Positions 1 to 64,000 of a DNA stretch of 64,000 nucleotides are shown here, in pieces. Source of the stretch: Halorientalis sp. (GTDB lineage: Archaea > Halobacteriota > Halobacteria > Halobacteriales > Haloarculaceae); the NCBI RefSeq assembly GCF_028275115.1, contig NZ_JAQCNH010000029.1:1-64000 (forward strand). Direction: 5' to 3'. A model generated the notes under the pieces. The model searched no databases, was not told the origin of the DNA, and was given only the letters and a program-made list of their open reading frames with translations. Positions within the stretch are counted from its first letter, which is position 1. Each line of letters begins with the position of its first letter. Both the position numbers and the translations under genes were made by a program.

Positions 1-731
1 CGATACGTCGCCAGCGCCGCGACCACGGCGTCCAGTGCGTCCCCGCCTGCGTCGTCGATCAACTCGGCGCGGACGCCCTGCGAGAAGGCCAGGGGCGTCT
101 CGGTTTCCAGTCCGTCGACGATGGTCCGGCGACGGTCACGGGCGGTCTCGCCGCCGTTCTTGTACTCGGCGGCGGGCAGGTCACACTGGGCTATCGTCGC
201 CGCGGGGTAGACCTCACACAGGGACACATCGCCGCTCCCCTGCATCGGACGAATGGTTACGTCGTCGGTGTCAGCGAGGGGGGCGAGAACGTCTCGAATC
301 CCGAAAAACGTCTGCTTCCAGACGTGGCTTCCGTACGGGCAGAGCGCGCCGACAGGGCCGTCGGTCTCTCGGCGCAGGTCCGCTCGCTCGCCGTCGGTCA
401 CCTCGCGGGCTCGCGAGCGACAGGTCGCTTGAAACTCGTCGGCGTCCGTCGCGGCGGTGGCGACCCACTCGACGCTCGACTCCCAGGTCTCGCAGTCATG
501 GACGGTCGCGGGAACGCCGAAGGGAAAGTCGAGGCCGACCGTCTCGGCCTCGCGGAGAAAGGCAGTTAACTGGCCGAGACAAGGAGCGCGCTCGGCGACA
601 CCGAAGCGGTCGGCGGCCGACTCGCAGGATTCGACGTGTAGTTCGTCGTCGGTCGGCGTGGCCTCGGCGATCCAGATGTTGTGGCCGGCCTGGGCTGCGC
701 CGCTGAAGTCGACGCCGTGATACATGCTCAT
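1..731 (-). CDS. DUF429 family protein (predicted RNase H-like), C-terminus truncated by window edge
   Basis: Minus-strand reading frame from ATG at 731 (MSMYHGVDFSGAAQAGHNIWIAEA...) stays open to base 1; DUF429-like start DFSGA. Confidence 0.75.
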   Translation of the reverse strand, partial: MSMYHGVDFSGAAQAGHNIWIAEATPTDDELHVESCESAADRFGVAERAPCLGQLTAFLREAETVGLDFPFGVPATVHDCETWESSVEWVATAATDADEFQATCRSRAREVTDGERADLRRETDGPVGALCPYGSHVWKQTFFGIRDVLAPLADTDDVTIRPMQGSGDVSLCEVYPAATIAQCDLPAAEYKNGGETARDRRRTIVDGLETETPLAFSQGVRAELIDDAGGDALDAVVAALATY

Positions 732-794
732 AGGTGGGTGCGTCGGAGGCAAAAAGCCGGGGCATTGATACGCGAGGCCACCATATCGAGAAAT

Positions 795-953
795 ATGCCC
801 AAAACGCTCGAAGTCAGGTGCACGAGCGGGGACTGCGAACTCGATATGTTCGCGCTCCACTATACGTACGACATGCCCGACGGCGTTGGAGTCGCGGAGT
901 TCGCGTGCCCGTACTGTGGCGAGACGGACGGACTGGAGGAGATCGAGCTATGA
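795..953 (+). CDS. Small CxxC zinc-finger-like protein (52 aa)
   Basis: MPKTLEVRCTSGDCELDMF...ACPYCGETDGLEEIEL; stop overlaps ATG of next gene (ATGA). Confidence 0.7.
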   Translation: MPKTLEVRCTSGDCELDMFALHYTYDMPDGVGVAEFACPYCGETDGLEEIEL

Positions 954-1450
954 TCCGGGAACTCGGTCGGTCGCTCGGCAACACGGTCATGGAGACCGTC
1001 GGCCGGGCGGCCAGCCGCGTCCAGGAAGGCCGCCCGCTTCCTGCCGACCTGCTCGAATCCGAAGACGCCTTTCTGGCAGTGTTCGACGCGCCCGGCACCG
1101 CCAGCAGCGACATCCAGGTCCGGTTCGACGACAACGCCGTCGAGGTCCGGGTCGACCGGTTCCGGGATTTCTACGACGGCTTCGAGATGCTAGTCCCCGG
1201 TCGCGGCCTCGCACTCGACGGGCGCGTCACCCTCCCCGCCGACGCCGCCGTCGACCCGAGCGGTGCCGACGCCACACTCAGACACAACGGCACGCTCGAA
1301 GTTCGCATCCCCAAAGGCGAAGCCACCCACGAGATGGAGGTCACGGACGAATCGACTGCGGTCGAAGGCGTTGAGGAGTCTACGGAAGAAGACACCGACG
1401 ACGGAGTCGGCGACGCGGAGACCGACACACCGGACACGAACGACGCGTAG
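950..1450 (+). CDS. Hsp20/alpha-crystallin-like protein
   Basis: DDNAVEVRVDRFRDFYDGFEMLVPGRGLALDGRVTLP...NGTLEVRIPK resembles an alpha-crystallin domain; overlaps upstream gene by 4 bp. Confidence 0.65.
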   Translation: MIRELGRSLGNTVMETVGRAASRVQEGRPLPADLLESEDAFLAVFDAPGTASSDIQVRFDDNAVEVRVDRFRDFYDGFEMLVPGRGLALDGRVTLPADAAVDPSGADATLRHNGTLEVRIPKGEATHEMEVTDESTAVEGVEESTEEDTDDGVGDAETDTPDTNDA

Positions 1451-2635
1451 CTACTCGACGGTCATCCCCTCGACGACTGGGAACTGTTCGTCACCGTCGA
1501 ACCGCGTTGGCTCGAACTTGTCGATACCGCGTTCGCCCAGAATCTGCTCGGCGATCGTTCTCCCGAGCGCCGGCGCACGCATGAACCCGTGGCCGTGCCA
1601 CCCCGTCGCGACGAACAGTCCGGGTTCGACCTCACCCACAAGCGGGTCTCGGTCCGGCGTCGCGGTACAGAGCCCAGCCCACGACCGCTCGACCTCGACC
1701 GGCCGGGCGACCCCCGGAGCGAGCGCCGCGTCCACCCGTTCGACCGCACTGGTACGGAACGTCGCGTCGGCTGCTCGCTCCCAGTCGTCGGGGTCGAAGT
1801 CCCGTTTTTCGACGCCGTCGCCGACGAGCAGTCCGCCTGCACCCGGCCGCTGGCTGCTGCCCGGTGTTCGTGTGCCGAACCCGGTCTCGTCCTGCTCGAC
1901 CGGACGCCAGTAGAACTGCTCGGTCGCGTCGTACAGCGTCGGGACACACTCACTCGCCGGTGTCTGCTCCGTAACCAGCGCCTGGACCCGGTAGGCCTTG
2001 ACCGGCACCGTGACGCCGGCTCCGGCCAGCAACTTGCGGGTGTGTGCGCCGGCCGCGACCAGTACTGCGTCGAACGCTACCGTGGCGTCGGGCGTCTCGA
2101 CCGCGGGGTCGGCCGTCACGCCGACCTCCGTCTCTGTCTGCACCGACGCGCCCGCTTTGCGGGCTCGCTCGGCCACGACGGCGGCGTATTCCGCGGGGTC
2201 GGCACAGCCGGCGTCGCGTGCAACGGCGGCGACAGCTACGTCGTCGGTCTTCAGAGCGGGATACTCGGCAGCCAGCGTCGCCGGGTCGAGCAGTTCGACG
2301 TCACGGCCCCGTTCGCGCATCCGGGGCACCTGCTCGCGGATGGCCGCCGCTCGCGTCTCGTCGCCCTCGCGGGCGAGCCAGACGTATGGACATTCGACGA
2401 AAGAAAAGCGAGTTTCGGCCGCCAGTTCGCGGAGACGGTCCATCGCCCGTGCGGCGACAGCCGCGTCGGTCTGGCCAGCGAAGGCGTCGTAGCAGAGACC
2501 TGCCGCTCGGCCCGTGCTCCCGGCCGCAATCTCGCCGCGCTCGAACAGTGTCACGTCGACGTCGCGGGCAGCGAGTGCACGGGCGGCGGTCACGCCCACC
2601 GCACCGCCGCCGACGACGGCTACCGAGTCGGTCAC
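1451..2635 (-). CDS. FAD-dependent oxidoreductase (DAO family)
   Basis: N-terminal Rossmann motif VAVVGGGAVGVTAARALAARDVDVTLFERG; C-terminal GLFVATGWHGHGFMRAPALG. Confidence 0.85.
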   Translation of the reverse strand: MTDSVAVVGGGAVGVTAARALAARDVDVTLFERGEIAAGSTGRAAGLCYDAFAGQTDAAVAARAMDRLRELAAETRFSFVECPYVWLAREGDETRAAAIREQVPRMRERGRDVELLDPATLAAEYPALKTDDVAVAAVARDAGCADPAEYAAVVAERARKAGASVQTETEVGVTADPAVETPDATVAFDAVLVAAGAHTRKLLAGAGVTVPVKAYRVQALVTEQTPASECVPTLYDATEQFYWRPVEQDETGFGTRTPGSSQRPGAGGLLVGDGVEKRDFDPDDWERAADATFRTSAVERVDAALAPGVARPVEVERSWAGLCTATPDRDPLVGEVEPGLFVATGWHGHGFMRAPALGRTIAEQILGERGIDKFEPTRFDGDEQFPVVEGMTVE

Positions 2636-2660
2636 TGCTACGTCTGAGGCGCGACTGCAC

Positions 2661-3113
2661 TTAGCTTCGGCGTCGACGGACGGCGTCGACCAGCCCGACG
2701 AGTGTCAAACTGCCGAACACGGCGAGAGCCACGTGGAAGACCTCGATGCCGTCGATGTCGACACCGGTCCGCCCCAGGGCGTCGCCGGCCAACGCGAGGA
2801 GGTCGTCTAACACGACGAGAGGGAGAAAAAGCGACAACACGAGGACGCCGGCGACGCCAAGGGTGATTCGTCGGGCGGCCGCCTCGTCGACGCGCCCCTG
2901 GCGCTGGTGGTACGCCGAGTAGACGATGACCGCAAACCCCAGACAGAACACGGCAACAGCCGCAATCCGAAAGGAGGCGAAGACGAACAGTTCGGCCGCC
3001 CACGCGACCGTCGCGGCCAGGTCCGGCGACGTTTCGAGGACGCCGGCCACCAGCGTCAGGAGGAGACCGACGACACCGACGGTACCGACGGCACGGGCCC
3101 GGCCGACACTCAT
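2661..3113 (-). CDS. Small multi-TM membrane protein
   Basis: MSVGRARAVGTVGVVGLLLTLVAGV... four hydrophobic segments; start chosen to overlap upstream stop by 4 bp. Confidence 0.65.
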   Translation of the reverse strand: MSVGRARAVGTVGVVGLLLTLVAGVLETSPDLAATVAWAAELFVFASFRIAAVAVFCLGFAVIVYSAYHQRQGRVDEAAARRITLGVAGVLVLSLFLPLVVLDDLLALAGDALGRTGVDIDGIEVFHVALAVFGSLTLVGLVDAVRRRRS

Positions 3114-3427
3114 CGGCCGAACGCGCCGGGGCCGCGTGCCCAGCACGCGGCTACCGTGTCGGTTCTGACTTCTCGGCGCTGCGCAATCCGATACTCGACT
3201 GTCTCTCCGTTACCGACCGGCGCATAGTCCCGGCGGGCCTGTGTGAGGGCGGCTTTAATGTGGCCAGTCGTCGCGTCCGTCGTAGCGTCCTCGGAGAGGA
3301 ATCTGCGACTCTCGTGGCCGGCGGCTGTGTCGACGGACGGCAGCGTCGCTCGCGAGACGGTCGTCTCAGTGAGCTTCAATGTCGCCACGTTGGTCCCGGT
3401 ATTCGGTAGCGCCGTTGTCGTGAGCAT
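3110..3427 (-). CDS. Hypothetical protein (105 aa)
   Basis: ORF with 4-bp overlap into downstream membrane protein gene. Confidence 0.5.
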   Translation of the reverse strand: MLTTTALPNTGTNVATLKLTETTVSRATLPSVDTAAGHESRRFLSEDATTDATTGHIKAALTQARRDYAPVGNGETVEYRIAQRREVRTDTVAACWARGPGAFGR

Positions 3428-3484
3428 CGGTGGGGCTCGCGGCTAACTCGCACGGGTTCGTGTGTCATACAGCGTCAACGGCGG

Positions 3485-3547
3485 GTGAACTACCCCGACC
3501 TACCGCGCTCGGGCCTACCCGGCCCTCGCTTGTTGAGGTCGGGGCTT
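3485..3547 (-). ncRNA. omegaRNA-like right end of an IS605/IS1341-type element
   Basis: Minus strand AAGCCCCGACCTCAACAAGCGAGGGCCGGGTAGGCCCGAGCGCGGTAGGTCGGGGTAGTTCAC; matches the haloarchaeal pattern AAGCCCCG..CCTCAA..GTAGG.CGGGGTAGTTCAC. Confidence 0.55.
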
Positions 3548-3822
3548 CCTGTTTCTGTGTCAGAATTTATACCCGACGTGGGCACAGGGATTCCAGACTC
3601 CACAGGCGGCTTCCCTTCACAGGCGATTCGGAGTGTCCCACTCCTACCGGTTGGACACTCAACCACAACCGACGGTGCGCGCTTCTTGTCTCGCTTGAAC
3701 ACCACCAGAGACGTGGTGAGCATTATACTACCATCTTCGACCGCAGGGATACTAAGGGCATGCCGTGTAGTGGAAGTAAAACCATGACGGCGTGGACGAA
3801 TCGCTCCGCGATTCGTTCGCAC
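3490..3822 (-). pseudogene. Decayed C-terminal fragment of IS605 OrfB/TnpB transposase
   Basis: Only a short ORF; C-terminal text KPPVESGIPVPTSGINSDTETGSPDLNKR resembles haloarchaeal TnpB tails (PVETxLPV..ETGSPxLNE); overlaps omegaRNA-like end. Confidence 0.45.
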
Positions 3823-3848
3823 ACCAGAAATCGGAGATTTCTGGGGAC

Positions 3849-3902
3849 GCTGTATCCCCGCCCTACTCGCTTCCTCCGGTCGCTCCTTGAGGAAGGGGGC
3901 TT
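3849..3902 (-). ncRNA. Second omegaRNA-like/IS605 right-end scaffold
   Basis: Minus strand AAGCCCCCTTCCTCAAGGAGCGACCGGAGGAAGCGAGTAGGGCGGGGATACAGCG; same layout as 3485-3547. Confidence 0.4.
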
Positions 3903-3974
3903 AGCGCCTGCAAAACAGCTAAACGCTGTCGGTTCTCTCGGCGGGCGCCGAGGTGTGTCACTGCCGAGCCACCG

Positions 3975-4370
3975 TTACTGCTCGGCAGTCCACTCCCGGG
4001 CCTCGCGAATACTGTCGGTCATCATGGCCGTGTGCAGGCCGTCAACATCGTCGATGAAGCTCTCTATGTCCGTCTTCGCGACGGTACTGTCGGCGTGGAC
4101 CGTGGCGCTGTGTTCGATGCCCGCGTCGATTATCTTCGGCACCCACTCGTTTTCCGGCCACACCTGGTCGTCGCCGCGTGCCCGGATACCACTGGTGTCG
4201 ACGATCAGCTTCGACGTGTCACGCTCTCGGCTCACCTCCAGGAGGTCGTTCGCGCCGTCACGGAACGTCTCGCCGGCGGCGAACTCGTCCCAGGTGTACA
4301 CGATTGCATCGAGTCCGTCGTCCCACTCGAGCGTGTAGAGACGTTGCTCGGCGATGACTTCACACGACAT
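3975..4370 (-). CDS. Hypothetical protein, possibly SpoIIAA/STAS-like
   Basis: 131-aa acidic ORF; TWDEFAAGETFRDGANDLLEV...SKLIVDTSGI. Confidence 0.6.
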   Translation of the reverse strand: MSCEVIAEQRLYTLEWDDGLDAIVYTWDEFAAGETFRDGANDLLEVSRERDTSKLIVDTSGIRARGDDQVWPENEWVPKIIDAGIEHSATVHADSTVAKTDIESFIDDVDGLHTAMMTDSIREAREWTAEQ

Positions 4371-4493
4371 GCAGTTTTCTATCGAGCGGCAGAATAAATT
4401 CCTGGCCCGAGAGGAATCAAATCTGATAACAACAGGGAACGGTCGTAGGTCCGCGTCCGCCGAACCCGTACCCCGATTCCCGTCCCCTGGCCG

Positions 4494-5093
4494 CTACATT
4501 GGGAGGTCCGCATCCGGGTCCACCTCCCGATCCGCTTCCGCCGGCATCTCCCAGTCGGTCGCGAGTTCCAGCAACTGCACGAGAATGCGCGCGGTCGCGC
4601 CCCAGACCGTGTAGCCGTCGACGTGAAAGAAGTGTAGACGGATATCGCCGTAGTGTGGATGGTCCCGACGCTCGGACTCGTACTTGTCCAGGTCTGTGAG
4701 GTCCGCGACCGATAACACCGCAATCTCGGCGACCTCACGCTCGTCTGGAACGTACTCCTGGTCTGGAATCGTCCCGACAAACGGCCGGACAGCGTACCGG
4801 GTCACGGTGCTGATCTCGTCGAGGCGGCCGACGATATCTGCCTGCTCGGGGTCGAGGCCGATTTCCTCGTTTGCTTCCCGGAGCGCAGTCGCCTTTAGAT
4901 TCCTGTCGCTGGGTTCGCGACCACCACCGGGGAAACTCATCTGGCCCGGGTGCTCCCCAAGATGGTCCGCCCGCTTCGTGAACAGCACGTGCGCACCTCC
5001 ATCACAGGCGACGATGGGCGCGAGGACGGCAGCCTCACGCTCCCCGTTGTTTATTTCGGTCGCCGGGAAGTTCCCAACCCGCTCCAGGTCCAT
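4494..5093 (-). CDS. NUDIX hydrolase, CoA pyrophosphatase type
   Basis: GQMSFPGGGREPSDRNLKATALREANEEIGLDP Nudix box. Confidence 0.9.
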   Translation of the reverse strand: MDLERVGNFPATEINNGEREAAVLAPIVACDGGAHVLFTKRADHLGEHPGQMSFPGGGREPSDRNLKATALREANEEIGLDPEQADIVGRLDEISTVTRYAVRPFVGTIPDQEYVPDEREVAEIAVLSVADLTDLDKYESERRDHPHYGDIRLHFFHVDGYTVWGATARILVQLLELATDWEMPAEADREVDPDADLPM

Positions 5094-5150
5094 ATCCTCT
5101 ACGTGGGGCCCCGCGCTCTTAATTTGCCCGGGGACACCGCTGTCCGTGGG

Positions 5151-5621
5151 TCACGTTAGCGCGTCGTCAAGTCGCTCCCGGGCCGACGCGAGGTCGACCG
5201 GACCCCACACTTCGAGTTCGTAGCTCGCGTCGAGCAGTTCCCGCATCCGGTCGTCGTTCCCGTCGGCGACGGCACGTGCTGTGTCCGCTCGAAACCGTTC
5301 CTCCGCGGCGGCACCGAGCCGGTCCCGGTCGACCGTCCGGTCGGGGACATCGAGGATGTGCGGCAGGTCCGTCGCATCCTCAGGGAGCTCCGGGAACGCC
5401 ACGGGACCAGGGACCAGCCACGGTCCGTCGGCCGCCGTCGGCTCGAACGCGACCAGATGGTACGTCTCGCGGGCCACGGCGACGTCGTCGTCGAACACTG
5501 CGGGCTCCACGTCGTCGCCCTGCCGGTACGCAAGTTCGGCCAGTGCCTGCCCGAGTTCACCGGGCGTCAGCGCGTCGAACAGGTCGACGACCCCCGCCAA
5601 CTCGTCGCCCGTTAGGTCCAT
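5151..5621 (-). CDS. Conserved haloarchaeal hypothetical protein
   Basis: MDLTGDELAGVVDLFDALTPGELGQALAELAYRQG...; acidic, good coding character. Confidence 0.65.
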   Translation of the reverse strand: MDLTGDELAGVVDLFDALTPGELGQALAELAYRQGDDVEPAVFDDDVAVARETYHLVAFEPTAADGPWLVPGPVAFPELPEDATDLPHILDVPDRTVDRDRLGAAAEERFRADTARAVADGNDDRMRELLDASYELEVWGPVDLASARERLDDALT

Positions 5622-5726
5622 ACTCCGACCGGCGAGTGGCACCCTCTTTACTCTGGCGGGACTGTCGACAACCGGGCCTGTCAGGGCCTACGTTTATTAC
5701 ATAATATCCCCAAACTGTAATGAACT

Positions 5727-6509
5727 GTGCCCGCGCTGACCGACGACCGGATACAGGTGCTCCACGTCGACGACGAGGTCAGTCTCCTCGATCTGACTCG
5801 GGAGTGTTTAGAGCAGTCCTCGGACCGGCTCACGGTGGTGCACGAGACCACGGCCACGGCCGGACTGGACGTGCTCGGTGAGTCACCGGTCGACTGCGTG
5901 CTCAGCGACTACGACATGCCCGGCATGGACGGGCTGGCCTTCCTCGACCGTGTTCGCGCACGGTACGACGACCTCCCGTTCATTCTCTACACCGGGAAAG
6001 GCAGCGAGGAAATCGCCAGCGACGCCATCTCCGCAGGTGTCACCGATTATCTCCAGAAACAATCGGGCGTCGACCACTACGACGTGCTGGCGAACAAGAT
6101 CGAAACAGCCGTCGCGCGCCATCGCGCAGAGCGGGAACTGCGTAGGACCAGAGAGCAGTATCAACGTCTCGTCGAGCAGGAACTCGTCGGAATCTATCTC
6201 ATCCAGAATGGGGCGTTCCAATTCGTCAACGAGAAACTCGCCGCCATCCACGGCTACGACCGCGAGGCCGTCGTCGGGATGTCGCCGCTGAAATTGGTTT
6301 CCGCGTCCGACCGCGACCGCGTCGGTCGACGACTACAGGAACAGTTGTGTGGTGACCGCGAGGAGTGCCACTACCGGATCACCGGGAAACACCGAGACGG
6401 CTCGACTCTCGACTTGGAACTCCACGGCGGCCGGATCAGGTACGAGGGACGCCCCGCAGTCATGGGCGTGGTTATGAACTGGTCGGAGCGAGACGGCGGA
6501 GATGAGTGA
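5727..6509 (+). CDS. Response regulator receiver plus PAS domain protein
   Basis: VLHVDDEVSLLDLT...VDCVLSDYDMPGMDGLAFLDRVR receiver; LVGIYLIQNGAFQFVNEKLAAIHGYDREAVVGMSPLKLV PAS. Confidence 0.85.
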   Translation: MPALTDDRIQVLHVDDEVSLLDLTRECLEQSSDRLTVVHETTATAGLDVLGESPVDCVLSDYDMPGMDGLAFLDRVRARYDDLPFILYTGKGSEEIASDAISAGVTDYLQKQSGVDHYDVLANKIETAVARHRAERELRRTREQYQRLVEQELVGIYLIQNGAFQFVNEKLAAIHGYDREAVVGMSPLKLVSASDRDRVGRRLQEQLCGDREECHYRITGKHRDGSTLDLELHGGRIRYEGRPAVMGVVMNWSERDGGDE

Positions 6510-6518
6510 GCGCCGCGT

Positions 6519-7616
6519 TCACCGGTCGGTCGCGCGGTCCAGTCCCTGCCGAGCGGCCCGTTCGATCGTCTCGGGGTCGAGGTCCGTCTCCGCCCAGGCG
6601 GGAAGTCGCGTGTCGGCGTCCGGCGGGGCGACGGCCTCTGCGTACGTGTCGACCTGCTCGCGCTCGCCGGCGGCGTCGAACTCGAACCCGTTGAACGCCG
6701 CGTCGGTCCCGTACTGTGCGACGAGGCCGTCCGCGAGTTCCCGGTAGTGTTCGCGGAGTCGCCCGTAGTCGGGGTCGAGACCGGCGTCCTCGACCGCGTG
6801 GAACAGCGCGGCGGCGACCTCACGGCACATGTCGCCCAGTCCCTGCGGACCGCCGACGGCGCGGTGGTCGTGCTCGTGTCGTCCGAGGTCGACCTGTGCC
6901 GTGCCCGCAAAGCCCGCGGCCTCGAACGCGTCACCGAGCGTCCCGACTTCGAGCCCCCAGCCTCGCTGTGCGCGCAGGCGTCGGGCGAGGTCGCTCGTCG
7001 CCGCGAACTCGCCGGCCAGCGCGTACCGGAAACTCCCTAAGTAGTCGACGACCGGCGCGTCGTCGTCCGCGGCGAGCGCTCGAACCAACGGCGTATAAAA
7101 AAGCCGAAACAGGCGGCCGTACAGCCGGTCGTTCTCGACACGGGCGTAGTAGCCCTTCGAGAAGTCGTAGCCACGGGTGAGTGGAAAGAGCAGGCGCGGA
7201 ACGTGGGCCCGCGAGTACGTCGTCGCGTCGGCATCGTGGACCGCGACGTACTCCTCCCGAGCGGCGAGCCCCAGCGCCAGCCACACGTCCCGTCCCTTGC
7301 CGGCGGGGCCGTTCAACCCGTACTCACCGAGAGCGTCTCGCACCTCCGGGGCGTTGCACCACAGCACCTCGGGGCCGAGTTCGAAAGAATCGAGCCAGCG
7401 GGCGACGGTGTCGACCCGCTCCTCGCTGGCCCGCAGCGCGACGATTACGCGAGCGGGGTCGACCCTATCAAGCGTCGTCAGCACCCGCTCGGCGGCGAGG
7501 CTGGCGTGTTCCCGCTCCGTCAGAGGGACGACGACGGCGGCGCTCTCCGTGGGCGCCTCCGGAACGCGGTCGGCGAACGCGTGCAGCGTCGCCACCCGCT
7601 CCTGGACGTATTCCAT
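6519..7616 (-). CDS. Glycosyltransferase resembling glucosyl-3-phosphoglycerate synthase
   Basis: AAVVVPLTEREHASLAAERVLTTLD...VAVHDADATTYSRAHVPRLLFPLTRGYDFSKGYYARV. Confidence 0.75.
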   Translation of the reverse strand: MEYVQERVATLHAFADRVPEAPTESAAVVVPLTEREHASLAAERVLTTLDRVDPARVIVALRASEERVDTVARWLDSFELGPEVLWCNAPEVRDALGEYGLNGPAGKGRDVWLALGLAAREEYVAVHDADATTYSRAHVPRLLFPLTRGYDFSKGYYARVENDRLYGRLFRLFYTPLVRALAADDDAPVVDYLGSFRYALAGEFAATSDLARRLRAQRGWGLEVGTLGDAFEAAGFAGTAQVDLGRHEHDHRAVGGPQGLGDMCREVAAALFHAVEDAGLDPDYGRLREHYRELADGLVAQYGTDAAFNGFEFDAAGEREQVDTYAEAVAPPDADTRLPAWAETDLDPETIERAARQGLDRATDR

Positions 7617-7762
7617 CGCGTCCTGGTTAGAACTGGTCCTGAAAAAGCCCGCTGTTCTCGGCCGTGTGCCGGTTTCCCTGCCGTTCGCCGGAGCCTCACC
7701 GTCGAACGCTCGTCTGACACGTCGGCACGGGGTTTTTGTTGAGGCCGCATGTACTGAGAATT

Positions 7763-7933
7763 ATGGAATCCGTCCGCAAAGGACTGCGCTCGGGCGACAT
7801 CGAGAAGGACACGTACGAGCGACTCACCTGTGCGGAGTGCAGAGAGCAGCTCGGGACAAAAAACGACCCCGACGAACTCAACACCATCAGGTTCTGTCCG
7901 GGCTGTGACCGCGAGTGGAAAAAAGTCGGGTAG
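7763..7933 (+). CDS. Small zinc-finger protein (HVO_0758-like family)
   Basis: MESVRKGLRSGDIEKDTYERLTCAECREQLGTKNDPDELNTIRFCPGCDREWKKVG; two CxxC. Confidence 0.75.
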   Translation: MESVRKGLRSGDIEKDTYERLTCAECREQLGTKNDPDELNTIRFCPGCDREWKKVG

Positions 7934-9022
7934 TCAGTCGAAGACGGCGTCGAAGGCGCTCGCTCCAAGGGGCTCGAAGGTCCCCGCCCCGACGTTCTCC
8001 GCGACGTGGGTCGGCGAGCCCATCCCGACCAGCGAGCTCGTCACCCCAGGTGCGCTCCGCGCGAAGTTGATCGCCCGCTGGGCCCGTGTCTCACCGTCCA
8101 GTTTCGCTTCCACCTGTTCGGGCATCTCCGTCGCTAGCCGTCCCTGCATAATGGAGGCGCTCGTGAACACGTCCAACCCGGCGTCGTTGGCGAACCACAG
8201 CGCCGACTGTGACCCCTCCGCCCCATCGTGAGCGGCGACGGTGAACGCGTCGGCCATGAACACGTTGAACGGCAACTGGACCGCCCGGAGGTGGGTCGAA
8301 TCCGTCCCCGCCCGGTCCGACGCCGCCCGCGCCCGTGAGACGACCGCCGGTAGCGAGAGGTAGCTGTCCGCACCCTCGCCGACCCGGAACGACTCCCAGG
8401 AGGCCACGCCGTAGTGACGCAGGTCCCCGTCGGCCGCCCGCTCTTCGAGCCGAACGAAGGTGTCCTCGAGCTGGTCGTAGACCGCGTCCTGGGAGTTCGT
8501 TTCGAGTTGCGTCTCCGGGTTGTGGACGTAGTACAGATCGACCGTGTCGAGTCCCAGGTTGTCCAGCGACCGCTCCAGTTGGTCGTCGATGTAGTCTGGC
8601 GCGATGCAGTGTTGCCCCCGAACGAGGTCGTCGGGGTCGACGAGACCCGTGTCGACGTACTCCTCGCGGACGAACTGGCCGGGGTCTGTCGGTCGCTCGC
8701 CGTCGAAGGGGACGAACCCACCCTTGGTCGCGACCAGGACGGCCTCGCGGTTCACGTCGGACTCGGTGATGGCGTCCCCCACCACGCGTTCCGAGCGCTG
8801 ACATCGGTAGTTGATCGCCGTGTCGACGACGTTGATGCCAGATTCCAGCGCCTCGACGAGTGCCTCGTGGTAGTCCTCGTCGGCTTCGTCGGTGGGGTCG
8901 CCGAGGTAGGTGCCGACGCCGACCGAGGAGACGACGCAGTTCCCGAAGGATCGGAAGTACGTGCGGGCGAACCGCTCGTGGTGGCGGTCGCGGTAGTTCC
9001 AGGTTGCCTCGCGGGTAGCCAT
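7934..9022 (-). CDS. Aldo/keto reductase
   Basis: SSVGVGTYLGDP...INVVDTAINYRCQRSERVVGDAI...LDTVDLYYVHNPE. Confidence 0.9.
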   Translation of the reverse strand: MATREATWNYRDRHHERFARTYFRSFGNCVVSSVGVGTYLGDPTDEADEDYHEALVEALESGINVVDTAINYRCQRSERVVGDAITESDVNREAVLVATKGGFVPFDGERPTDPGQFVREEYVDTGLVDPDDLVRGQHCIAPDYIDDQLERSLDNLGLDTVDLYYVHNPETQLETNSQDAVYDQLEDTFVRLEERAADGDLRHYGVASWESFRVGEGADSYLSLPAVVSRARAASDRAGTDSTHLRAVQLPFNVFMADAFTVAAHDGAEGSQSALWFANDAGLDVFTSASIMQGRLATEMPEQVEAKLDGETRAQRAINFARSAPGVTSSLVGMGSPTHVAENVGAGTFEPLGASAFDAVFD

Positions 9023-9088
9023 GGGCGTAGATTGGAGCGCGGGGCCTAAAGACGGGACGGTCGCGGGTACCGGTTCCACCCAGTGCGC

Positions 9089-9712
9089 TCACTCGAAACA
9101 CTCGACGGGGACGCCGGTCTCCAGGGAGTCCGGAACGAGCGCGTCCCCGGGATCACGGATGCCACAGGCCTCCGCTCGAAGCACGACACCATCGTCCACA
9201 TCTAAGGAAACGTAGCAGATTGGTGAATCGAGATTGCCTCCGCTGCCCTCGCCCTCAGATTAGAGGGTGGCGAAGTAGTTGTACTCGAGTCGGACGGCGG
9301 CGGCACTATCGAGTGCCGTGTGCGCCCAGATGTCGTGAACTCCAAATCCGAACTGTGCGGTTCGGCCGTCCAGATCCCGCCGCGATGACTTCTGGACGAA
9401 CGCTCGTTCGTACTGCGTCGCGTGCTCGACGACGTTGGGTTCATCGCCGATCCGTGGAGGGCCACCCGGGTATGCCTGGGGCTCGACGGCATCGTCGGTC
9501 CGGCGGTCCGCTGAATCCAGCGTCGGCCGACTGGCTTCACCGCAGTCGTAGTCCGGCGGTGCCGTTCGAGTGGCTGTGTCAATCGTCGACGACTGTCCGG
9601 TCGGTTCGCCGCTCGCCGTCTCGGCCGACGGAGTTCCTGCCTCCGAGCTACAGCCGGCAGTCCCGAGGCCGAATCCGACGCCCAGCACCCCGAGAAAGTG
9701 ACGGCGGCGCAT
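9089..9712 (-). pseudogene. Tat lipoprotein gene interrupted by in-frame TAA (9260-9262)
   Basis: MRRRHFLGVLGVGFGLGTAGCSSEAG... lipobox; after the TAA the same frame continues SEGEGSGGNLDSPICYVSLDVDDGVVLRAEACGIRDPGDALVPDSLETGVPVECFE then TGA at 9091-9089. Confidence 0.5.
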
Positions 9713-9777
9713 TCGGGTTCGAGTGGTGGCGGTCGCGGTAAGTGCTTTCTCCCGCTCCGTGTTCGGAGTCGATATCG

Positions 9778-10182
9778 TCACTCCGCGGTGTGGACGACAT
9801 CGACATCGGCCAGCGAGTGGACCGGCCCCTCGTCGACGTCGCGTTTGTTGTGCGTGACGAAGGTCCCGCCCTCGGTGTAGACGGTTGCGAGGGTGAACAG
9901 GTCGACAGCGTCGAGGACGACATCCTGAGACTGGAGTTTGTCGTCGAGATAGGACGCTTCGATGGCCGTGTCGTCGGTAAACGAGAGAATCCGGTCGAAC
10001 GTCGACCTGAGACGGCGTTGCTCCTGTCGCCGCTCGGCACGGCTGGTGTGATACTGGAACGACTCCCAGGCGACGTGCGCGGGTAGCGTCCACTCCTCGG
10101 TGCTGTACTGCTGGAGGTGGTCGATGACCGCCTGATTCGAGTTCCGCAGTTTGACCAGTACGTCCCTGTCGAGGGCGATCAT
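9778..10182 (-). CDS. PIN-domain protein (VapC-like toxin)
   Basis: MIALDRDVLVKLRNSN...AVDLFTLATVYTEGGTFVTHNKRDV; paired with upstream antitoxin-like ORF. Confidence 0.7.
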   Translation of the reverse strand: MIALDRDVLVKLRNSNQAVIDHLQQYSTEEWTLPAHVAWESFQYHTSRAERRQEQRRLRSTFDRILSFTDDTAIEASYLDDKLQSQDVVLDAVDLFTLATVYTEGGTFVTHNKRDVDEGPVHSLADVDVVHTAE

Positions 10183-10398
10183 CTATCGTCGCTCCTCCAG
10201 CGACTCGTTCAGTCGGTCGCGCGCTTCGTCCATCCGCTCGATGTCCTCGTCGTCGACGGGCGGGAGCGATTCGGCGATCCGTTCCACGTCTTTCTCCGTT
10301 CGGCTGAGCCGTTCCAGCAGGTCGTTGAAGCTCTCGTCGTCCCGCTTGAGGTCCCGCAATCGCTCTTTGACCTCCTCGCTGACCCGGATCGTACTTAT
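10183..10398 (-). CDS. VapB-like antitoxin; start codon uncertain
   Basis: (I/M)STIRVSEEVKERLRDLKRDDESFNDLLERLSRTEKDVERIAESLPPVDDED...; abuts PIN toxin start; start position inferred at an ATA codon. Confidence 0.6.
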   Translation of the reverse strand: MSTIRVSEEVKERLRDLKRDDESFNDLLERLSRTEKDVERIAESLPPVDDEDIERMDEARDRLNESLEERR

Positions 10399-10500
10399 GT
10401 GTATACGCTGTGTACAAAATGGTGGTAGGTGTTTCGCCGCTCGGGCACCCATGCCCCCCGGAGCGGCCGCGGGTGGTGCGGTCGACACTCCGTGTCGTAC

Positions 10501-10527
10501 CGGACGCGAGCCAGCGGCTCGCGTCCG
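10501..10527. repeat. 12-bp perfect hairpin with 3-nt loop
   Basis: CGGACGCGAGCC-agc-GGCTCGCGTCCG followed by GCAGTTTTT on + strand. Confidence 0.7.
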
Positions 10528-10557
10528 GCAGTTTTTCGCCACGTTTTCACGAGGAGA

Positions 10558-10580
10558 GGTGCCGCGCGGAGCGCGGCACC
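10558..10580. repeat. 10-bp perfect hairpin with 3-nt loop
   Basis: GGTGCCGCGC-gga-GCGCGGCACC just downstream of the DHH gene stop (minus strand). Confidence 0.65.
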
Positions 10581-10598
10581 CGACGAAGTAAAAAGTGG

Positions 10599-11771
10599 TT
10601 AGATATCGCCGCTCATCGCGTCGAACAACCGGTCCGTCAGTTCGGGCATCGTCATACCCGTCGAGGGGCCGATTCCCTCCATGTGGTCCAGCGAGACCTG
10701 GCCGCCACCCATGCGGGCGTGACCGCCGGCCTCGGCCATCGGAATGTCGTCGACGGTAGCGCGAAGGGTTTTGCCCATGTGGACGCGGTCGTCCCGCGAC
10801 CGTCCCGAGAGGTGGACGGTACCGTCTTTCTTGCCGGCGACGACGACCGCCGTGACGCCTTCTAGCCGGAGAAGTTCGTCTGCGGCCTGCGGGATGGCGT
10901 CGGCGTTGTTCACCTCGCCGACGTTGGCGAAGCCGAAAGCGTTGCGAACCTCGCGGTTAGTGATGGCACGGGCCTTGACCTCCAGCACCTCGGCGTCGAC
11001 CTCGGGGTTAGCGATGCGGTCGAGCATGTCCTCGTCGACGCCCTCGTAGAGGTAGGAAGCGGCCCCGAACTCGGCGGCAGAACAGCCCTTGGTGAGGTGC
11101 TTGGTGTCCGACTGGATGCCGTATATGAGGCCCGTCGCCAGATCCGTTGGCAACTGTTTGGCCTCGGCCTCGTCATCGGGGTCACTGGGGTCCCAGCCGA
11201 GTCTCTCGAAATACTCGGCGAAGATGGTTGCACAGGCACCGATGTCGGTGCGAACGTCCGTGAACTCAACGCCGGTGCCGTCTCCGGGGTGGTGGTCGAC
11301 GACGGCGAAGGGGTCGACGCTGTCCGCGCCGGAGAACCCTCTCGGCGTGTTGTGGTCGACGAGGACGACCTCCTTCGACGTGAGTTCACTGGCGTCCTCG
11401 ATGCGCTCGAAGTCCAGGTCGAGGACGGTCTCGAAGGCGCGGTTTTCCTGATGCCGGATCTGGCCGGTGTACTGCATCGACGCGTCGGTGTCGACGGATT
11501 CGGCGAGCGTTCGAATGGCCATCGCGCTGGCCATGGCGTCCGGGTCGGGATTGGGGTGCATCAGCACCGACACGTCGTCCCGGGCGGCCAGAAGCCGCTT
11601 GATTTTCGCCCCCTCGGGTCGGCGGAGGCGGGCGACGACCCAGGCGACGGCGCCGAGAGCGACGAGCACGGCGACGGCCACCACCACCGACGGTGGGCCG
11701 TCTATGGCGAACGCCGCGGTGGTGTCGACGGCCGCATCGGGCCAGACGCCACCCGCGGCTGCAAGTGGCAT
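10599..11771 (-). CDS. DHH family phosphoesterase with N-terminal TM segment
   Basis: VSVLMHPNPDPDAMASAMAIRTLAE; VVLVDHNTPRGFSG; AVVDHHPGDG; GGHARMGGGQV. Confidence 0.85.
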   Translation of the reverse strand: MPLAAAGGVWPDAAVDTTAAFAIDGPPSVVVAVAVLVALGAVAWVVARLRRPEGAKIKRLLAARDDVSVLMHPNPDPDAMASAMAIRTLAESVDTDASMQYTGQIRHQENRAFETVLDLDFERIEDASELTSKEVVLVDHNTPRGFSGADSVDPFAVVDHHPGDGTGVEFTDVRTDIGACATIFAEYFERLGWDPSDPDDEAEAKQLPTDLATGLIYGIQSDTKHLTKGCSAAEFGAASYLYEGVDEDMLDRIANPEVDAEVLEVKARAITNREVRNAFGFANVGEVNNADAIPQAADELLRLEGVTAVVVAGKKDGTVHLSGRSRDDRVHMGKTLRATVDDIPMAEAGGHARMGGGQVSLDHMEGIGPSTGMTMPELTDRLFDAMSGDI

Positions 11772-11876
11772 ACTCGCGTTGTGTCGGGCCCAACGAACAT
11801 GAAGTTTCCCCATCAGTACAACAGTAGAAGTCAACCCCTGGTACGAACACTCCGGTGCTGTACGGCGGCGTTACAC

Positions 11877-12770
11877 CTAGTCGCCGCGGTACGCCTCGAT
11901 TGCGGCCCGGTATCCCTCCCGATAGGTCGGGAACGAGAGGTCGTACCCCCACTCCTGGAGCCGGTCGTTCGAGCACCGCTTACTCGTCTCGACTCGGCGG
12001 CGCGCGGCGGGAGACAGCGCCTCGTCGGCCAGCCGCTCGGCTTTCGTCCGTTTGGCTGGCTCCGTGACGCCGCACTCGGCGGCCAGCCAGTCCGCGAACT
12101 CCCATTTCGGGGCCGGTTCGTCGTCGACGACCAGCACCACGTCGTCGCGGCCACGGTCGGTCTCGAGCAGGAACCGTACCACTCCCGCGGCGTCGTCCCG
12201 GTGGACCATGTTCAGATATCCGGCCGTGACCGGTCCCTCCAGATATCGCTCCAGTCGGTAGCGGTCGGGGCCGTACAGACCGGCGAAGCGGGCAACGGTT
12301 CCGTCGATACCGTTCGCGCCGGCCAGTTCAGTGGCGATCCGCTCGGCTTCGGCCAGCACCTCGGTCTTCTCTGTCGTCGGGTCGAGTGGCGTCTCCTCAT
12401 CCACCCAGTCGCCGTCGTGGTCGCCGTAGACGCCCGTACTGGAGGTGTAGACCAGCCGGTCCGGTGTGTTCTCGCGAGCGGCGAACTGCTCGACGGTCGT
12501 CCGGAGACCGTCGACGTAAATCTCGCGAGCCGCCTCGGCCCCGCGCCCGCCGGAACTGGCGGCGAACACGACCGCGTCGACGTCCGGTACCTGTTCTAAG
12601 TCGACGGGGTCGGTCACGTCCGCCTGAACGGCCTCGAGCCCCGCCGACTCGATTGCGGCGACACCCGAATCCGAGCGGCGAACCCCGACGACGTCGTGGT
12701 CGGCCGATAGCTGTCGACCCAATTCCAGTCCGACGTAGCCACAGCCCAGAATCGCGACGCGCATCGTCAC
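11877..12770 (-). CDS. NAD-dependent epimerase/dehydratase (SDR)
   Basis: MRVAILGCGYVGLELGRQLSADHDVVGVRRS; VYTSSTGVYGDHDGDWVDE. Confidence 0.85.
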   Translation of the reverse strand: MTMRVAILGCGYVGLELGRQLSADHDVVGVRRSDSGVAAIESAGLEAVQADVTDPVDLEQVPDVDAVVFAASSGGRGAEAAREIYVDGLRTTVEQFAARENTPDRLVYTSSTGVYGDHDGDWVDEETPLDPTTEKTEVLAEAERIATELAGANGIDGTVARFAGLYGPDRYRLERYLEGPVTAGYLNMVHRDDAAGVVRFLLETDRGRDDVVLVVDDEPAPKWEFADWLAAECGVTEPAKRTKAERLADEALSPAARRRVETSKRCSNDRLQEWGYDLSFPTYREGYRAAIEAYRGD

Positions 12771-13195
12771 CGCCTGCTCTCGATGAACCTATGCAGCAGG
12801 GCGTACTCTGCCAGCGTCATCGGGTGTCGGCCCTCGACTTTCTGCTGTATCTCCTTGGCTTCGAGTTGGCTGCCGATTCCCGACTGGATCGCCTCCACGT
12901 CGAGGACGGCACTGCTCATCCCCATTAGGAGGATGTCGCGGGCGTCCGCGACGAGAAAGTCCCGATCGTCGGGCCGGTCCGGGTCGGTCGCGAGGATGGC
13001 CGCCCCGTCCTCCAGCGTCAGGTCGGGCGAATCGCCCTCGACCAGCCCCGAGAGCGTCGTCGCGTCGATTCCGGTCTCGGCCGCGACGGTCTCGATGCCC
13101 TGTCGCTCGATCACGTCCGTCAGGACCGCCTCGTAGGCGGCCAGCAGGTCCTCGGGGTCGCGGTCCCCGACTGCCTCGAACTCGTCTCTGAGCAT
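12767..13195 (-). CDS. DUF5791-like haloarchaeal protein
   Basis: MLRDEFEAVGDRDPEDLLAAYEAVLTDVIERQGIETVAAETGID...; overlaps SDR start. Confidence 0.65.
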   Translation of the reverse strand: MLRDEFEAVGDRDPEDLLAAYEAVLTDVIERQGIETVAAETGIDATTLSGLVEGDSPDLTLEDGAAILATDPDRPDDRDFLVADARDILLMGMSSAVLDVEAIQSGIGSQLEAKEIQQKVEGRHPMTLAEYALLHRFIESRR

Positions 13196-13437
13196 ACACG
13201 CGGATAGAAGGTCCTCCGGTAAATCAGTGTCAGTTCGGGCGGATTTCGACGGGACTGCGACCGGTCGCTCAGCCGGCCGTCGGTCTCGGAGTGTATCGCG
13301 TCGAAAGAGCGGGACCGTATCGAACACAGTTTTATTATCCAGCGCAGTTGGATATCTACCGTGATGCTGGGTGGGCCCGCGTATCGCTGGATTGGGGCGG
13401 GTCCAGCAGATCACGGCGACCACGGGGTGGTCCACAC

Positions 13438-14193
13438 ATGAGTAGAGGAAAAAAGAGGACGGCAGCGGACGAACTGAACTACTACGAACTGGACGAGTAC
13501 TTCCCGACGACGGCGTGGCTGGAGACCTACGCCGAACGGCTGTGTGCCAGCGAGGAACTCGACCGGGAAATGAACGGCTGGGGTACCGACTGGAACGGCG
13601 ATTTCGTGTTCGAGATTCGGAATCTCCCCACCTTCGAGAACGCAGTCAACGACCTGCCTGAGGAGCTCTGGCGCAACCTCGGCGACGCCATCGAGTCCCT
13701 GCCTGACAGCACACTCGAGGCCGTCCTGCAGACCGCACCGGAGGGGATACAGAACAACATCGAGGCCCGGACCGGCACCCTCCAAGAGCGGGCGGCGGCG
13801 GAGTTGCTGGAGACGCCCATCGAGGAGTCCCCGGAGAAGGTCTGGCCGGGTCTCCGCAACATCATGCCGGAGGTGCTGGACGACCTTGTCGACGAACTCG
13901 ACGAACACGTCACCGACGAGGGCCACGTCTTCGCCTGGCTCAACATGGTCGACGGCGACTGTCTGGAGACCGCGACGATGCAATCCTTAGACGAGCGCGA
14001 ACACCGCGTCCGCCTCACCGGCGAGTACGCGGACTGGAAACGCCTACTGTCGGGCGAACTGGGCCTCCTCGACGCCGTGATGGGCGGGACGCTGAACGTG
14101 ACCGCCGACATGAAAAATACCCTGCAGTACATGGACGCACAGTTGGAGATGGTCGAGGTCGCCGCGGAGACGGACAAACGGTACCTTTTTTAA
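13438..14193 (+). CDS. Conserved haloarchaeal protein, possible SCP2 sterol-binding-like domain
   Basis: MSRGKKRTAADELNYYELDEYFPTTAWLETYAERLCAS...; C-terminal NVTADMKNTLQYMDAQLEMVEVAAETD. Confidence 0.65.
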   Translation: MSRGKKRTAADELNYYELDEYFPTTAWLETYAERLCASEELDREMNGWGTDWNGDFVFEIRNLPTFENAVNDLPEELWRNLGDAIESLPDSTLEAVLQTAPEGIQNNIEARTGTLQERAAAELLETPIEESPEKVWPGLRNIMPEVLDDLVDELDEHVTDEGHVFAWLNMVDGDCLETATMQSLDEREHRVRLTGEYADWKRLLSGELGLLDAVMGGTLNVTADMKNTLQYMDAQLEMVEVAAETDKRYLF

Positions 14194-14327
14194 TCCTAAC
14201 TGGTTCCGTTACCGGAGTCGCCCGCGACGGCCCCCTGCGTGAAAAGTTGAGGGAGAATGCGTGAGCGCCTGCCGTGACGGCGCCAGCGGCGTCGCTCGAA
14301 CAACTCCCACGGAAAGAGAGTACGGTT

Positions 14328-15131
14328 TCAGGCTTCCACTGCCAGCCCGGCCTCTCGTGCGGCCTCCTCGGCACTCTGGTCGTCGTGGATGACGCTGGCG
14401 ACGCCCTGCGTGATCGCTTCGGGGTCGTCGTGCTGGAAGATCGACCGGCCCATCGAGACGCCGGCCGCACCGGCGTCCATCGCGCCCCGCACCATCTCCA
14501 GCGTCTCCCTGTCGGTGCCTTTCGACCCGCCCGCGATGACGACCGGCAGGCTCGTCGACTCCACGACGTGCTGGAAGCTCTCGGCGTCGCCGGTGTAGCC
14601 GGTCTTCACCAGGTCCGCGCCGAGTTCCTCGCCCAGGCGGACGGCGTGGCCGACAGCCTGATTGTAGTCGTCGGATTCGGGGTCGATCTCCGGACCGCGC
14701 GCGTAAGTCATGGCGAGGACGGGCATCCCGTAGCGGTCGGCCTCGCTCGTGACCGCTGCGAGTGCCTCGATCTGTTCGCGTTCGTACTGTGAGCCGACGT
14801 TGATGTGGAAGGAGACGGCGTCAGCACCCGCCCGGATGGCGTCCTCGACGGTCCCGGTCGCGCGCTTGTCGTTTTCGTCCGGACCGATGGCCGTCGAGCC
14901 GTTGAGATGGCAGATGTAGCCCGCGCGGTTCTTGTTTTCGTGCACACGTTCTGCGATGCCCTTCTGAGTGAGAACTGCGTCGGCACCGCCCCGTGTGATC
15001 GCGTCGATCGTCGATTCGATGTCTTTGAGGCCGCTGACGGCCCCCAGTGTGATGCCGTGGTCCATTGGGACGATGAGGTGGCGTTCCCCTGTCCCGATGC
15101 GCGCCAACCGCGCTGCGTTCCCCGTACTCAT
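14328..15131 (-). CDS. 2-amino-3,7-dideoxy-D-threo-hept-6-ulosonate synthase (class I aldolase)
   Basis: HLIVPMDHGITLGAVSGL...LVKTGYTGDAESFQHVV...VVIAGGSKG. Confidence 0.9.
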   Translation of the reverse strand: MSTGNAARLARIGTGERHLIVPMDHGITLGAVSGLKDIESTIDAITRGGADAVLTQKGIAERVHENKNRAGYICHLNGSTAIGPDENDKRATGTVEDAIRAGADAVSFHINVGSQYEREQIEALAAVTSEADRYGMPVLAMTYARGPEIDPESDDYNQAVGHAVRLGEELGADLVKTGYTGDAESFQHVVESTSLPVVIAGGSKGTDRETLEMVRGAMDAGAAGVSMGRSIFQHDDPEAITQGVASVIHDDQSAEEAAREAGLAVEA

Positions 15132-15268
15132 GTTAGGGGAAAGTGTGGCAAGTACAGACATAAGCGTTGCGAGACTGCGACACGGCCACCCGTTCCGGAC
15201 CGGCCGCCGTCGGTGAGTTCGCGTCCAGAGCGTCGCCGGACCGAGCGGTGTCGGCCCGGGAACACGCG

Positions 15269-16114
15269 TCAGTCCCCACCGGCCTTGGCCCGCTCTCGAG
15301 CCCCGCGCAGTGCTCCCTGCTTCAGTTCGCGGGCCCTCGTTTCGAGTCGGTCGGCCACCGCTGAGACCGGTTCGTCGCTCTCTGTGCCCTCGGCCACGAT
15401 GTCGACGAGAGCAGAGCCGACGATGACCCCGTCGGCCCCGGCCCGGACGATTCGCGCGGCGTGGTCGCCCTTTTTGATGCCGAAGCCGACGGCTTTGGGC
15501 ACCTTCCAGTCGTCGATACGGGCTAAACTCTCGTCGGTCTGGTCGCTCACGTCGTCGCGCGCGCCGGTCGTCCCCAGTCGGGCCTGTACGTAGACGTAGC
15601 CCGACACCTGCTCGCGCATCTCGTCAAGGCGCTCGCCGCGTGTCGTCGGCGCGACGATGAACACGAGGTCCAGGCCGAACTCGTCGCAGGCGGTCCGGAG
15701 CGGGTCGGCCTCCTCGGCCGGCAGGTCCGGGACGACAAAGCCCGTCAGCCCGACATCTGCGGCCTTCTCGACGAAGGAACGCGGCCCGTCCTCGTCGCCG
15801 TACTGGTAGATGAGGTTGTAGTAGGTCATACAGACCAGCGGCACGTCCACGTCCACGTCCTCGACGAACTCGAAGTACCGGTCCGGCGTCATCCCGGCGT
15901 CCAGCGCGCGAACAATGGCGTCTTGAATCGTTTTCCCCTCCGCGATGGGCTCGGAGAAGGGTAGACCGAGCTCGATCACGTCCGCGCCGCCCCGGGCCAG
16001 CGCCTCGACGTACCCGATCGAGGCCTCGTAGTCGGGGTCGCCGGCCGCCAGATACGGGACGAAGGCGGGCTCGTCGCGTCCGAACGCAGTGCCGAGGTCG
16101 GGGTTGTTGGCCAT
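15269..16114 (-). CDS. trpA: Tryptophan synthase alpha chain
   Basis: [49 protein letters not shown]. Confidence 0.95.
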
Positions 16115-17362
16115 CTACATCGCACCTCCGGCGGTGTCAAACACGCTCATGTCGACATCCACGTCGAGGTCCCGCTGTTCGGTCTCCTCGATGACGGTCT
16201 GGAGGTCCTTGTCGCCTCGGCCCGAGACGTTTATTACTGTGACGTCGCCCACCGCGTCGGGGTTCTCGTGCAGATAGCCGAAGGCGTGGGCGGTTTCCAG
16301 CGCGGGGATGATCCCCTCCTCCTGTGAGAGGCGGTGGAACCCCTCCAGCGCGGCGTCGTCGTCGACGTTGACCGGCCTGACCCGGCCCGTATCGACGAGG
16401 TGGGCCAGTTCCGGCCCGACGCCGGCGTAGTCCAGCCCCGCCGAGACACTGTGTGACTCCATGATCTGCCCGTCCGAATCCTGCAGGAGCTTGGTGCGTG
16501 CACCGTGGAGAACACCCTCGTCGCCGGTCGAGAGCGTCGCCGAGTTGGGGGCAACGCCTTCTTCCTCGTCGACGGCCAGCGAGGAACCGCCGGCCTCGAC
16601 GGCTATCAGTTCCACCTCGTCGTCCTCGGCGAACTCGGCGAACGCCCCCATCGTGTTCGACCCGCCGCCGGCACACGCGACCACCGAGTCGGGGAGTCTG
16701 CCGAGTCGCTCGCGGCTCTGCTCGCGCATCTCCTCGGAGATGACGCTGTGGAAGTCACGGACCATCCGCGGGAACGGGTCCGGGCCGACGATCGACCCGA
16801 TGACGTAGTGGGTGGTTTCGACGGTCGTTGCCCAGTCGCGCATCGTCTCGCTGATAGCCTCCTTGAGCGTGCCCCGGCCCACGGTCACGGGGTTCACCTC
16901 TGCCCCGTTGAGCCGCATCCGGAACACGTTGGGCCGCTGGCGGTTGATATCGGTTCGGCCCATGTAGATCTCACAGGGCATGTCCAGGTGGGCGGCCGCC
17001 ATCGCCGTCGCGGTGCCGTGCTGGCCGGCCCCGGTTTCGGCGATGATCCGGTCTTTGCCCATATACTTGGCGAGCAGAACCTGTCCGAGCGCGTTGTTCA
17101 GTTTGTGTGCGCCTCCGTGGAGCAGATCCTCACGTTTGAGGTACACCTCGGCGTCGTACGCGCCCGAGAGTTGGTCGGCGTACTGCAACGGCGTCGGCCG
17201 GCCGCCGAAGTCTCGCAGTCGCTCGCGGAACTCGTTCATGAACCCGTCCTCGTTGTTCAGCACGTACCGTTCGTACGCGTCTGTCAACTCCTCGATGGCC
17301 GGCATCAACGCCTCTGGCACGTACTGACCGCCGTACTCTCCGAATTTTCCTGTCTCACTCAT
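16115..17362 (-). CDS. trpB: Tryptophan synthase beta chain
   Basis: [41 protein letters not shown]-lysine motif. Confidence 0.97.
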
Positions 17363-18138
17363 GTTTCGGTCTCCGTTTGCGTCAGTCGCGACGTGTTTTC
17401 CTCGACCGGTCCGTCCATGATGGCGCTACCGATCAACAGCCCATCTGCCCCAGCCGCTCGCATTCGGGACACGTCGGCAGCGGTCTCGATACCGCTCTCG
17501 GCCAACACGGTCACGTCGTCGGGTACGTCGGCTGCGACACGCTCGAACGTCCCCAGGTCGACGTCCAACTGTGCGAGGTCACGGTTGTTCACACCCACGA
17601 TATCGGCTCCGGCGTCAAGTGCCTGCTGGAGTTCCGCCGCGTCGTGAACCTCCACGAGAACCTGGAACCCGCGGTCCCGGGCCGCTCCGAGCAGGTGAGC
17701 CAGTCCGTCGGTATCCGATTCCTGCAAGAACCGGGCGATCAGAAGGATGACGTCGGCCGCCACGGTGTCGAGTTGGGCCTCGCGCACGACGAAGTCCTTC
17801 CGCAGGACCGGCACGTCGACGGCATCGCGGATTCGGCGCACGTTCTCCGGTGAGCCGCCAAAGTGGTCCGGTTCGGTCAGCACCGACAGGGCCGCCGCGC
17901 CGCCGGCAACCATCTCCTCGGCGAGCTCGACGGGGTCGTCGGTCCGTTCGCCGTCGGTCGTCGGACTCGTCGGCTTGATCTCTGCGACTACGGGTACCCG
18001 CCCGTCGGCCTCGGCTGCCGCGAACGCGTCGGGTAGCGACCGCGGGTCGACCGACAGCCGCCCGTCGCCCCCACCTCGCTCGCGAGCGGCCGCGAGTATT
18101 GCTTCCACCGCTGGTGCTATTTCTCCACTAGCGTCCAT
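17359..18138 (-). CDS. trpC: Indole-3-glycerol-phosphate synthase
   Basis: [61 protein letters not shown]. Confidence 0.95.
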
Positions 18139-18239
18139 TACTGTACACTGACGGACGGAACTGCACATAAGACTTGCGCCCGGGAACGGTGAGTCGAGGA
18201 ATAGCCTGAAGAGGTGACACGACGAACTGTCGAACTGAA

Positions 18240-18914
18240 ATGACGGATAGACGAGATTTTCTCGGGGGACTGACGCTCCTCGGAGCGGCCAGCGTGGCCG
18301 GTTGTCTCGGTGATGACGGCAGGAGCGGCGGGAGCGGCGGGGACGGGCGACGGACGCCGACCACGGTGGGACCGGCTGCGTCCGGGAGTCAGTCCCGAGA
18401 GCCTGACGAGGCGGGGGACGGGGGGTCACTCCCATCGGCACTCCGAGTCGTCTCGGCGGTCGGAACCGGCGTCGAGGCCCGCCGGATTGGGACGGTCGAA
18501 CTGACGGTCGGCAGGGCCGACTGGGTCGAGAGCGTCGATCTGACCGATCTCACCGCCACCTGGACCGTCCCTGGCGACAGCTATGAACTGGCCGCGGCCA
18601 CCACCGATACCGATACCGACGCCGACGGCTACTTCGGAATCGAACCGGACAGGGGAACGGCCGCGGACGCGACGCTGCAGACGGCCGACGAGCGGCACCG
18701 ACTGGTGTTCGACCTCGGAGACGACGACGTCGAGAACGACGACCGGCACCGGCGGACGGAGACCGACGTCACGCACTTCGGTGAAGTCGTGCGCGAGGAC
18801 GACGTCGTCGGTCTCAGACTCACGACGGCCGGTGGGTCAACGACGAGCGTCCGGCTGTTGGCCCCGGCCGACGTGACGGAAATCGAGGGAACCGTCGAGT
18901 TGACCATCGACTGA
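18240..18914 (+). CDS. Tat lipoprotein with archaellin-like mature domain
   Basis: [26 protein letters not shown]; mature [23 protein letters not shown]...[15 protein letters not shown]...[11 protein letters not shown]...[30 protein letters not shown] parallels archaellin globular domains. Confidence 0.7.
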
Positions 18915-19075
18915 TACTGTCGGCCGGGAGAGGCTCCAGCCGACGTGCGCCTGGAGTTATACGGGCACGGCTGGCGTCGTACCGGCGGACTGACGTCCAC
19001 TGGCACCCGTCCGGCGGTGTGTGATTTCCGGTCGCGTTACGGTACGGTCGTTTACAGGTCGGGCGCGACTCGTCT

Positions 19076-19734
19076 GTGTTTACCTGTCGGCGGCGGATGC
19101 TCCTCCGGACCGGCATCACCGCCACAGCGCTCGCGGTAGCTGGCTGCACCAGCCAGGACGACTCGGTCGACCCTGCCGCCGACAGTGACGGCGGAACCGA
19201 CGACGCCGGCGGAACCGAGATACCCGGGACCGTAGTGGTGGAGGCACCGATACGAACGATTTGGCCGAGACCACGACGGACGACGACCGGCGGCCGACCG
19301 ACCGGAGACAGGCCGCCTCGAAGGTGAGGGTCGTCGCGGACGGGCGGATCAGCGCCGTCGAACTGACGGTCGTACCCGCTCTGGGGGCCGGTCCCGTCGG
19401 CCTGGACGTCTTGATTGTCCAAAGGGTCGGCGCGAACGGAACCGACGATGTCGCTACGACGTCGGGTGGGGCGACGGTCGACGGCGGCTTTCGGCTCGCC
19501 CCGGTCACGGACTCGGACGACTCCGCATCAGTCGTGGACGTCGTCGACGACCGGATGCGGTTGTCGATGGCTCTCTGGACGACCGACGGGGTATCCCGCG
19601 TGGAGGAGTTCGGTGAATCGCTCCGGCCTGGGGTCGCGGCTGCGGTCAGAGTCGCGACTGGCAGTAGCGCGACGGCAACCGTCCGACTCAGGGTATCGCA
19701 GACGCTCGCCGGCGAGCAAGCAGTCACCCTGTAG
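19076..19734 (+). pseudogene. Second archaellin-like lipoprotein, frame disrupted in linker
   Basis: Frame 2 lipobox MLLRTGITATALAVAGCTSQDDSVDPAADSDGGTDDAGGTEIPGT; frame 1 continues RSGGGTDTNDLAETTTDDDRRP...VRVVADGRISAVELTVVPALGAGPVGLDVLIVQRVG...LRVSQTLAGEQAVTL. Confidence 0.6.
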
Positions 19735-19769
19735 CCAGTTTCAAGACCCTCTCACCCCTTCACGCGAGC

Positions 19770-20234
19770 ATGAGTAGCGATGTCGCGGGCATCTACGCAC
19801 GCGAATCGGAGTATCTCGACCGCTTCGTGCAGGTCGGGATTGCACAGGGTCGAGTCATCTCCGTCTCGTTCCCCGAAACCCCCGACGAGGGTGCCGAGGA
19901 CGAACACGAGCTCCTGGATCGGGTCGGCGCGTACCTGCAGGGGAGCGAGGAAACCTTCGAGAACGTTCAGGTTGCGCTGACCGTCCCGACCGACCAGCGA
20001 CAGGTGCTCGAGTCCGTCCGGGAGATTCCGTACGGACGGGACTCCTCGGTCGCGCAACTCACGCGGATGACGCCCGGACTGGACGACGAGAGCGACGCCG
20101 ACCTGCGGTCAGTTCAGGAGGCGCTCGCCGAGAACCCCGCACCGGTTTTCATCCCCGACCACCGCGTCCGCGACGGCCCCGGCACGACCCCGCGCGCGGT
20201 CGCCGACAAACTCCGGTCCGTCGAAGGTATCTGA
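19770..20234 (+). CDS. MGMT/Ogt-fold protein lacking the catalytic cysteine
   Basis: SVREIPYGRDSSVAQL...ALAENPAPVFIPDHRVRDGPG (PDHRV in place of PCHRV). Confidence 0.8.
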   Translation: MSSDVAGIYARESEYLDRFVQVGIAQGRVISVSFPETPDEGAEDEHELLDRVGAYLQGSEETFENVQVALTVPTDQRQVLESVREIPYGRDSSVAQLTRMTPGLDDESDADLRSVQEALAENPAPVFIPDHRVRDGPGTTPRAVADKLRSVEGI

Positions 20235-20260
20235 GTCCCGGTACCTCGCCGCCTGTCGAT

Positions 20261-20563
20261 TTGAGTTGCGTGCTGTTCCTCCGTGAACTCAGTTACCCCT
20301 GTCGTGTAGACAACAGGTCACAGTGGCGAACGAGCTATCGTGGCGAACGATTTTACACGACGTCACAGTGGGTTGTGGGAGCGGTTGCGGTCTCAAGGGT
20401 CATCACGGCGTCTGCGTCCGGCGACGTGGACCGCCTGTTCGTCGCCGATCACAGTACGCTGGCCAACTCCGTGGGCGAGGGAACTCCTACGAACGCGGGA
20501 CAGGCGCTGGCGGCCCGGACTGCCGAACGGATCGTCGAACGGTACCTCTGCCCTCTCTCGTAG
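20261..20563 (+). CDS. Hypothetical protein
   Basis: 100-aa ORF; weak support only. Confidence 0.3.
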   Translation: MSCVLFLRELSYPCRVDNRSQWRTSYRGERFYTTSQWVVGAVAVSRVITASASGDVDRLFVADHSTLANSVGEGTPTNAGQALAARTAERIVERYLCPLS

Positions 20564-20628
20564 CGGAGTGTGCCCGCCCGTGCGGAGCCATCAATAGTAT
20601 CATAGGCACGTGGTGCTATCTCCCGGCC

Positions 20629-21882
20629 GTGGTTGATGAACGTGTGTCTCGACGCCGGCTGCTCGCAGCGGTAGCCGTCTCCGGCTCGGTAACGGGCTGT
20701 ACTGGCTTGCTAGAGGGGGAGTCCGGAGCGACTCCGTCGGATGGCCCACCATCCGGGACGCCGACGGCAACCGAACGGGCGCCTCCGATGGACTCACCCG
20801 ACGCGGCCACCGGCGTCACGGTCACCGAGGTGTCGACCGGTCTCTCGAACCCCTGGGGGCTCGCCTTCCTCCCCGACGAGTCCGGCCTGCTGGTGACCGA
20901 GCAGGCCGGGCAGCTCCTGCTGACGGACGTGGAGAGCGGCGACCGAACCGCGCTGTCGGGGGTCCCGACGGTTCACGCTCGCGGCCAGGGTGGGCTGCTG
21001 GACGTGACGCTACACCCCAACTTCGACTCGAACCGACTCGTCTACCTCACCTATTCCGTCGCGGGTGAGGGCGGTTCGACCACACGGGTCGGTCGCGGGC
21101 GACTGGAGCGCGACCGGAGCCGGCTCGTCGACTTCGAACCGGTCTACACCGCCCGTCCGTTCGTCGAGTCGAACGGCCACTACGGCTCACGAGTGGTCTT
21201 CGATACCGAGGGGTATCTTTACGTCAGCGTCGGCGACCGGCAGTTCAAGAACTTCGGCCCGGACCACGTCGCACAGTCGCTGGACGACGACCTCGGGTCG
21301 GTGCTGCGACTCAAGGACGACGGGTCCGTTCCCGATTCGAACCCGTTCGTCGACGACCCGGACGCCTCGGACGCAGTGTTCACCTACGGCAACCGGAACC
21401 CGCAGGGACTCGCGATACACCCCGAGACGGGCGCGGTGTGGGAGACGGAGTACGGCGAGCGCGACGGCGACGAAATAAATATTCTCGAAGGTGGTGAAAA
21501 CTACGGCTGGCCAGTCGCGGACAACTCCTGTCGGTACGGTACCGACGACCCGGTCGGCGTCTCACACGGAGAGCGTGCGGACGTGGTCGCGCCGGTCTAC
21601 GGGTGGGCCTGCGGGAGCGGCGGGTTCCCGCCGAGCGGCACCACCTTCTACGACGGGAACGCGTTCCCCGAGTGGCGTGGCGACCTGTTCGTCGCCGGTC
21701 TGGCCAAGCAGTACCTCGCCCACTTCACGGTCGACGGTCGCGAGGTGACGGAGGTGGCGCCACTGCTGGCCGACAGCGGTCAGCGTATCCGTGACGTGAC
21801 AGTGTCGCCGGCCTCGGGTCACCTCTACGCGGCGGTCGATGCCGACAGCGCGCCGATATACCGTATCGAACCCGGCGAGTGA
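20629..21882 (+). CDS. PQQ-dependent sugar dehydrogenase (glucose/sorbosone dehydrogenase), lipoprotein
   Basis: GTG start; RRRLLAAVAVSGSVTGCTG; LSNPWGLAFLPDESGLLVTEQAGQL; YGNRNPQGLAIHPETGAVWETEYGERDGDEINILEGGENYGWP. Confidence 0.9.
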   Translation: MVDERVSRRRLLAAVAVSGSVTGCTGLLEGESGATPSDGPPSGTPTATERAPPMDSPDAATGVTVTEVSTGLSNPWGLAFLPDESGLLVTEQAGQLLLTDVESGDRTALSGVPTVHARGQGGLLDVTLHPNFDSNRLVYLTYSVAGEGGSTTRVGRGRLERDRSRLVDFEPVYTARPFVESNGHYGSRVVFDTEGYLYVSVGDRQFKNFGPDHVAQSLDDDLGSVLRLKDDGSVPDSNPFVDDPDASDAVFTYGNRNPQGLAIHPETGAVWETEYGERDGDEINILEGGENYGWPVADNSCRYGTDDPVGVSHGERADVVAPVYGWACGSGGFPPSGTTFYDGNAFPEWRGDLFVAGLAKQYLAHFTVDGREVTEVAPLLADSGQRIRDVTVSPASGHLYAAVDADSAPIYRIEPGE

Positions 21883-22172
21883 GTTCGAATCGGTCTCTCC
21901 CGGCCGGTTCCGTTCCCGTCCGGTTCGGTCGTGACCGTGCCTGCCTCGGTCGGAGTGTGTCCGAACTCCCAGCGACGGTTTCCCTGAATGTGGACGGGGC
22001 GGTACACCCGCCAGCCACGCCGGTAGTGTCCGTTTACTCCCCTTTGCGACTCAGTTCGAACTCGGGAGCGCTCGGTTCCGACATCAAATCGCCGCGTCTC
22101 ACAGATTAGCCCGACGGCGTCCGTACAGGTCGGTCACGGTGGTCCTCCGCCGTACCAAGCAGCGTCGTGACC

Positions 22173-23075
22173 TCACCCGCTACCGCCGACACGCTCTCCC
22201 CACTCGACGCCCAGCAGTTCGTGGACGACGAACTCCAGAGCGTTCACGAGGTAGTGGGCGACGAATACTACCAGAAAGCTCCCGGTGACGATGAACGCGC
22301 CGGCCAGCACGAAGCCGAGCGACCCGGTGACGACGACGCCAGCCCGACCCTGTGCGCCGTGGCCCAGCGCGAAGGCGAGCGAGGAGACAACCGCCAGCGC
22401 CCATACGGACGTCCCGAATCCGGCGGTGGTCGCGCCGACGACCGCCGCCCGGAAAATGAACTCTTCGACGCCCGCGATGATCGGGAGAACCACAAAGAGG
22501 AGCGCGACCCACCCGCCGGTCGACTCCGGTGCGAGCATCGACCGCAGGCGCTCGTCGTGTTCGACGCCCATCGCGTCGGCGCTGACCGCGCCAATCTCGT
22601 TGGCGGCGTACAGCGTGACGCCCAGCAGAACACCGGCCGCGAGTGCCGGGAGGCCAGTCGAGAGCGGCGCGTCGGTGACGCCGAACGCCGACGCTGGAAT
22701 CTCGAAGTACCACGCGCCCGCGAGCAGGAAACCGCCGAACAGCCCCTGCGTGAGCGCGACGTTGGCCAGCAACGTCCCGGTCGAGAGGGCGCCGGTGGCG
22801 GCGTCGGCACCCGAGTTCCGCCCGCCGGGTGTTCCGGTCGCCGCGAGTTCGCCGTTCGCTCGGAGCGGTCGCTCGTCGGCGCGGGAGTCAGTGTCAGCCT
22901 CCGGCGGGACGAACGTCGGAATCTCGTCGGCGCGTCGGCGGTCGGATGCGGAAGCAGTGCGGTCGGTGACTCCGGCCTCGTCGTCACGGACGACGCGCTG
23001 GGAGAGACGAGCAAGCGCGAGTAAGAGAGTGAGGACGACGCCCGTCAGTCCGACGAACGCACCCCACTGCGCCAC
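22173..23075 (-). CDS. CPBP family intramembrane metalloprotease
   Basis: Multi-TM; VEEFIFRAAVVG; FALGHGAQG motif region. Confidence 0.8.
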   Translation of the reverse strand: MAQWGAFVGLTGVVLTLLLALARLSQRVVRDDEAGVTDRTASASDRRRADEIPTFVPPEADTDSRADERPLRANGELAATGTPGGRNSGADAATGALSTGTLLANVALTQGLFGGFLLAGAWYFEIPASAFGVTDAPLSTGLPALAAGVLLGVTLYAANEIGAVSADAMGVEHDERLRSMLAPESTGGWVALLFVVLPIIAGVEEFIFRAAVVGATTAGFGTSVWALAVVSSLAFALGHGAQGRAGVVVTGSLGFVLAGAFIVTGSFLVVFVAHYLVNALEFVVHELLGVEWGERVGGSG

Positions 23076-23078
23076 GGC

Positions 23079-25208
23079 TTACTGAGGGCTCGGGCTTCCG
23101 CCGCTGCGACCGACTTCGCGCTGCTCTAGCGCCTTGCCGGTGATATTTTTCAGGCGGTTGACGAGGCCGTCTTTCTCGGGTTCACCCGCGAGAGCGACCT
23201 CCAGCACTTCGCTGATGTGGGAGACGGGGACGATTTCGATCATCTCCTCGTACTCCTCTTCGATCATCACGTCCTGCTCGTTGGCCTTGGGGATAATGAC
23301 CGTGTCGAGACCGGACTTGGCCGCGGCTTCGATCTTGTGCGTGACGCCACCGACAGGCAACACGTCACCCCGGACCGACAGAGAGCCGGTCATCGCGAGG
23401 TTCTGCTCGACGGGGACCTCTTCCAGTGCCGAGATGACCGCGGTCGCCACGGTGATTGAGGCGGAGTCGCCGTCGACGCCGCCTTCACCGGCCTGGACGA
23501 ACTGGATGTGAACGTCTCGTTCGGTGATGTCCTCGTCGGAGAACTTCTTGATGATTGCCGAGACGTTCTGGACGGCCTCCTGAGCCATCTCTTTGAGCTG
23601 GCCCGTGGCGATTACTTCGCCCGGACCCTGCGAGGGCGTGACTTCGGCCATGACGGGAAGAACGATACCGGAGTCCTCACCCATCACCGCCAACCCGTTG
23701 ACGCGGCCGATCACGTCGCCTTTGTTGACGGTGAGTTCGTAGTCTTTCCGTCGCTCGATGTAGTTGTCCGCGAGCTGCTGCTCGATGGAGCGACTGCGGC
23801 GTTTAGCCTGCAGCACGTCCTCGCGTTCGGTGTACTCCTTGTCCTCTGCGCGGGCGATGTCGCCAGCGACTCGCACCAGTCCACCGAGGTCACGCAGTTT
23901 CAGGGTGAGGTGTCCCTTCCGACCGGCGCGGCGGCGAGCTTCGAGGATGATCTCCTCGACGGCCTGCCGGTCGAAGTGGGGGAGTCGTCCGTCCTTCTCG
24001 ACTTCCTGTGCGATGAATCGGGTGTACTTCCGACGCATCTCGGCCTCGTCTTCGATGGTGTCGTCCATGTACACCTCGTACCCGTACCCCTTGATTCGAG
24101 AGCGCAGGGCTGGGTGCATGTTCTCCATCGCGTCGAGGTTCCCGGCCGCGATCATGATGAAATCGCAGGGGACGGCCTCGGTCTGGACCATCGCACCCGA
24201 GGAACGCTCGGACTGGCCCGTGATCGAGAATTTGCCCTCCTGAATCGCCGTCATCAGTTTCTGCTGACTGCGGATGTCGAGGGTGTTGATCTCGTCTACG
24301 AACAGGACGCCCTTGTTGGCCTTGTGGATCGCGCCGGGTTCGACGCGGTCGTGGCTGGGCGTCTCCATGCCGCCGGACTGGAACGGGTCGTGGCGGACGT
24401 CGCCCAGCAGTGCGCCGGCGTGTGCACCGGTCGCGTCCTCGAAGGGCGCGGTGTTTTGCTCGGCGTTGTTAACCAGCAGGTTCGGAATCATCGCGTCGTT
24501 GCCCCGCGAGCCGTACCGGAACGCGAGGTAGATGACACCGGCCGCCAGGATGCCCAGCAGGGGTTGCTGGACGATCAGCAGCGAGTAGCCGATGACGATT
24601 GCGATGATGATCCACATGAGGAAGCTACGCATCTGATTGCGCTTACGCGCTTCCTCCTTGTGGGCGTCGACGATCTGATCGCCTTTGCCGGCGGGCACAG
24701 TTCGAACCTTCGGTTCGTTACCGTCGTCGGGGTTGTGATAGACGAGGACGTCCTGCAGCTCCTCTTTGGGGAGCAACTGGCTCATCGCCTTGGCGAGCAT
24801 CGATTTTCCGGTCCCAGGTGAGCCGATCATCATGACGTGGCGACGCTGTTTTGCAGCCTTCTTCACCACATCACGGGCGTGGTCCTGTCCGATGACTTGG
24901 TCGACCAGTCGGTCCGGGACCTCGATGTCGTGGGTCGAGTCGATTTTGAGGCCGCCCAGGATGTCGTCCTCGGCGTTTTCCTCGTCGACCGGGGCGTCGA
25001 TCTCTACTTCACTGCCCAGGTCGTCGATACTACCATCGTTACCGTCGGGAATCCCAGGCTCCTCGCCGTCCCCATCGTCGTGGACGCTCTCGATGCCGTC
25101 GACATCGTCGATGTCGTCGACTACGTTGTCGAACGCGTCCGGGGACTCCTCAGCGGAGTCGGGCCCCCCGTCTTCGGGGTCGTCGTCGGTGTCCGTACTG
25201 TCGTTCAT
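23079..25208 (-). CDS. lonB: Membrane ATP-dependent protease LonB
   Basis: MIGSPGTGKSMLAKAMSQLLP Walker A; VLFVDEINTLD; two TM segments; GGVDGDSASITVATAVISALEEVPV Ser protease motif. Confidence 0.96.
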   Translation of the reverse strand: MNDSTDTDDDPEDGGPDSAEESPDAFDNVVDDIDDVDGIESVHDDGDGEEPGIPDGNDGSIDDLGSEVEIDAPVDEENAEDDILGGLKIDSTHDIEVPDRLVDQVIGQDHARDVVKKAAKQRRHVMMIGSPGTGKSMLAKAMSQLLPKEELQDVLVYHNPDDGNEPKVRTVPAGKGDQIVDAHKEEARKRNQMRSFLMWIIIAIVIGYSLLIVQQPLLGILAAGVIYLAFRYGSRGNDAMIPNLLVNNAEQNTAPFEDATGAHAGALLGDVRHDPFQSGGMETPSHDRVEPGAIHKANKGVLFVDEINTLDIRSQQKLMTAIQEGKFSITGQSERSSGAMVQTEAVPCDFIMIAAGNLDAMENMHPALRSRIKGYGYEVYMDDTIEDEAEMRRKYTRFIAQEVEKDGRLPHFDRQAVEEIILEARRRAGRKGHLTLKLRDLGGLVRVAGDIARAEDKEYTEREDVLQAKRRSRSIEQQLADNYIERRKDYELTVNKGDVIGRVNGLAVMGEDSGIVLPVMAEVTPSQGPGEVIATGQLKEMAQEAVQNVSAIIKKFSDEDITERDVHIQFVQAGEGGVDGDSASITVATAVISALEEVPVEQNLAMTGSLSVRGDVLPVGGVTHKIEAAAKSGLDTVIIPKANEQDVMIEEEYEEMIEIVPVSHISEVLEVALAGEPEKDGLVNRLKNITGKALEQREVGRSGGSPSPQ

Positions 25209-25375
25209 AGAATCGTTGCTGTTACTGAAATCGAAGGGCTGTCTACTGATATACTTTCTCCCCTATTCAGGCCAGTGAGAAGGACAAAACCGCAGGACAG
25301 CGGCGTCGTGTGCGGGTATTCAGAGTGGCGACGACGACTCGCGGATTTTATGCGACTGCCCACGTACGTACAGGT

Positions 25376-25909
25376 ATGGCACGGGGGTTTTACATCGGCC
25401 GCTTCCAGCCGTTCCACGATGGCCACCGGGAAATGACCGACCGTATCGCCGAGACGGTCGATGAAGTGGTCGTCGGTATCGGCAGCGCCGACGTCTCACA
25501 CACCGTCCGGAACCCGTTCACTGCAGGTGAACGAATCATGATGGTCTCTCGCGTCCTCGACGAAATAGACACGCAGACGTACGTCGTCCCCATCGAAGAC
25601 ATCGACCGCAACTCCGTCTGGGTGGCCCACATCCAGAGTATGGCCCCGGAGTTCGACGTCGCGTACTCGAACAACCCACTCGTCATCAGACTGTTCGAGG
25701 AAGCCGGCATCGAAGTCCGCCAGTCCGAGATGTACAACCGCGGAAATCTGAAGGGCTCGCGCATTCGGTCTCGGATGGTCGAGGGGAAAGACTGGGAGCA
25801 TCTCGTTCCCGGCGTCGTCGTCGAGGTACTCGACGAAATCGACGGGCTGGAGCGACTCCGCCGGATCGCGGACGAAGACGGCGACGACGCCACGGAGAAC
25901 GACCACTGA
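25376..25909 (+). CDS. Nicotinamide-nucleotide adenylyltransferase
   Basis: MARGFYIGRFQPFHDGHREM; NRGNLKGSRIRSRMVEG. Confidence 0.92.
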   Translation: MARGFYIGRFQPFHDGHREMTDRIAETVDEVVVGIGSADVSHTVRNPFTAGERIMMVSRVLDEIDTQTYVVPIEDIDRNSVWVAHIQSMAPEFDVAYSNNPLVIRLFEEAGIEVRQSEMYNRGNLKGSRIRSRMVEGKDWEHLVPGVVVEVLDEIDGLERLRRIADEDGDDATENDH

Positions 25910-25927
25910 CACCCACAGCCACACAGC

Positions 25928-26695
25928 ATGCTCACCCTCGCGACAGATTTCGGCTCGCCGTACCCCGCCGCGATGAAAGGCGTCGTCCTGCAGGAGTCGG
26001 ACGCTCGCCTCGTAGACGTCGCCCACGATTTCCCCCGTCAGGACGTGCGGACTGCGGCTTTCTGGCTTCGGGAGATTCTCCCCTGGTTCCCACCGGCCGT
26101 CCACCTGGTCGTCGTCGACCCTGGCGTGGGAACCGACCGGGCCGCCGTCGTCGTCCGCGCCGGCGATCACGCCCTCGTCGGTCCGGACAACGGCGTCCTC
26201 CTGCCGGCAGCCCGCCGGCTCGCGGACGAGAGCGACGGAATCGATTGCTTCGAGATCGACCTGGGCGACCCCGCGAGTTCGACGTTTCACGGGCGAGATG
26301 TGTTCGCGCCGGCGGCCGCGCTCGTCCACGAGACCGGCGTCGGCCGTGTCGAGACACGCGAGGAGTTCACACCGGCCGCGGACTGGGTGGACCTCACGTT
26401 CCCCGAACCGACGGTGGCGGACGACCGAGCGACCGGCGAGGTACTGGTCGTCGACGGCTTCGGCAACGCCATCACGAACGTTCCCGGCGACGTTCTCGCC
26501 GGTCGGTACGGCAGCACGGTGGCGGTCGACGGCGAGCCCGCGCCGGTAGAACCGACGTACGCCGCGGTCGATGCGGACCGGCGGCTGGTGACCGTCGGGA
26601 GTCACGAGAACGTCGAACTCGCAGTCAATCGTGGCCGCGGCGAGGCGGCGTTCGGCGTCGGTGTCGGCGACAGACTGACGCTCGAACTCAGTTAA
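25928..26695 (+). CDS. SAM hydroxide adenosyltransferase (DUF62)
   Basis: MLTLATDFGSPYPAAMKGV; VVVDPGVGTDRAAVVVR; VGPDNGVL; VDGFGNAITN. Confidence 0.9.
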   Translation: MLTLATDFGSPYPAAMKGVVLQESDARLVDVAHDFPRQDVRTAAFWLREILPWFPPAVHLVVVDPGVGTDRAAVVVRAGDHALVGPDNGVLLPAARRLADESDGIDCFEIDLGDPASSTFHGRDVFAPAAALVHETGVGRVETREEFTPAADWVDLTFPEPTVADDRATGEVLVVDGFGNAITNVPGDVLAGRYGSTVAVDGEPAPVEPTYAAVDADRRLVTVGSHENVELAVNRGRGEAAFGVGVGDRLTLELS

Positions 26696-27204
26696 TCCGT
26701 CTCTATCCGGTCGAGCAGGTCCGAGAGCGCCTGCTTGGCCACTCGTTCTTTCACCTCCGTTCGAGAGCCGTCGAACCGGTATCGCTGGACGGTCGTCGTC
26801 GACGCACCGCTCCCCCACGGCGCGGCGGAGGAGACGCCGACGAAGACAGTGCCCACTGGATGGTCCGCGCGGTCGCGCTCGGGACCGGCCACACCGGTGG
26901 TCGAGAGGCCCCATGTCGTGCCCGCGACGTCACGTGCCCCCTGTGCCATCTCGCGGCCGACTCGTTCCGAAACTGCGCTCTCGTCGTCGAGCGCTTCGCG
27001 GGCGACGCCCAGGACCTGTTGTTTCGCGTCGTAACTGTACGTCACGAACGAGCGGTCGAAGTACGCGCTGGACCCCGGCACGTCGGTCACGAGTGAGGCG
27101 ACCAGTCCGCCCGAACAGGACTCGGCGGCCGCCAACGTCTCACCGCGTCGCCCGAGCGCATCCCCGACGCGTGTCTCGATCAGTGGCTCCGTCCCGAACT
27201 GTCG
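26692..27204 (-). CDS. CinA family protein (NMN amidohydrolase-like)
   Basis: LAAAESCSGGLVASLVTDVPGSSAYFDRSFVTYSYDAKQQVLGV; GVAGPERD. Confidence 0.9.
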   Translation of the reverse strand, partial: RQFGTEPLIETRVGDALGRRGETLAAAESCSGGLVASLVTDVPGSSAYFDRSFVTYSYDAKQQVLGVAREALDDESAVSERVGREMAQGARDVAGTTWGLSTTGVAGPERDRADHPVGTVFVGVSSAAPWGSGASTTTVQRYRFDGSRTEVKERVAKQALSDLLDRIETD

Positions 27205-27314
27205 CATAGGCTGTAGACTCACCGGCCACGGAATTGAATCCCCGGGACGGACGAGCGTGACTGCGGCCAACCAGTTTTTTGGCTCGCCTAAACTTCGACG
27301 GATTTAACTGTGGA

Positions 27315-27328
27315 TTAGGTCACCCTAA
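27315..27328. promoter_or_regulatory. DtxR/IdeR-like palindrome
   Basis: TTAGGTCACCCTAA (TTAGGnnnnCCTAA), 5 bp upstream of ATG 27334. Confidence 0.5.
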
Positions 27329-27333
27329 AACTG

Positions 27334-29808
27334 ATGAACGCGAACAGAAGACAGCTGCTCCGGACGGCCACGGCGGTGGCTGCAGGGCTGGGACTCGCAG
27401 GGTGTAGCGGCAGCAATCAGGACGGCACACCGACGGAAACGGCGACAGGCGCGGACGCCGACACGCCGGCTTCGGCCGAGGGTGACTCAGAAGCCGAAGC
27501 GGGCTCGACGAGCGTCGGCGCGGAGGCGGCCGTCGCCGCGGAGTGGACGGCGATGCGGATGCGACTCGACGACGCGTTCACCCTCGGTGTCGCGGGCCAC
27601 ACCGAGGCAGGCGCGAGCGTCGGTCAGAGCGTGTTCGCCCAGTTCGAGAGTGCCAACGGTGAGTACGGCGCACACGAGTACCTCGAAGCCACGGACGAGG
27701 CCAACTACAGCGGCTTCGAGGAGGACGGACTGGTCGTTATGAACGAGAGGCTGAACGCAGGTGACGCCGAGGCCGCCCGGGACGGCTGGCGGACGGCCAA
27801 CACCAACCTCCGTGAGGCGACCGTTGCCCGCATCGGCGAGACCGGCGCGAACGCGCTGGCGGTCCTCCGGTTCGGCGCGGCCGTGAACAACGTCGAACTG
27901 CTCGCCGCCGCCGGCGACGTCGAGGGCGCGGCCTCGGTCGGACAAGAAGTGCTAAGCTGGTGGGAGAGTTCGCCCGCTCACGACGCGGTCGAGAGTGCCG
28001 ACAGCGAGGCGTACGAGCGCCTCGAAGGCGCGATGGAGGACGCGATTTCGGCCGCACAGTCCGGTGACGTGGCGGGAGTCCGGAGCGCGACGAACACAGC
28101 GTTGAGCGCCTCGGCGACCGGGGCCTACGCCGTCGCCGGCAGCCGGAACGTCGCAGGCGCGGGCCAACTCGCGGCTTACCAGGCACAGGGCTGGGACGCC
28201 GCGACGCTCGCTTCGATGGGCGGTGCCGGCGAGGCACAGGCCCACGCCGCCGTTCTCACGACGTATCGCGCACGCGTCCACGATTCGCACTGGGTCGCGG
28301 CCCGCGGCGAGACCGACACCGCACAGACGATGGCTCAGGACGTGTTCGCGCACTTCGAGGGTGCGAGGGCTCACGACGCGCTGGAAGAGGCCAACAGCGA
28401 GGCCTACGAGAGCTTCGAGAGCGGACTGGACTCGCTGATTTCGGCCATCGACAGCGGTGATTCCGCGGGCGTCGACGACGCGCTGGCAGCGGTCGACGAC
28501 AACCTCGTGACGGGTATCGAGGCGCTGGTCGGCGACACCGGTTCGGCGGTCCTCGAAGCCGAGTTCTTCCGAGCGCGACTCCAGGACGCCCGGGAGGTCT
28601 ACCGGTTCGGTGGCGCCGACACCGCCGCAGAGATTGCACAGTCCCTGTTCCGGACCTTCGAGCAGAACGAACTCGGCTTCCACGAGGCCTTCGAGGCGGC
28701 AGACGCCGAGGCCTACGAGTCCTTCGAGTCACACCTCGGCTCCCTGCAGACGGCCTTCGAGAACACGAACGACAGCGGCGTCGAGACCCACGCGACGGGC
28801 GTGCTCGACGAACTGCTCGGCTTCGAGACGACCGCCGGGTCGACCGGCCAGGTCGGTGCCGGCGAGACCGCGTACATGGCCGCTCGGATCTTCGACGCCG
28901 CGGGCGTCGCCGCGCTCGGCAAGTCCGGGCGCGCGAACAGCGTCGTCCAGGAGACCTTCGCCGGCTTCGAGGCCGGCGCCGGCGGCTTCCACGAGGCGCT
29001 GGAGGAATCGGATTCGGAACTGTACGAGAGCTTCGAGAGCGACCTCTCGGCGGTCGGCGCCGCGGCCAACGACGGCAGCACCGTCTACGGCACCGCGAAG
29101 AGTTTCTACGGGAAGACAGTCGACGCCGCCTACGCAGTCGTCGGCGCCGGCGGCGCCAGCGTCGTCACGCCCGTGATGCAGGACACTTTCGCCGCCTTCG
29201 AGGAGGCGACGGTCCACGAGATGCTCGAAGAAGCCGACGAGAGTACCTACGAGAGGTACGAGGCTGCGCTGGACGACTACATCAGCGCCCTCGACTCCGG
29301 GTCGGGCGTCGAGAGCGCCGCGACGGCTTACGCCGACGCCTCGACCCGTGCACAGTTCGCCGTCGTCGACGCCGTGGCCGATGCTCCTGTCGGCGAGGGA
29401 GGCGGCGAGGCCAGCGGCGAGAGCGAAGAAACGAGCCTCCAGGGCGGTCCCGACGTCCAAGACGGCGTGCCGGACGGCGCCGACCACATCGTCGACATGC
29501 GGGCCGTCGCCTTCGAGCCGGCCGAACTCACGGTGAAAGTGGGCGATACGGTCGCGTGGGCACACCGCGCCGGTGAGGCACACAACGTCGTCGCCTACGA
29601 GGACGCGATTCCCGAGGGCGCAGGGTACTGGGCCTCCGGCGGCTTCGAGTCCCAGTCCGCCGCCGAAACCGGGTGGGAGAGCGGCGACGGCGCCGTTCAG
29701 TCCGGCCAGTCCTACACCCACACGTTCGAGGCGGCCGGCACTCACGAGTACTACTGTGTTCCCCACGAGATGGCAGGGATGAAAGGCGAGGTGGTCGTCG
29801 AGGAGTGA
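27334..29808 (+). CDS. Lipoprotein with six tandem helical repeats (DUF5059-like) and C-terminal cupredoxin domain
   Basis: RRQLLRTATAVAAGLGLAGCSG lipobox; repeated HExxEEADSEAYESFES; C-terminal AFEPAELTVKVGDTVAWAHRAGEAHNVVAYED...HEYYCVPHEMAGMKG type I Cu ligands. Confidence 0.85.
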   Translation: MNANRRQLLRTATAVAAGLGLAGCSGSNQDGTPTETATGADADTPASAEGDSEAEAGSTSVGAEAAVAAEWTAMRMRLDDAFTLGVAGHTEAGASVGQSVFAQFESANGEYGAHEYLEATDEANYSGFEEDGLVVMNERLNAGDAEAARDGWRTANTNLREATVARIGETGANALAVLRFGAAVNNVELLAAAGDVEGAASVGQEVLSWWESSPAHDAVESADSEAYERLEGAMEDAISAAQSGDVAGVRSATNTALSASATGAYAVAGSRNVAGAGQLAAYQAQGWDAATLASMGGAGEAQAHAAVLTTYRARVHDSHWVAARGETDTAQTMAQDVFAHFEGARAHDALEEANSEAYESFESGLDSLISAIDSGDSAGVDDALAAVDDNLVTGIEALVGDTGSAVLEAEFFRARLQDAREVYRFGGADTAAEIAQSLFRTFEQNELGFHEAFEAADAEAYESFESHLGSLQTAFENTNDSGVETHATGVLDELLGFETTAGSTGQVGAGETAYMAARIFDAAGVAALGKSGRANSVVQETFAGFEAGAGGFHEALEESDSELYESFESDLSAVGAAANDGSTVYGTAKSFYGKTVDAAYAVVGAGGASVVTPVMQDTFAAFEEATVHEMLEEADESTYERYEAALDDYISALDSGSGVESAATAYADASTRAQFAVVDAVADAPVGEGGGEASGESEETSLQGGPDVQDGVPDGADHIVDMRAVAFEPAELTVKVGDTVAWAHRAGEAHNVVAYEDAIPEGAGYWASGGFESQSAAETGWESGDGAVQSGQSYTHTFEAAGTHEYYCVPHEMAGMKGEVVVEE

Positions 29809-29868
29809 GCGGCACTCGCCCCCCCGCCGGAACGTGGGTTTTTGTCTCCGTCGGCCGACAGGTCCGAT

Positions 29869-30657
29869 ATGGGATTGTTCGACTGGCTCGGCGACCTCCT
29901 CGGCGACAGTGGACCGACAGACGATCGGCGGGGGACCGAACGCCAGCGTCACGGAAGTCACTGGGACACCGTCCTCGCGCCCGAGGGCCGAGAGGCTGCG
30001 CTCCGGACGGTCCTGACGGCGACGGTCGAAGGCGGGACTCCGAGCGAAGCCGGCACGCACGAAGGCGCGCCCCTCGTCGGCTACCGGGACTCCCCGGATC
30101 CGGTCGGTGCAACCGTCGTCACGCTCGATGAACAGGTCACCACCGGCTACCCGGTCGCCGACGGGGTGGGTCACGAGTTCGGCGTGACTGACCGAACGGA
30201 GTGGGCGTCCGGGGTCGAGGCCTGGGTCGAGGGGACGGTCGGTGCGGTGACAGTGACCTGCTTCGACGTCGACTGGTTCGCCCACCGGTCGGCCCCACCA
30301 GGGGGAGACGTGACGGCCTCGCTGTCAGTACTGCTTTACAATCTCCAGTCGGCCGACCCGACGGAGCCGCTCGTCACTGCTGACGGCGCGAAAGCGGACG
30401 CGACGGCTGGATTCCTCCCGTTCGAGAAGGGCGGCGCCGACGACTACGCCGTCTGGACGACCGTCGACGACGTGACCCGATGGACGTGGCGCGACACCGC
30501 GGGGTACCGCCTCCGCGCCCCCCTCGTCCGGGCCGAGGGGAGCGACGACATAGACGTGTCGATGTACGTCGCCGACCACAACCTCGTGGACGGGTACGTC
30601 CCCGAACCGGGCGACGAGGTCGAGGGGCTCGGCTGGGTCCAGGGGTCGTTCGAGTGA
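29869..30657 (+). CDS. Conserved haloarchaeal hypothetical protein
   Basis: MGLFDWLGDLLGDSGPTDDRRG...; acidic, good coding character. Confidence 0.6.
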   Translation: MGLFDWLGDLLGDSGPTDDRRGTERQRHGSHWDTVLAPEGREAALRTVLTATVEGGTPSEAGTHEGAPLVGYRDSPDPVGATVVTLDEQVTTGYPVADGVGHEFGVTDRTEWASGVEAWVEGTVGAVTVTCFDVDWFAHRSAPPGGDVTASLSVLLYNLQSADPTEPLVTADGAKADATAGFLPFEKGGADDYAVWTTVDDVTRWTWRDTAGYRLRAPLVRAEGSDDIDVSMYVADHNLVDGYVPEPGDEVEGLGWVQGSFE

Positions 30658-30782
30658 ACGGGCGGCGCAGTCGCTCCGGGACGACGCTTCAAAAAACGGG
30701 ACGTCGAGACGTTATGCTGCGGTCGTTCGCCGCCGGATGCGAACTGACCGTTCTGACCCGATAGTCCTCACGGCCAAATCGT

Positions 30783-32360
30783 TCACTCCGCCGCGATGAC
30801 GTCGTCGATGCGGACGATCATCGTCGCCGCCTCGGTCGCGGACTCGACGGCCTCTTCCTTGACTGCGGCGGGGTCGAGGACGCCGTACTCGACGGGGTCG
30901 CCGATGATGCCGGTCTGACCCTCGGAGATAATGCCGGCGCGGCCCTCACTGTCGAACTCCGAGCGGAGGTCGACGAGCGCGTCGATGGGGTCCATGCCGG
31001 TGTTGGCCGCCAGCGTGCGCGGGAGCACGTCGACGGCGTCGGCGAACGCTTCGACAGCCAGTTGTTTGCGGCCCTCGATGCTCGCGGCCTCGTCGCGGAT
31101 ATGGGCCGCGATTGCGATCTCCGCGGCACCGGCACCGGAGACGACGCCGCCCTCGTCGAGTGCGGCGGTCACGACGTCAAGCGCGTCGTTGAGGGCGCGT
31201 TCCAGTTCGTCAGTGACGTGTTCGGTGCCACCGCGGGCGAAGACGGTGACAGCGTCGGCGGCCGCGCCACCCTCGATGAAGGCGACGTCGTCGCCGTCGT
31301 ACTTGTCGACACGGACCGCCTCGGCCTCACCGAGGTCGTCGGCTTCGAGGTCGTCGACGGAGCCGGCGCGGGAACCGCCCGTTGCTGAGGCGATGGCCTT
31401 GGCGTCGTCGTCGTCGACGCTCTCGAAGGCGAGGATGCCGCGCTTGGCGAGAAAGGCCTTCGCGCGGTCGGCGATGTCGCCGGTGACGAACGCGACCTTC
31501 GCGCCGACGTCCTCGATGGCGTCGACGTAGCCACGCAGTTCCTCTTCCTCGGCCTCGATGGCCTGGTCGAGCTGGTCGACCTCGGTGATATTGTACTCGG
31601 CGTCGATGCTTGACTCCTTGAGGTCGATATCGTTGTCGACGACAGCGATGGCGGCGTCTTCGACCGAGCGGGGCATGTTCTCGTGACCCGGTTCCTCGTC
31701 GACAATGACGCCCTCGACCAGTTCGGTCGCGGAGGAGGAGGCACCGGTCTGAGTCCGGACAGTAATGTTGTCGCGGACGACGCCGGCGTCGGTGTCGACG
31801 TGCTGGACGGCCCCGACGACCGTCTCGGCCAGGCCACCGGCGTTCACGTCGCCGGTGCCTTTGCCGGTCATCGAGGACTCGGCGACCGAGCGGAGCGTCT
31901 GCTCGTCCACGTCGGCGTCGAGTGTCTCGGCGTCGATTGCCGCCTGGGCCAACTGTGCAGCCTCGTGGTACCCCTCGACGATGGTCGTCGGGTGCACGTC
32001 GTCGTCGAGCAGGTCCTCGGCCTGCTTCAGAAGTTCTCCCGCGAGCACGGAGGCCGTCGTCGTCCCGTCACCGACCTCGTCTTCCTGGGTCTGGGCGACT
32101 TCGACGATCATCTGCGCGGCGGGGTGTTCGATCTCCATCTCGTTCAGGATAGTCGCCCCGTCGTTGGTGATGACCACGTCGCCCGAGTCGGAGACGAGCA
32201 TCTTGTCCATCCCGCGAGGACCCAGTGTCGTCCGTACCGCCTCTGAAATCGCCTTTCCCGCGGCGATGTTGGATGTCTGTGCGTCTTTCCCCTCTGTCCG
32301 CTGGGAATCCTCGTTGAGAATGAACATGGGCTGGCCGCCCATCCGTCGCTGTTGAGACAT
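30783..32360 (-). CDS. Thermosome (group II chaperonin) subunit
   Basis: NIAAGKAISEAVRTTLGPRGMDKMLVSDSGDVVITNDGATILNEMEIEHPAAQMIVEVAQTQEDEVGDGTTTASVLAGELL. Confidence 0.98.
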   Translation of the reverse strand: MSQQRRMGGQPMFILNEDSQRTEGKDAQTSNIAAGKAISEAVRTTLGPRGMDKMLVSDSGDVVITNDGATILNEMEIEHPAAQMIVEVAQTQEDEVGDGTTTASVLAGELLKQAEDLLDDDVHPTTIVEGYHEAAQLAQAAIDAETLDADVDEQTLRSVAESSMTGKGTGDVNAGGLAETVVGAVQHVDTDAGVVRDNITVRTQTGASSSATELVEGVIVDEEPGHENMPRSVEDAAIAVVDNDIDLKESSIDAEYNITEVDQLDQAIEAEEEELRGYVDAIEDVGAKVAFVTGDIADRAKAFLAKRGILAFESVDDDDAKAIASATGGSRAGSVDDLEADDLGEAEAVRVDKYDGDDVAFIEGGAAADAVTVFARGGTEHVTDELERALNDALDVVTAALDEGGVVSGAGAAEIAIAAHIRDEAASIEGRKQLAVEAFADAVDVLPRTLAANTGMDPIDALVDLRSEFDSEGRAGIISEGQTGIIGDPVEYGVLDPAAVKEEAVESATEAATMIVRIDDVIAAE

Positions 32361-32387
32361 AGTCAGTAATGAGATGGTAAGCGGTTC

Positions 32388-32395
32388 TATATAAA
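32388..32395 (-). promoter_or_regulatory. TATA box of thermosome gene
   Basis: Minus-strand TTTATATA about 28 nt from ATG at 32360, consistent with a short leader. Confidence 0.6.
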
Positions 32396-32520
32396 CTTTG
32401 CTATCGGAGGAAAGCGAGAGACGGCGAGGGGATATCGGTGCGGTGACGGTTGGATTCGGCAACAGAGGCAGACCATCTGGCGGGCAACCGTTATTACACG
32501 GCCGTTCGTTACCTCGGTGG

Positions 32521-33342
32521 ATGCTGGAGCTGGAACACGAGTTCCGCGTCGTCGACGTTCACGTCTGTCTCGAGCCCGACGACACGCGACGGGCCGACGC
32601 CCGAACCGGCGACCCCGAGACAATCGAGCGGGAGATGCACCAAGCGGGGGTCATCCGGTCGGTCGTGTTCCCGGGGTCCCGGGACGGGAGCTATCTCAAG
32701 GTCAACAACGCGGTCGCCCGCATGAGTGTCGGCCGCTCGTTCGTCGCGTTCGCCCGCATCAACGGGGCCAGAGATGCCGGTTCGAGTCCGGGCGCGCGTT
32801 TGCGCAACCTCACCAGCTCGCGGGACGAACACCACACCTCGCCCGAGGACGTGGAGCAGTACGCCTACGACGACCGCTTCGCCGGGTTCAAACTCCACCC
32901 CGCAGCCGACGGCCTCCCCGACGAGGACGTCCTAGAACGGCTCGCCGAGGTCGGCCTCCCTGTCCTCGTTCACAGCGGTCAGCAGTTCCCGCCCCGGGCC
33001 GTGGCCGACCACCTGCTCGAGTACGAGTTTCCCGTGATCGTCGAACATTTCGGCGGCTACCCGCTGGACGGCGAACTCATCGGCGACGGCATCACCCTGC
33101 TGGACCGCTGGGAGTCGTGTTTTCTCGATACGAGTTTCGTCCGCTTCCGGACGCCGCTCGAACGGGCGATTATGGAACACCCCGATCGGATCTGTTTCGG
33201 TAGCGGCGCGCCGGCCAGCCACCCCGACGTGGGCCTCATGGAGATTCTCACGCTGGACGTGCCCGAAGACGCGATGGTGAAGGTGTTCTCGAAGAACGCC
33301 TCCCGCGTGGTCCCGGAGCTCTCGTCGTCGGGCGGACGCTGA
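32521..33342 (+). CDS. Amidohydrolase-like TIM-barrel protein
   Basis: VVDVHVCLEPDD; FAGFKLHPAADGLPDEDVLERLAEVGLPVLVHSGQQ; PDRICFGSGAP; VFSKNASRV. Confidence 0.8.
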   Translation: MLELEHEFRVVDVHVCLEPDDTRRADARTGDPETIEREMHQAGVIRSVVFPGSRDGSYLKVNNAVARMSVGRSFVAFARINGARDAGSSPGARLRNLTSSRDEHHTSPEDVEQYAYDDRFAGFKLHPAADGLPDEDVLERLAEVGLPVLVHSGQQFPPRAVADHLLEYEFPVIVEHFGGYPLDGELIGDGITLLDRWESCFLDTSFVRFRTPLERAIMEHPDRICFGSGAPASHPDVGLMEILTLDVPEDAMVKVFSKNASRVVPELSSSGGR

Positions 33343-33393
33343 GGGGTGAACCGCTCCGTCCCGTAGTATTTATCACCGAGACCTGCAGAGAGA

Positions 33394-34896
33394 GTGACAG
33401 TGGGTGGCCACATCGACTGGCGAAACCGGTACGTGGTGGCGCTGGCCGGTATCCTCGTCGTCGGAGCGACCCTGCGGCTGTACGGCCTCGGCGTCGAGAG
33501 TATCTGGGTCGACGAGGCAATCACGCTCCGGTTCGTCGAGAACCACGGCCCGCTCGAACTGCTGTGGGTTATCCCGAGCGAGCAACCACATCTCCCGCCG
33601 TACTACGTGTTCCTCGACGTCTGGGTCGCGGCGTTCGGTACGGACGCGACCGCTGTCCGGTTCCCATCGGCGGTCTTCGGCATCGTCTCCCTGCCCCTGC
33701 TGTACCTATTGGGCCGGAAACTGTTCGACCGGACGACAGGGCTGGTCGCGACCCTCGTGTTCGCAGTCGCCCCGTTCCAACTCTACTACGCCCAGGAGAC
33801 GCGGATGTACAGCCTCTGGACGATGTTGACCCTCGTTTCGTTCCTGACGTTCCTCCGGCTCCGACGCCAGCCAACCCGTCGGCTGGCCGCCGGCTACGGC
33901 ACCGCGACACTTTCGACCGCGGCCGTCCATCCGTTCGGCCTGTTCGTCCTCCTCACGCAGGGGCTCGTCTCGGTCTGCGACCGCCTGTCCGCCGGTGACG
34001 TCCTCGGAGTCGACGAGCTGACCACCCTGGAGCGGGCCCAAGCCGTCTGCTGGGGGTTGCTCGCCCCGGTTCTCGTCCTCGGGTTCCTGAAACTCGACAC
34101 CGCCGTCGCCGGCTTCGATTTCATCTCCCCTCCGGGACCGGGGCGGGTCGTCGGGACCGTCGTCGAGTACTTTACGACTGCCGCCGGGACGGCCGAACTT
34201 GCGGTCTGTCTGCTCGTCGCCGTCGGTGTCGCCCTGGCACTCCGGTCGCGGCCGGTCGGGCGCGACCGTCGCCTCCTCGTCGTCTGGGCACTGGTCCCGA
34301 TCCTCGGACTGGTCGCGGTGTCGTACCTGGTGACGCCGCTGTTCTGGGACCGGTACACGGTCACCGCCGCGCCGGCATGGGTCCTGCTCGCGGTTCGCGG
34401 GTTCACGAGTCTCGACCGCGACCGACTCGGACTCGGCATCGAACGTCGCCACGTCGGCTACGCGCTGGCCGGCCTGCTCGTCGTCGCCATCGTGCCGGCG
34501 ACGGCGCACTACCACACGACCGAGGGCAAAGAGCAGTGGGACGAGGCCGTCCCCGACCTGGAATCGGCGGCCGAATCCGGCGACGTGGTCCTCGTAATCG
34601 ACCGCGCCGGGCTGTCGGCGTTCGACTACTACCGCACCCGACGGGACGTGACGGTACGACCGGTCCACGCCGGACTGGGACCGAACGGAAGCTACGTCAC
34701 ACCCAACGCGACGCTCCGGAACATGACCGACGGCCACGACCGGGTGTGGCTCGTCCTGACACACCTCTGGTTCCTGCCGGGCGAGCGCCGGCGGATGCTG
34801 GACGTCGTGAACGAGAGCCGGCAGGTAGTTCGCCACCGACAGTACAACAGCATCGAGGTCTACCTGCTGGCCAACCGGACTCAGCGCCAGTCGTAG
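33394..34896 (+). CDS. Membrane glycosyltransferase (GT39/GT83-like)
   Basis: LAGILVVGATLRLYGLGVESIWVDEAITLRFVE; many TM segments; FQLYYAQETRMYSL. Confidence 0.82.
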   Translation: MTVGGHIDWRNRYVVALAGILVVGATLRLYGLGVESIWVDEAITLRFVENHGPLELLWVIPSEQPHLPPYYVFLDVWVAAFGTDATAVRFPSAVFGIVSLPLLYLLGRKLFDRTTGLVATLVFAVAPFQLYYAQETRMYSLWTMLTLVSFLTFLRLRRQPTRRLAAGYGTATLSTAAVHPFGLFVLLTQGLVSVCDRLSAGDVLGVDELTTLERAQAVCWGLLAPVLVLGFLKLDTAVAGFDFISPPGPGRVVGTVVEYFTTAAGTAELAVCLLVAVGVALALRSRPVGRDRRLLVVWALVPILGLVAVSYLVTPLFWDRYTVTAAPAWVLLAVRGFTSLDRDRLGLGIERRHVGYALAGLLVVAIVPATAHYHTTEGKEQWDEAVPDLESAAESGDVVLVIDRAGLSAFDYYRTRRDVTVRPVHAGLGPNGSYVTPNATLRNMTDGHDRVWLVLTHLWFLPGERRRMLDVVNESRQVVRHRQYNSIEVYLLANRTQRQS

Positions 34897-35783
34897 ACCG
34901 AAACCGCGCGGTCCGTGCGGTCGGCCCGGCCGTTGGGGTTGCGTGCCGGCGTCCGGTCGCGCCACCGCGCACCGACGCCGTCTTTGAGGCCGACGGCCAG
35001 TCCCGCGAGGACGTCCCGGCCGTTGCCGAACCACTGCGACGGTTCGATCAACCCGCCAGCGACATCCCGGAGCGCACTGCCGGCGTCACGGAGAGCGTGA
35101 CCGACGAGGCGTCGGACGACGGTCGGCCGAACGCCGTAGTTCTTCGTCAGTCGGTACGCCAGCGAGCGGTACTTCCAGCGCCAGTCGGTGTCGGTCACAC
35201 CGCCGTCGGTGCCGTACTCACCACGCACCGACATGTCGCCGCGCCAGGTGACCTCGTACTCGTGCCCGGCCAGTCGGTGGGCCACGTCGCGTGCGCCGCC
35301 GGTGAGGAGGTACTCGTCGAACCCGTCGACAGCGTCCAGTGCCGCCCGAGAGAAGGCCGCGTTGTCGCCGTTGAAGTAGGTGACCGTGCGCCCCTTGACC
35401 GTCGTGGACTCGACGCTCTCGGTCGTCATACCAGCCTTGAGCTCTTGATGAGTCGGGCCGGTGACAACGTCGGCGGTTTCGATGCCGACTTCGAGCGCCG
35501 ACTGCCAGTCGGGTTCGACGGCCAGTTCGTGGTTGACGAACGCGATTACATCGCCGGTCGCCCGGTCAAGACCAGCGTTACGCGCCGCGTTGAGCCGGCG
35601 GTCGGCGATATCGACCAGCAGGTCCACGTCGTCGCGCTCCCGGACCATCCCTGTCGTCCCGTCCGAGGAGGGTCCGTTGACGACGACGACCTCGGCGTCG
35701 AACGCGTGGTCGGCGAGGGCGTCCAGACAGCCCGACAGCCGCTCACGCCCGTTGAGTGTTGGAACGACCACCGAGAGATCCAT
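34881..35783 (-). CDS. Glycosyltransferase family 2
   Basis: MDLSVVVPTLNGRERLSGCLDALAD...EVVVVNGPSSDGT; NAARNAGLDRATGDVIAFVNHE. Confidence 0.9.
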   Translation of the reverse strand: MDLSVVVPTLNGRERLSGCLDALADHAFDAEVVVVNGPSSDGTTGMVRERDDVDLLVDIADRRLNAARNAGLDRATGDVIAFVNHELAVEPDWQSALEVGIETADVVTGPTHQELKAGMTTESVESTTVKGRTVTYFNGDNAAFSRAALDAVDGFDEYLLTGGARDVAHRLAGHEYEVTWRGDMSVRGEYGTDGGVTDTDWRWKYRSLAYRLTKNYGVRPTVVRRLVGHALRDAGSALRDVAGGLIEPSQWFGNGRDVLAGLAVGLKDGVGARWRDRTPARNPNGRADRTDRAVSVYDWR

Positions 35784-35822
35784 ACTCCTCGTTCTCCCCC
35801 GGACCCCTAAAAACTCGCGCCG

Positions 35823-36530
35823 TCAGGGGACGCGGGCGTGCCAGTACGAGACCGAGGCCAACCGCTTGCCCAGGGGTGACGAGATGAGCGTGGTGTCGAC
35901 GTCTCGGAACACGCTAGCCAGTTTGTTCGGAATCTCCCGATACAGTCCGTACGGGAGGGCGAAATCGTGGTCGGACTTGACGAGGTGGAGGCCAGCGCTG
36001 TCGAGTAGCCGGGACACCTCCCAGCGCGAGTAGAGCCGCGACCCCATCGGGAGCGCCCAGTTGTACAGCGAACGCGTAGTGAAGCGATTGAACGTATCGA
36101 AAAAGACCTGATCCCGCGAGACTCGCCGTATCTCGCTCAGAAAGGAGGCGGGCTGGTCTGCCAGGTGGAAGAACCGCATGGCCAGCACCGAGTCGAAACT
36201 GTCGTCGGGGAACGGAAGTCGCCCTGCGTCGCCCCGCATCAGATTCATGTTCTCTGCGACACCCACACGCTTTGCCTTCTCCCGGCCCTGCTGGAGCATC
36301 GGTCCCGAGATGTCGAGTCCGACGACGTTGGCGCCACGTTCGGCCAGCATGACTGTGAACCGACCGGTCCCACAGGCAATCTCCAGTACGTTCCTGTCTT
36401 CGACCGGGCCAATCTCGTCCAACACGGCCTGTTTCTCCCGCCGGTCGATGAGTCGCCCCCCTTTAGAAAACCGCTTTTCCTCATACTCCTCGGCGATGTC
36501 GTCTTCTTGATACCACTCCTGTCCCTTCAC
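35823..36530 (-). CDS. Class I SAM-dependent methyltransferase
   Basis: VLEIACGTGRFTVMLAERGANVVGLDISGPMLQQGREKAKRVG; GTG start inferred. Confidence 0.88.
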   Translation of the reverse strand: MKGQEWYQEDDIAEEYEEKRFSKGGRLIDRREKQAVLDEIGPVEDRNVLEIACGTGRFTVMLAERGANVVGLDISGPMLQQGREKAKRVGVAENMNLMRGDAGRLPFPDDSFDSVLAMRFFHLADQPASFLSEIRRVSRDQVFFDTFNRFTTRSLYNWALPMGSRLYSRWEVSRLLDSAGLHLVKSDHDFALPYGLYREIPNKLASVFRDVDTTLISSPLGKRLASVSYWHARVP

Positions 36531-36803
36531 GGCTTGTCCTTGATTGCTGCTCGGAGTGCATAAAACGGTACTGAAACGCACCGCTCAGTGTCGCCCGGGA
36601 CGCCGAAGTGGTAACTATACGGATGTTTGCGGAACGAGTTCCCGACTGAACGAGGTGATTCGACGTACGCGAGTGCGTTGCCGATTCCGATAATTTGTGT
36701 CGGTATATTTTGTATAAGGACGCATAATACGCACTTATTTGTTCCTATTGTTTTGTCACACATGTAGCCAAGGTTTACACGTAGTGTTCGAACAGGCTCA
36801 AAT

Positions 36804-37091
36804 ATGAGCACGAGGACGGACGAAAGTGCATACACGGAGGACGGCGAAGAGAGCCCGTTGGCCGATCCGGAATTTCGCGAGCGGTTGCGGGAGCTTCCAC
36901 CGAGTGCGAAGCTCGTCGCAAAGGTACTGGAGGGCGACGCACCCCTCTCACAAGGTCAGCTCGCCGAGGAGTCACTGCTGCCAGACCGGACCGTGCGGTA
37001 CGCGCTGAATCGGCTGGAGGAGTCCGATCTTGTCGGGTCGCGCTACAGTTTCCGCGACGCGCGCAAACAGGTCTACTACCTCAGTAGCTGA
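36804..37091 (+). CDS. MarR-type winged-helix regulator
   Basis: ELPPSAKLVAKVLEGDAPLSQGQLAEESLLPDRTVRYALNRLEESDLVGSRYSFRDARKQVYYLSS. Confidence 0.85.
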   Translation: MSTRTDESAYTEDGEESPLADPEFRERLRELPPSAKLVAKVLEGDAPLSQGQLAEESLLPDRTVRYALNRLEESDLVGSRYSFRDARKQVYYLSS

Positions 37092-37130
37092 CCACCGCCA
37101 CTTTTGACCGGCGTGGCCCTGGGGTGGGAT

Positions 37131-37904
37131 ATGGACGTTACCCGAGTTCCCGTCGATACCGCTACGCGCGGTCCCGGCGGCACGACGAACACGTATCTGC
37201 TCGGCAGCGACGGCGCTGTTCTGGTCGACCCCGCCGCACAGACCGGCGACCTCGACGACGCCGTCGACGCGGTGAGTGTCGGTCATATCGTAGTGACACA
37301 TTATCACCCCGACCACGTCGGCGCAGTCGCCGAGTACGCCAGTACCTGCGACGCGACGCTGTGGGCACGCACCGGCCGAACCAGCGCGTTCGAGGCGGCC
37401 ACCGGTGTCGCCCCCGACCGCACATTTGCTCCGGGCGACTCGATCCGGACTGCCGACGGCACAGTCGGCATCGTGGACACACCTGGCCACACACAGGAAC
37501 ACGTCGCGCTCACCTGGGGTCGTGGCGCTGTCGTCGGCGATCTGGCGGTCGCGGCTGGAAGCGTCGTCGTTGGCGCACCGGACGGCGACATGCGCGCGTA
37601 CCTGACGAGTCTCCGTCGACTTCGCGCTCGTGGCTTCGGGACCCTGTACCCGGGCCACGGACCGGTGATCGACGACCCGGAAGCGACGCTGGCACGGCTC
37701 CTCGACCACCGTCTCGACCGCGAGGAATCGATCCGGCGAGCCGTCGTAGCAGGCGCTCGGACGGTCGAGGAGGTGCTCGACGAGGCCTACGAGAAGGACC
37801 TCACTGGTGTTCGTGACCTCGCGCGTGCGACCACAGTCTGCCATCTGGAGAAGCTGGCCGTCGAGGGCGACCTCAACTTCGACGGCGCGCGCGCCGAACC
37901 CTAA
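37131..37904 (+). CDS. MBL-fold metallo-hydrolase
   Basis: VVTHYHPDHVGAV; DTPGHTQEHVAL; GDLAV; LYPGHGPVI. Confidence 0.92.
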   Translation: MDVTRVPVDTATRGPGGTTNTYLLGSDGAVLVDPAAQTGDLDDAVDAVSVGHIVVTHYHPDHVGAVAEYASTCDATLWARTGRTSAFEAATGVAPDRTFAPGDSIRTADGTVGIVDTPGHTQEHVALTWGRGAVVGDLAVAAGSVVVGAPDGDMRAYLTSLRRLRARGFGTLYPGHGPVIDDPEATLARLLDHRLDREESIRRAVVAGARTVEEVLDEAYEKDLTGVRDLARATTVCHLEKLAVEGDLNFDGARAEP

Positions 37905-38848
37905 ACCGTCGGTACGGGAATCTCGTCGAGGGTCGCCCGGACGATACTTTCTTTTTCGACATCGTCGAGGCGCGCGTCCGGGGTGAGTACCAGCCGGTGA
38001 GCGAGCGTCGGTTCGGCGACCCACTTCACGTCGTCGGGGATGACGTACTCGCGGCCGGCGATCACCGCGCGGGCACGAGCGGTCTCGAACAGCCGCTGGG
38101 TCCCCCGGGGCGAGACGCCCACTTCGACGCGGCGGTCCTCGCGAGTCGCGCGAGCGACGGCCGCCATGTAGTCGAGCAGGTCGTCATCGACGCGGACGGC
38201 CTCGGGCGCCTCCCGGACAGCCGCCACGTCGCCGGCAGCCAGTACGGGTTCGACGCTCGGGCTGAGCGTGTCCCGGCCGCGGCGGCGTCTCAGCAGTTCG
38301 ACCTCGCCGGCCTCGTCGGGGTATCCGATGTCGGTCTTGATCGCGAAGCGGTCCATCTGTGCCTCTGGCAACTCGAAGGTGCCCTCCATCTCGACCGGGT
38401 TCTGAGTCGCCACGACGAAGAACGGCTGTGGGAGCGGGTGTGTCTCGCCGTCGACGGTGACCTGGCCCTCCTCCATGGCTTCTAGAAGCGCCGACTGGGT
38501 CTTGGGCGGCGCGCGGTTGATCTCGTCGGCCAGCACGACGTTGGCGAAGATGGGACCGTCCGCGAACTCGAAGGTGCGGTCGCGCTCGTCGTAGACGTTC
38601 GTGCCGGTCACGTCCGAGGGGAGGAGGTCGGGCGTGAACTGCACGCGAGAAAAGGAGAGTCCGAGCGCCGTGGCGACGCTGCGGGCGGTGAGGGTCTTGC
38701 CGGTGCCGGGCACGTCCTCCATGAGAACGTGCCCGCGAGCGACGATACCGAGGAGGACCGTGTCGAGGAACTCGTCGTCGGCGACGACCGCCGATCCGAC
38801 TTCCTCGCGGACCGAGTCCAGGACGGAGTTCGCGTCGGGAATCTCCAT
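37901..38848 (-). CDS. MoxR family AAA ATPase
   Basis: VLMEDVPGTGKTLTARSVATALGLSFSRVQFTPDLLPSDVTG; LADEINRAPPKTQSALLEAMEEGQVTVDG. Confidence 0.95.
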   Translation of the reverse strand: MEIPDANSVLDSVREEVGSAVVADDEFLDTVLLGIVARGHVLMEDVPGTGKTLTARSVATALGLSFSRVQFTPDLLPSDVTGTNVYDERDRTFEFADGPIFANVVLADEINRAPPKTQSALLEAMEEGQVTVDGETHPLPQPFFVVATQNPVEMEGTFELPEAQMDRFAIKTDIGYPDEAGEVELLRRRRGRDTLSPSVEPVLAAGDVAAVREAPEAVRVDDDLLDYMAAVARATREDRRVEVGVSPRGTQRLFETARARAVIAGREYVIPDDVKWVAEPTLAHRLVLTPDARLDDVEKESIVRATLDEIPVPTV

Positions 38849-38953
38849 GCCTGGAGCATCCGGGGCGTCGCATTTACCCGTTGTGCCGACGAGAGAGCAC
38901 TCCCTCTTCCGAAACGAAACGGATAAACACCAACCGCTAGAATATCGAAGCGA

Positions 38954-39038
38954 GCCGAGGTAGCCTAGCCTGGCCAAGGCGGTTGCTTCGAGAGCAACTG
39001 TCCTCACGGACTCAGGAGTTCAAATCTCCTCCTCGGCG
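38954..39038 (+). tRNA. tRNA-Ser (anticodon CGA)
   Basis: GCCGAGG/CCTCGGC acceptor; anticodon stem-loop GTTGC TTCGAGA GCAAC; long variable arm; T arm AGGAG TTCAAAT CTCCT. Confidence 0.95.
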
Positions 39039-39165
39039 CTTCTGCCGACACACTCCGACGAGCACCGCGAGTCGGTACCGTCGGCAGGGCGGCAAGTGGA
39101 GTTTGAACGAGAGGAGTTCCAGCCCGCACAACGAGTGAAGCGAGTGAGCAGGACCTTCTCCGTGT

Positions 39166-39187
39166 AGTTCAAATCTCCGCCTCGGCG
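39166..39187 (+). repeat. Duplicated tRNA-Ser 3' end
   Basis: AGTTCAAATCTCCGCCTCGGCG matches tRNA bases 39017-39038 with 1 mismatch in 22. Confidence 0.75.
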
Positions 39188-39319
39188 TCATCTTCGCGGC
39201 CCATTACAGTGAGCGAAGCGAACCGTCGGCTGTACTCGGCGTGCGGACCACGGCACCGCTTTTCAAAAGCCCGCGAAAGAAGGCGGTGTAATCAAACGGG
39301 GGCAAACGTAGATAAAAGC

Positions 39320-40648
39320 ATGGCAGAGACAGATACGGGTCGGCCGAAGGGGCCGGACGGGTGGCCAGTCGTCGGCAACACCTTCCAGTTCGCTCGGGAC
39401 CCATTCGGGTTCTACGAGCGGTGTGCGGATTTCGGGGACGTGGTGCCCCACGAGGTCGGCGGGCTGACGTTCTATCTCGTAACGCATCCCGAGGACGTCG
39501 AGCGGATTCTCTCGACGGAACATCGCAGGTTCGAGAAAGGAGCCTTTCAGCGCGAGCAGTTGAGCGACGTTCTCGGCGAGGGGCTGCTGACGAGCGAAGG
39601 CGAGCGGTGGCGCGAGCAGCGCCAGCGCATCCAACCAACGTTCGGGCCGGAGAAGATCCACTCGTACGTCGAGATCATGACCGACTGCGCACAGCAGGCG
39701 AGTACGCGGTGGTGGGACGGCCGGCGGGTCGCAGTCGACGAGGAGATGCGTCGGATCACCGTCCAGGTCCTCGCGCGGTCGCTGTTCGGGACCGACATCA
39801 GCAACCACATCGAGACCATCGCCGACGCGATGGGGGACATCGGCGCACAGGCCGAGGCACCGGCGGCGACGGCCCTACTTCCGGAGTGGTTGCCGACGCC
39901 GTGGGACCGGCGGGCCCAGCGTGGCGTCGACGCCATCGACGGGGTGATCGAGGATCTGATAGAGCGCCGGCGAGGCGACGCCGCAGGTCGAGACGACCTC
40001 CTCTCGACGCTTCTTGTCGCACACGAGGACGGGGAGATCGACCGGGCGACGCTTCGGGACCAGCTCGTGACATTCCTGCTCGCGGGCCACGAAACGACCT
40101 CGCTGGCGCTGACCTACACCTGGTACCTGCTGGCAGAGAATCCGGGCGCACGGGAGCAGTTACACGCGGAAGTCGACGATGTGTTGGGGACTGCGGTGCC
40201 GACGATGGCGGATCTCGGGAACCTGTCTGTCACCGAGCAGGTCGTACAGGAGGCGATGCGGTACTATCCGCCAGTCCACCGGGTCGTCCGCGAGGCCAGC
40301 GAGGACGTCCAGTTGCGCGGTCGGACCGTCGACCAGGGGTCGATTCTCACGATGCCGCAGTGGGTCGTCCACCGGGACCCGCGGTGGTACGACGACCCCA
40401 TGGAGTTCCGACCGGAGCGGTGGGCGGGTGAGAGCGACCGCCCGGACTACGCGTACTTCCCGTTCGGCGGCGGGCCGCGTCGCTGTATCGGGATGCGCTT
40501 CGCAAAGCTCGAAGCCCAGCTCATTCTCGCGACGCTGGCCAGGAGTTTTCGACTGGAACTGGTCGGCGACGGGGGCCCGCTGGAGCTAACCTCGGGCGTG
40601 ACGGCCTCGCCGACCGACCCCGTGGAGATGGTGCCACGGGCGCGCTGA
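39320..40648 (+). CDS. Cytochrome P450
   Basis: FLLAGHETTSLALTYTWYLL; ExxR; YFPFGGGPRRCIGMRFAKLEAQLILA heme loop. Confidence 0.97.
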   Translation: MAETDTGRPKGPDGWPVVGNTFQFARDPFGFYERCADFGDVVPHEVGGLTFYLVTHPEDVERILSTEHRRFEKGAFQREQLSDVLGEGLLTSEGERWREQRQRIQPTFGPEKIHSYVEIMTDCAQQASTRWWDGRRVAVDEEMRRITVQVLARSLFGTDISNHIETIADAMGDIGAQAEAPAATALLPEWLPTPWDRRAQRGVDAIDGVIEDLIERRRGDAAGRDDLLSTLLVAHEDGEIDRATLRDQLVTFLLAGHETTSLALTYTWYLLAENPGAREQLHAEVDDVLGTAVPTMADLGNLSVTEQVVQEAMRYYPPVHRVVREASEDVQLRGRTVDQGSILTMPQWVVHRDPRWYDDPMEFRPERWAGESDRPDYAYFPFGGGPRRCIGMRFAKLEAQLILATLARSFRLELVGDGGPLELTSGVTASPTDPVEMVPRAR

Positions 40649-40674
40649 TAGCTCGGAGTCGCTTCGAGACGCGC

Positions 40675-40926
40675 TCACTTCGGTCGGTCGGCCCCGCCTT
40701 TCACGTCACCAGTGCGGTCGGCCGCGAACCCGGTCCGGAAAGCGATGTACGCGAGGACACAGATGAACAGAATCGGCGGCAGAATCATGAAGCCCCAGAG
40801 TCCGTCGAGGCCCCACCCGAGGATGAGGACGACGTCCGCAATCCCGAGCGAGAGGAAGGGCAACACCCAGAGCGCCGCCTGCTTGCGACTGACTCCGTCC
40901 TCGTCGCCGAAACCCAGTTTATCCAT
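40675..40926 (-). CDS. Small membrane protein (83 aa)
   Basis: MDKLGFGDEDGVSRKQAALWVLPFLSLGIADVVLILGWGLDGLWGFMILPPILFICVLAYIAF two TM. Confidence 0.65.
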   Translation of the reverse strand: MDKLGFGDEDGVSRKQAALWVLPFLSLGIADVVLILGWGLDGLWGFMILPPILFICVLAYIAFRTGFAADRTGDVKGGADRPK

Positions 40927-41085
40927 ACACAGTGTTGGTGTTTGGGAGTAAAAAACACCCCGCTGTTCACCACGCTCGGCATACAAATATTATTAACAAA
41001 ATGCAGACCAGATATTAAGAAAAGGCAGCAGGTGGCCGGCTGATAACAGCGCGATTAATAAGCACTGCCGGACTACGGTCTGGTA

Positions 41086-43395
41086 GTGAGCGAAGACACC
41101 GCGAACGGCGACGGGGGGCCGGGCGATGGGACTCGGCTCCGTCTGGAGGTGCCGGAGATGGACTGTCCGTCGTGTGCCGGAACGGTCGAAAGCGCACTCA
41201 ACGGCGTCGACGGCGTAACCGGTGTGGAGTGTAGCCCGGCGACAGGCGTGGTCACGCTGATGGCGGCGTCTGCAGACACTCGCGAGGCGGCTGTCGAGGC
41301 GGTAGCGGGTACCGGCTACGAGGTGACCGGCGTGTCCAAAGCCGGCACGACGCGAGCGGGGCCGGCCGCAGCGGACCCGGTCTGGCAGACCGTGCGGGCG
41401 AAAAAGACCGCAACCGGCGGCGCGCTGCTGTTGGTGGGCCTCGCCATGCGGTTCCTGCCGCTGGGAGTTGACGTGCCGGTCGCCCGGCTCTTCGGTCAGT
41501 CGCTGCTGGCCCCCGACGTACTCCTGCTGGTGGCCGTCGTGATCGGCGGTGAAGTGATCGCTCGAAACGGCTACTACTCGGCACGAAACCTGCGTCTCGA
41601 CATCGATTTCCTGATGACCGTCGCGATAGTCGGCGCGACCGCGGTGTCGCTGGCGACGCCCGAACGGTTGCTGATCGAGGCGGCCTCGCTCGCAGTGCTG
41701 TTCAACGTCGCCGAGTTGCTGGAGCGTCACGCCGTCGGTCGGGCCAGAAACTCCCTGGCCGAGTTGCTGGAACTCGCACCCGAGCGCGCACTTGTGCGAC
41801 GTGACGGCGAACCGACGGAGGTGCCAGCGAGTACGGTCACGGTGGGCGAGACCGTCGTCGTCGAGCCAGGAGAGAGGGTGCCCCTGGACGGCGAGGTTAT
41901 CGAGGGCGAGAGCGCGGTCAACGAGGCTCCGATCACGGGCGAGAGCGTCCCCGTGGACACCGGCGTCGGCGACGAGGTGTACGCCGGGTCGATCAACGAA
42001 AGCGGCTACCTCGAATTCGAGGTAACCGCGAGTGCCGACGACACCACACTCTCGCGGGTGATCGACCTCGTCGAGGGTGCACAGGAGCGGAAAACCGACC
42101 GCGAGCAGTTCGTCGACCGCTTCGCCAGTTACTACACGCCTATCGTGGTCACAGCCGCGATTCTTACCGCGACCGTTCCGGCGCTCGTCTTCGGGTGGCC
42201 CGCCGTCGAGTGGCTCGTCAACGGCATCACGTTCCTCGTAATCGCCTGTCCCTGTGCGTTCGTCATCTCGACGCCGGTCACGGTGGTCTCTGGGGTGACG
42301 AGCGCGGCCCGCAACGGTGTTCTCGTCAAGGGCGGCGATCACCTCGAAGCGATGGGGGAGGTCGACGCTGTCGCCCTGGACAAGACGGGGACACTGACGA
42401 CCGGCGACCTCGGTGTTACGGATATCGTTCCACTCGGGGGGAACGACGAGGCCGATGTCCTGCGCTGTGCCCGCGGGCTGGAAAGCCGGAGCGAACACCC
42501 CATCGCGACGGCGATCGTCGGTCACGCGAGCACAGCGGGTGTCACGAACGGCGACCGCGAAATTGAGGCTTTCGAGAGCCTGACTGGACAGGGCGTCCGG
42601 GCAGACCTCGGTGGATCGACACACTACGCCGGTAAGCCCGGCCTCTTCGAGAGTCTGGGTTTCGACCTGGGACACGTCCACCTCACGACCGACGCGGGCG
42701 AGTTGCCCGGGGACGCTCGTGACCGGTGTGAGCGCGCGGACTGTCTCGACCTCGTCGAGGACACCATCCCACGGCTCCAGGGCGAAGGCAAGACCGTGAG
42801 CCTCGTCGGAACGGACGAGGAAGTCGAGGGGCTGATCGCCGTCTCGGACACGGTCCGACCGAACGCCACTCGCACCGTCGAGGCGCTGCGCGAGCAGGGG
42901 TTGACGACGGTGATGCTCACCGGCGACAACAAGGGGACCGCCCGCGCCGTCGCCGAGCAGGTCGGCGTCGACGAGTTCCGGGCCGGCCTGCTCCCCGAGG
43001 ACAAGGTAACGGCAGTCGAATCACTGCAGACCGACTACGGCGAGGTCGCGATGGTCGGCGACGGCATCAACGACGCGCCTGCGCTGGCGACCGCCGACGT
43101 AGGCGTCGCTATGGGTGCGGCCGGCTCGGATACGGCCATCGAGACCGCCGACGTGGCGCTGTTGGGCGACGACCTCTCGCGACTGCCGTACCTCTCGAAG
43201 CTCGCAGCGCGAGCCAACGGTGTTATTCGCCAGAACATCTGGGGCTCGCTGGGCGTGAAGGCCCTCCTCGCGCTCGGGATTCCGTTCGGCTTCGTCGGTG
43301 TCATCCACGCCGTCCTGATCGGTGACGTCGGCATGACCAGCGCCATCACCGGCAACGCGATGCGACTGGCGCGGCTGACGCCAGAGGACCTCTAG
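41086..43395 (+). CDS. Heavy-metal P1B-type ATPase (CPC, Zn/Cd-like)
   Basis: HMA MDCPSCAGTVESAL; TGES; IACPCAFVISTPVTV; DKTGTLTTG; GDGINDAPALATADVGVAMG. Confidence 0.95.
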   Translation: MSEDTANGDGGPGDGTRLRLEVPEMDCPSCAGTVESALNGVDGVTGVECSPATGVVTLMAASADTREAAVEAVAGTGYEVTGVSKAGTTRAGPAAADPVWQTVRAKKTATGGALLLVGLAMRFLPLGVDVPVARLFGQSLLAPDVLLLVAVVIGGEVIARNGYYSARNLRLDIDFLMTVAIVGATAVSLATPERLLIEAASLAVLFNVAELLERHAVGRARNSLAELLELAPERALVRRDGEPTEVPASTVTVGETVVVEPGERVPLDGEVIEGESAVNEAPITGESVPVDTGVGDEVYAGSINESGYLEFEVTASADDTTLSRVIDLVEGAQERKTDREQFVDRFASYYTPIVVTAAILTATVPALVFGWPAVEWLVNGITFLVIACPCAFVISTPVTVVSGVTSAARNGVLVKGGDHLEAMGEVDAVALDKTGTLTTGDLGVTDIVPLGGNDEADVLRCARGLESRSEHPIATAIVGHASTAGVTNGDREIEAFESLTGQGVRADLGGSTHYAGKPGLFESLGFDLGHVHLTTDAGELPGDARDRCERADCLDLVEDTIPRLQGEGKTVSLVGTDEEVEGLIAVSDTVRPNATRTVEALREQGLTTVMLTGDNKGTARAVAEQVGVDEFRAGLLPEDKVTAVESLQTDYGEVAMVGDGINDAPALATADVGVAMGAAGSDTAIETADVALLGDDLSRLPYLSKLAARANGVIRQNIWGSLGVKALLALGIPFGFVGVIHAVLIGDVGMTSAITGNAMRLARLTPEDL

Positions 43396-43396
43396 C

Positions 43397-44185
43397 TCAC
43401 TCCCCGCGGAACTCCGGGTCCCGGTCCTCTAGCATCGCCGCGAACCCCTCGCGGCGGTCGTCGCTACCCCACAGTTCCCGGGAGTGGTCGTACTCCATGT
43501 CCAGGCCGTCGTCCAGTGTCACGTCGAAGGCGCTGTGCAGACACTCCTTGGCGCGGGTCATCCCCATCGGTGCGCGGGTCGCGAGTTCGTCGGCGTACGC
43601 ACGGGTCTCCTCGTCGACGGTCCCCGGTTCGACCACCTCGTTGACGAGGCCGAGCCGTTCAGCCTCCTCGGGGTCGATCTGGTCGGACTTCATCACCAGT
43701 TCTTTTGCTTTCGCCAGGCCGATCAGCCTGGGGAGACGCTGCGTGCCGCCGCCGAACGGGAAGATGCCCAGTTTCGTCTCCTTGAGGCCGTATGCGGCGT
43801 CCGCACCGAGGATTCGGAAGTCAAAGGACAGCGTCAGCTCGAAGGCTCCGGCGATGGCGGCCTGCTCGACGCCGACGACAGTCGGAATCGGCAGGGCTGC
43901 GATGCCGTCGAACAGGCCGCGCAGACCGTCGTAAATCGCCTGATGACCGTCCACGTCGGCCTCAGCCATCAGTTCCAGGTCCATCCCGGCCGAGAAGACC
44001 GAGCCGTTCCCGAGCAGCGTCATCGCGCGCACGTCGTCGCGGTCGTCGACGGTCTCGACGGCCGCCCGGAGGTCGTCGATGACCGCCAGGTTCAGTGCGT
44101 TTCGCTTCTCTGGGCGGTCCAGCAGTACGTCCGCCCGGTGGCCCTCGAACGAGACCGCGACCGTTCCGGCTCCGATCGATTGCAT
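43397..44185 (-). CDS. Enoyl-CoA hydratase/isomerase
   Basis: LLDRPEKRNALNLAVIDDLRAAV; GNGSVFSAGMDLELMAE; VEQAAIAGAFELTLSFDFRI. Confidence 0.93.
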   Translation of the reverse strand: MQSIGAGTVAVSFEGHRADVLLDRPEKRNALNLAVIDDLRAAVETVDDRDDVRAMTLLGNGSVFSAGMDLELMAEADVDGHQAIYDGLRGLFDGIAALPIPTVVGVEQAAIAGAFELTLSFDFRILGADAAYGLKETKLGIFPFGGGTQRLPRLIGLAKAKELVMKSDQIDPEEAERLGLVNEVVEPGTVDEETRAYADELATRAPMGMTRAKECLHSAFDVTLDDGLDMEYDHSRELWGSDDRREGFAAMLEDRDPEFRGE

Positions 44186-44347
44186 GGCCCCATCCACTGC
44201 CGAGGCGTATAAAAAGACTCGCCTGCGCGGCGCGCGATATCGCGCTCGGTGGTCCGTCGCCTGCACGTCGATGCCAACGCCGAACTCCTCGCGCGCCACA
44301 CCGCCGGCTCGGGATATCTTTTCATACCCACCGACCGTACTGTGGGT

Positions 44348-44785
44348 ATGAACGAAGCCACCGTCGAAGGCGTCGGTGTCGGCGTCGGCGACGAAGGCTC
44401 GGGCACGCCCGTCGTTGTCCTGCGTGCGCGGAACGAACTCCTACCGATTTTCGTCAGTAGCGACCAGGCCCAGTCGATGCAACTCGCCATCGAGGGCGAG
44501 CCGTTCGACCGACCACTCACACACGACCTGTTCGTAGAGATGGTCGCAGAGTTCGGCGGCGCTATCGACAAGGTACGCATCGACGACCTCGCCGACGGCA
44601 CCTTCTACGCGAAAATCGACACGGAGCAGTACCACGGCGGCGAGCGCAAGGAGTTGGTCTTCGACGCCCGCCCCAGCGACGGCATCGCGCTCGGCCTTCG
44701 CGTGGACTGCCCGATCCTGGTCTCCGACGAGGTACTCGACGCCGCCGGCCGCCCACCCGAGGAGTTCGACGTCGAGGGCACCTGA
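44348..44785 (+). CDS. Bifunctional nuclease (DUF151) family protein
   Basis: LPIFVSSDQAQSMQLAIEGEPFDRPLTHDLFVEMVAEFGGAIDKVRIDDL...KELVFDARPSDGIALGLRVDCPI. Confidence 0.9.
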   Translation: MNEATVEGVGVGVGDEGSGTPVVVLRARNELLPIFVSSDQAQSMQLAIEGEPFDRPLTHDLFVEMVAEFGGAIDKVRIDDLADGTFYAKIDTEQYHGGERKELVFDARPSDGIALGLRVDCPILVSDEVLDAAGRPPEEFDVEGT

Positions 44786-44865
44786 CCGGACGAAGCGGTC
44801 CTTCCAGCGACTGAGAGGCGGCGGCCGTCTTTTTTGTTCCGCGGTGAAAAGCTCGAACCGAATCC

Positions 44866-45354
44866 ATGGTAGCTCACGATTACGACACGATTCTGGTTCC
44901 GACCGACGGGAGCGAGGGCGCGCTACTGGCAGCCGAACACGCTATCGGGTTGGCCGAGCGGTACGACGCGGCAGTTCACGTCCTCGCGGTCGTCGACGTC
45001 GACGACGTGGCCCTGGCCACACCGACCGACACCGGTCTGGGCGACCTGAAGTCGACGTTGCGGACACAGGCACAGGCCGACATCGACGAGGTCGTGAGTA
45101 TGGCTAGGGCGGAGGGACACGAGACCGAGGAGGCGATTGTTCCCGACACCGAGGAAACGATTCTCGTCGGCGTCCCACACCGTTCCATCGTCGAGTACGT
45201 CGAGGACGAGGGAGTCGACCTAGTCGTGATGGGGACCCACGGGCGGCGGGGGATACAGCGCGTCCTGGTCGGTAGCGTCGCCGAACGCGTCGTCCGGACC
45301 TCTCCGGCACCGGTCGTGACGGTCCGTCCCACCGACGAGGACGGGGGGGCCTGA
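44866..45354 (+). CDS. Universal stress protein
   Basis: DTILVPTDGSEGALLAAEHAIGLAERYDAAVHVLAVVD; DLVVMGTHGRRGIQRVLVGSVAERVVRTSPAPVVTVR. Confidence 0.95.
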   Translation: MVAHDYDTILVPTDGSEGALLAAEHAIGLAERYDAAVHVLAVVDVDDVALATPTDTGLGDLKSTLRTQAQADIDEVVSMARAEGHETEEAIVPDTEETILVGVPHRSIVEYVEDEGVDLVVMGTHGRRGIQRVLVGSVAERVVRTSPAPVVTVRPTDEDGGA

Positions 45355-45849
45355 TCACGCACGGACACGTCCGTGCTCGTCGATCTCGCCCCGAACGATC
45401 CGCGTTGAGGAGATGCGTTCGCCGTCGTCTGCGTGAACGTAGGGTGCAACGATTCCCTCGATCGGTTCGAATCCTCGCTCGCGCCGTCCGTCGTTGATCG
45501 CCGCCAGTTCCGGCGCCGTCTCCGGCGAGACGACCAAGGCGTCGATTCCCGGCTCGTCGCTGACGATTCCGTGCTCGTCGGCCAGCCGCCTGATTTCGAC
45601 GTCGCGGTCCCACTCGTCGAGGGCGGTGAGAGCGGTTTCCAGCGCGGTTCGTCGCCGCTCGAAGGGCGGCACCTCGCGCGTCCGCGACGCCTGCGCGAAC
45701 GCGTCGCTGGTCAGTCCGACAGTCACCTCCTCGTCCCCGTGTTTCAGTGCCGTCCGCAGGAGGCGCCGATGGCCGTCGTGGAGCGGCCCGAAAGTTCCGG
45801 CGACGGCGACGCGGGTTCCGGTCACGGCCGACCTTCGCGCGCCAGCCAC
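45355..45849 (-). CDS. coaD: Archaeal phosphopantetheine adenylyltransferase
   Basis: VAVAGTFGPLHDGHRRLLRTALKHGDEEVTVGLTSD; ISSTRIVRGEID. Confidence 0.88.
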   Translation of the reverse strand: MAGARRSAVTGTRVAVAGTFGPLHDGHRRLLRTALKHGDEEVTVGLTSDAFAQASRTREVPPFERRRTALETALTALDEWDRDVEIRRLADEHGIVSDEPGIDALVVSPETAPELAAINDGRRERGFEPIEGIVAPYVHADDGERISSTRIVRGEIDEHGRVRA

Positions 45850-45950
45850 TTCAACGGCGACGACCGGCGTGTCGAACTGCCAGCGATGGTATCAATACCC
45901 GAACACGAGCGGCGTCGGTGTTATAACCTGAGGAGCCGAACCAATCGGAC

Positions 45951-46418
45951 ATGAGCGGGGAGTTAGAGGCGCGACTCGACGAGGCGTTCGACGGGGACCC
46001 ACCGGACGGTGTAGACGAGGCGGCGCTCGATCGGCTCAAAGCCGTGGCCTACGTGATGGACGAGAGTATCCGCGTCCCTGGCACGGAGTTGCGGGTCGGG
46101 TTCGACCCGCTGCTGAGTGCGGTGCCCGTAGTGGGCGACGTGGTCAGTGGTGGCCTCTCGCTGTACATCGTCGTCGAGTCCGCGTATCTCGGCGTTTCAT
46201 ACGCGACGCTGGCGCGAATGCTCGTCAACGTCGCCATCGACACGGGCGGCGGTGCCGTGCCGTTCGTCGGGACCGTCTTCAGTGCGATCTGGAAGTCCAA
46301 CAAGCGCAACGTCGAACTCCTGGTCGAGGAGTTAGCTGGGAGTGACCAGCCGGATTCGGTCACGGAGACGACCGACCCGGAGCCAGTGACGATCGAAGTC
46401 GACGAGCCAGTCGGCTGA
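45951..46418 (+). CDS. DUF4112 protein
   Basis: GFDPLLSAVPVVGDVVSGGLSLYIVVESAYLGVS...VNVAIDTGGGAVPFVGTVFSAIWKSNKRNVELL. Confidence 0.88.
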   Translation: MSGELEARLDEAFDGDPPDGVDEAALDRLKAVAYVMDESIRVPGTELRVGFDPLLSAVPVVGDVVSGGLSLYIVVESAYLGVSYATLARMLVNVAIDTGGGAVPFVGTVFSAIWKSNKRNVELLVEELAGSDQPDSVTETTDPEPVTIEVDEPVG

Positions 46419-46928
46419 CGCGGCCTGGCCTCCCGACGGCCGTATCTCCACGCCGTACTCGAAATCGTAGCGGTCTTCGAGTACGTCACCGACGCCAAAC
46501 TCGAGTGTACTTCGGTCTTCGTCCCAATCGAACGTGTAGAGGTCGTTGCGGACGAGACCGTGCAACTCGTTGCCCTCTTCACGAGTGCCCCAGTAGCCCG
46601 GTGGTGAGGGTTTCTCGATCACTGCCGGGTCGGAGTCGTCGTAGTACTGGTCAAGCAACTGGAAGTGGCTCCGCCATGCTTCGCTGTTCTTGCGAGCGAT
46701 TTGCTGGCACGTTGCTTTCCCGAGTATCGGCGCGTACTCGTCGTAGAGGTCGGTGTGGTCGGCGTCCCATACGTCACCATTGTCGCTGAAGTATTCTTGG
46801 CGGCGTCGGTAGGTGATCTGATTCCAGAGGGGTGGTTGGGCGGCCAACCAGTCAAACAAACACTGCCGATACCTGTTGCTGGTCGCTCCAGCAGTGTAGG
46901 TATTCGTTCGCTGTGGCCGGTCGCTCAC
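46332..46928 (-). pseudogene. Truncated IS605 OrfB/TnpB transposase (N-terminal part only)
   Basis: RQCLFDWLAAQPPLWNQITYRRRQEYF...LHGLVRNDLYTFDWDEDRSTLEFGVGDVLEDRYDFEYGVEIRPSG then runs into DUF4112 antisense; RuvC part missing. Confidence 0.65.
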
Positions 46929-47019
46929 ACAGTATATTATGTGATAGATTGGTGTAAACGTTGGGATTACAACCAGCCTATGTCTTGTGGTTTATGCCAT
47001 GTCATGTCGGCTTCATTCA

Positions 47020-47035
47020 CACCCCTGAAGGGGTG
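47020..47035 (-). mobile_element. IS605-type left-end hairpin
   Basis: CACCCCTGAAGGGGTG stem-loop in AAAGCCCACCCCTTCAGGGGTGTGAATGAAG (minus), upstream of the TnpB fragment start. Confidence 0.45.
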
Positions 47036-47176
47036 GGCTTTCGCCTCGCTATTCTGTAATCGGGAGGGTCGTTGGCGTCGCGGGCACCCGCGCGACGCTC
47101 GTCGTCGCCACACAGAACGAGGACCCCGGATGTGACTGGCGACGACGGTCGAACCGGGCAGGACGGCCTCGTCACC

Positions 47177-48286
47177 TCAGTCCTCGCTGCCCGGGTCGGC
47201 GTGCCCGCCGTTGCTCTCCCGTGTCGCGGCGGGGTTCGTCTCCAGCCAGCCCAGTCGTCCGTCCTCGGGGACTTCGGGTGGTGGCGTGTTCATCGCGAGA
47301 GCATCGTAGTGAGCGTCGAATGCACGGACCATCGCGGCGAACAGGCCGATGACGAGCGGCCCGACGAACAGGCCGACGGCACCGAAAGTGTAGATTCCGC
47401 CGACGACGCCGACGAGGACGACGCCTGGGTTGACGTCCGCCGACTGGTCGATCGCGATCGAGCGCAGGTAGTTGTCGACGAGGCTCACGGGAACCAGTCC
47501 CCAGAGCAACAGCGCCACCGCGAGGCCGGGTTCGCCGAGCAGATACAGGTAACCGACCGCCGGCCCCCACACGAGGAAGGCACCAATTACCGGGAGGAGG
47601 GCAGTAATCGCCATGACGACCGCCCAGAACGTCGCGTTCGGAATCCCGACTGCCCACAGGCCGGCGCCGCCGATAAGCCCCTGTACAGTCCCCACGAATA
47701 TGTGGCCCGCGACGACGCCCCACGTCATCCGGTCCATCCTGGCGACGATCTCGTGTGCAACGGCGTCGTCGAGTGGCGCAGTTCGAACCGCCCACTGGAC
47801 GAAATCTGGCCCGTCGACGAGTACGTAGTACACCAGGAACAACACGAGCGCGACCCCGAGGAGGATGTATGTGACGTAGGAGACGATCTGCGGAGCGTTG
47901 CCCGTGACGAAGTTGGCCACGAAGGAACCGATGTCACCGGTCGTGCCCGCGAGGTCCAGGTTCGACCCGGAGAGGGCCTGGATTTCGGCCTCGATGCGCT
48001 GGAGGTTCAGCCCGGTTTCGCCGGTCGCGAGCTGTCTTGCGTCCCGATAGACGACGTAACTGACGTACGCGAGCGGGATGAGGAGTGCGACGGCACCGCT
48101 AACGATCGCGGTGATAGCGGCCGGCCGCACGCCGAGATACGGCATGAGCCGACAGTGCAGCGGTCGGAGCGCGTAGCCGAGCAGGAGGGCAGCCAGCACG
48201 AACTGCAGAAACGGGAGGAGAACGGTGAAACTCGCCACACCGGTCGCAACCAGGAGGACGATGAGGAACGCCTGCTCTCGGTTCAT
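47177..48286 (-). CDS. AI-2E family transporter (PerM-like)
   Basis: Multi-TM; LPVIGAFLVWGPAVGYLYL; NPGVVLVGVVGGIYTFGAVGLFVGPLVIGL. Confidence 0.9.
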   Translation of the reverse strand: MNREQAFLIVLLVATGVASFTVLLPFLQFVLAALLLGYALRPLHCRLMPYLGVRPAAITAIVSGAVALLIPLAYVSYVVYRDARQLATGETGLNLQRIEAEIQALSGSNLDLAGTTGDIGSFVANFVTGNAPQIVSYVTYILLGVALVLFLVYYVLVDGPDFVQWAVRTAPLDDAVAHEIVARMDRMTWGVVAGHIFVGTVQGLIGGAGLWAVGIPNATFWAVVMAITALLPVIGAFLVWGPAVGYLYLLGEPGLAVALLLWGLVPVSLVDNYLRSIAIDQSADVNPGVVLVGVVGGIYTFGAVGLFVGPLVIGLFAAMVRAFDAHYDALAMNTPPPEVPEDGRLGWLETNPAATRESNGGHADPGSED

Positions 48287-48666
48287 ACGTTGTCTGGTTC
48301 GTACGACGTAATAAAACCGAACCTGGAGTTTCACGGTCAGAAACTCGGTGTCGCCAGTCGGACCGGTCGGTCACGCCGTTCGGTCTGACGACCGGCCCTG
48401 GCCGCTCTGTCAGTCTCTGTCACGGGTTCCGTACCGACGACGGAATCCACGGCGGGCCCGCGCGACACCCGCTGTCGCGGATGTAGAGCGATGCGAGACC
48501 GGCGTTCCGATCACTGCTGTTGGCACCGGTGAGACTGTCTCCGAGCGGTTCCCGGAAAACGAGTGCCGTACTGAAACTTCTCACTCGTTGCTTATTGACA
48601 AATTGATACGACATCAATCCGAGCGGAACAGGGGGATTTATTCTCTTGGGCCTCGCACACTCAGAT

Positions 48667-49743
48667 ATGGCAAAAGGATTAGACGTGGGAACGATGAACA
48701 TATTGTCAGCTAGACAGGACGGCTCTGAGACGGTCTTCGTTCAACAGCGGAACTCCTTCGTGGAAATCGAGTACTCCGACATGGCCGAGCAGATGCTTTC
48801 CCGGAGCGACGTCCTACACATTCGGAAAGACGAGAAGGTGTACGTGGTCGGTGACGACGCTCTCAACTTCGCGAACATATTCAACAAGGAGACCCGGCGG
48901 CCGATGCAACACGGGATCCTCTCGAGCGACGAACAGTCAGCCATTCCGATGATGAAGCTGATACTCGAGCAGGTCGTCGGTGAACCGGACTACCCGGGGG
49001 AGCGGTTGTACTTCTCCTCACCAGCGGATCCGATCGATTCGGACCTTTCGACGCTGTATCACCAGAAGACACTCGAATCGTTCATCGACGACATCGGGTA
49101 CGACGCCGAACCCATCAACGAGGGGATGTCCGTTATTTACTCCGAACTGGCGGACAACTCGTTTACCGGCCTGGGTATCTCCTTCGGCGCAGGAATGACC
49201 AACGTCTGTCTCTCGTACTACGCCGTCCCGGTGATGAAGTTCTCCGTCGCGCGTGGTGGCGACTGGGTCGACGAGCAGGCCGCACAGGCGACGGGAACGC
49301 CGGTCGACAAGGTCACCTCGATCAAAGAGGAGGACTTCGAGCTCGACTTCCAGACCGACGTCGGCGGTGTCGAGGGTGCGCTGAGCATCTACTACGAGAA
49401 CCTGCTCGATTACGTGGTCGAGCGTATCGTACAAGAGGTCGACGAAGAGGACATCGAGGAAGGACTCGACGTGCCCGTCGTTGTCACGGGTGGGACGGCG
49501 AGTCCGGACGGCTTTCAGGACCTGTTCCGCGACCACATCGAAGACGCCGAAATCCCCTTCAGCATCAGTGATGTCACACACGCTTCGGAACCGCTGTACA
49601 GCGTGGCACGCGGTGCGCTCGTCGCGGCGCGGTCCGACGAGGAAGAACCCGAGCAGGACGCGGCCGGAGCCACCGAAGAAGCCGGAGGCAGGACCGCAGA
49701 CAAGCCGACTCAGGAAGCGGCCGAGGCCGCCGAAGAGAGCTGA
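48667..49743 (+). CDS. Actin/ParM-like ATPase (salactin-type)
   Basis: [19 protein letters not shown] phosphate-1-like; [39 protein letters not shown] phosphate-2-like; [15 protein letters not shown] adenosine motif; acidic C-tail. Confidence 0.82.
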
Positions 49744-49859
49744 GGTACTCGCCGGTCGAATCCGGCGAGACCTACTGAGAGAGTCGGCAGCTACCGGGTT
49801 GCCACGACCGGCCGGTCACTGCTGAAACAGTTCTCCAAACGTTTCACACATCCGCTACC

Positions 49860-50111
49860 ATGCAATGCCCCCGCTGTGACGCCGAGATGGCCGTCTACAC
49901 GCTCGAAAACAAACGGTCACTCTCGTGTAACAAGTGTCATTTCGTAGGTATTTCGATCGATCACACGTCCGAGCGTCGGGCCTCTGAATCGTGGGCAGCC
50001 GCGCTCGACCGGTTCCGTACGGGGACCGGCTTAGCCGACCGAGAGGCCACAGATGCCGAAGGCACGAGCGACGACGTCGACGGGGGCGAGCGGGACGAGA
50101 CGGCCTCCTGA
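49860..50111 (+). CDS. Small zinc-ribbon protein
   Basis: MQCPRCDAEMAVYTLENKRSLSCNKCHFVGISIDH; two CxxC. Confidence 0.75.
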   Translation: MQCPRCDAEMAVYTLENKRSLSCNKCHFVGISIDHTSERRASESWAAALDRFRTGTGLADREATDAEGTSDDVDGGERDETAS

Positions 50112-50124
50112 GGGTGGTGTGATT

Positions 50125-50565
50125 ATGTGGGTCGAGAAACAAGCCCGCGACATGCCGGAGTTACGTATACGCGAGGAGCAGGCCGAGCGTCTCGCCGAAT
50201 TACGCGAGGAGCTCGCGACAGCACATGCGGGACCGTACGCTTCAGTTGCGGCCGAGGATGCCATGGAGTATCTGCTCGACCTCGCCGACGCGACCAGTGA
50301 CCTGGACCCACCGGTCGAGTCGGAGGCGGGGTCGGCGCCCGCAGGTGATAGCACGGCGGAGACCGAAGAATCGACCGCGAGTGATGCGTCCGGAGCGGGG
50401 CAGACCGACGCGGACGAGCTCTTCGACCTGCTGGAAACGCACTCTGAGAAGTGGCGTGAAGCGTCCGGCGACGAACCGTACGAGGTCGACCTGCCTGGCG
50501 GTGAGACGACGACCGTCCGGACGAAAGACGACGTGAAAGCGACGTTGTTCCGTGAGTATCGATGA
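50125..50565 (+). CDS. Acidic hypothetical protein
   Basis: MWVEKQARDMPELRIREEQAERLAELREELATAHAGPYASVAAEDAMEYLLDLAD; in tight same-strand run. Confidence 0.65.
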   Translation: MWVEKQARDMPELRIREEQAERLAELREELATAHAGPYASVAAEDAMEYLLDLADATSDLDPPVESEAGSAPAGDSTAETEESTASDASGAGQTDADELFDLLETHSEKWREASGDEPYEVDLPGGETTTVRTKDDVKATLFREYR

Positions 50566-50777
50566 GTCTGCTCGGTCGGATACGGTCGTGGCTACGCGGG
50601 GCCGACGGTTCCGATGACGACAACGCCGAACCGAGTGAGCGACCCGCCGACGGGGACGGTAAGCGGAGACTCGATCCAAGCAACGTCACCGAGGTTCGCA
50701 GTTCCGAGACGGGCGGCGTCGACCCCGTGGAAAAGCTTCGGAACGTCGACGCGGACGACGAGGACGACAGTTCGTGA
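50562..50777 (+). CDS. Small acidic protein (71 aa)
   Basis: MSLLGRIRSWLRGADGSDDDN...; overlaps previous stop by 4 bp. Confidence 0.6.
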   Translation: MSLLGRIRSWLRGADGSDDDNAEPSERPADGDGKRRLDPSNVTEVRSSETGGVDPVEKLRNVDADDEDDSS

Positions 50778-50839
50778 CGATACAGTCGTTTCTACTGCCG
50801 AACAAACATTTAGTACGGCAGCATCTGTAGTAGCCTGTA

Positions 50840-51739
50840 ATGACCGAACGGTCCCCGCGGAAAAACGTCTTGTTCAAGTGGTACAGACAGTATATCGGGG
50901 AGCCGACCACGGATACGGAAGTGTATCTCGGGTTCGGCCTCTTTTTTGGAGGCTGTGCCTTCGCCGGCCTGGGTCTCCTCCTGTTTCTCGCGGGGACGGC
51001 GGTTTACGGGCTTCGGGACGGCGGCTACTTCGCGCTGGCCCAGCCGGGTTACTTCCTCGCGATGTTGTCCGTTCCCGCGGTAGCACTGTCGATTGTGGTC
51101 CTGCTACCGACCAATCGAACCCCCACCGTCGCAGGGTACGGCGGGGCCGTGTTGACGGTCGTCGCTGCCACTGCGTTCCTCCTCGCGTACCCGGACCAGT
51201 GGTTCGAGTTCGGGACACGGAACACGCTCGCAGTCGTCGGACTGTATGCGATCGGGATTACCATCCTCATCGCCGTGGCGGGCAGCGCCCTCGTCGCGCA
51301 CCGGGTCGAACAGGCACAGAATTCGGTCACGAAATTGGAGGACAGTGGAGGCGACGCGAACGAGACCGTGACGACCGAACAGGTCGAGTCGGACATCGAC
51401 GACGCGATGTCCGAGGTCGATCTCAACTGGGGCGGGGTCGAGCGGGAAGACCATCGCCGACTGGAGTTCACCCCGGAAGAGGACGGGGTCACCAGCGAGA
51501 GCGTGGACATCGATGCAGAACGGACTGTCAGTCCGGGCGGGGTCGATTCGGAGGTGGAAGGGCTCAAACAGCTCAAAGGCGAGAACAACAACGTCGACAC
51601 CTCGACGACCAGCGTCGACGACCAGACGGCTGCGCTGAACGAACTCAAGCGGGAGAAACAAGCAGGCGGCGATGTCCCGACAGAACGGGATGAGAAGGGT
51701 TTGTTCACGCGTCTCGTCGACTGGCTCCGTGGGTCCTGA
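50840..51739 (+). CDS. 4-TM membrane protein with long disordered cytoplasmic tail, possibly CdpA-like
   Basis: MTERSPRKNVLFKWYRQYIGEPTTDTEVYLGFGLFFGGCAFAGLGLLLFL... four TM, then acidic Q/N/S-rich tail ending GLFTRLVDWLRGS (possible amphipathic end). Confidence 0.7.
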   Translation: MTERSPRKNVLFKWYRQYIGEPTTDTEVYLGFGLFFGGCAFAGLGLLLFLAGTAVYGLRDGGYFALAQPGYFLAMLSVPAVALSIVVLLPTNRTPTVAGYGGAVLTVVAATAFLLAYPDQWFEFGTRNTLAVVGLYAIGITILIAVAGSALVAHRVEQAQNSVTKLEDSGGDANETVTTEQVESDIDDAMSEVDLNWGGVEREDHRRLEFTPEEDGVTSESVDIDAERTVSPGGVDSEVEGLKQLKGENNNVDTSTTSVDDQTAALNELKREKQAGGDVPTERDEKGLFTRLVDWLRGS

Positions 51740-52037
51740 TGGAGACCGGGTTCGTCTCGAGCCGGTTCCGCTGACCGTTCGGCAGGCCCACCGCACCGTC
51801 ACGAGGGGGCGTGAGTGGGCCGCCGACGTGTCCTCTCGCGACCGTCGCTCGCCGGAATAACACGGGTTGGCGGACCGTCTCTCGAACTCGAACCACTGCG
51901 TTCGCGCTACCCGTGACAGTGTATCACTCAGCTTTTAGAGGGAGTGAGCCAGGCGACTACGTTCCCGTACGAGCCGGTGACCCTGCCATCGGTGGACAGA
52001 CACAGAGTGCGCGGACCGGCCGCGTCGTCGTTCGTGG

Positions 52038-53612
52038 TTAGTCGTCGGCGAGCACCTGCTCGGGTTCGTTCTCGAGCAGGCGGTCGATAGCCTCGACCAT
52101 CGCTTCTACCGACGCACGGGTGATGTCGGCGTCGGAGACGGCGACGGTGACGGCGGTGTCGCCGCGGGACATCTCGACTTCCACTGTCACGACGGCGTCG
52201 GTGCCGCCGGTGATGGCGTCGACGTGGTAGGAATCGAGAGAGGCGTCGGCGGCGTGGCCGAGCGCCTGCTGGACGGCGGAGACGGCGGCGTCGACGGGGC
52301 CGTCACCGTAGCCCGACGCGACGCGTTCCTCGCCGTCGACTTCGACTCGAACGCTCGCGGTCGGGGTACCCGAACCACTCGCGGCAGTCATCTCTAGAAG
52401 CTTCACGCGACGGTCCCGGTCCTGACCGACGACTTCTTCGGCGATCGTGAGCAGGTCGGCGTCGGTGACGCGCTTGCCGCGGTCGCCGATGGCCTTGACG
52501 CGTTCGACGACCGCCTCGATCTCCTCGTCATCGGCGTCGATACCGTGTTCTTCGAGGGCGGCTTCGACGCCGGCGTGACCGGCGTGTTTCCCGAGGACGA
52601 GCCGACGCTCCCGACCCACCTTCTCCGGCGGATAGGGCTCGTACATGGCGTCGTCTTTCAGCGTTCCGTCGGTGTGAATACCCGACTCGTGGGTGAAGGC
52701 GTTCTCGCCGACGACGGCTTTGTTCGGGGCCAACGGCACGCCGGTCGAGCGGGAGATTAGTTGTGCGAGGGTGTGCACCTCGGTGAGGTCCATCGGCTGG
52801 ACGTCGTAGCCGTGGTCCAGCGCGATGGCGACCTCTTCGAGCGCGACGTTGCCGGCACGCTCGCCGATACCGTTGATCGTCCCGTGGACGAGGTCGGCAC
52901 CTGCGGCGACGGACACCATCGCGTTCGTCACGGCAAGGCCGAGGTCGTCGTGAGTGTGGGTGCTCGTCGGGCCGAGTTCGGTCATCGGTCCGATCCGTTC
53001 GAGCGTGTCGTCGGGCGTGGCGTGGCCCACCGTGTCGGCGTAGCAGATCCGGTCGGCACCGGCGTCCATCGACGCCGTCATCAGTTCTTCGAGGTACTCG
53101 ACGCGCGCCCGGGAACCGTCCTCCGCGATGACCTCGACCCAGAGGTCGTGGTCTTTGGCGTAGGACACCAGCTCACGAGTGTTCCGAACGTTCTCCTCGT
53201 GAGTCGTCCCCACCTTCTTCTCGATGTGCTTGTCGCTTCCCGGGACCACGATAGTGACGCCGTCGACGTTACAGTCGAGTGCGAGGTCGACGTCGTTTCT
53301 GATCCCACGGCAGAAGCTCGTGATTGTCGCGTCCAGGTCGAGGCCGGTCACGCGCTTGATCGTCTCGCGCTCGCCCGGCCCGGTGCAGGCACTGCCGGCC
53401 TCGATGAAGTCGATCGCTGCTCGGTCCAGCCCGCGGGCGATGCGCGCTTTTTCATCGGGCGTCAGCGACACGCCCGGCGCCTGCTCGCCGTCGCGAAGCG
53501 TTGTATCGAGAAACTGTACGTCTCCGACGTTGCTCGGGTCCCGAAGCTGTGGGTGGCTCCCGAAGAAGCTACGTTGTGTCACCGTTTGTCCACTTCCATC
53601 AGGCAGAACCAA
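52038..53612 (-). CDS. 2-isopropylmalate/(R)-citramalate synthase family
   Basis: VQFLDTTLRDGEQAPGVSLTPDEKARIARGLD; STHTHDDLGLAVTNAM; GIGERAGNVALEEV; C-terminal LeuA dimer domain. Confidence 0.93.
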   Translation of the reverse strand: MVLPDGSGQTVTQRSFFGSHPQLRDPSNVGDVQFLDTTLRDGEQAPGVSLTPDEKARIARGLDRAAIDFIEAGSACTGPGERETIKRVTGLDLDATITSFCRGIRNDVDLALDCNVDGVTIVVPGSDKHIEKKVGTTHEENVRNTRELVSYAKDHDLWVEVIAEDGSRARVEYLEELMTASMDAGADRICYADTVGHATPDDTLERIGPMTELGPTSTHTHDDLGLAVTNAMVSVAAGADLVHGTINGIGERAGNVALEEVAIALDHGYDVQPMDLTEVHTLAQLISRSTGVPLAPNKAVVGENAFTHESGIHTDGTLKDDAMYEPYPPEKVGRERRLVLGKHAGHAGVEAALEEHGIDADDEEIEAVVERVKAIGDRGKRVTDADLLTIAEEVVGQDRDRRVKLLEMTAASGSGTPTASVRVEVDGEERVASGYGDGPVDAAVSAVQQALGHAADASLDSYHVDAITGGTDAVVTVEVEMSRGDTAVTVAVSDADITRASVEAMVEAIDRLLENEPEQVLADD

Positions 53613-53745
53613 GAATTTCGCGCCCAGCCGCCTTGCGGCGACTTCCTCTATCCCCCGTCGGTGTCTGGTCCGACATTGTACACCAGTGTAGGCCCGTGCT
53701 CGCGCTTTAATCTATTGGATTCGACACAGCGGCCGACCGCGCGAC

Positions 53746-54201
53746 TCACTCGGTCGCGCCGGCGGCCGGTTCGTCTTCGGCCGACTGCTCGTCGTCGGTC
53801 GGTTCCCCGTCGTCGGGCGACGCCTCGCGCTCAACGACCACGCGGTCACCGACCGCGACGCCCTCGGCGCTACCGGCGGCGAGTTCGACGATGGTGTCGG
53901 CTTTGGCGACACCGATGCCTGTCCAGGGCGAGAGCGTCGCCACCTTGACCACTTCGTCGCCGCGGAGCCAGAGGACGTCGAGCGGCATCCGGACGAACAG
54001 CATGTGGATTACACGCCGGGGCACCGTGTCGCGAAGGCGGTAGAAGAAGCCGGGGTCACCGAACTCGAAAACTAGTGCGTAGTCGTCGGACACCGTGGAC
54101 TGCCCCATCAACCCGATGGTCTGTGAGACGAACGAATCGGCGAGGTCGACGGTCGTCGCAAGCGCTCGCCGCTCACCCGCCGTCTCGTGCACGACACGCA
54201 T
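53746..54201 (-). CDS. DUF192 protein
   Basis: ADSFVSQTIGLMGQ...RRVIHMLFVRMPLDVLWLRGDEVVKVATLSPWTG. Confidence 0.88.
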   Translation of the reverse strand: MRVVHETAGERRALATTVDLADSFVSQTIGLMGQSTVSDDYALVFEFGDPGFFYRLRDTVPRRVIHMLFVRMPLDVLWLRGDEVVKVATLSPWTGIGVAKADTIVELAAGSAEGVAVGDRVVVEREASPDDGEPTDDEQSAEDEPAAGATE

Positions 54202-54382
54202 ATCCACCGCTCGCCCGGTGCCGACAAAACGTTTTGGTGCGCACGACGACCGAGTGCCCGACCGGAGATCGTCACGCACCCGTCTGCGGGGGTCGACACA
54301 CGGCCGCCGCTCGCCAGGGGGTGGTTTCAACCACTGAGAACTGGAGGAGGGGGTTCAAAATGCGGCGACCAGTACGATTGGT

Positions 54383-56134
54383 ATGGCCAGTAGTCTCTCG
54401 GCCGTGGCGCTGGCGTACTACGCGCTGCCATCGGTGGCGGTCCTGCTCCACGCCGGGGTCGGCTACTGGATCTACCGGGACCACTGGGGCCGCCGGGGTG
54501 CAAAGTGGTTCGTGGTCACGCTCGCGACCGGTGGGCTCTCGACGTTTTTTTTCTGGCTCTACCTGTTCGTCCCACCGACCGCGTTCAAGCGTGCGATGTT
54601 CTTTCCCATCGCGTTGTTCGCGTTCTGTTCGTATCTCGCCTTTCCGATATTTGCCGGTCAGTACACGGAGACGGATTTCCATCGCCACTGGCTCGTCCGC
54701 GTGACGATGGTAGCAGTTCTCGGCGGGTTCGTCGCCCTGTCGCTGACGAGGCCGGCCGGCCTCTACACCGCGAACGTCCGACTGATACGGGAGCCGGTTA
54801 CGTACTACGCGTACGAGGTCGGGGCGGGACTGCGCGTCATCTATCTCCTGACGTACGCACTCGGTGGCTACACTGTCTACCGGCTGTTCGTCTACCTGCT
54901 CTCGACCTCGGCGCGCGCCACCAGACAACTCGCACTGCTCATCGCCGCAGTCCTCTCGGTCATCGTCGTCATCGCCGCGAGCCAGGCGGGACTGTTCCCC
55001 GCCGAAGAACTCAATCACGCCGCGTACGCGACGCTCCTGTTCAATATGTTCGCGACGCTGGCGTTGTTCCGCTTCGACCTACTGAACGTCCAGCCAGTCG
55101 CGCGCAACGCCGTCGTCGAGAACCTCCGGGACCCCGTTGTCGTCCTTGACGAGGACAGACGGGTGGTGGACTACAACGAGGCCAGCATCCGGCTCTGGGC
55201 CGATCTCGACGGCCACGTCGGTGACCCGCTCGGGGTCGCCTGCCCGGACCTGTCCGAGGCGGTCTCGTTCCCCGAGGCCGGCGAGGAGACGTCGGGACGG
55301 TTCACTCGCCAGTTCGCGGAAGCGGAACGGCACTACTCCGTCAACGTCTCGCAGGTCAGCCGTGGCCGCGACGACCGGCACTGGTACTCCGTCCTGCTCC
55401 GGGACGTGACCGCACTCGAACGCTCCCGCTGGCAACTCGAACGACAGAACGAACGCCTCGACCAGGTCGCCTCGACCGTCTCCCACGACCTCCGCAACCA
55501 CATCAACGTCGCCGACGGCTACACCGAAATCCTCGACGACATGATCGCCCCGGACGGCCTCGACGCCGAAGAAGCCGATACCGCCGACCAACATCTCGAC
55601 CAGATCCGGACCAGCCACGACCGGATGGAGGCGATCATCGCGGACGTGCTCACCATCGCCCGCGAGGGCAAAACCGTCGAAGAAACCCGCTCCGTCTCGC
55701 TGGCCACCGCGGCCCGCGACGCCTGGGCCAACGTCGACACGGGCGACGCCACCCTGACCGTCGACGGCGACTGCCAACTGCAGGCCGACCGCTCGAAGTT
55801 CCTCTCGATCCTCGAGAACCTCTTCCGGAACGCACTCGACCACGGCCCCGCCGACGTGACCGTCGAAGTCGATGTGATCGGTGGCGGCTTCGCCGTCGCA
55901 GACGACGGGCCCGGCATCCCCGACGAACACGCCGACGACATCTTCGAGTACGGGTACACCACGACCGACGAGGGCACCGGACTCGGTCTCTCCATCGTCA
56001 AGACCATGGCCGAGTCCCACGGCTGGACCGTCGAGTACGACACCGACACCCAGCAGGGCGCCCGGTTCGTCTTCGGGAACGTGGACGTCGACCACGACGC
56101 CGGCCGGCCGGAAGTCGGTCCCGGCCAGTCCTGA
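54383..56134 (+). CDS. Histidine kinase, N-terminal 7TM domain plus PAS-like plus HisKA/HATPase
   Basis: TM N-terminus; PVVVLDEDRRVVDYNEAS; VASTVSHDLRNHINVADGYTE; NLFRNALDHG; DDGPGIPDEHADDIFEYGYTTTDEGTGLGLSI. Confidence 0.93.
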   Translation: MASSLSAVALAYYALPSVAVLLHAGVGYWIYRDHWGRRGAKWFVVTLATGGLSTFFFWLYLFVPPTAFKRAMFFPIALFAFCSYLAFPIFAGQYTETDFHRHWLVRVTMVAVLGGFVALSLTRPAGLYTANVRLIREPVTYYAYEVGAGLRVIYLLTYALGGYTVYRLFVYLLSTSARATRQLALLIAAVLSVIVVIAASQAGLFPAEELNHAAYATLLFNMFATLALFRFDLLNVQPVARNAVVENLRDPVVVLDEDRRVVDYNEASIRLWADLDGHVGDPLGVACPDLSEAVSFPEAGEETSGRFTRQFAEAERHYSVNVSQVSRGRDDRHWYSVLLRDVTALERSRWQLERQNERLDQVASTVSHDLRNHINVADGYTEILDDMIAPDGLDAEEADTADQHLDQIRTSHDRMEAIIADVLTIAREGKTVEETRSVSLATAARDAWANVDTGDATLTVDGDCQLQADRSKFLSILENLFRNALDHGPADVTVEVDVIGGGFAVADDGPGIPDEHADDIFEYGYTTTDEGTGLGLSIVKTMAESHGWTVEYDTDTQQGARFVFGNVDVDHDAGRPEVGPGQS

Positions 56135-56207
56135 GCCGGCAGCGGTGGGTTTCAACCTGTGAGAACTGGAGGGGATAGTTGAAACCGGCGCCGTCGGTAC
56201 GTCGGGT

Positions 56208-57962
56208 ATGGCCAGTAGCCTCCCAGCCGTCGCGCTGGCGTACCACGTGTTGCCGCCGGTGGCCACGCTGCTCCACGCGGGCCTCGGCTACTGGGTCTAC
56301 CGACGCCACTGGGCGCGGGCCGGGGCAAAATGGTTCGTGATCACGCTGGCTATCGGTGGCGTGGGGACCGGCGTGTTCTCGGTCCAGTTGCTCAGTCCAC
56401 CGGCGATCATGCGGCCACTGGGCTCCCTGACTGGCCTGTTGCAGATCTGTTCGTACGTCTCGTTCGCCGTGTTCGCCGGCCGGTACACCGGGACGAACTT
56501 CCACCGCCACTGGCTGGCGAAGGCGACCGTCACGACGGTCCTCGGTGGCTACGTCCTGCTGGCACTGTTCGAGCCGTCGGGTCTCTGGGTCTCGAATCTC
56601 CGACTCGTCACCGAGCCGATCACCTACTATGCCTACGACGTCGAACCCGGTCTCGGCGTCATCTATCTGCTCGTCTACACCCTCACGTTCTACACCTACT
56701 ACGAGCTGTTCGTCTACCTGCTCTCGACCTCGGCACGGTCGACGAGACAGCTCGCCCTGCTCATCGCCGGGTCGCTCTCGATCTCCCTGATCGTCGCGCT
56801 GAGTCAGGCCGGACTGTTCCCGGCCGCGGAACTCAATCACGCGGCGTACGCGACGATCCCGTTCAATCTGTTCGCGACGCTGGCGCTGTTCCGGTTCGAC
56901 CTGCTGAGCGTCCAACCGGTCGCGCGCAACGCCGTCGTCGAGAACCTCCGGGACCCCGTCGTCGTCCTCGACGACGACGGCCGTATCGTCGACTACAACG
57001 ACGCCAGCACCCGCGTCTGGCCCGATATCGACTGCCATGTCGGTGATCCCTTCGAGACCGCCTGCCCCACACTCGCCGAGACCGTCGATCCAACGGGAGA
57101 CGACGGCGAGACGACCCGGATTACGCTGCCGGCCGACGGTCGCGACCGTCACTTCTCGATCACCGTCTCACGGGTCGCTCGGCGTGGCGGCGACGACGAG
57201 TGGCTGTCGATCCTGCTCCGGGACGTGACCGCGCTCGAACGCTCCCGCTGGCAACTCGAACGACAGAACGAACGCCTCGACCAGGTCGCCTCGACCGTCT
57301 CCCACGACCTCCGCAGTCCGATTCAGGTGGCCGACGGCTACGTCGAGATGCTGGACGACATGGTCGACGCGGACGGTCTCGACGCGGCCGACACCGACGA
57401 GGCCCGGGCGTGCCTGCGGAAGACGAGCGACACGCACGGACGGATGGAAGCGATCATCGAGGACGTGCTCACCATCGCCCGCGAGGGCAAAGCCGTCGAG
57501 GCGACGGAGCAGGTCTCGCTGGCCGCCGCCGCCCGCGACGCCTGGGCCAACGTCGACACGGGCGACGCCACCCTGACCGTCGCAGAGGACCGCACGCTCC
57601 AGGCAGACCGGAGCAAACTCCTGACGATCCTCGAGAACCTCTTCCGGAACGCGCTCGACCACGGCCCCGCCGACGTGACCGTCGAAGTCGGCGCGACCGA
57701 CGGCGGGTTTTACATCGAAGACGACGGGCCCGGCATCCCCGACGAACACGCAGACAGCGTCTTCGAGTACGGGTACACCACGATCGAGAAGGGGACGGGG
57801 CTCGGCCTCTCCATCGTCGAGACAATGGCCGAATCCCACGGCTGGACCGTCGAACTGGAGACGGCGGCCGAGCGGGACGAGTCCACCGGGACGCGGTTCG
57901 TCTTCTCGGACGTGGGCGGTGGGCCGGTTGTCGACGAGCAGGAGCCACACGCCCCGACCTGA
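56208..57962 (+). CDS. Histidine kinase, tandem paralog of 54383..56134
   Basis: Same architecture; VASTVSHDLRSPIQVADGY; NLFRNALDHG; DDGPGIPDEHADSVFEYGYTTIEKGTGLGLSIVETMAESHGW. Confidence 0.93.
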   Translation: MASSLPAVALAYHVLPPVATLLHAGLGYWVYRRHWARAGAKWFVITLAIGGVGTGVFSVQLLSPPAIMRPLGSLTGLLQICSYVSFAVFAGRYTGTNFHRHWLAKATVTTVLGGYVLLALFEPSGLWVSNLRLVTEPITYYAYDVEPGLGVIYLLVYTLTFYTYYELFVYLLSTSARSTRQLALLIAGSLSISLIVALSQAGLFPAAELNHAAYATIPFNLFATLALFRFDLLSVQPVARNAVVENLRDPVVVLDDDGRIVDYNDASTRVWPDIDCHVGDPFETACPTLAETVDPTGDDGETTRITLPADGRDRHFSITVSRVARRGGDDEWLSILLRDVTALERSRWQLERQNERLDQVASTVSHDLRSPIQVADGYVEMLDDMVDADGLDAADTDEARACLRKTSDTHGRMEAIIEDVLTIAREGKAVEATEQVSLAAAARDAWANVDTGDATLTVAEDRTLQADRSKLLTILENLFRNALDHGPADVTVEVGATDGGFYIEDDGPGIPDEHADSVFEYGYTTIEKGTGLGLSIVETMAESHGWTVELETAAERDESTGTRFVFSDVGGGPVVDEQEPHAPT

Positions 57963-57967
57963 GGCGA

Positions 57968-59220
57968 TCAGTCGTCGGCGGGCCGGGACGCGCCGACGGT
58001 GGCCGCGTCGGGCTGGAGGGACGCGTCCGGGAGCTGGAACCGGGCCAGGAGGTCGGTCAGGTCGCTCGCCTCGGCGGCGGTCTCCTCGCTGATCGAGGCC
58101 ACCTCGTCGACCATCTCGACGACGTCCTGCGTGGTCCCGGCCTGGTCGTCGGTCACCGTCGAAATCTCCGCGACGCTCGTGTGTAACTCGCCGACGACCG
58201 CGACGATGTCCTCGAAGTTCGACGGCGTTCCCTCGACAGTCGCGATACTTCGGTCACCTGTTCGTTCGTTTCCGGGGCGATGTCGTCGGCGCCACGCTGG
58301 ACCTCGGCGATGAGGGCGGACATCTCGTCGGCGAGGGCCTTCACCTCGTCCGCGACGACGGCGAACCCCTCGCTGTCCCGGCCGGCGCGTGCGGCCTCGA
58401 TGGAGGTGTTCAGCGCGAGCAGGTTCGTCTCCTCGGCGATGGCGGCGGCCTCACGCCCGGAGCGTCCGCGCCGGGCGGCCGCCTCGGCGGTATCTGCGAC
58501 CTCGTTGGCCGAGGCCGCGATCTGCTGGACCGTCGCCGAGAGCGTGTTCATTTCGGTGGCGATCTCGTCGCTGGCGTGGTCGGTTTCGGTCACCGAGGAC
58601 TGGAGGTCGTCGCTCGTGTCCGCGCCCCCAGTGGCGAACGTGGCCACATCACCGATAGTAGCGGCCAGCGTCCCCGGGAGGTCGTTGTAGTTGTCGACGA
58701 CGGCCGAATGGCTGTCGTCGGCGGCGTCTATGCCGACGGTGACGGTTAGGTCGCCCTCGCGGGCCCGTTCGGTCGCCTCGGTGAAGACAGCGGCCACCTC
58801 CTCCAAGTTGGCCGAGCGGACCCGGGGTTCGGCAGTTGTCTCCTCTAGCTCCGCCGTGTAGCCCTCGAGTTCCTCGGCCGTGGTCGGCAGCGACGCGCCG
58901 AACTCACCGGGGACGTCCTCGTCCAGGGAGGGCGCGTCGAACTCCTGTCGGGCCAGCGCGTCGGCCCGCCGGGAGGCCGTGGTCAGGTACTCGCTCATGT
59001 CGGCAGCAACGTTAGTGAGCGAGCCGACCTCGTCGGGCTGGTCGGTCCGGGCGGCGGTCACGTCGAGGTCACCGGCCGCGACCGTCCGTTCGAGGTCCCT
59101 GATCGGCGTAACCAGGTCCTCGCGCGTGATCAAGAGTGGGCTCGGGAACGCAACGACGACCGCGGCGACGACTTCCGCTGGACAGAGCCTGTCACACCGA
59201 ACCGGTCCATCGACCCCCAC
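57968..59220 (-). pseudogene. Decayed methyl-accepting chemotaxis protein
   Basis: HAMP-like [15 protein letters not shown] and MCP tip [38 protein letters not shown] retained; frame breaks near 58225-58235; C-terminus resumes as DDQAGTTQDVVEMVDEVASISEETAAEASDLTDLLARFQL; N-terminal TM/sensor missing. Confidence 0.8.
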
Positions 59221-59472
59221 AGCAGGGCGCGATGCCTGTCGAAAACTTGGTCCGTATGTCTCGAACCTCAGCCTGGATACGGTTCACCGGTCCCTCAATT
59301 CCCGGGCTGTGAAATTTTGCCTCTTCGTGTCGTACTCAGCGTACTTCGAGCGTCCTGACGCCGCATTTTCGTATTCAGAGATGATTTCGGTGTGTCACAC
59401 GCTCGCCGGTCCGCGATCCAGACCGGTGTGACGGTCGGACGATTGAAGCCAGCGTGGGCCCAGAAAGGTAGT

Positions 59473-60027
59473 ATGGAGAAGACGCCGACCGGTACCGCTG
59501 TGGGGGTCGACGACCCCTACGCGCACGTCGACCGGTGTGACCACCTCACCGACGCGGGGAAGTGTCGCTTCGCGGTCGAACAGGGCGACAGCGACCCGGC
59601 CTTCGCCGACGCCCGTGGCGCCGAGAACTTCCAGTGTCCGGTCGCCGGCGACCTCGACGAGGAGGGGCTGACCGGTCCGTGGGAGTGGGCCGACTGCCGG
59701 CACTTCCGCTGTCGGGATCACACCCGGGAATGCGTCCGGTGTGGACTGGAAGCGCGACGGCTGGCCCACTCCGACGAGCGGCCGTTGCTGGAGGAACACC
59801 ACCTCTCGTACGACGACGCCGCGACCGGGGACGGCGACCCCGGCCACGAGGTCACCGTCGTCCTCTGTCGGTGGTGTCACGCGAAGGTCCACGACTCGTG
59901 GGCGCGCATCGACGACGACGTGAACCCGGACGCCGAGGCCATCGCTGCGGCCGAGTCACGGCGCGCCCGCGAGCAGGCGGAACTGGGATTCGAGTCGGCC
60001 GCCGAGCGGTTCGACCGCGAGCAGTGA
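59473..60027 (+). CDS. Cys/His-rich haloarchaeal protein with HNH-like C-terminus
   Basis: CRDHTRECVRCGLEARRL...LEEHHLSYDD...VTVVLCRWCHAKVHDSWARIDDD. Confidence 0.75.
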   Translation: MEKTPTGTAVGVDDPYAHVDRCDHLTDAGKCRFAVEQGDSDPAFADARGAENFQCPVAGDLDEEGLTGPWEWADCRHFRCRDHTRECVRCGLEARRLAHSDERPLLEEHHLSYDDAATGDGDPGHEVTVVLCRWCHAKVHDSWARIDDDVNPDAEAIAAAESRRAREQAELGFESAAERFDREQ

Positions 60028-60069
60028 GTTCCGGGCGACTTATCCCTTCGCTGAATCTGTGTTCTCACA

Positions 60070-60618
60070 ATGACGCGTATCGACGTGGTCGACAACCACG
60101 GCCAGTTCACCCACTTGGAACACCGCGCGCTCCGCGACCTGGGCGTGGACGTCGAACTCATCGACAACACCACGCCGCCCGCGGAGATCGACGCCGACGG
60201 CCTCGTCCTCTCGGGCGGGCCGGACATCGGGGACATCGGTAACTGTCCCGCGTACCTCGAACTCGACGTCCCGGTGCTGGGTGTCTGTCTCGGTATGCAG
60301 GCGATCGCGGCCGAACTCGACGGCCGGGTCGACGCCGGTGACTACGGCGGCTACGCCGACGTGACCGTCGAGATAACCGACGACAGCGACCCCCTGCTCG
60401 GGTCGCTCGCACCCGAAACCCGGGTGTGGGCCAGCCACGCCGACGAGGTCAAGACGGTCCCTGACGGGTTCACCCGAACCGCCAGAAGCGACGTCTGTGG
60501 CGTCGAGGCCATGAGCAACGCCGACCGCGACCTCTACGGCGTCCAGTGGCACCCGGAGGTGTCACACACCGAGGAGGGGGAGGCAGTCTTCGAGAACTTC
60601 CTCGCGATCTGTGAGTGA
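60070..60618 (+). CDS. guaAA: GMP synthase glutamine amidotransferase subunit
   Basis: LVLSGGPDIGDIGNCPAYLELDVPVLGVCLGMQAIA; VQWHPEVSHTEEGEAVFENFLAIC. Confidence 0.95.
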   Translation: MTRIDVVDNHGQFTHLEHRALRDLGVDVELIDNTTPPAEIDADGLVLSGGPDIGDIGNCPAYLELDVPVLGVCLGMQAIAAELDGRVDAGDYGGYADVTVEITDDSDPLLGSLAPETRVWASHADEVKTVPDGFTRTARSDVCGVEAMSNADRDLYGVQWHPEVSHTEEGEAVFENFLAICE

Positions 60619-60848
60619 GCGCCCGACGAACACCGCCCGTCCGGACCCCGGTGTCCGCCCCACGACCCTTCATTTAAGTTGGACCCCGTGGTTCGGTTCC
60701 GTGTGCACGGGAAAGGCGTAGTCCGCGCGCCCGCGACCTCAACCGGTGCTCGCCGGGCGTGGGGAGACACGGCGGTCACTCGTCTCCGTCCGTCGGGTGA
60801 TCAGTCATATATCAAGAACTATACCGAACGACGAAAGAGGGCATTACA

Positions 60849-62747
60849 ATGACCCAGACGCAGGGTGATCTCGCCGGTCTCTCGCGGTTCATTTTCCGCG
60901 TACCCAATTGGCATTCGACCCTGACGTTCGCCCTCGTGATCGCGGCCGTCACTGGCGTCGCCGTCTTCGACGGCCGGTACGTCCTCGGCGACGCCTGGGA
61001 AGGGATCTTCTTCATCGGCCTGCCGACGATTGCAGCGAGCGTCATCACGCCGTACGTTGACGGCCGGCTAGGCGGGCAGTTGACGCACAACCGCGCGTCG
61101 CTGCTGGCGCTGACCTGCGAACTCGTGACCGTCGCGATACTGATGATGGCAGGCGTGATGGGGCTCCTCACGGGGACCGTTCAGGACCTGCTACTCGCAG
61201 CGCCCGTCGTCGGCGCACTGGGCCAGCAGTTCGTCTTCGACGCGCTCCTGCTGGCGCTGGCGTCGATTTTCGCGATCCGACTGTTCGTGATCGTCGCCGT
61301 CTCGAGACACTCCCTGCTGGTCGCGGCGATTCCGGCTAGCATCCAGACCGTCGCGGCCGCAGTCTTGCTGTTCATTTACAGCGGGACGCTCCGATTTCTG
61401 GAAGTGGGCGGCCCGATACTGAACTCCTATCTCTCTCGTCCCCAGGCAGCCCCGCCGGAACTGACAGTGGTCATCCCGCGGGACTTCGTGTTGCTTGGGA
61501 TCATCTGTCTCGTCTACGCGTGCGGTGTGGCACTCTTTCTCTGGGCCATCGACTCGCCGTGGCGGCGCAGTCTGGACGTCTCCGTGCTGGATTTTGTCCG
61601 TGGGTTTATTGGCCACATCGCCGAGGGAACCCGCGAACTCGAGGACTTCTTCGAGGAGATCGGTGAGGAGGCTATGGTCCCGGTCACCGTCCTCGTCTTC
61701 CGGACCGAAAACGGTGCCGAGAAGGCCCGCTTCGTCCTCCCGATGATCCACCCGGGGCCGATGGGTGAGATCGGCGGTGGCAACCTCCCCGAGCGGGTCG
61801 CCCGCCGGGCCGAGGGGCTTGCGTTTCCGCCCCACGCGACCGCCGGCCACGACTTCAACCTCGTGACCGAGCGTGAGGTCGACACCATTCTGGACGCGGC
61901 CGACACCGCGACCGGTGAGATCGAGTTCACGGACGAGGCGACCGTTTCGGTCCGGGCCGGCGAGGGGGACGCGAAACTCGTCGGCCAGGCCTTCGGCGAC
62001 GACGCACTCGCAGTCGCGACCTACGCTCCGTCGTTCGCCGACGACGTGGAGTACGCGGTCGGCCTCTCGGCGTCTGCCGAGGCCCGCTCAGCCGGACTGG
62101 ACGACGTGATGCTCATCGACGCGCACAACAGCAACAACGGCCTGAACGGCGGCGACCTGGGCCACGTCACCCCCGGGAGCCGGCGGTCGTTCGATATGAT
62201 TTCCGGGGCAGGCAAAGTCGGGAGACGACTCGTCGACGCGGAGCAGGGCCAGCCGAAACTCGGCGTCACCTGGGACGAAACGCCCTGGGGCCCCGAAGAC
62301 GGCATCGGCCCGCTCGGGATTCGGGTAGCCGTCCTCGAAGTCGGTGACCACCGCACCGCCTACGTGCTGATCGACGGTAACAACATGGAACCGGGCCTGC
62401 GTGGGACGCTCGTCGACGCCATCGAGGGCGTCGACCACGCCGAAGTCATGACGACCGACACCCACATCGTCAATACCGTCGAGGCCGACAACCAGGTCGG
62501 TGCGGCCATCGACGACGACGACCTCATCAGCCTCGTGACAGACCTCGTGGCGGGCGCGACCGATGACGTCGAACCGGTCGAGGCGGGCATGGCCTCCGAA
62601 CGGGCAGCGGTCACCGTCTTCGGCAACGACCGGACCGAGACGCTGGCTTCACACGCCAACGCGATGATCTCGATGGGCGCGACGCTGGCGGCCGCCGTCG
62701 TCGTCGCCGTTATTACCATCTCGATTGTTCTCTTCGCCCTCGCATAG
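60849..62747 (+). CDS. DUF2070 membrane protein
   Basis: N-terminal TM segments; MIHPGPMGEIGGGNLPERVA; LIDAHNSNNG; TDTHIVN. Confidence 0.9.
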   Translation: MTQTQGDLAGLSRFIFRVPNWHSTLTFALVIAAVTGVAVFDGRYVLGDAWEGIFFIGLPTIAASVITPYVDGRLGGQLTHNRASLLALTCELVTVAILMMAGVMGLLTGTVQDLLLAAPVVGALGQQFVFDALLLALASIFAIRLFVIVAVSRHSLLVAAIPASIQTVAAAVLLFIYSGTLRFLEVGGPILNSYLSRPQAAPPELTVVIPRDFVLLGIICLVYACGVALFLWAIDSPWRRSLDVSVLDFVRGFIGHIAEGTRELEDFFEEIGEEAMVPVTVLVFRTENGAEKARFVLPMIHPGPMGEIGGGNLPERVARRAEGLAFPPHATAGHDFNLVTEREVDTILDAADTATGEIEFTDEATVSVRAGEGDAKLVGQAFGDDALAVATYAPSFADDVEYAVGLSASAEARSAGLDDVMLIDAHNSNNGLNGGDLGHVTPGSRRSFDMISGAGKVGRRLVDAEQGQPKLGVTWDETPWGPEDGIGPLGIRVAVLEVGDHRTAYVLIDGNNMEPGLRGTLVDAIEGVDHAEVMTTDTHIVNTVEADNQVGAAIDDDDLISLVTDLVAGATDDVEPVEAGMASERAAVTVFGNDRTETLASHANAMISMGATLAAAVVVAVITISIVLFALA

Positions 62748-62837
62748 TTACCGAATCTGATAATCCGACGGGACGTTTTATACCGTGGCCAGTCCGAGCG
62801 TCCGGAAACGGCGGACCGGACCGCCAGGAACCCGACG

Positions 62838-64000
62838 ATGCAACCGCCACTGTCACCAGAGAACGCGAGTCCCCCGGCCGGCCGGCTGGCACGCTGGGCG
62901 GTCTACTGTGTGTTCCTGTGCCTGTGTCTGCTCGCGGTCACCGGTCCCGCCGCGGGGGCACCCGTCGCTGGCACCTCGGCCGGCAGCAGTGGCGTCACGC
63001 CAACGGCGGCCGCGCTGGCACAGGAGGACTGTTTCGGGACAGATACGTTCGAGGGAGTTGCCGGCGACACGGTCGAAATCACGACCAGTTGTAGCGGCTA
63101 CCTTCTCGTCGGCGGGGACAAGACGGTCGAGTCCGCATCGAACCGGAACTTCCTCGACCTGCTGTACGTTCCGAGTGGCACGACGGTCACCGTCAACACG
63201 CGCCTGTTGGGCACCAACCGGTCGGCCTACTCCGGGAACGTCGTCAGCTACGCACAGACGTACGGCGCCGACGCCGCACCGGAAGACACCACCGAGTTCG
63301 ACGGGTTCGAGTTCGTGAACGAGGACGGTCAACAGGTCGCCGAGACGCTCGCGGGGTTCAATCGGGAGGTGGGCATCACGCGGCTCCCACGGCCAGTTCA
63401 GCCCGCCCGCTACCGGCTGCTGGCGGGGGCGAACGAAACGCTCGTTCTCGGCGACGACGGCGTACCGTACCTGGAGGAACCTCTCGACCGGTCGAACCTG
63501 AAGCTGGTCGACACTGCGTTCGATGGCGACCTTGGGACGAGCGTCGCACCGAACGGTGCGGTCGACGGGGAGTTCACGCCCTCGACCGACCGGAGTCGGG
63601 TGGCCGTCGGCGACCGCGTGCGGATCGACGGCTTCTCGACCGTCGGGTTCCGCGGGACACTCGCGACCATCGACGGCGGGGGGCTCGACCAACTTCAGAC
63701 GCTACTCGACCACCCGGAGGGCGTCAACGTCACTATCGAGCACCTCAACCCCGGTGTGAACGAAGAGCCCGAACAGGTCACGTTCGACAGCGCGAACGCC
63801 CAGGACCTACTCGTCGAGTTCACCGACGACGAGGCGTCGTTCTCGATGGTCATCGACACGTCGAAAGGGACGTGGTTCGGTTCCCGGTCGGCCCCCGGCG
63901 ACCAATTCAGAGTGACATTCGAGTTCGAGGGGACCGCCGACGAGGAGTACCGTTTCCCGGGCGGGAGCGGATTGCCGGGGGCGTTTAGCGCCCGCTCGAC
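62838..64000 (+). CDS. Secreted BGTF-type surface protein, truncated by window edge
   Basis: Signal-like WAVYCVFLCLCLLAVTGPAAGAPV; FEGVAGDTVEITTSCSGYLLVGGDK...NFLDLLYVPSGTTVTVNTRLLGTNR; open to base 64000. Confidence 0.75.
   Translation, partial: MQPPLSPENASPPAGRLARWAVYCVFLCLCLLAVTGPAAGAPVAGTSAGSSGVTPTAAALAQEDCFGTDTFEGVAGDTVEITTSCSGYLLVGGDKTVESASNRNFLDLLYVPSGTTVTVNTRLLGTNRSAYSGNVVSYAQTYGADAAPEDTTEFDGFEFVNEDGQQVAETLAGFNREVGITRLPRPVQPARYRLLAGANETLVLGDDGVPYLEEPLDRSNLKLVDTAFDGDLGTSVAPNGAVDGEFTPSTDRSRVAVGDRVRIDGFSTVGFRGTLATIDGGGLDQLQTLLDHPEGVNVTIEHLNPGVNEEPEQVTFDSANAQDLLVEFTDDEASFSMVIDTSKGTWFGSRSAPGDQFRVTFEFEGTADEEYRFPGGSGLPGAFSARS

Follow-up and report, generated by a model that had tools for sequence, protein, structure and literature searches.

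The stretch of DNA analysed here (the window; 64,000 nucleotides from a Halorientalis genome) carries two adjacent genes with predicted archaellin globular domains between trpC and a gene for an MGMT-type DNA-binding protein, one of them intact (gene 1) and the other probably decayed (gene 2). The locus comprises the following features:

17359..18138, minus strand: trpC, divergent conserved neighbour anchoring the locus (tblastn to six Halorientalis loci; named from its sequence and the adjoining trpB/trpA-like ORFs rather than by family search)
18240..18914, plus strand: gene 1, predicted Tat lipoprotein with archaellin globular domain (224 aa, ATG start)
18240..18305, plus strand: gene 1, Tat signal peptide (RRDFL) and lipobox VAGC, with C22 as predicted lipid anchor (TIGR01409)
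18306..18431, plus strand: gene 1, low-complexity G/S/D/E/T/P linker in place of the archaellin N-terminal polymerisation helix
18432..18911, plus strand: gene 1, predicted archaellin globular beta-sandwich domain (weak Pfam match, profile match to 9eq7/9v96, AlphaFold and Foldseek)
19076..19734, plus strand: gene 2, decayed second archaellin-domain lipoprotein, probable pseudogene in the genome of the window
19076..19240, plus strand: gene 2, 5' piece with RR signal, lipobox AVAGC (TALAVAGC) and acidic linker (translation; tblastn, 49 % identity to residues 3-71 of gene 2 of genome G080)
19240..19734, plus strand: gene 2, 3' piece with archaellin domain, ending LRVSQTLAGEQAVTL (51 % identity to residues 55-218 of gene 2 of G080)
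19770..20234, plus strand: MGMT-type DNA-binding protein (PF01035), conserved downstream neighbour (Pfam, synteny)

A Tat lipoprotein of the glucose/sorbosone dehydrogenase type (PF07995) is encoded at 20611-21879 of the window, near both archaellin-domain genes.

The start of the gene 1 protein, described as Tat-like with a lipobox in a preliminary description made from the sequence, scores above the cut-off of the NCBIfam Tat model TIGR01409, and R4, G21 and C22 are invariant in all 13 lipo-type sequences of the alignment, which bears out that description. C22 precedes a linker with abundant G, S, D, E, T and P, after which approximately 160 residues follow in archaellin-domain order. A class III signal peptide with PibD/ArlK site is absent from gene 1, the Tat/lipobox start standing in its place. 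Likewise, no hydrophobic window follows the signal, whereas the archaellin helix is strongly hydrophobic on the same hydropathy scan, in agreement with the earlier remark that neither class III signal nor polymerisation helix is visible. The archaellins examined plainly show both the class III motif and the hydrophobic helix. The RR motif, short hydrophobic core, lipobox cysteine and acidic linker are shared with haloarchaeal Tat lipoproteins (TatLipo class, PMC2945643). Since most haloarchaeal lipoproteins are Tat substrates (PMC2945643), Tat export and lipid anchoring may be assumed for the gene 1 protein, and its predicted membrane anchoring is considered very likely. Archaellin-domain lipoproteins (lipo-archaellins in the following) were not found reported in the open-access PMC literature searched, including among Tat lipoproteins.

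The assignment of the mature part of gene 1 to the archaellin globular domain, previously proposed from the order of its residues, is upheld by several lines of evidence. Direct search of Haloarculaceae genomes with gene 1 yielded the archaellin of its own genome (contig C38) at E 1.3e-10 and other archaellins of the family at E values of up to 3e-21. A profile built from the 13 lipo-type sequences matched the Halobacterium salinarum archaellin 9eq7 from sequence alone (E 1.1e-14) as well as 9v96; a PDB search with gene 1 as single sequence gave no match, so that profile and fold searches were needed. In comparison to haloarchaeal archaellins (ArlA/ArlB; PF01917; 9eq7), the beta-sandwich domain appears homologous over its full length, with a conserved W, an FG pair and C-terminal proline/valine features in common, while the lipo-forms differ by having Tat signal, lipobox and linker in place of class III signal and hydrophobic N-terminal helix. 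N-glycosylation sequons average 0.75 in lipo-types versus 1.76 in archaellins, but since one third of the archaellins also have none, the difference is not counted as evidence.

The AlphaFold model of gene 1 (five-sequence alignment) consists of beta-strands (mean pLDDT 65, pTM 0.63), and in the Foldseek comparison with the PDB its matches 1-23 are all archaellum proteins, with 9eq7, the filament of H. salinarum, as best match (E 4e-8). ArlF and ArlG appear lower in the Foldseek lists (E ~1e-4). The model of an intact gene 2 orthologue, also from a five-sequence alignment, reached a pLDDT of 74 and matched 9eq7 at E 2e-11. The similarity to archaellin structures that the preliminary description had suggested looking for by fold prediction is thus found, and although the models are moderate in confidence, structure and sequence agree. 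One might argue for a generic Ig-like or beta-sandwich lipoprotein resembling archaellin by chance, since gene 1 alone matches the Pfam family Arch_flagellin (PF01917) weakly (14.9 bits, E 0.033, profile positions 48-146) and stays under its gathering cut-off of 29.5 bits. However, orthologues of gene 2 score 40-43 bits with the same family in genomes G079 and G081 (G080 being borderline), and the direct E values to archaellins together with the Foldseek list effectively refute a chance resemblance, which is considered extremely improbable. The combined sequence and model evidence makes an archaellin globular domain almost certain.

Orthologues of gene 1 from the Haloarculaceae genome search match over the full length with 58-75 % identity and were found, among the matches listed, in G076, G079, G080, G081 and G083. 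Further orthologues are present in L005 and L006 (Halorientalis regularis and H. pallida). The gene order trpC - gene 1 - (gene 2) - MGMT-like is present in six genomes with gene 1, including that of the window. Genome G078 harbours two divergent lipo-archaellins at the same locus, and G082 has one adjoining the MGMT-like gene. Judged from this gene order, most of Halorientalis has retained the locus. In the lipo-archaellins of G078 and in gene 2, the archaellin motif QVTNRLQV / QVTDRL comes straight after the new linker, as would be expected for a breakpoint just past the archaellin helix.

In case of gene 2, the preliminary description of two adjacent lipoproteins holds for intact relatives, and for gene 1 here, but not for the second gene of the window. 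Lipobox and archaellin domain of gene 2 lie in different reading frames: the noted stretch with archaellin-type C-terminus is present (19240-19734), though not in frame with its lipobox. Compared to the nearest intact orthologue (G080), there are an out-of-frame insertion of approximately 11 bp near 19229 and a 15-bp deletion, and the start codon is altered (ACC in the window, ATG in G080; a GTG is located two codons upstream). The dN/dS ratio of the domain is 0.91 versus G080, compared to 0.39-0.45 among the intact orthologues, and the copy of the window has R at the position of the invariant tryptophan of the family. Frameshift, altered start, dN/dS ratio and replaced tryptophan suggest that gene 2 is a probable pseudogene in this genome. 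It is intact with lipobox and domain in G079, G080 and G081, and the same intact gene 2 is present in L005 and L006. By tblastn at the locus, it is absent from G083 and G076, which both have gene 1.

The gene 1/gene 2 locus, in its trp and DNA-repair surroundings, does not lie within the arl cluster, the genome's own archaellins being encoded on contig C38. Co-occurrence with arl genes, which had been suggested as a check, is given, since archaellins and arl genes are present in all nine Halorientalis genomes searched; for the same reason it does not discriminate within the genus. One of these genomes, G077, has no lipo-type match in the genome search. The presence of arl genes there without a lipo-type, together with the loss or decay of gene 2 in several genomes, indicates that lipo-archaellins are dispensable for archaella.

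Substrates of Tat are exported in the folded state, while archaellins take the PibD/Arl route. This difference bears on a possible role in archaellum regulation or assembly, in which the tethered domain would nucleate, cap or sequester archaellins at the membrane. The common fold and the general presence of archaellins and arl genes in Halorientalis would agree with such a role, but with the two export routes the meeting points are uncertain, the genes lie outside the arl operon, and G077 manages without them, so that an assembly accessory is rather unlikely. A surface copy of an exposed filament domain could also counter viruses or other archaellum-binding agents, as a decoy, receptor mimic or superinfection-exclusion protein, and the divergence of gene 2 and its patchy loss would fit. 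However, no viral or defence genes were seen adjoining the locus, single-protein queries of viral contigs retrieved no relatives, and pairwise dN/dS values of gene 1 orthologues (0.30-0.52) point to steady purifying rather than diversifying selection. A decoy function is accordingly regarded as very improbable.

Further proteins combining a lipobox with an archaellin domain, for which a search had been proposed, were indeed found; the census covers the matches listed from sampled genomes, and carrier counts are lower bounds. Genome G004 encodes a Tat lipoprotein of 377 aa with two archaellin domains in tandem. A lipoprotein of 539 aa in G082 (L044:6785-8401) ends in an archaellin domain to which the last part of the archaellin helix is still attached (LNTAGFLQTEAEETGEQSHEQVTNRLQV), as if the gene had been fused directly into that of an archaellin. 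DUF7537 lipoproteins (PF24381) with the same kind of domain at the C-terminus occur in two genera belonging to a different haloarchaeal family (G277 L155:931-2205 and G315 L157 ~1430-2659, the latter with one internal stop, TGA), contrasting with gene 1 and gene 2, which have just a short linker ahead of the domain. Long proteins of G072 (L127:2887-4848) and G071 (L130:2840-5329) combine a stretch rich in proline and glutamine with a single TM helix and an unnamed domain, and end in an archaellin domain.

Two other proteins deviate at the N-terminus. In G143 (L161:3522-4202), an archaellin-like domain is preceded by a hydrophobic N-terminus in which no class III motif can be recognised (RAQSGLDRLMLFVLAIIVVV), and G385 (L136:2778-3488) encodes, beside ordinary archaellins, an archaellin-like protein with degenerate N-terminal helix (GPIGPWTLAAVVVLTVAASVAVGALVNVSGVLQ). 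Matches from a plasmid search were all named archaellin or type IV pilin, or had no annotation.

Fusion to unrelated lipoprotein domains such as DUF7537 suggests a generic module. One may thus consider a general surface or adhesive function, i.e., a stable, acidic, salt-adapted display domain (adhesin, cell-cell contact or ligand binding) without link to the archaellum. The unrelated loci, the patchy presence and the varied architectures (DUF7537 fusions, large lipoprotein domain in G082, TM protein in G071/G072, tandem in G004) are consistent with this possibility, while the source being repeatedly archaellin, and not one of the many other Ig-like domains, speaks against it.

In the phylogenetic tree, most lipo-forms are placed among archaellins, and the lipo-types require 7 changes, with a range of 6-7 across bootstraps. 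The DUF7537 form clusters with an archaellin of its own family with a support of 100/100. A single clade for all lipo-types was rejected (AU test, p ~1e-72). Within Halorientalis, a single clade is marginally rejected (p 0.009), but the tree contains long branches, and the synteny speaks for common ancestry; for these reasons just two or more origins are claimed. By these sequence comparisons, lipo-archaellins have at least two origins in haloarchaea, and more are likely.

The archaellin of H. salinarum possesses an N-terminal helix of 45 residues (PMC11239922). A lipo-archaellin, having no core helix, could not be an ordinary filament subunit or pack in the filament core. Sequence, profile, predicted fold and comparative genomics together support the initial proposal of membrane-anchored, archaellin-like proteins devoid of class III signal and helix. 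These would have arisen from archaellin paralogues whose class III signal and polymerisation helix were swapped for Tat signal, lipobox and flexible acidic linker. The gene 1 protein would fold in the cytoplasm, be exported via Tat, become lipidated at C22 and stay attached to the membrane on its outer side, with the beta-sandwich presumably positioned beneath or within the S-layer. More speculatively, it may contact archaellin-fold partners (archaellin, ArlG, ArlF) or the S-layer via sandwich-sandwich interfaces, in a role analogous to the ArlF/ArlG stator or anchor.

ArlF and ArlG are described as duplicated ArlB (archaellin) of the same fold, membrane-tethered under the S-layer; binding to the S-layer is a property of ArlF, while ArlG in soluble form stacks by its sandwich domain without core helix (PMC8667602). 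By this precedent, lipo-archaellins could act likewise. The archaellin fold is common to both, but ArlF/ArlG have an N-terminal TM helix and are encoded in the arl operon, whereas lipo-archaellins have neither feature, are predicted to be lipid-anchored and are encoded elsewhere. Moreover, they are closer to archaellin than to ArlF/ArlG and are not members of the ArlF/ArlG family. Considering this analogy, one may tentatively propose that the gene 1 protein serves as envelope-tethered, stator-like accessory with contacts to archaellin-fold proteins or the S-layer. The location outside the arl cluster, the dispensability for archaella and the fusions to unrelated lipoprotein domains count against such a role, and the general adhesive or display function outlined above is regarded as about as likely.

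Archaellin is treated as a filament protein, the known side-line being the stator pair ArlF/ArlG. The stator-like proposal extends to the more doubtful notion that haloarchaea repeatedly turned archaellin into a lipid-tethered extra anchor, collar or stator of the archaellum; if true, this would repeat, with a lipid anchor, the duplication from which ArlF/ArlG are thought to stem. The archaellin globular domain appears to have been freed from filament building and lipid-anchored more than once, in one instance at a locus conserved across a genus. Lipo-archaellins would thereby offer recent, tractable cases of a filament protein becoming an envelope protein, a transition by which the archaellum stator is proposed to have originated, and may represent a new candidate group for archaellum-envelope contacts or adhesion in haloarchaea.
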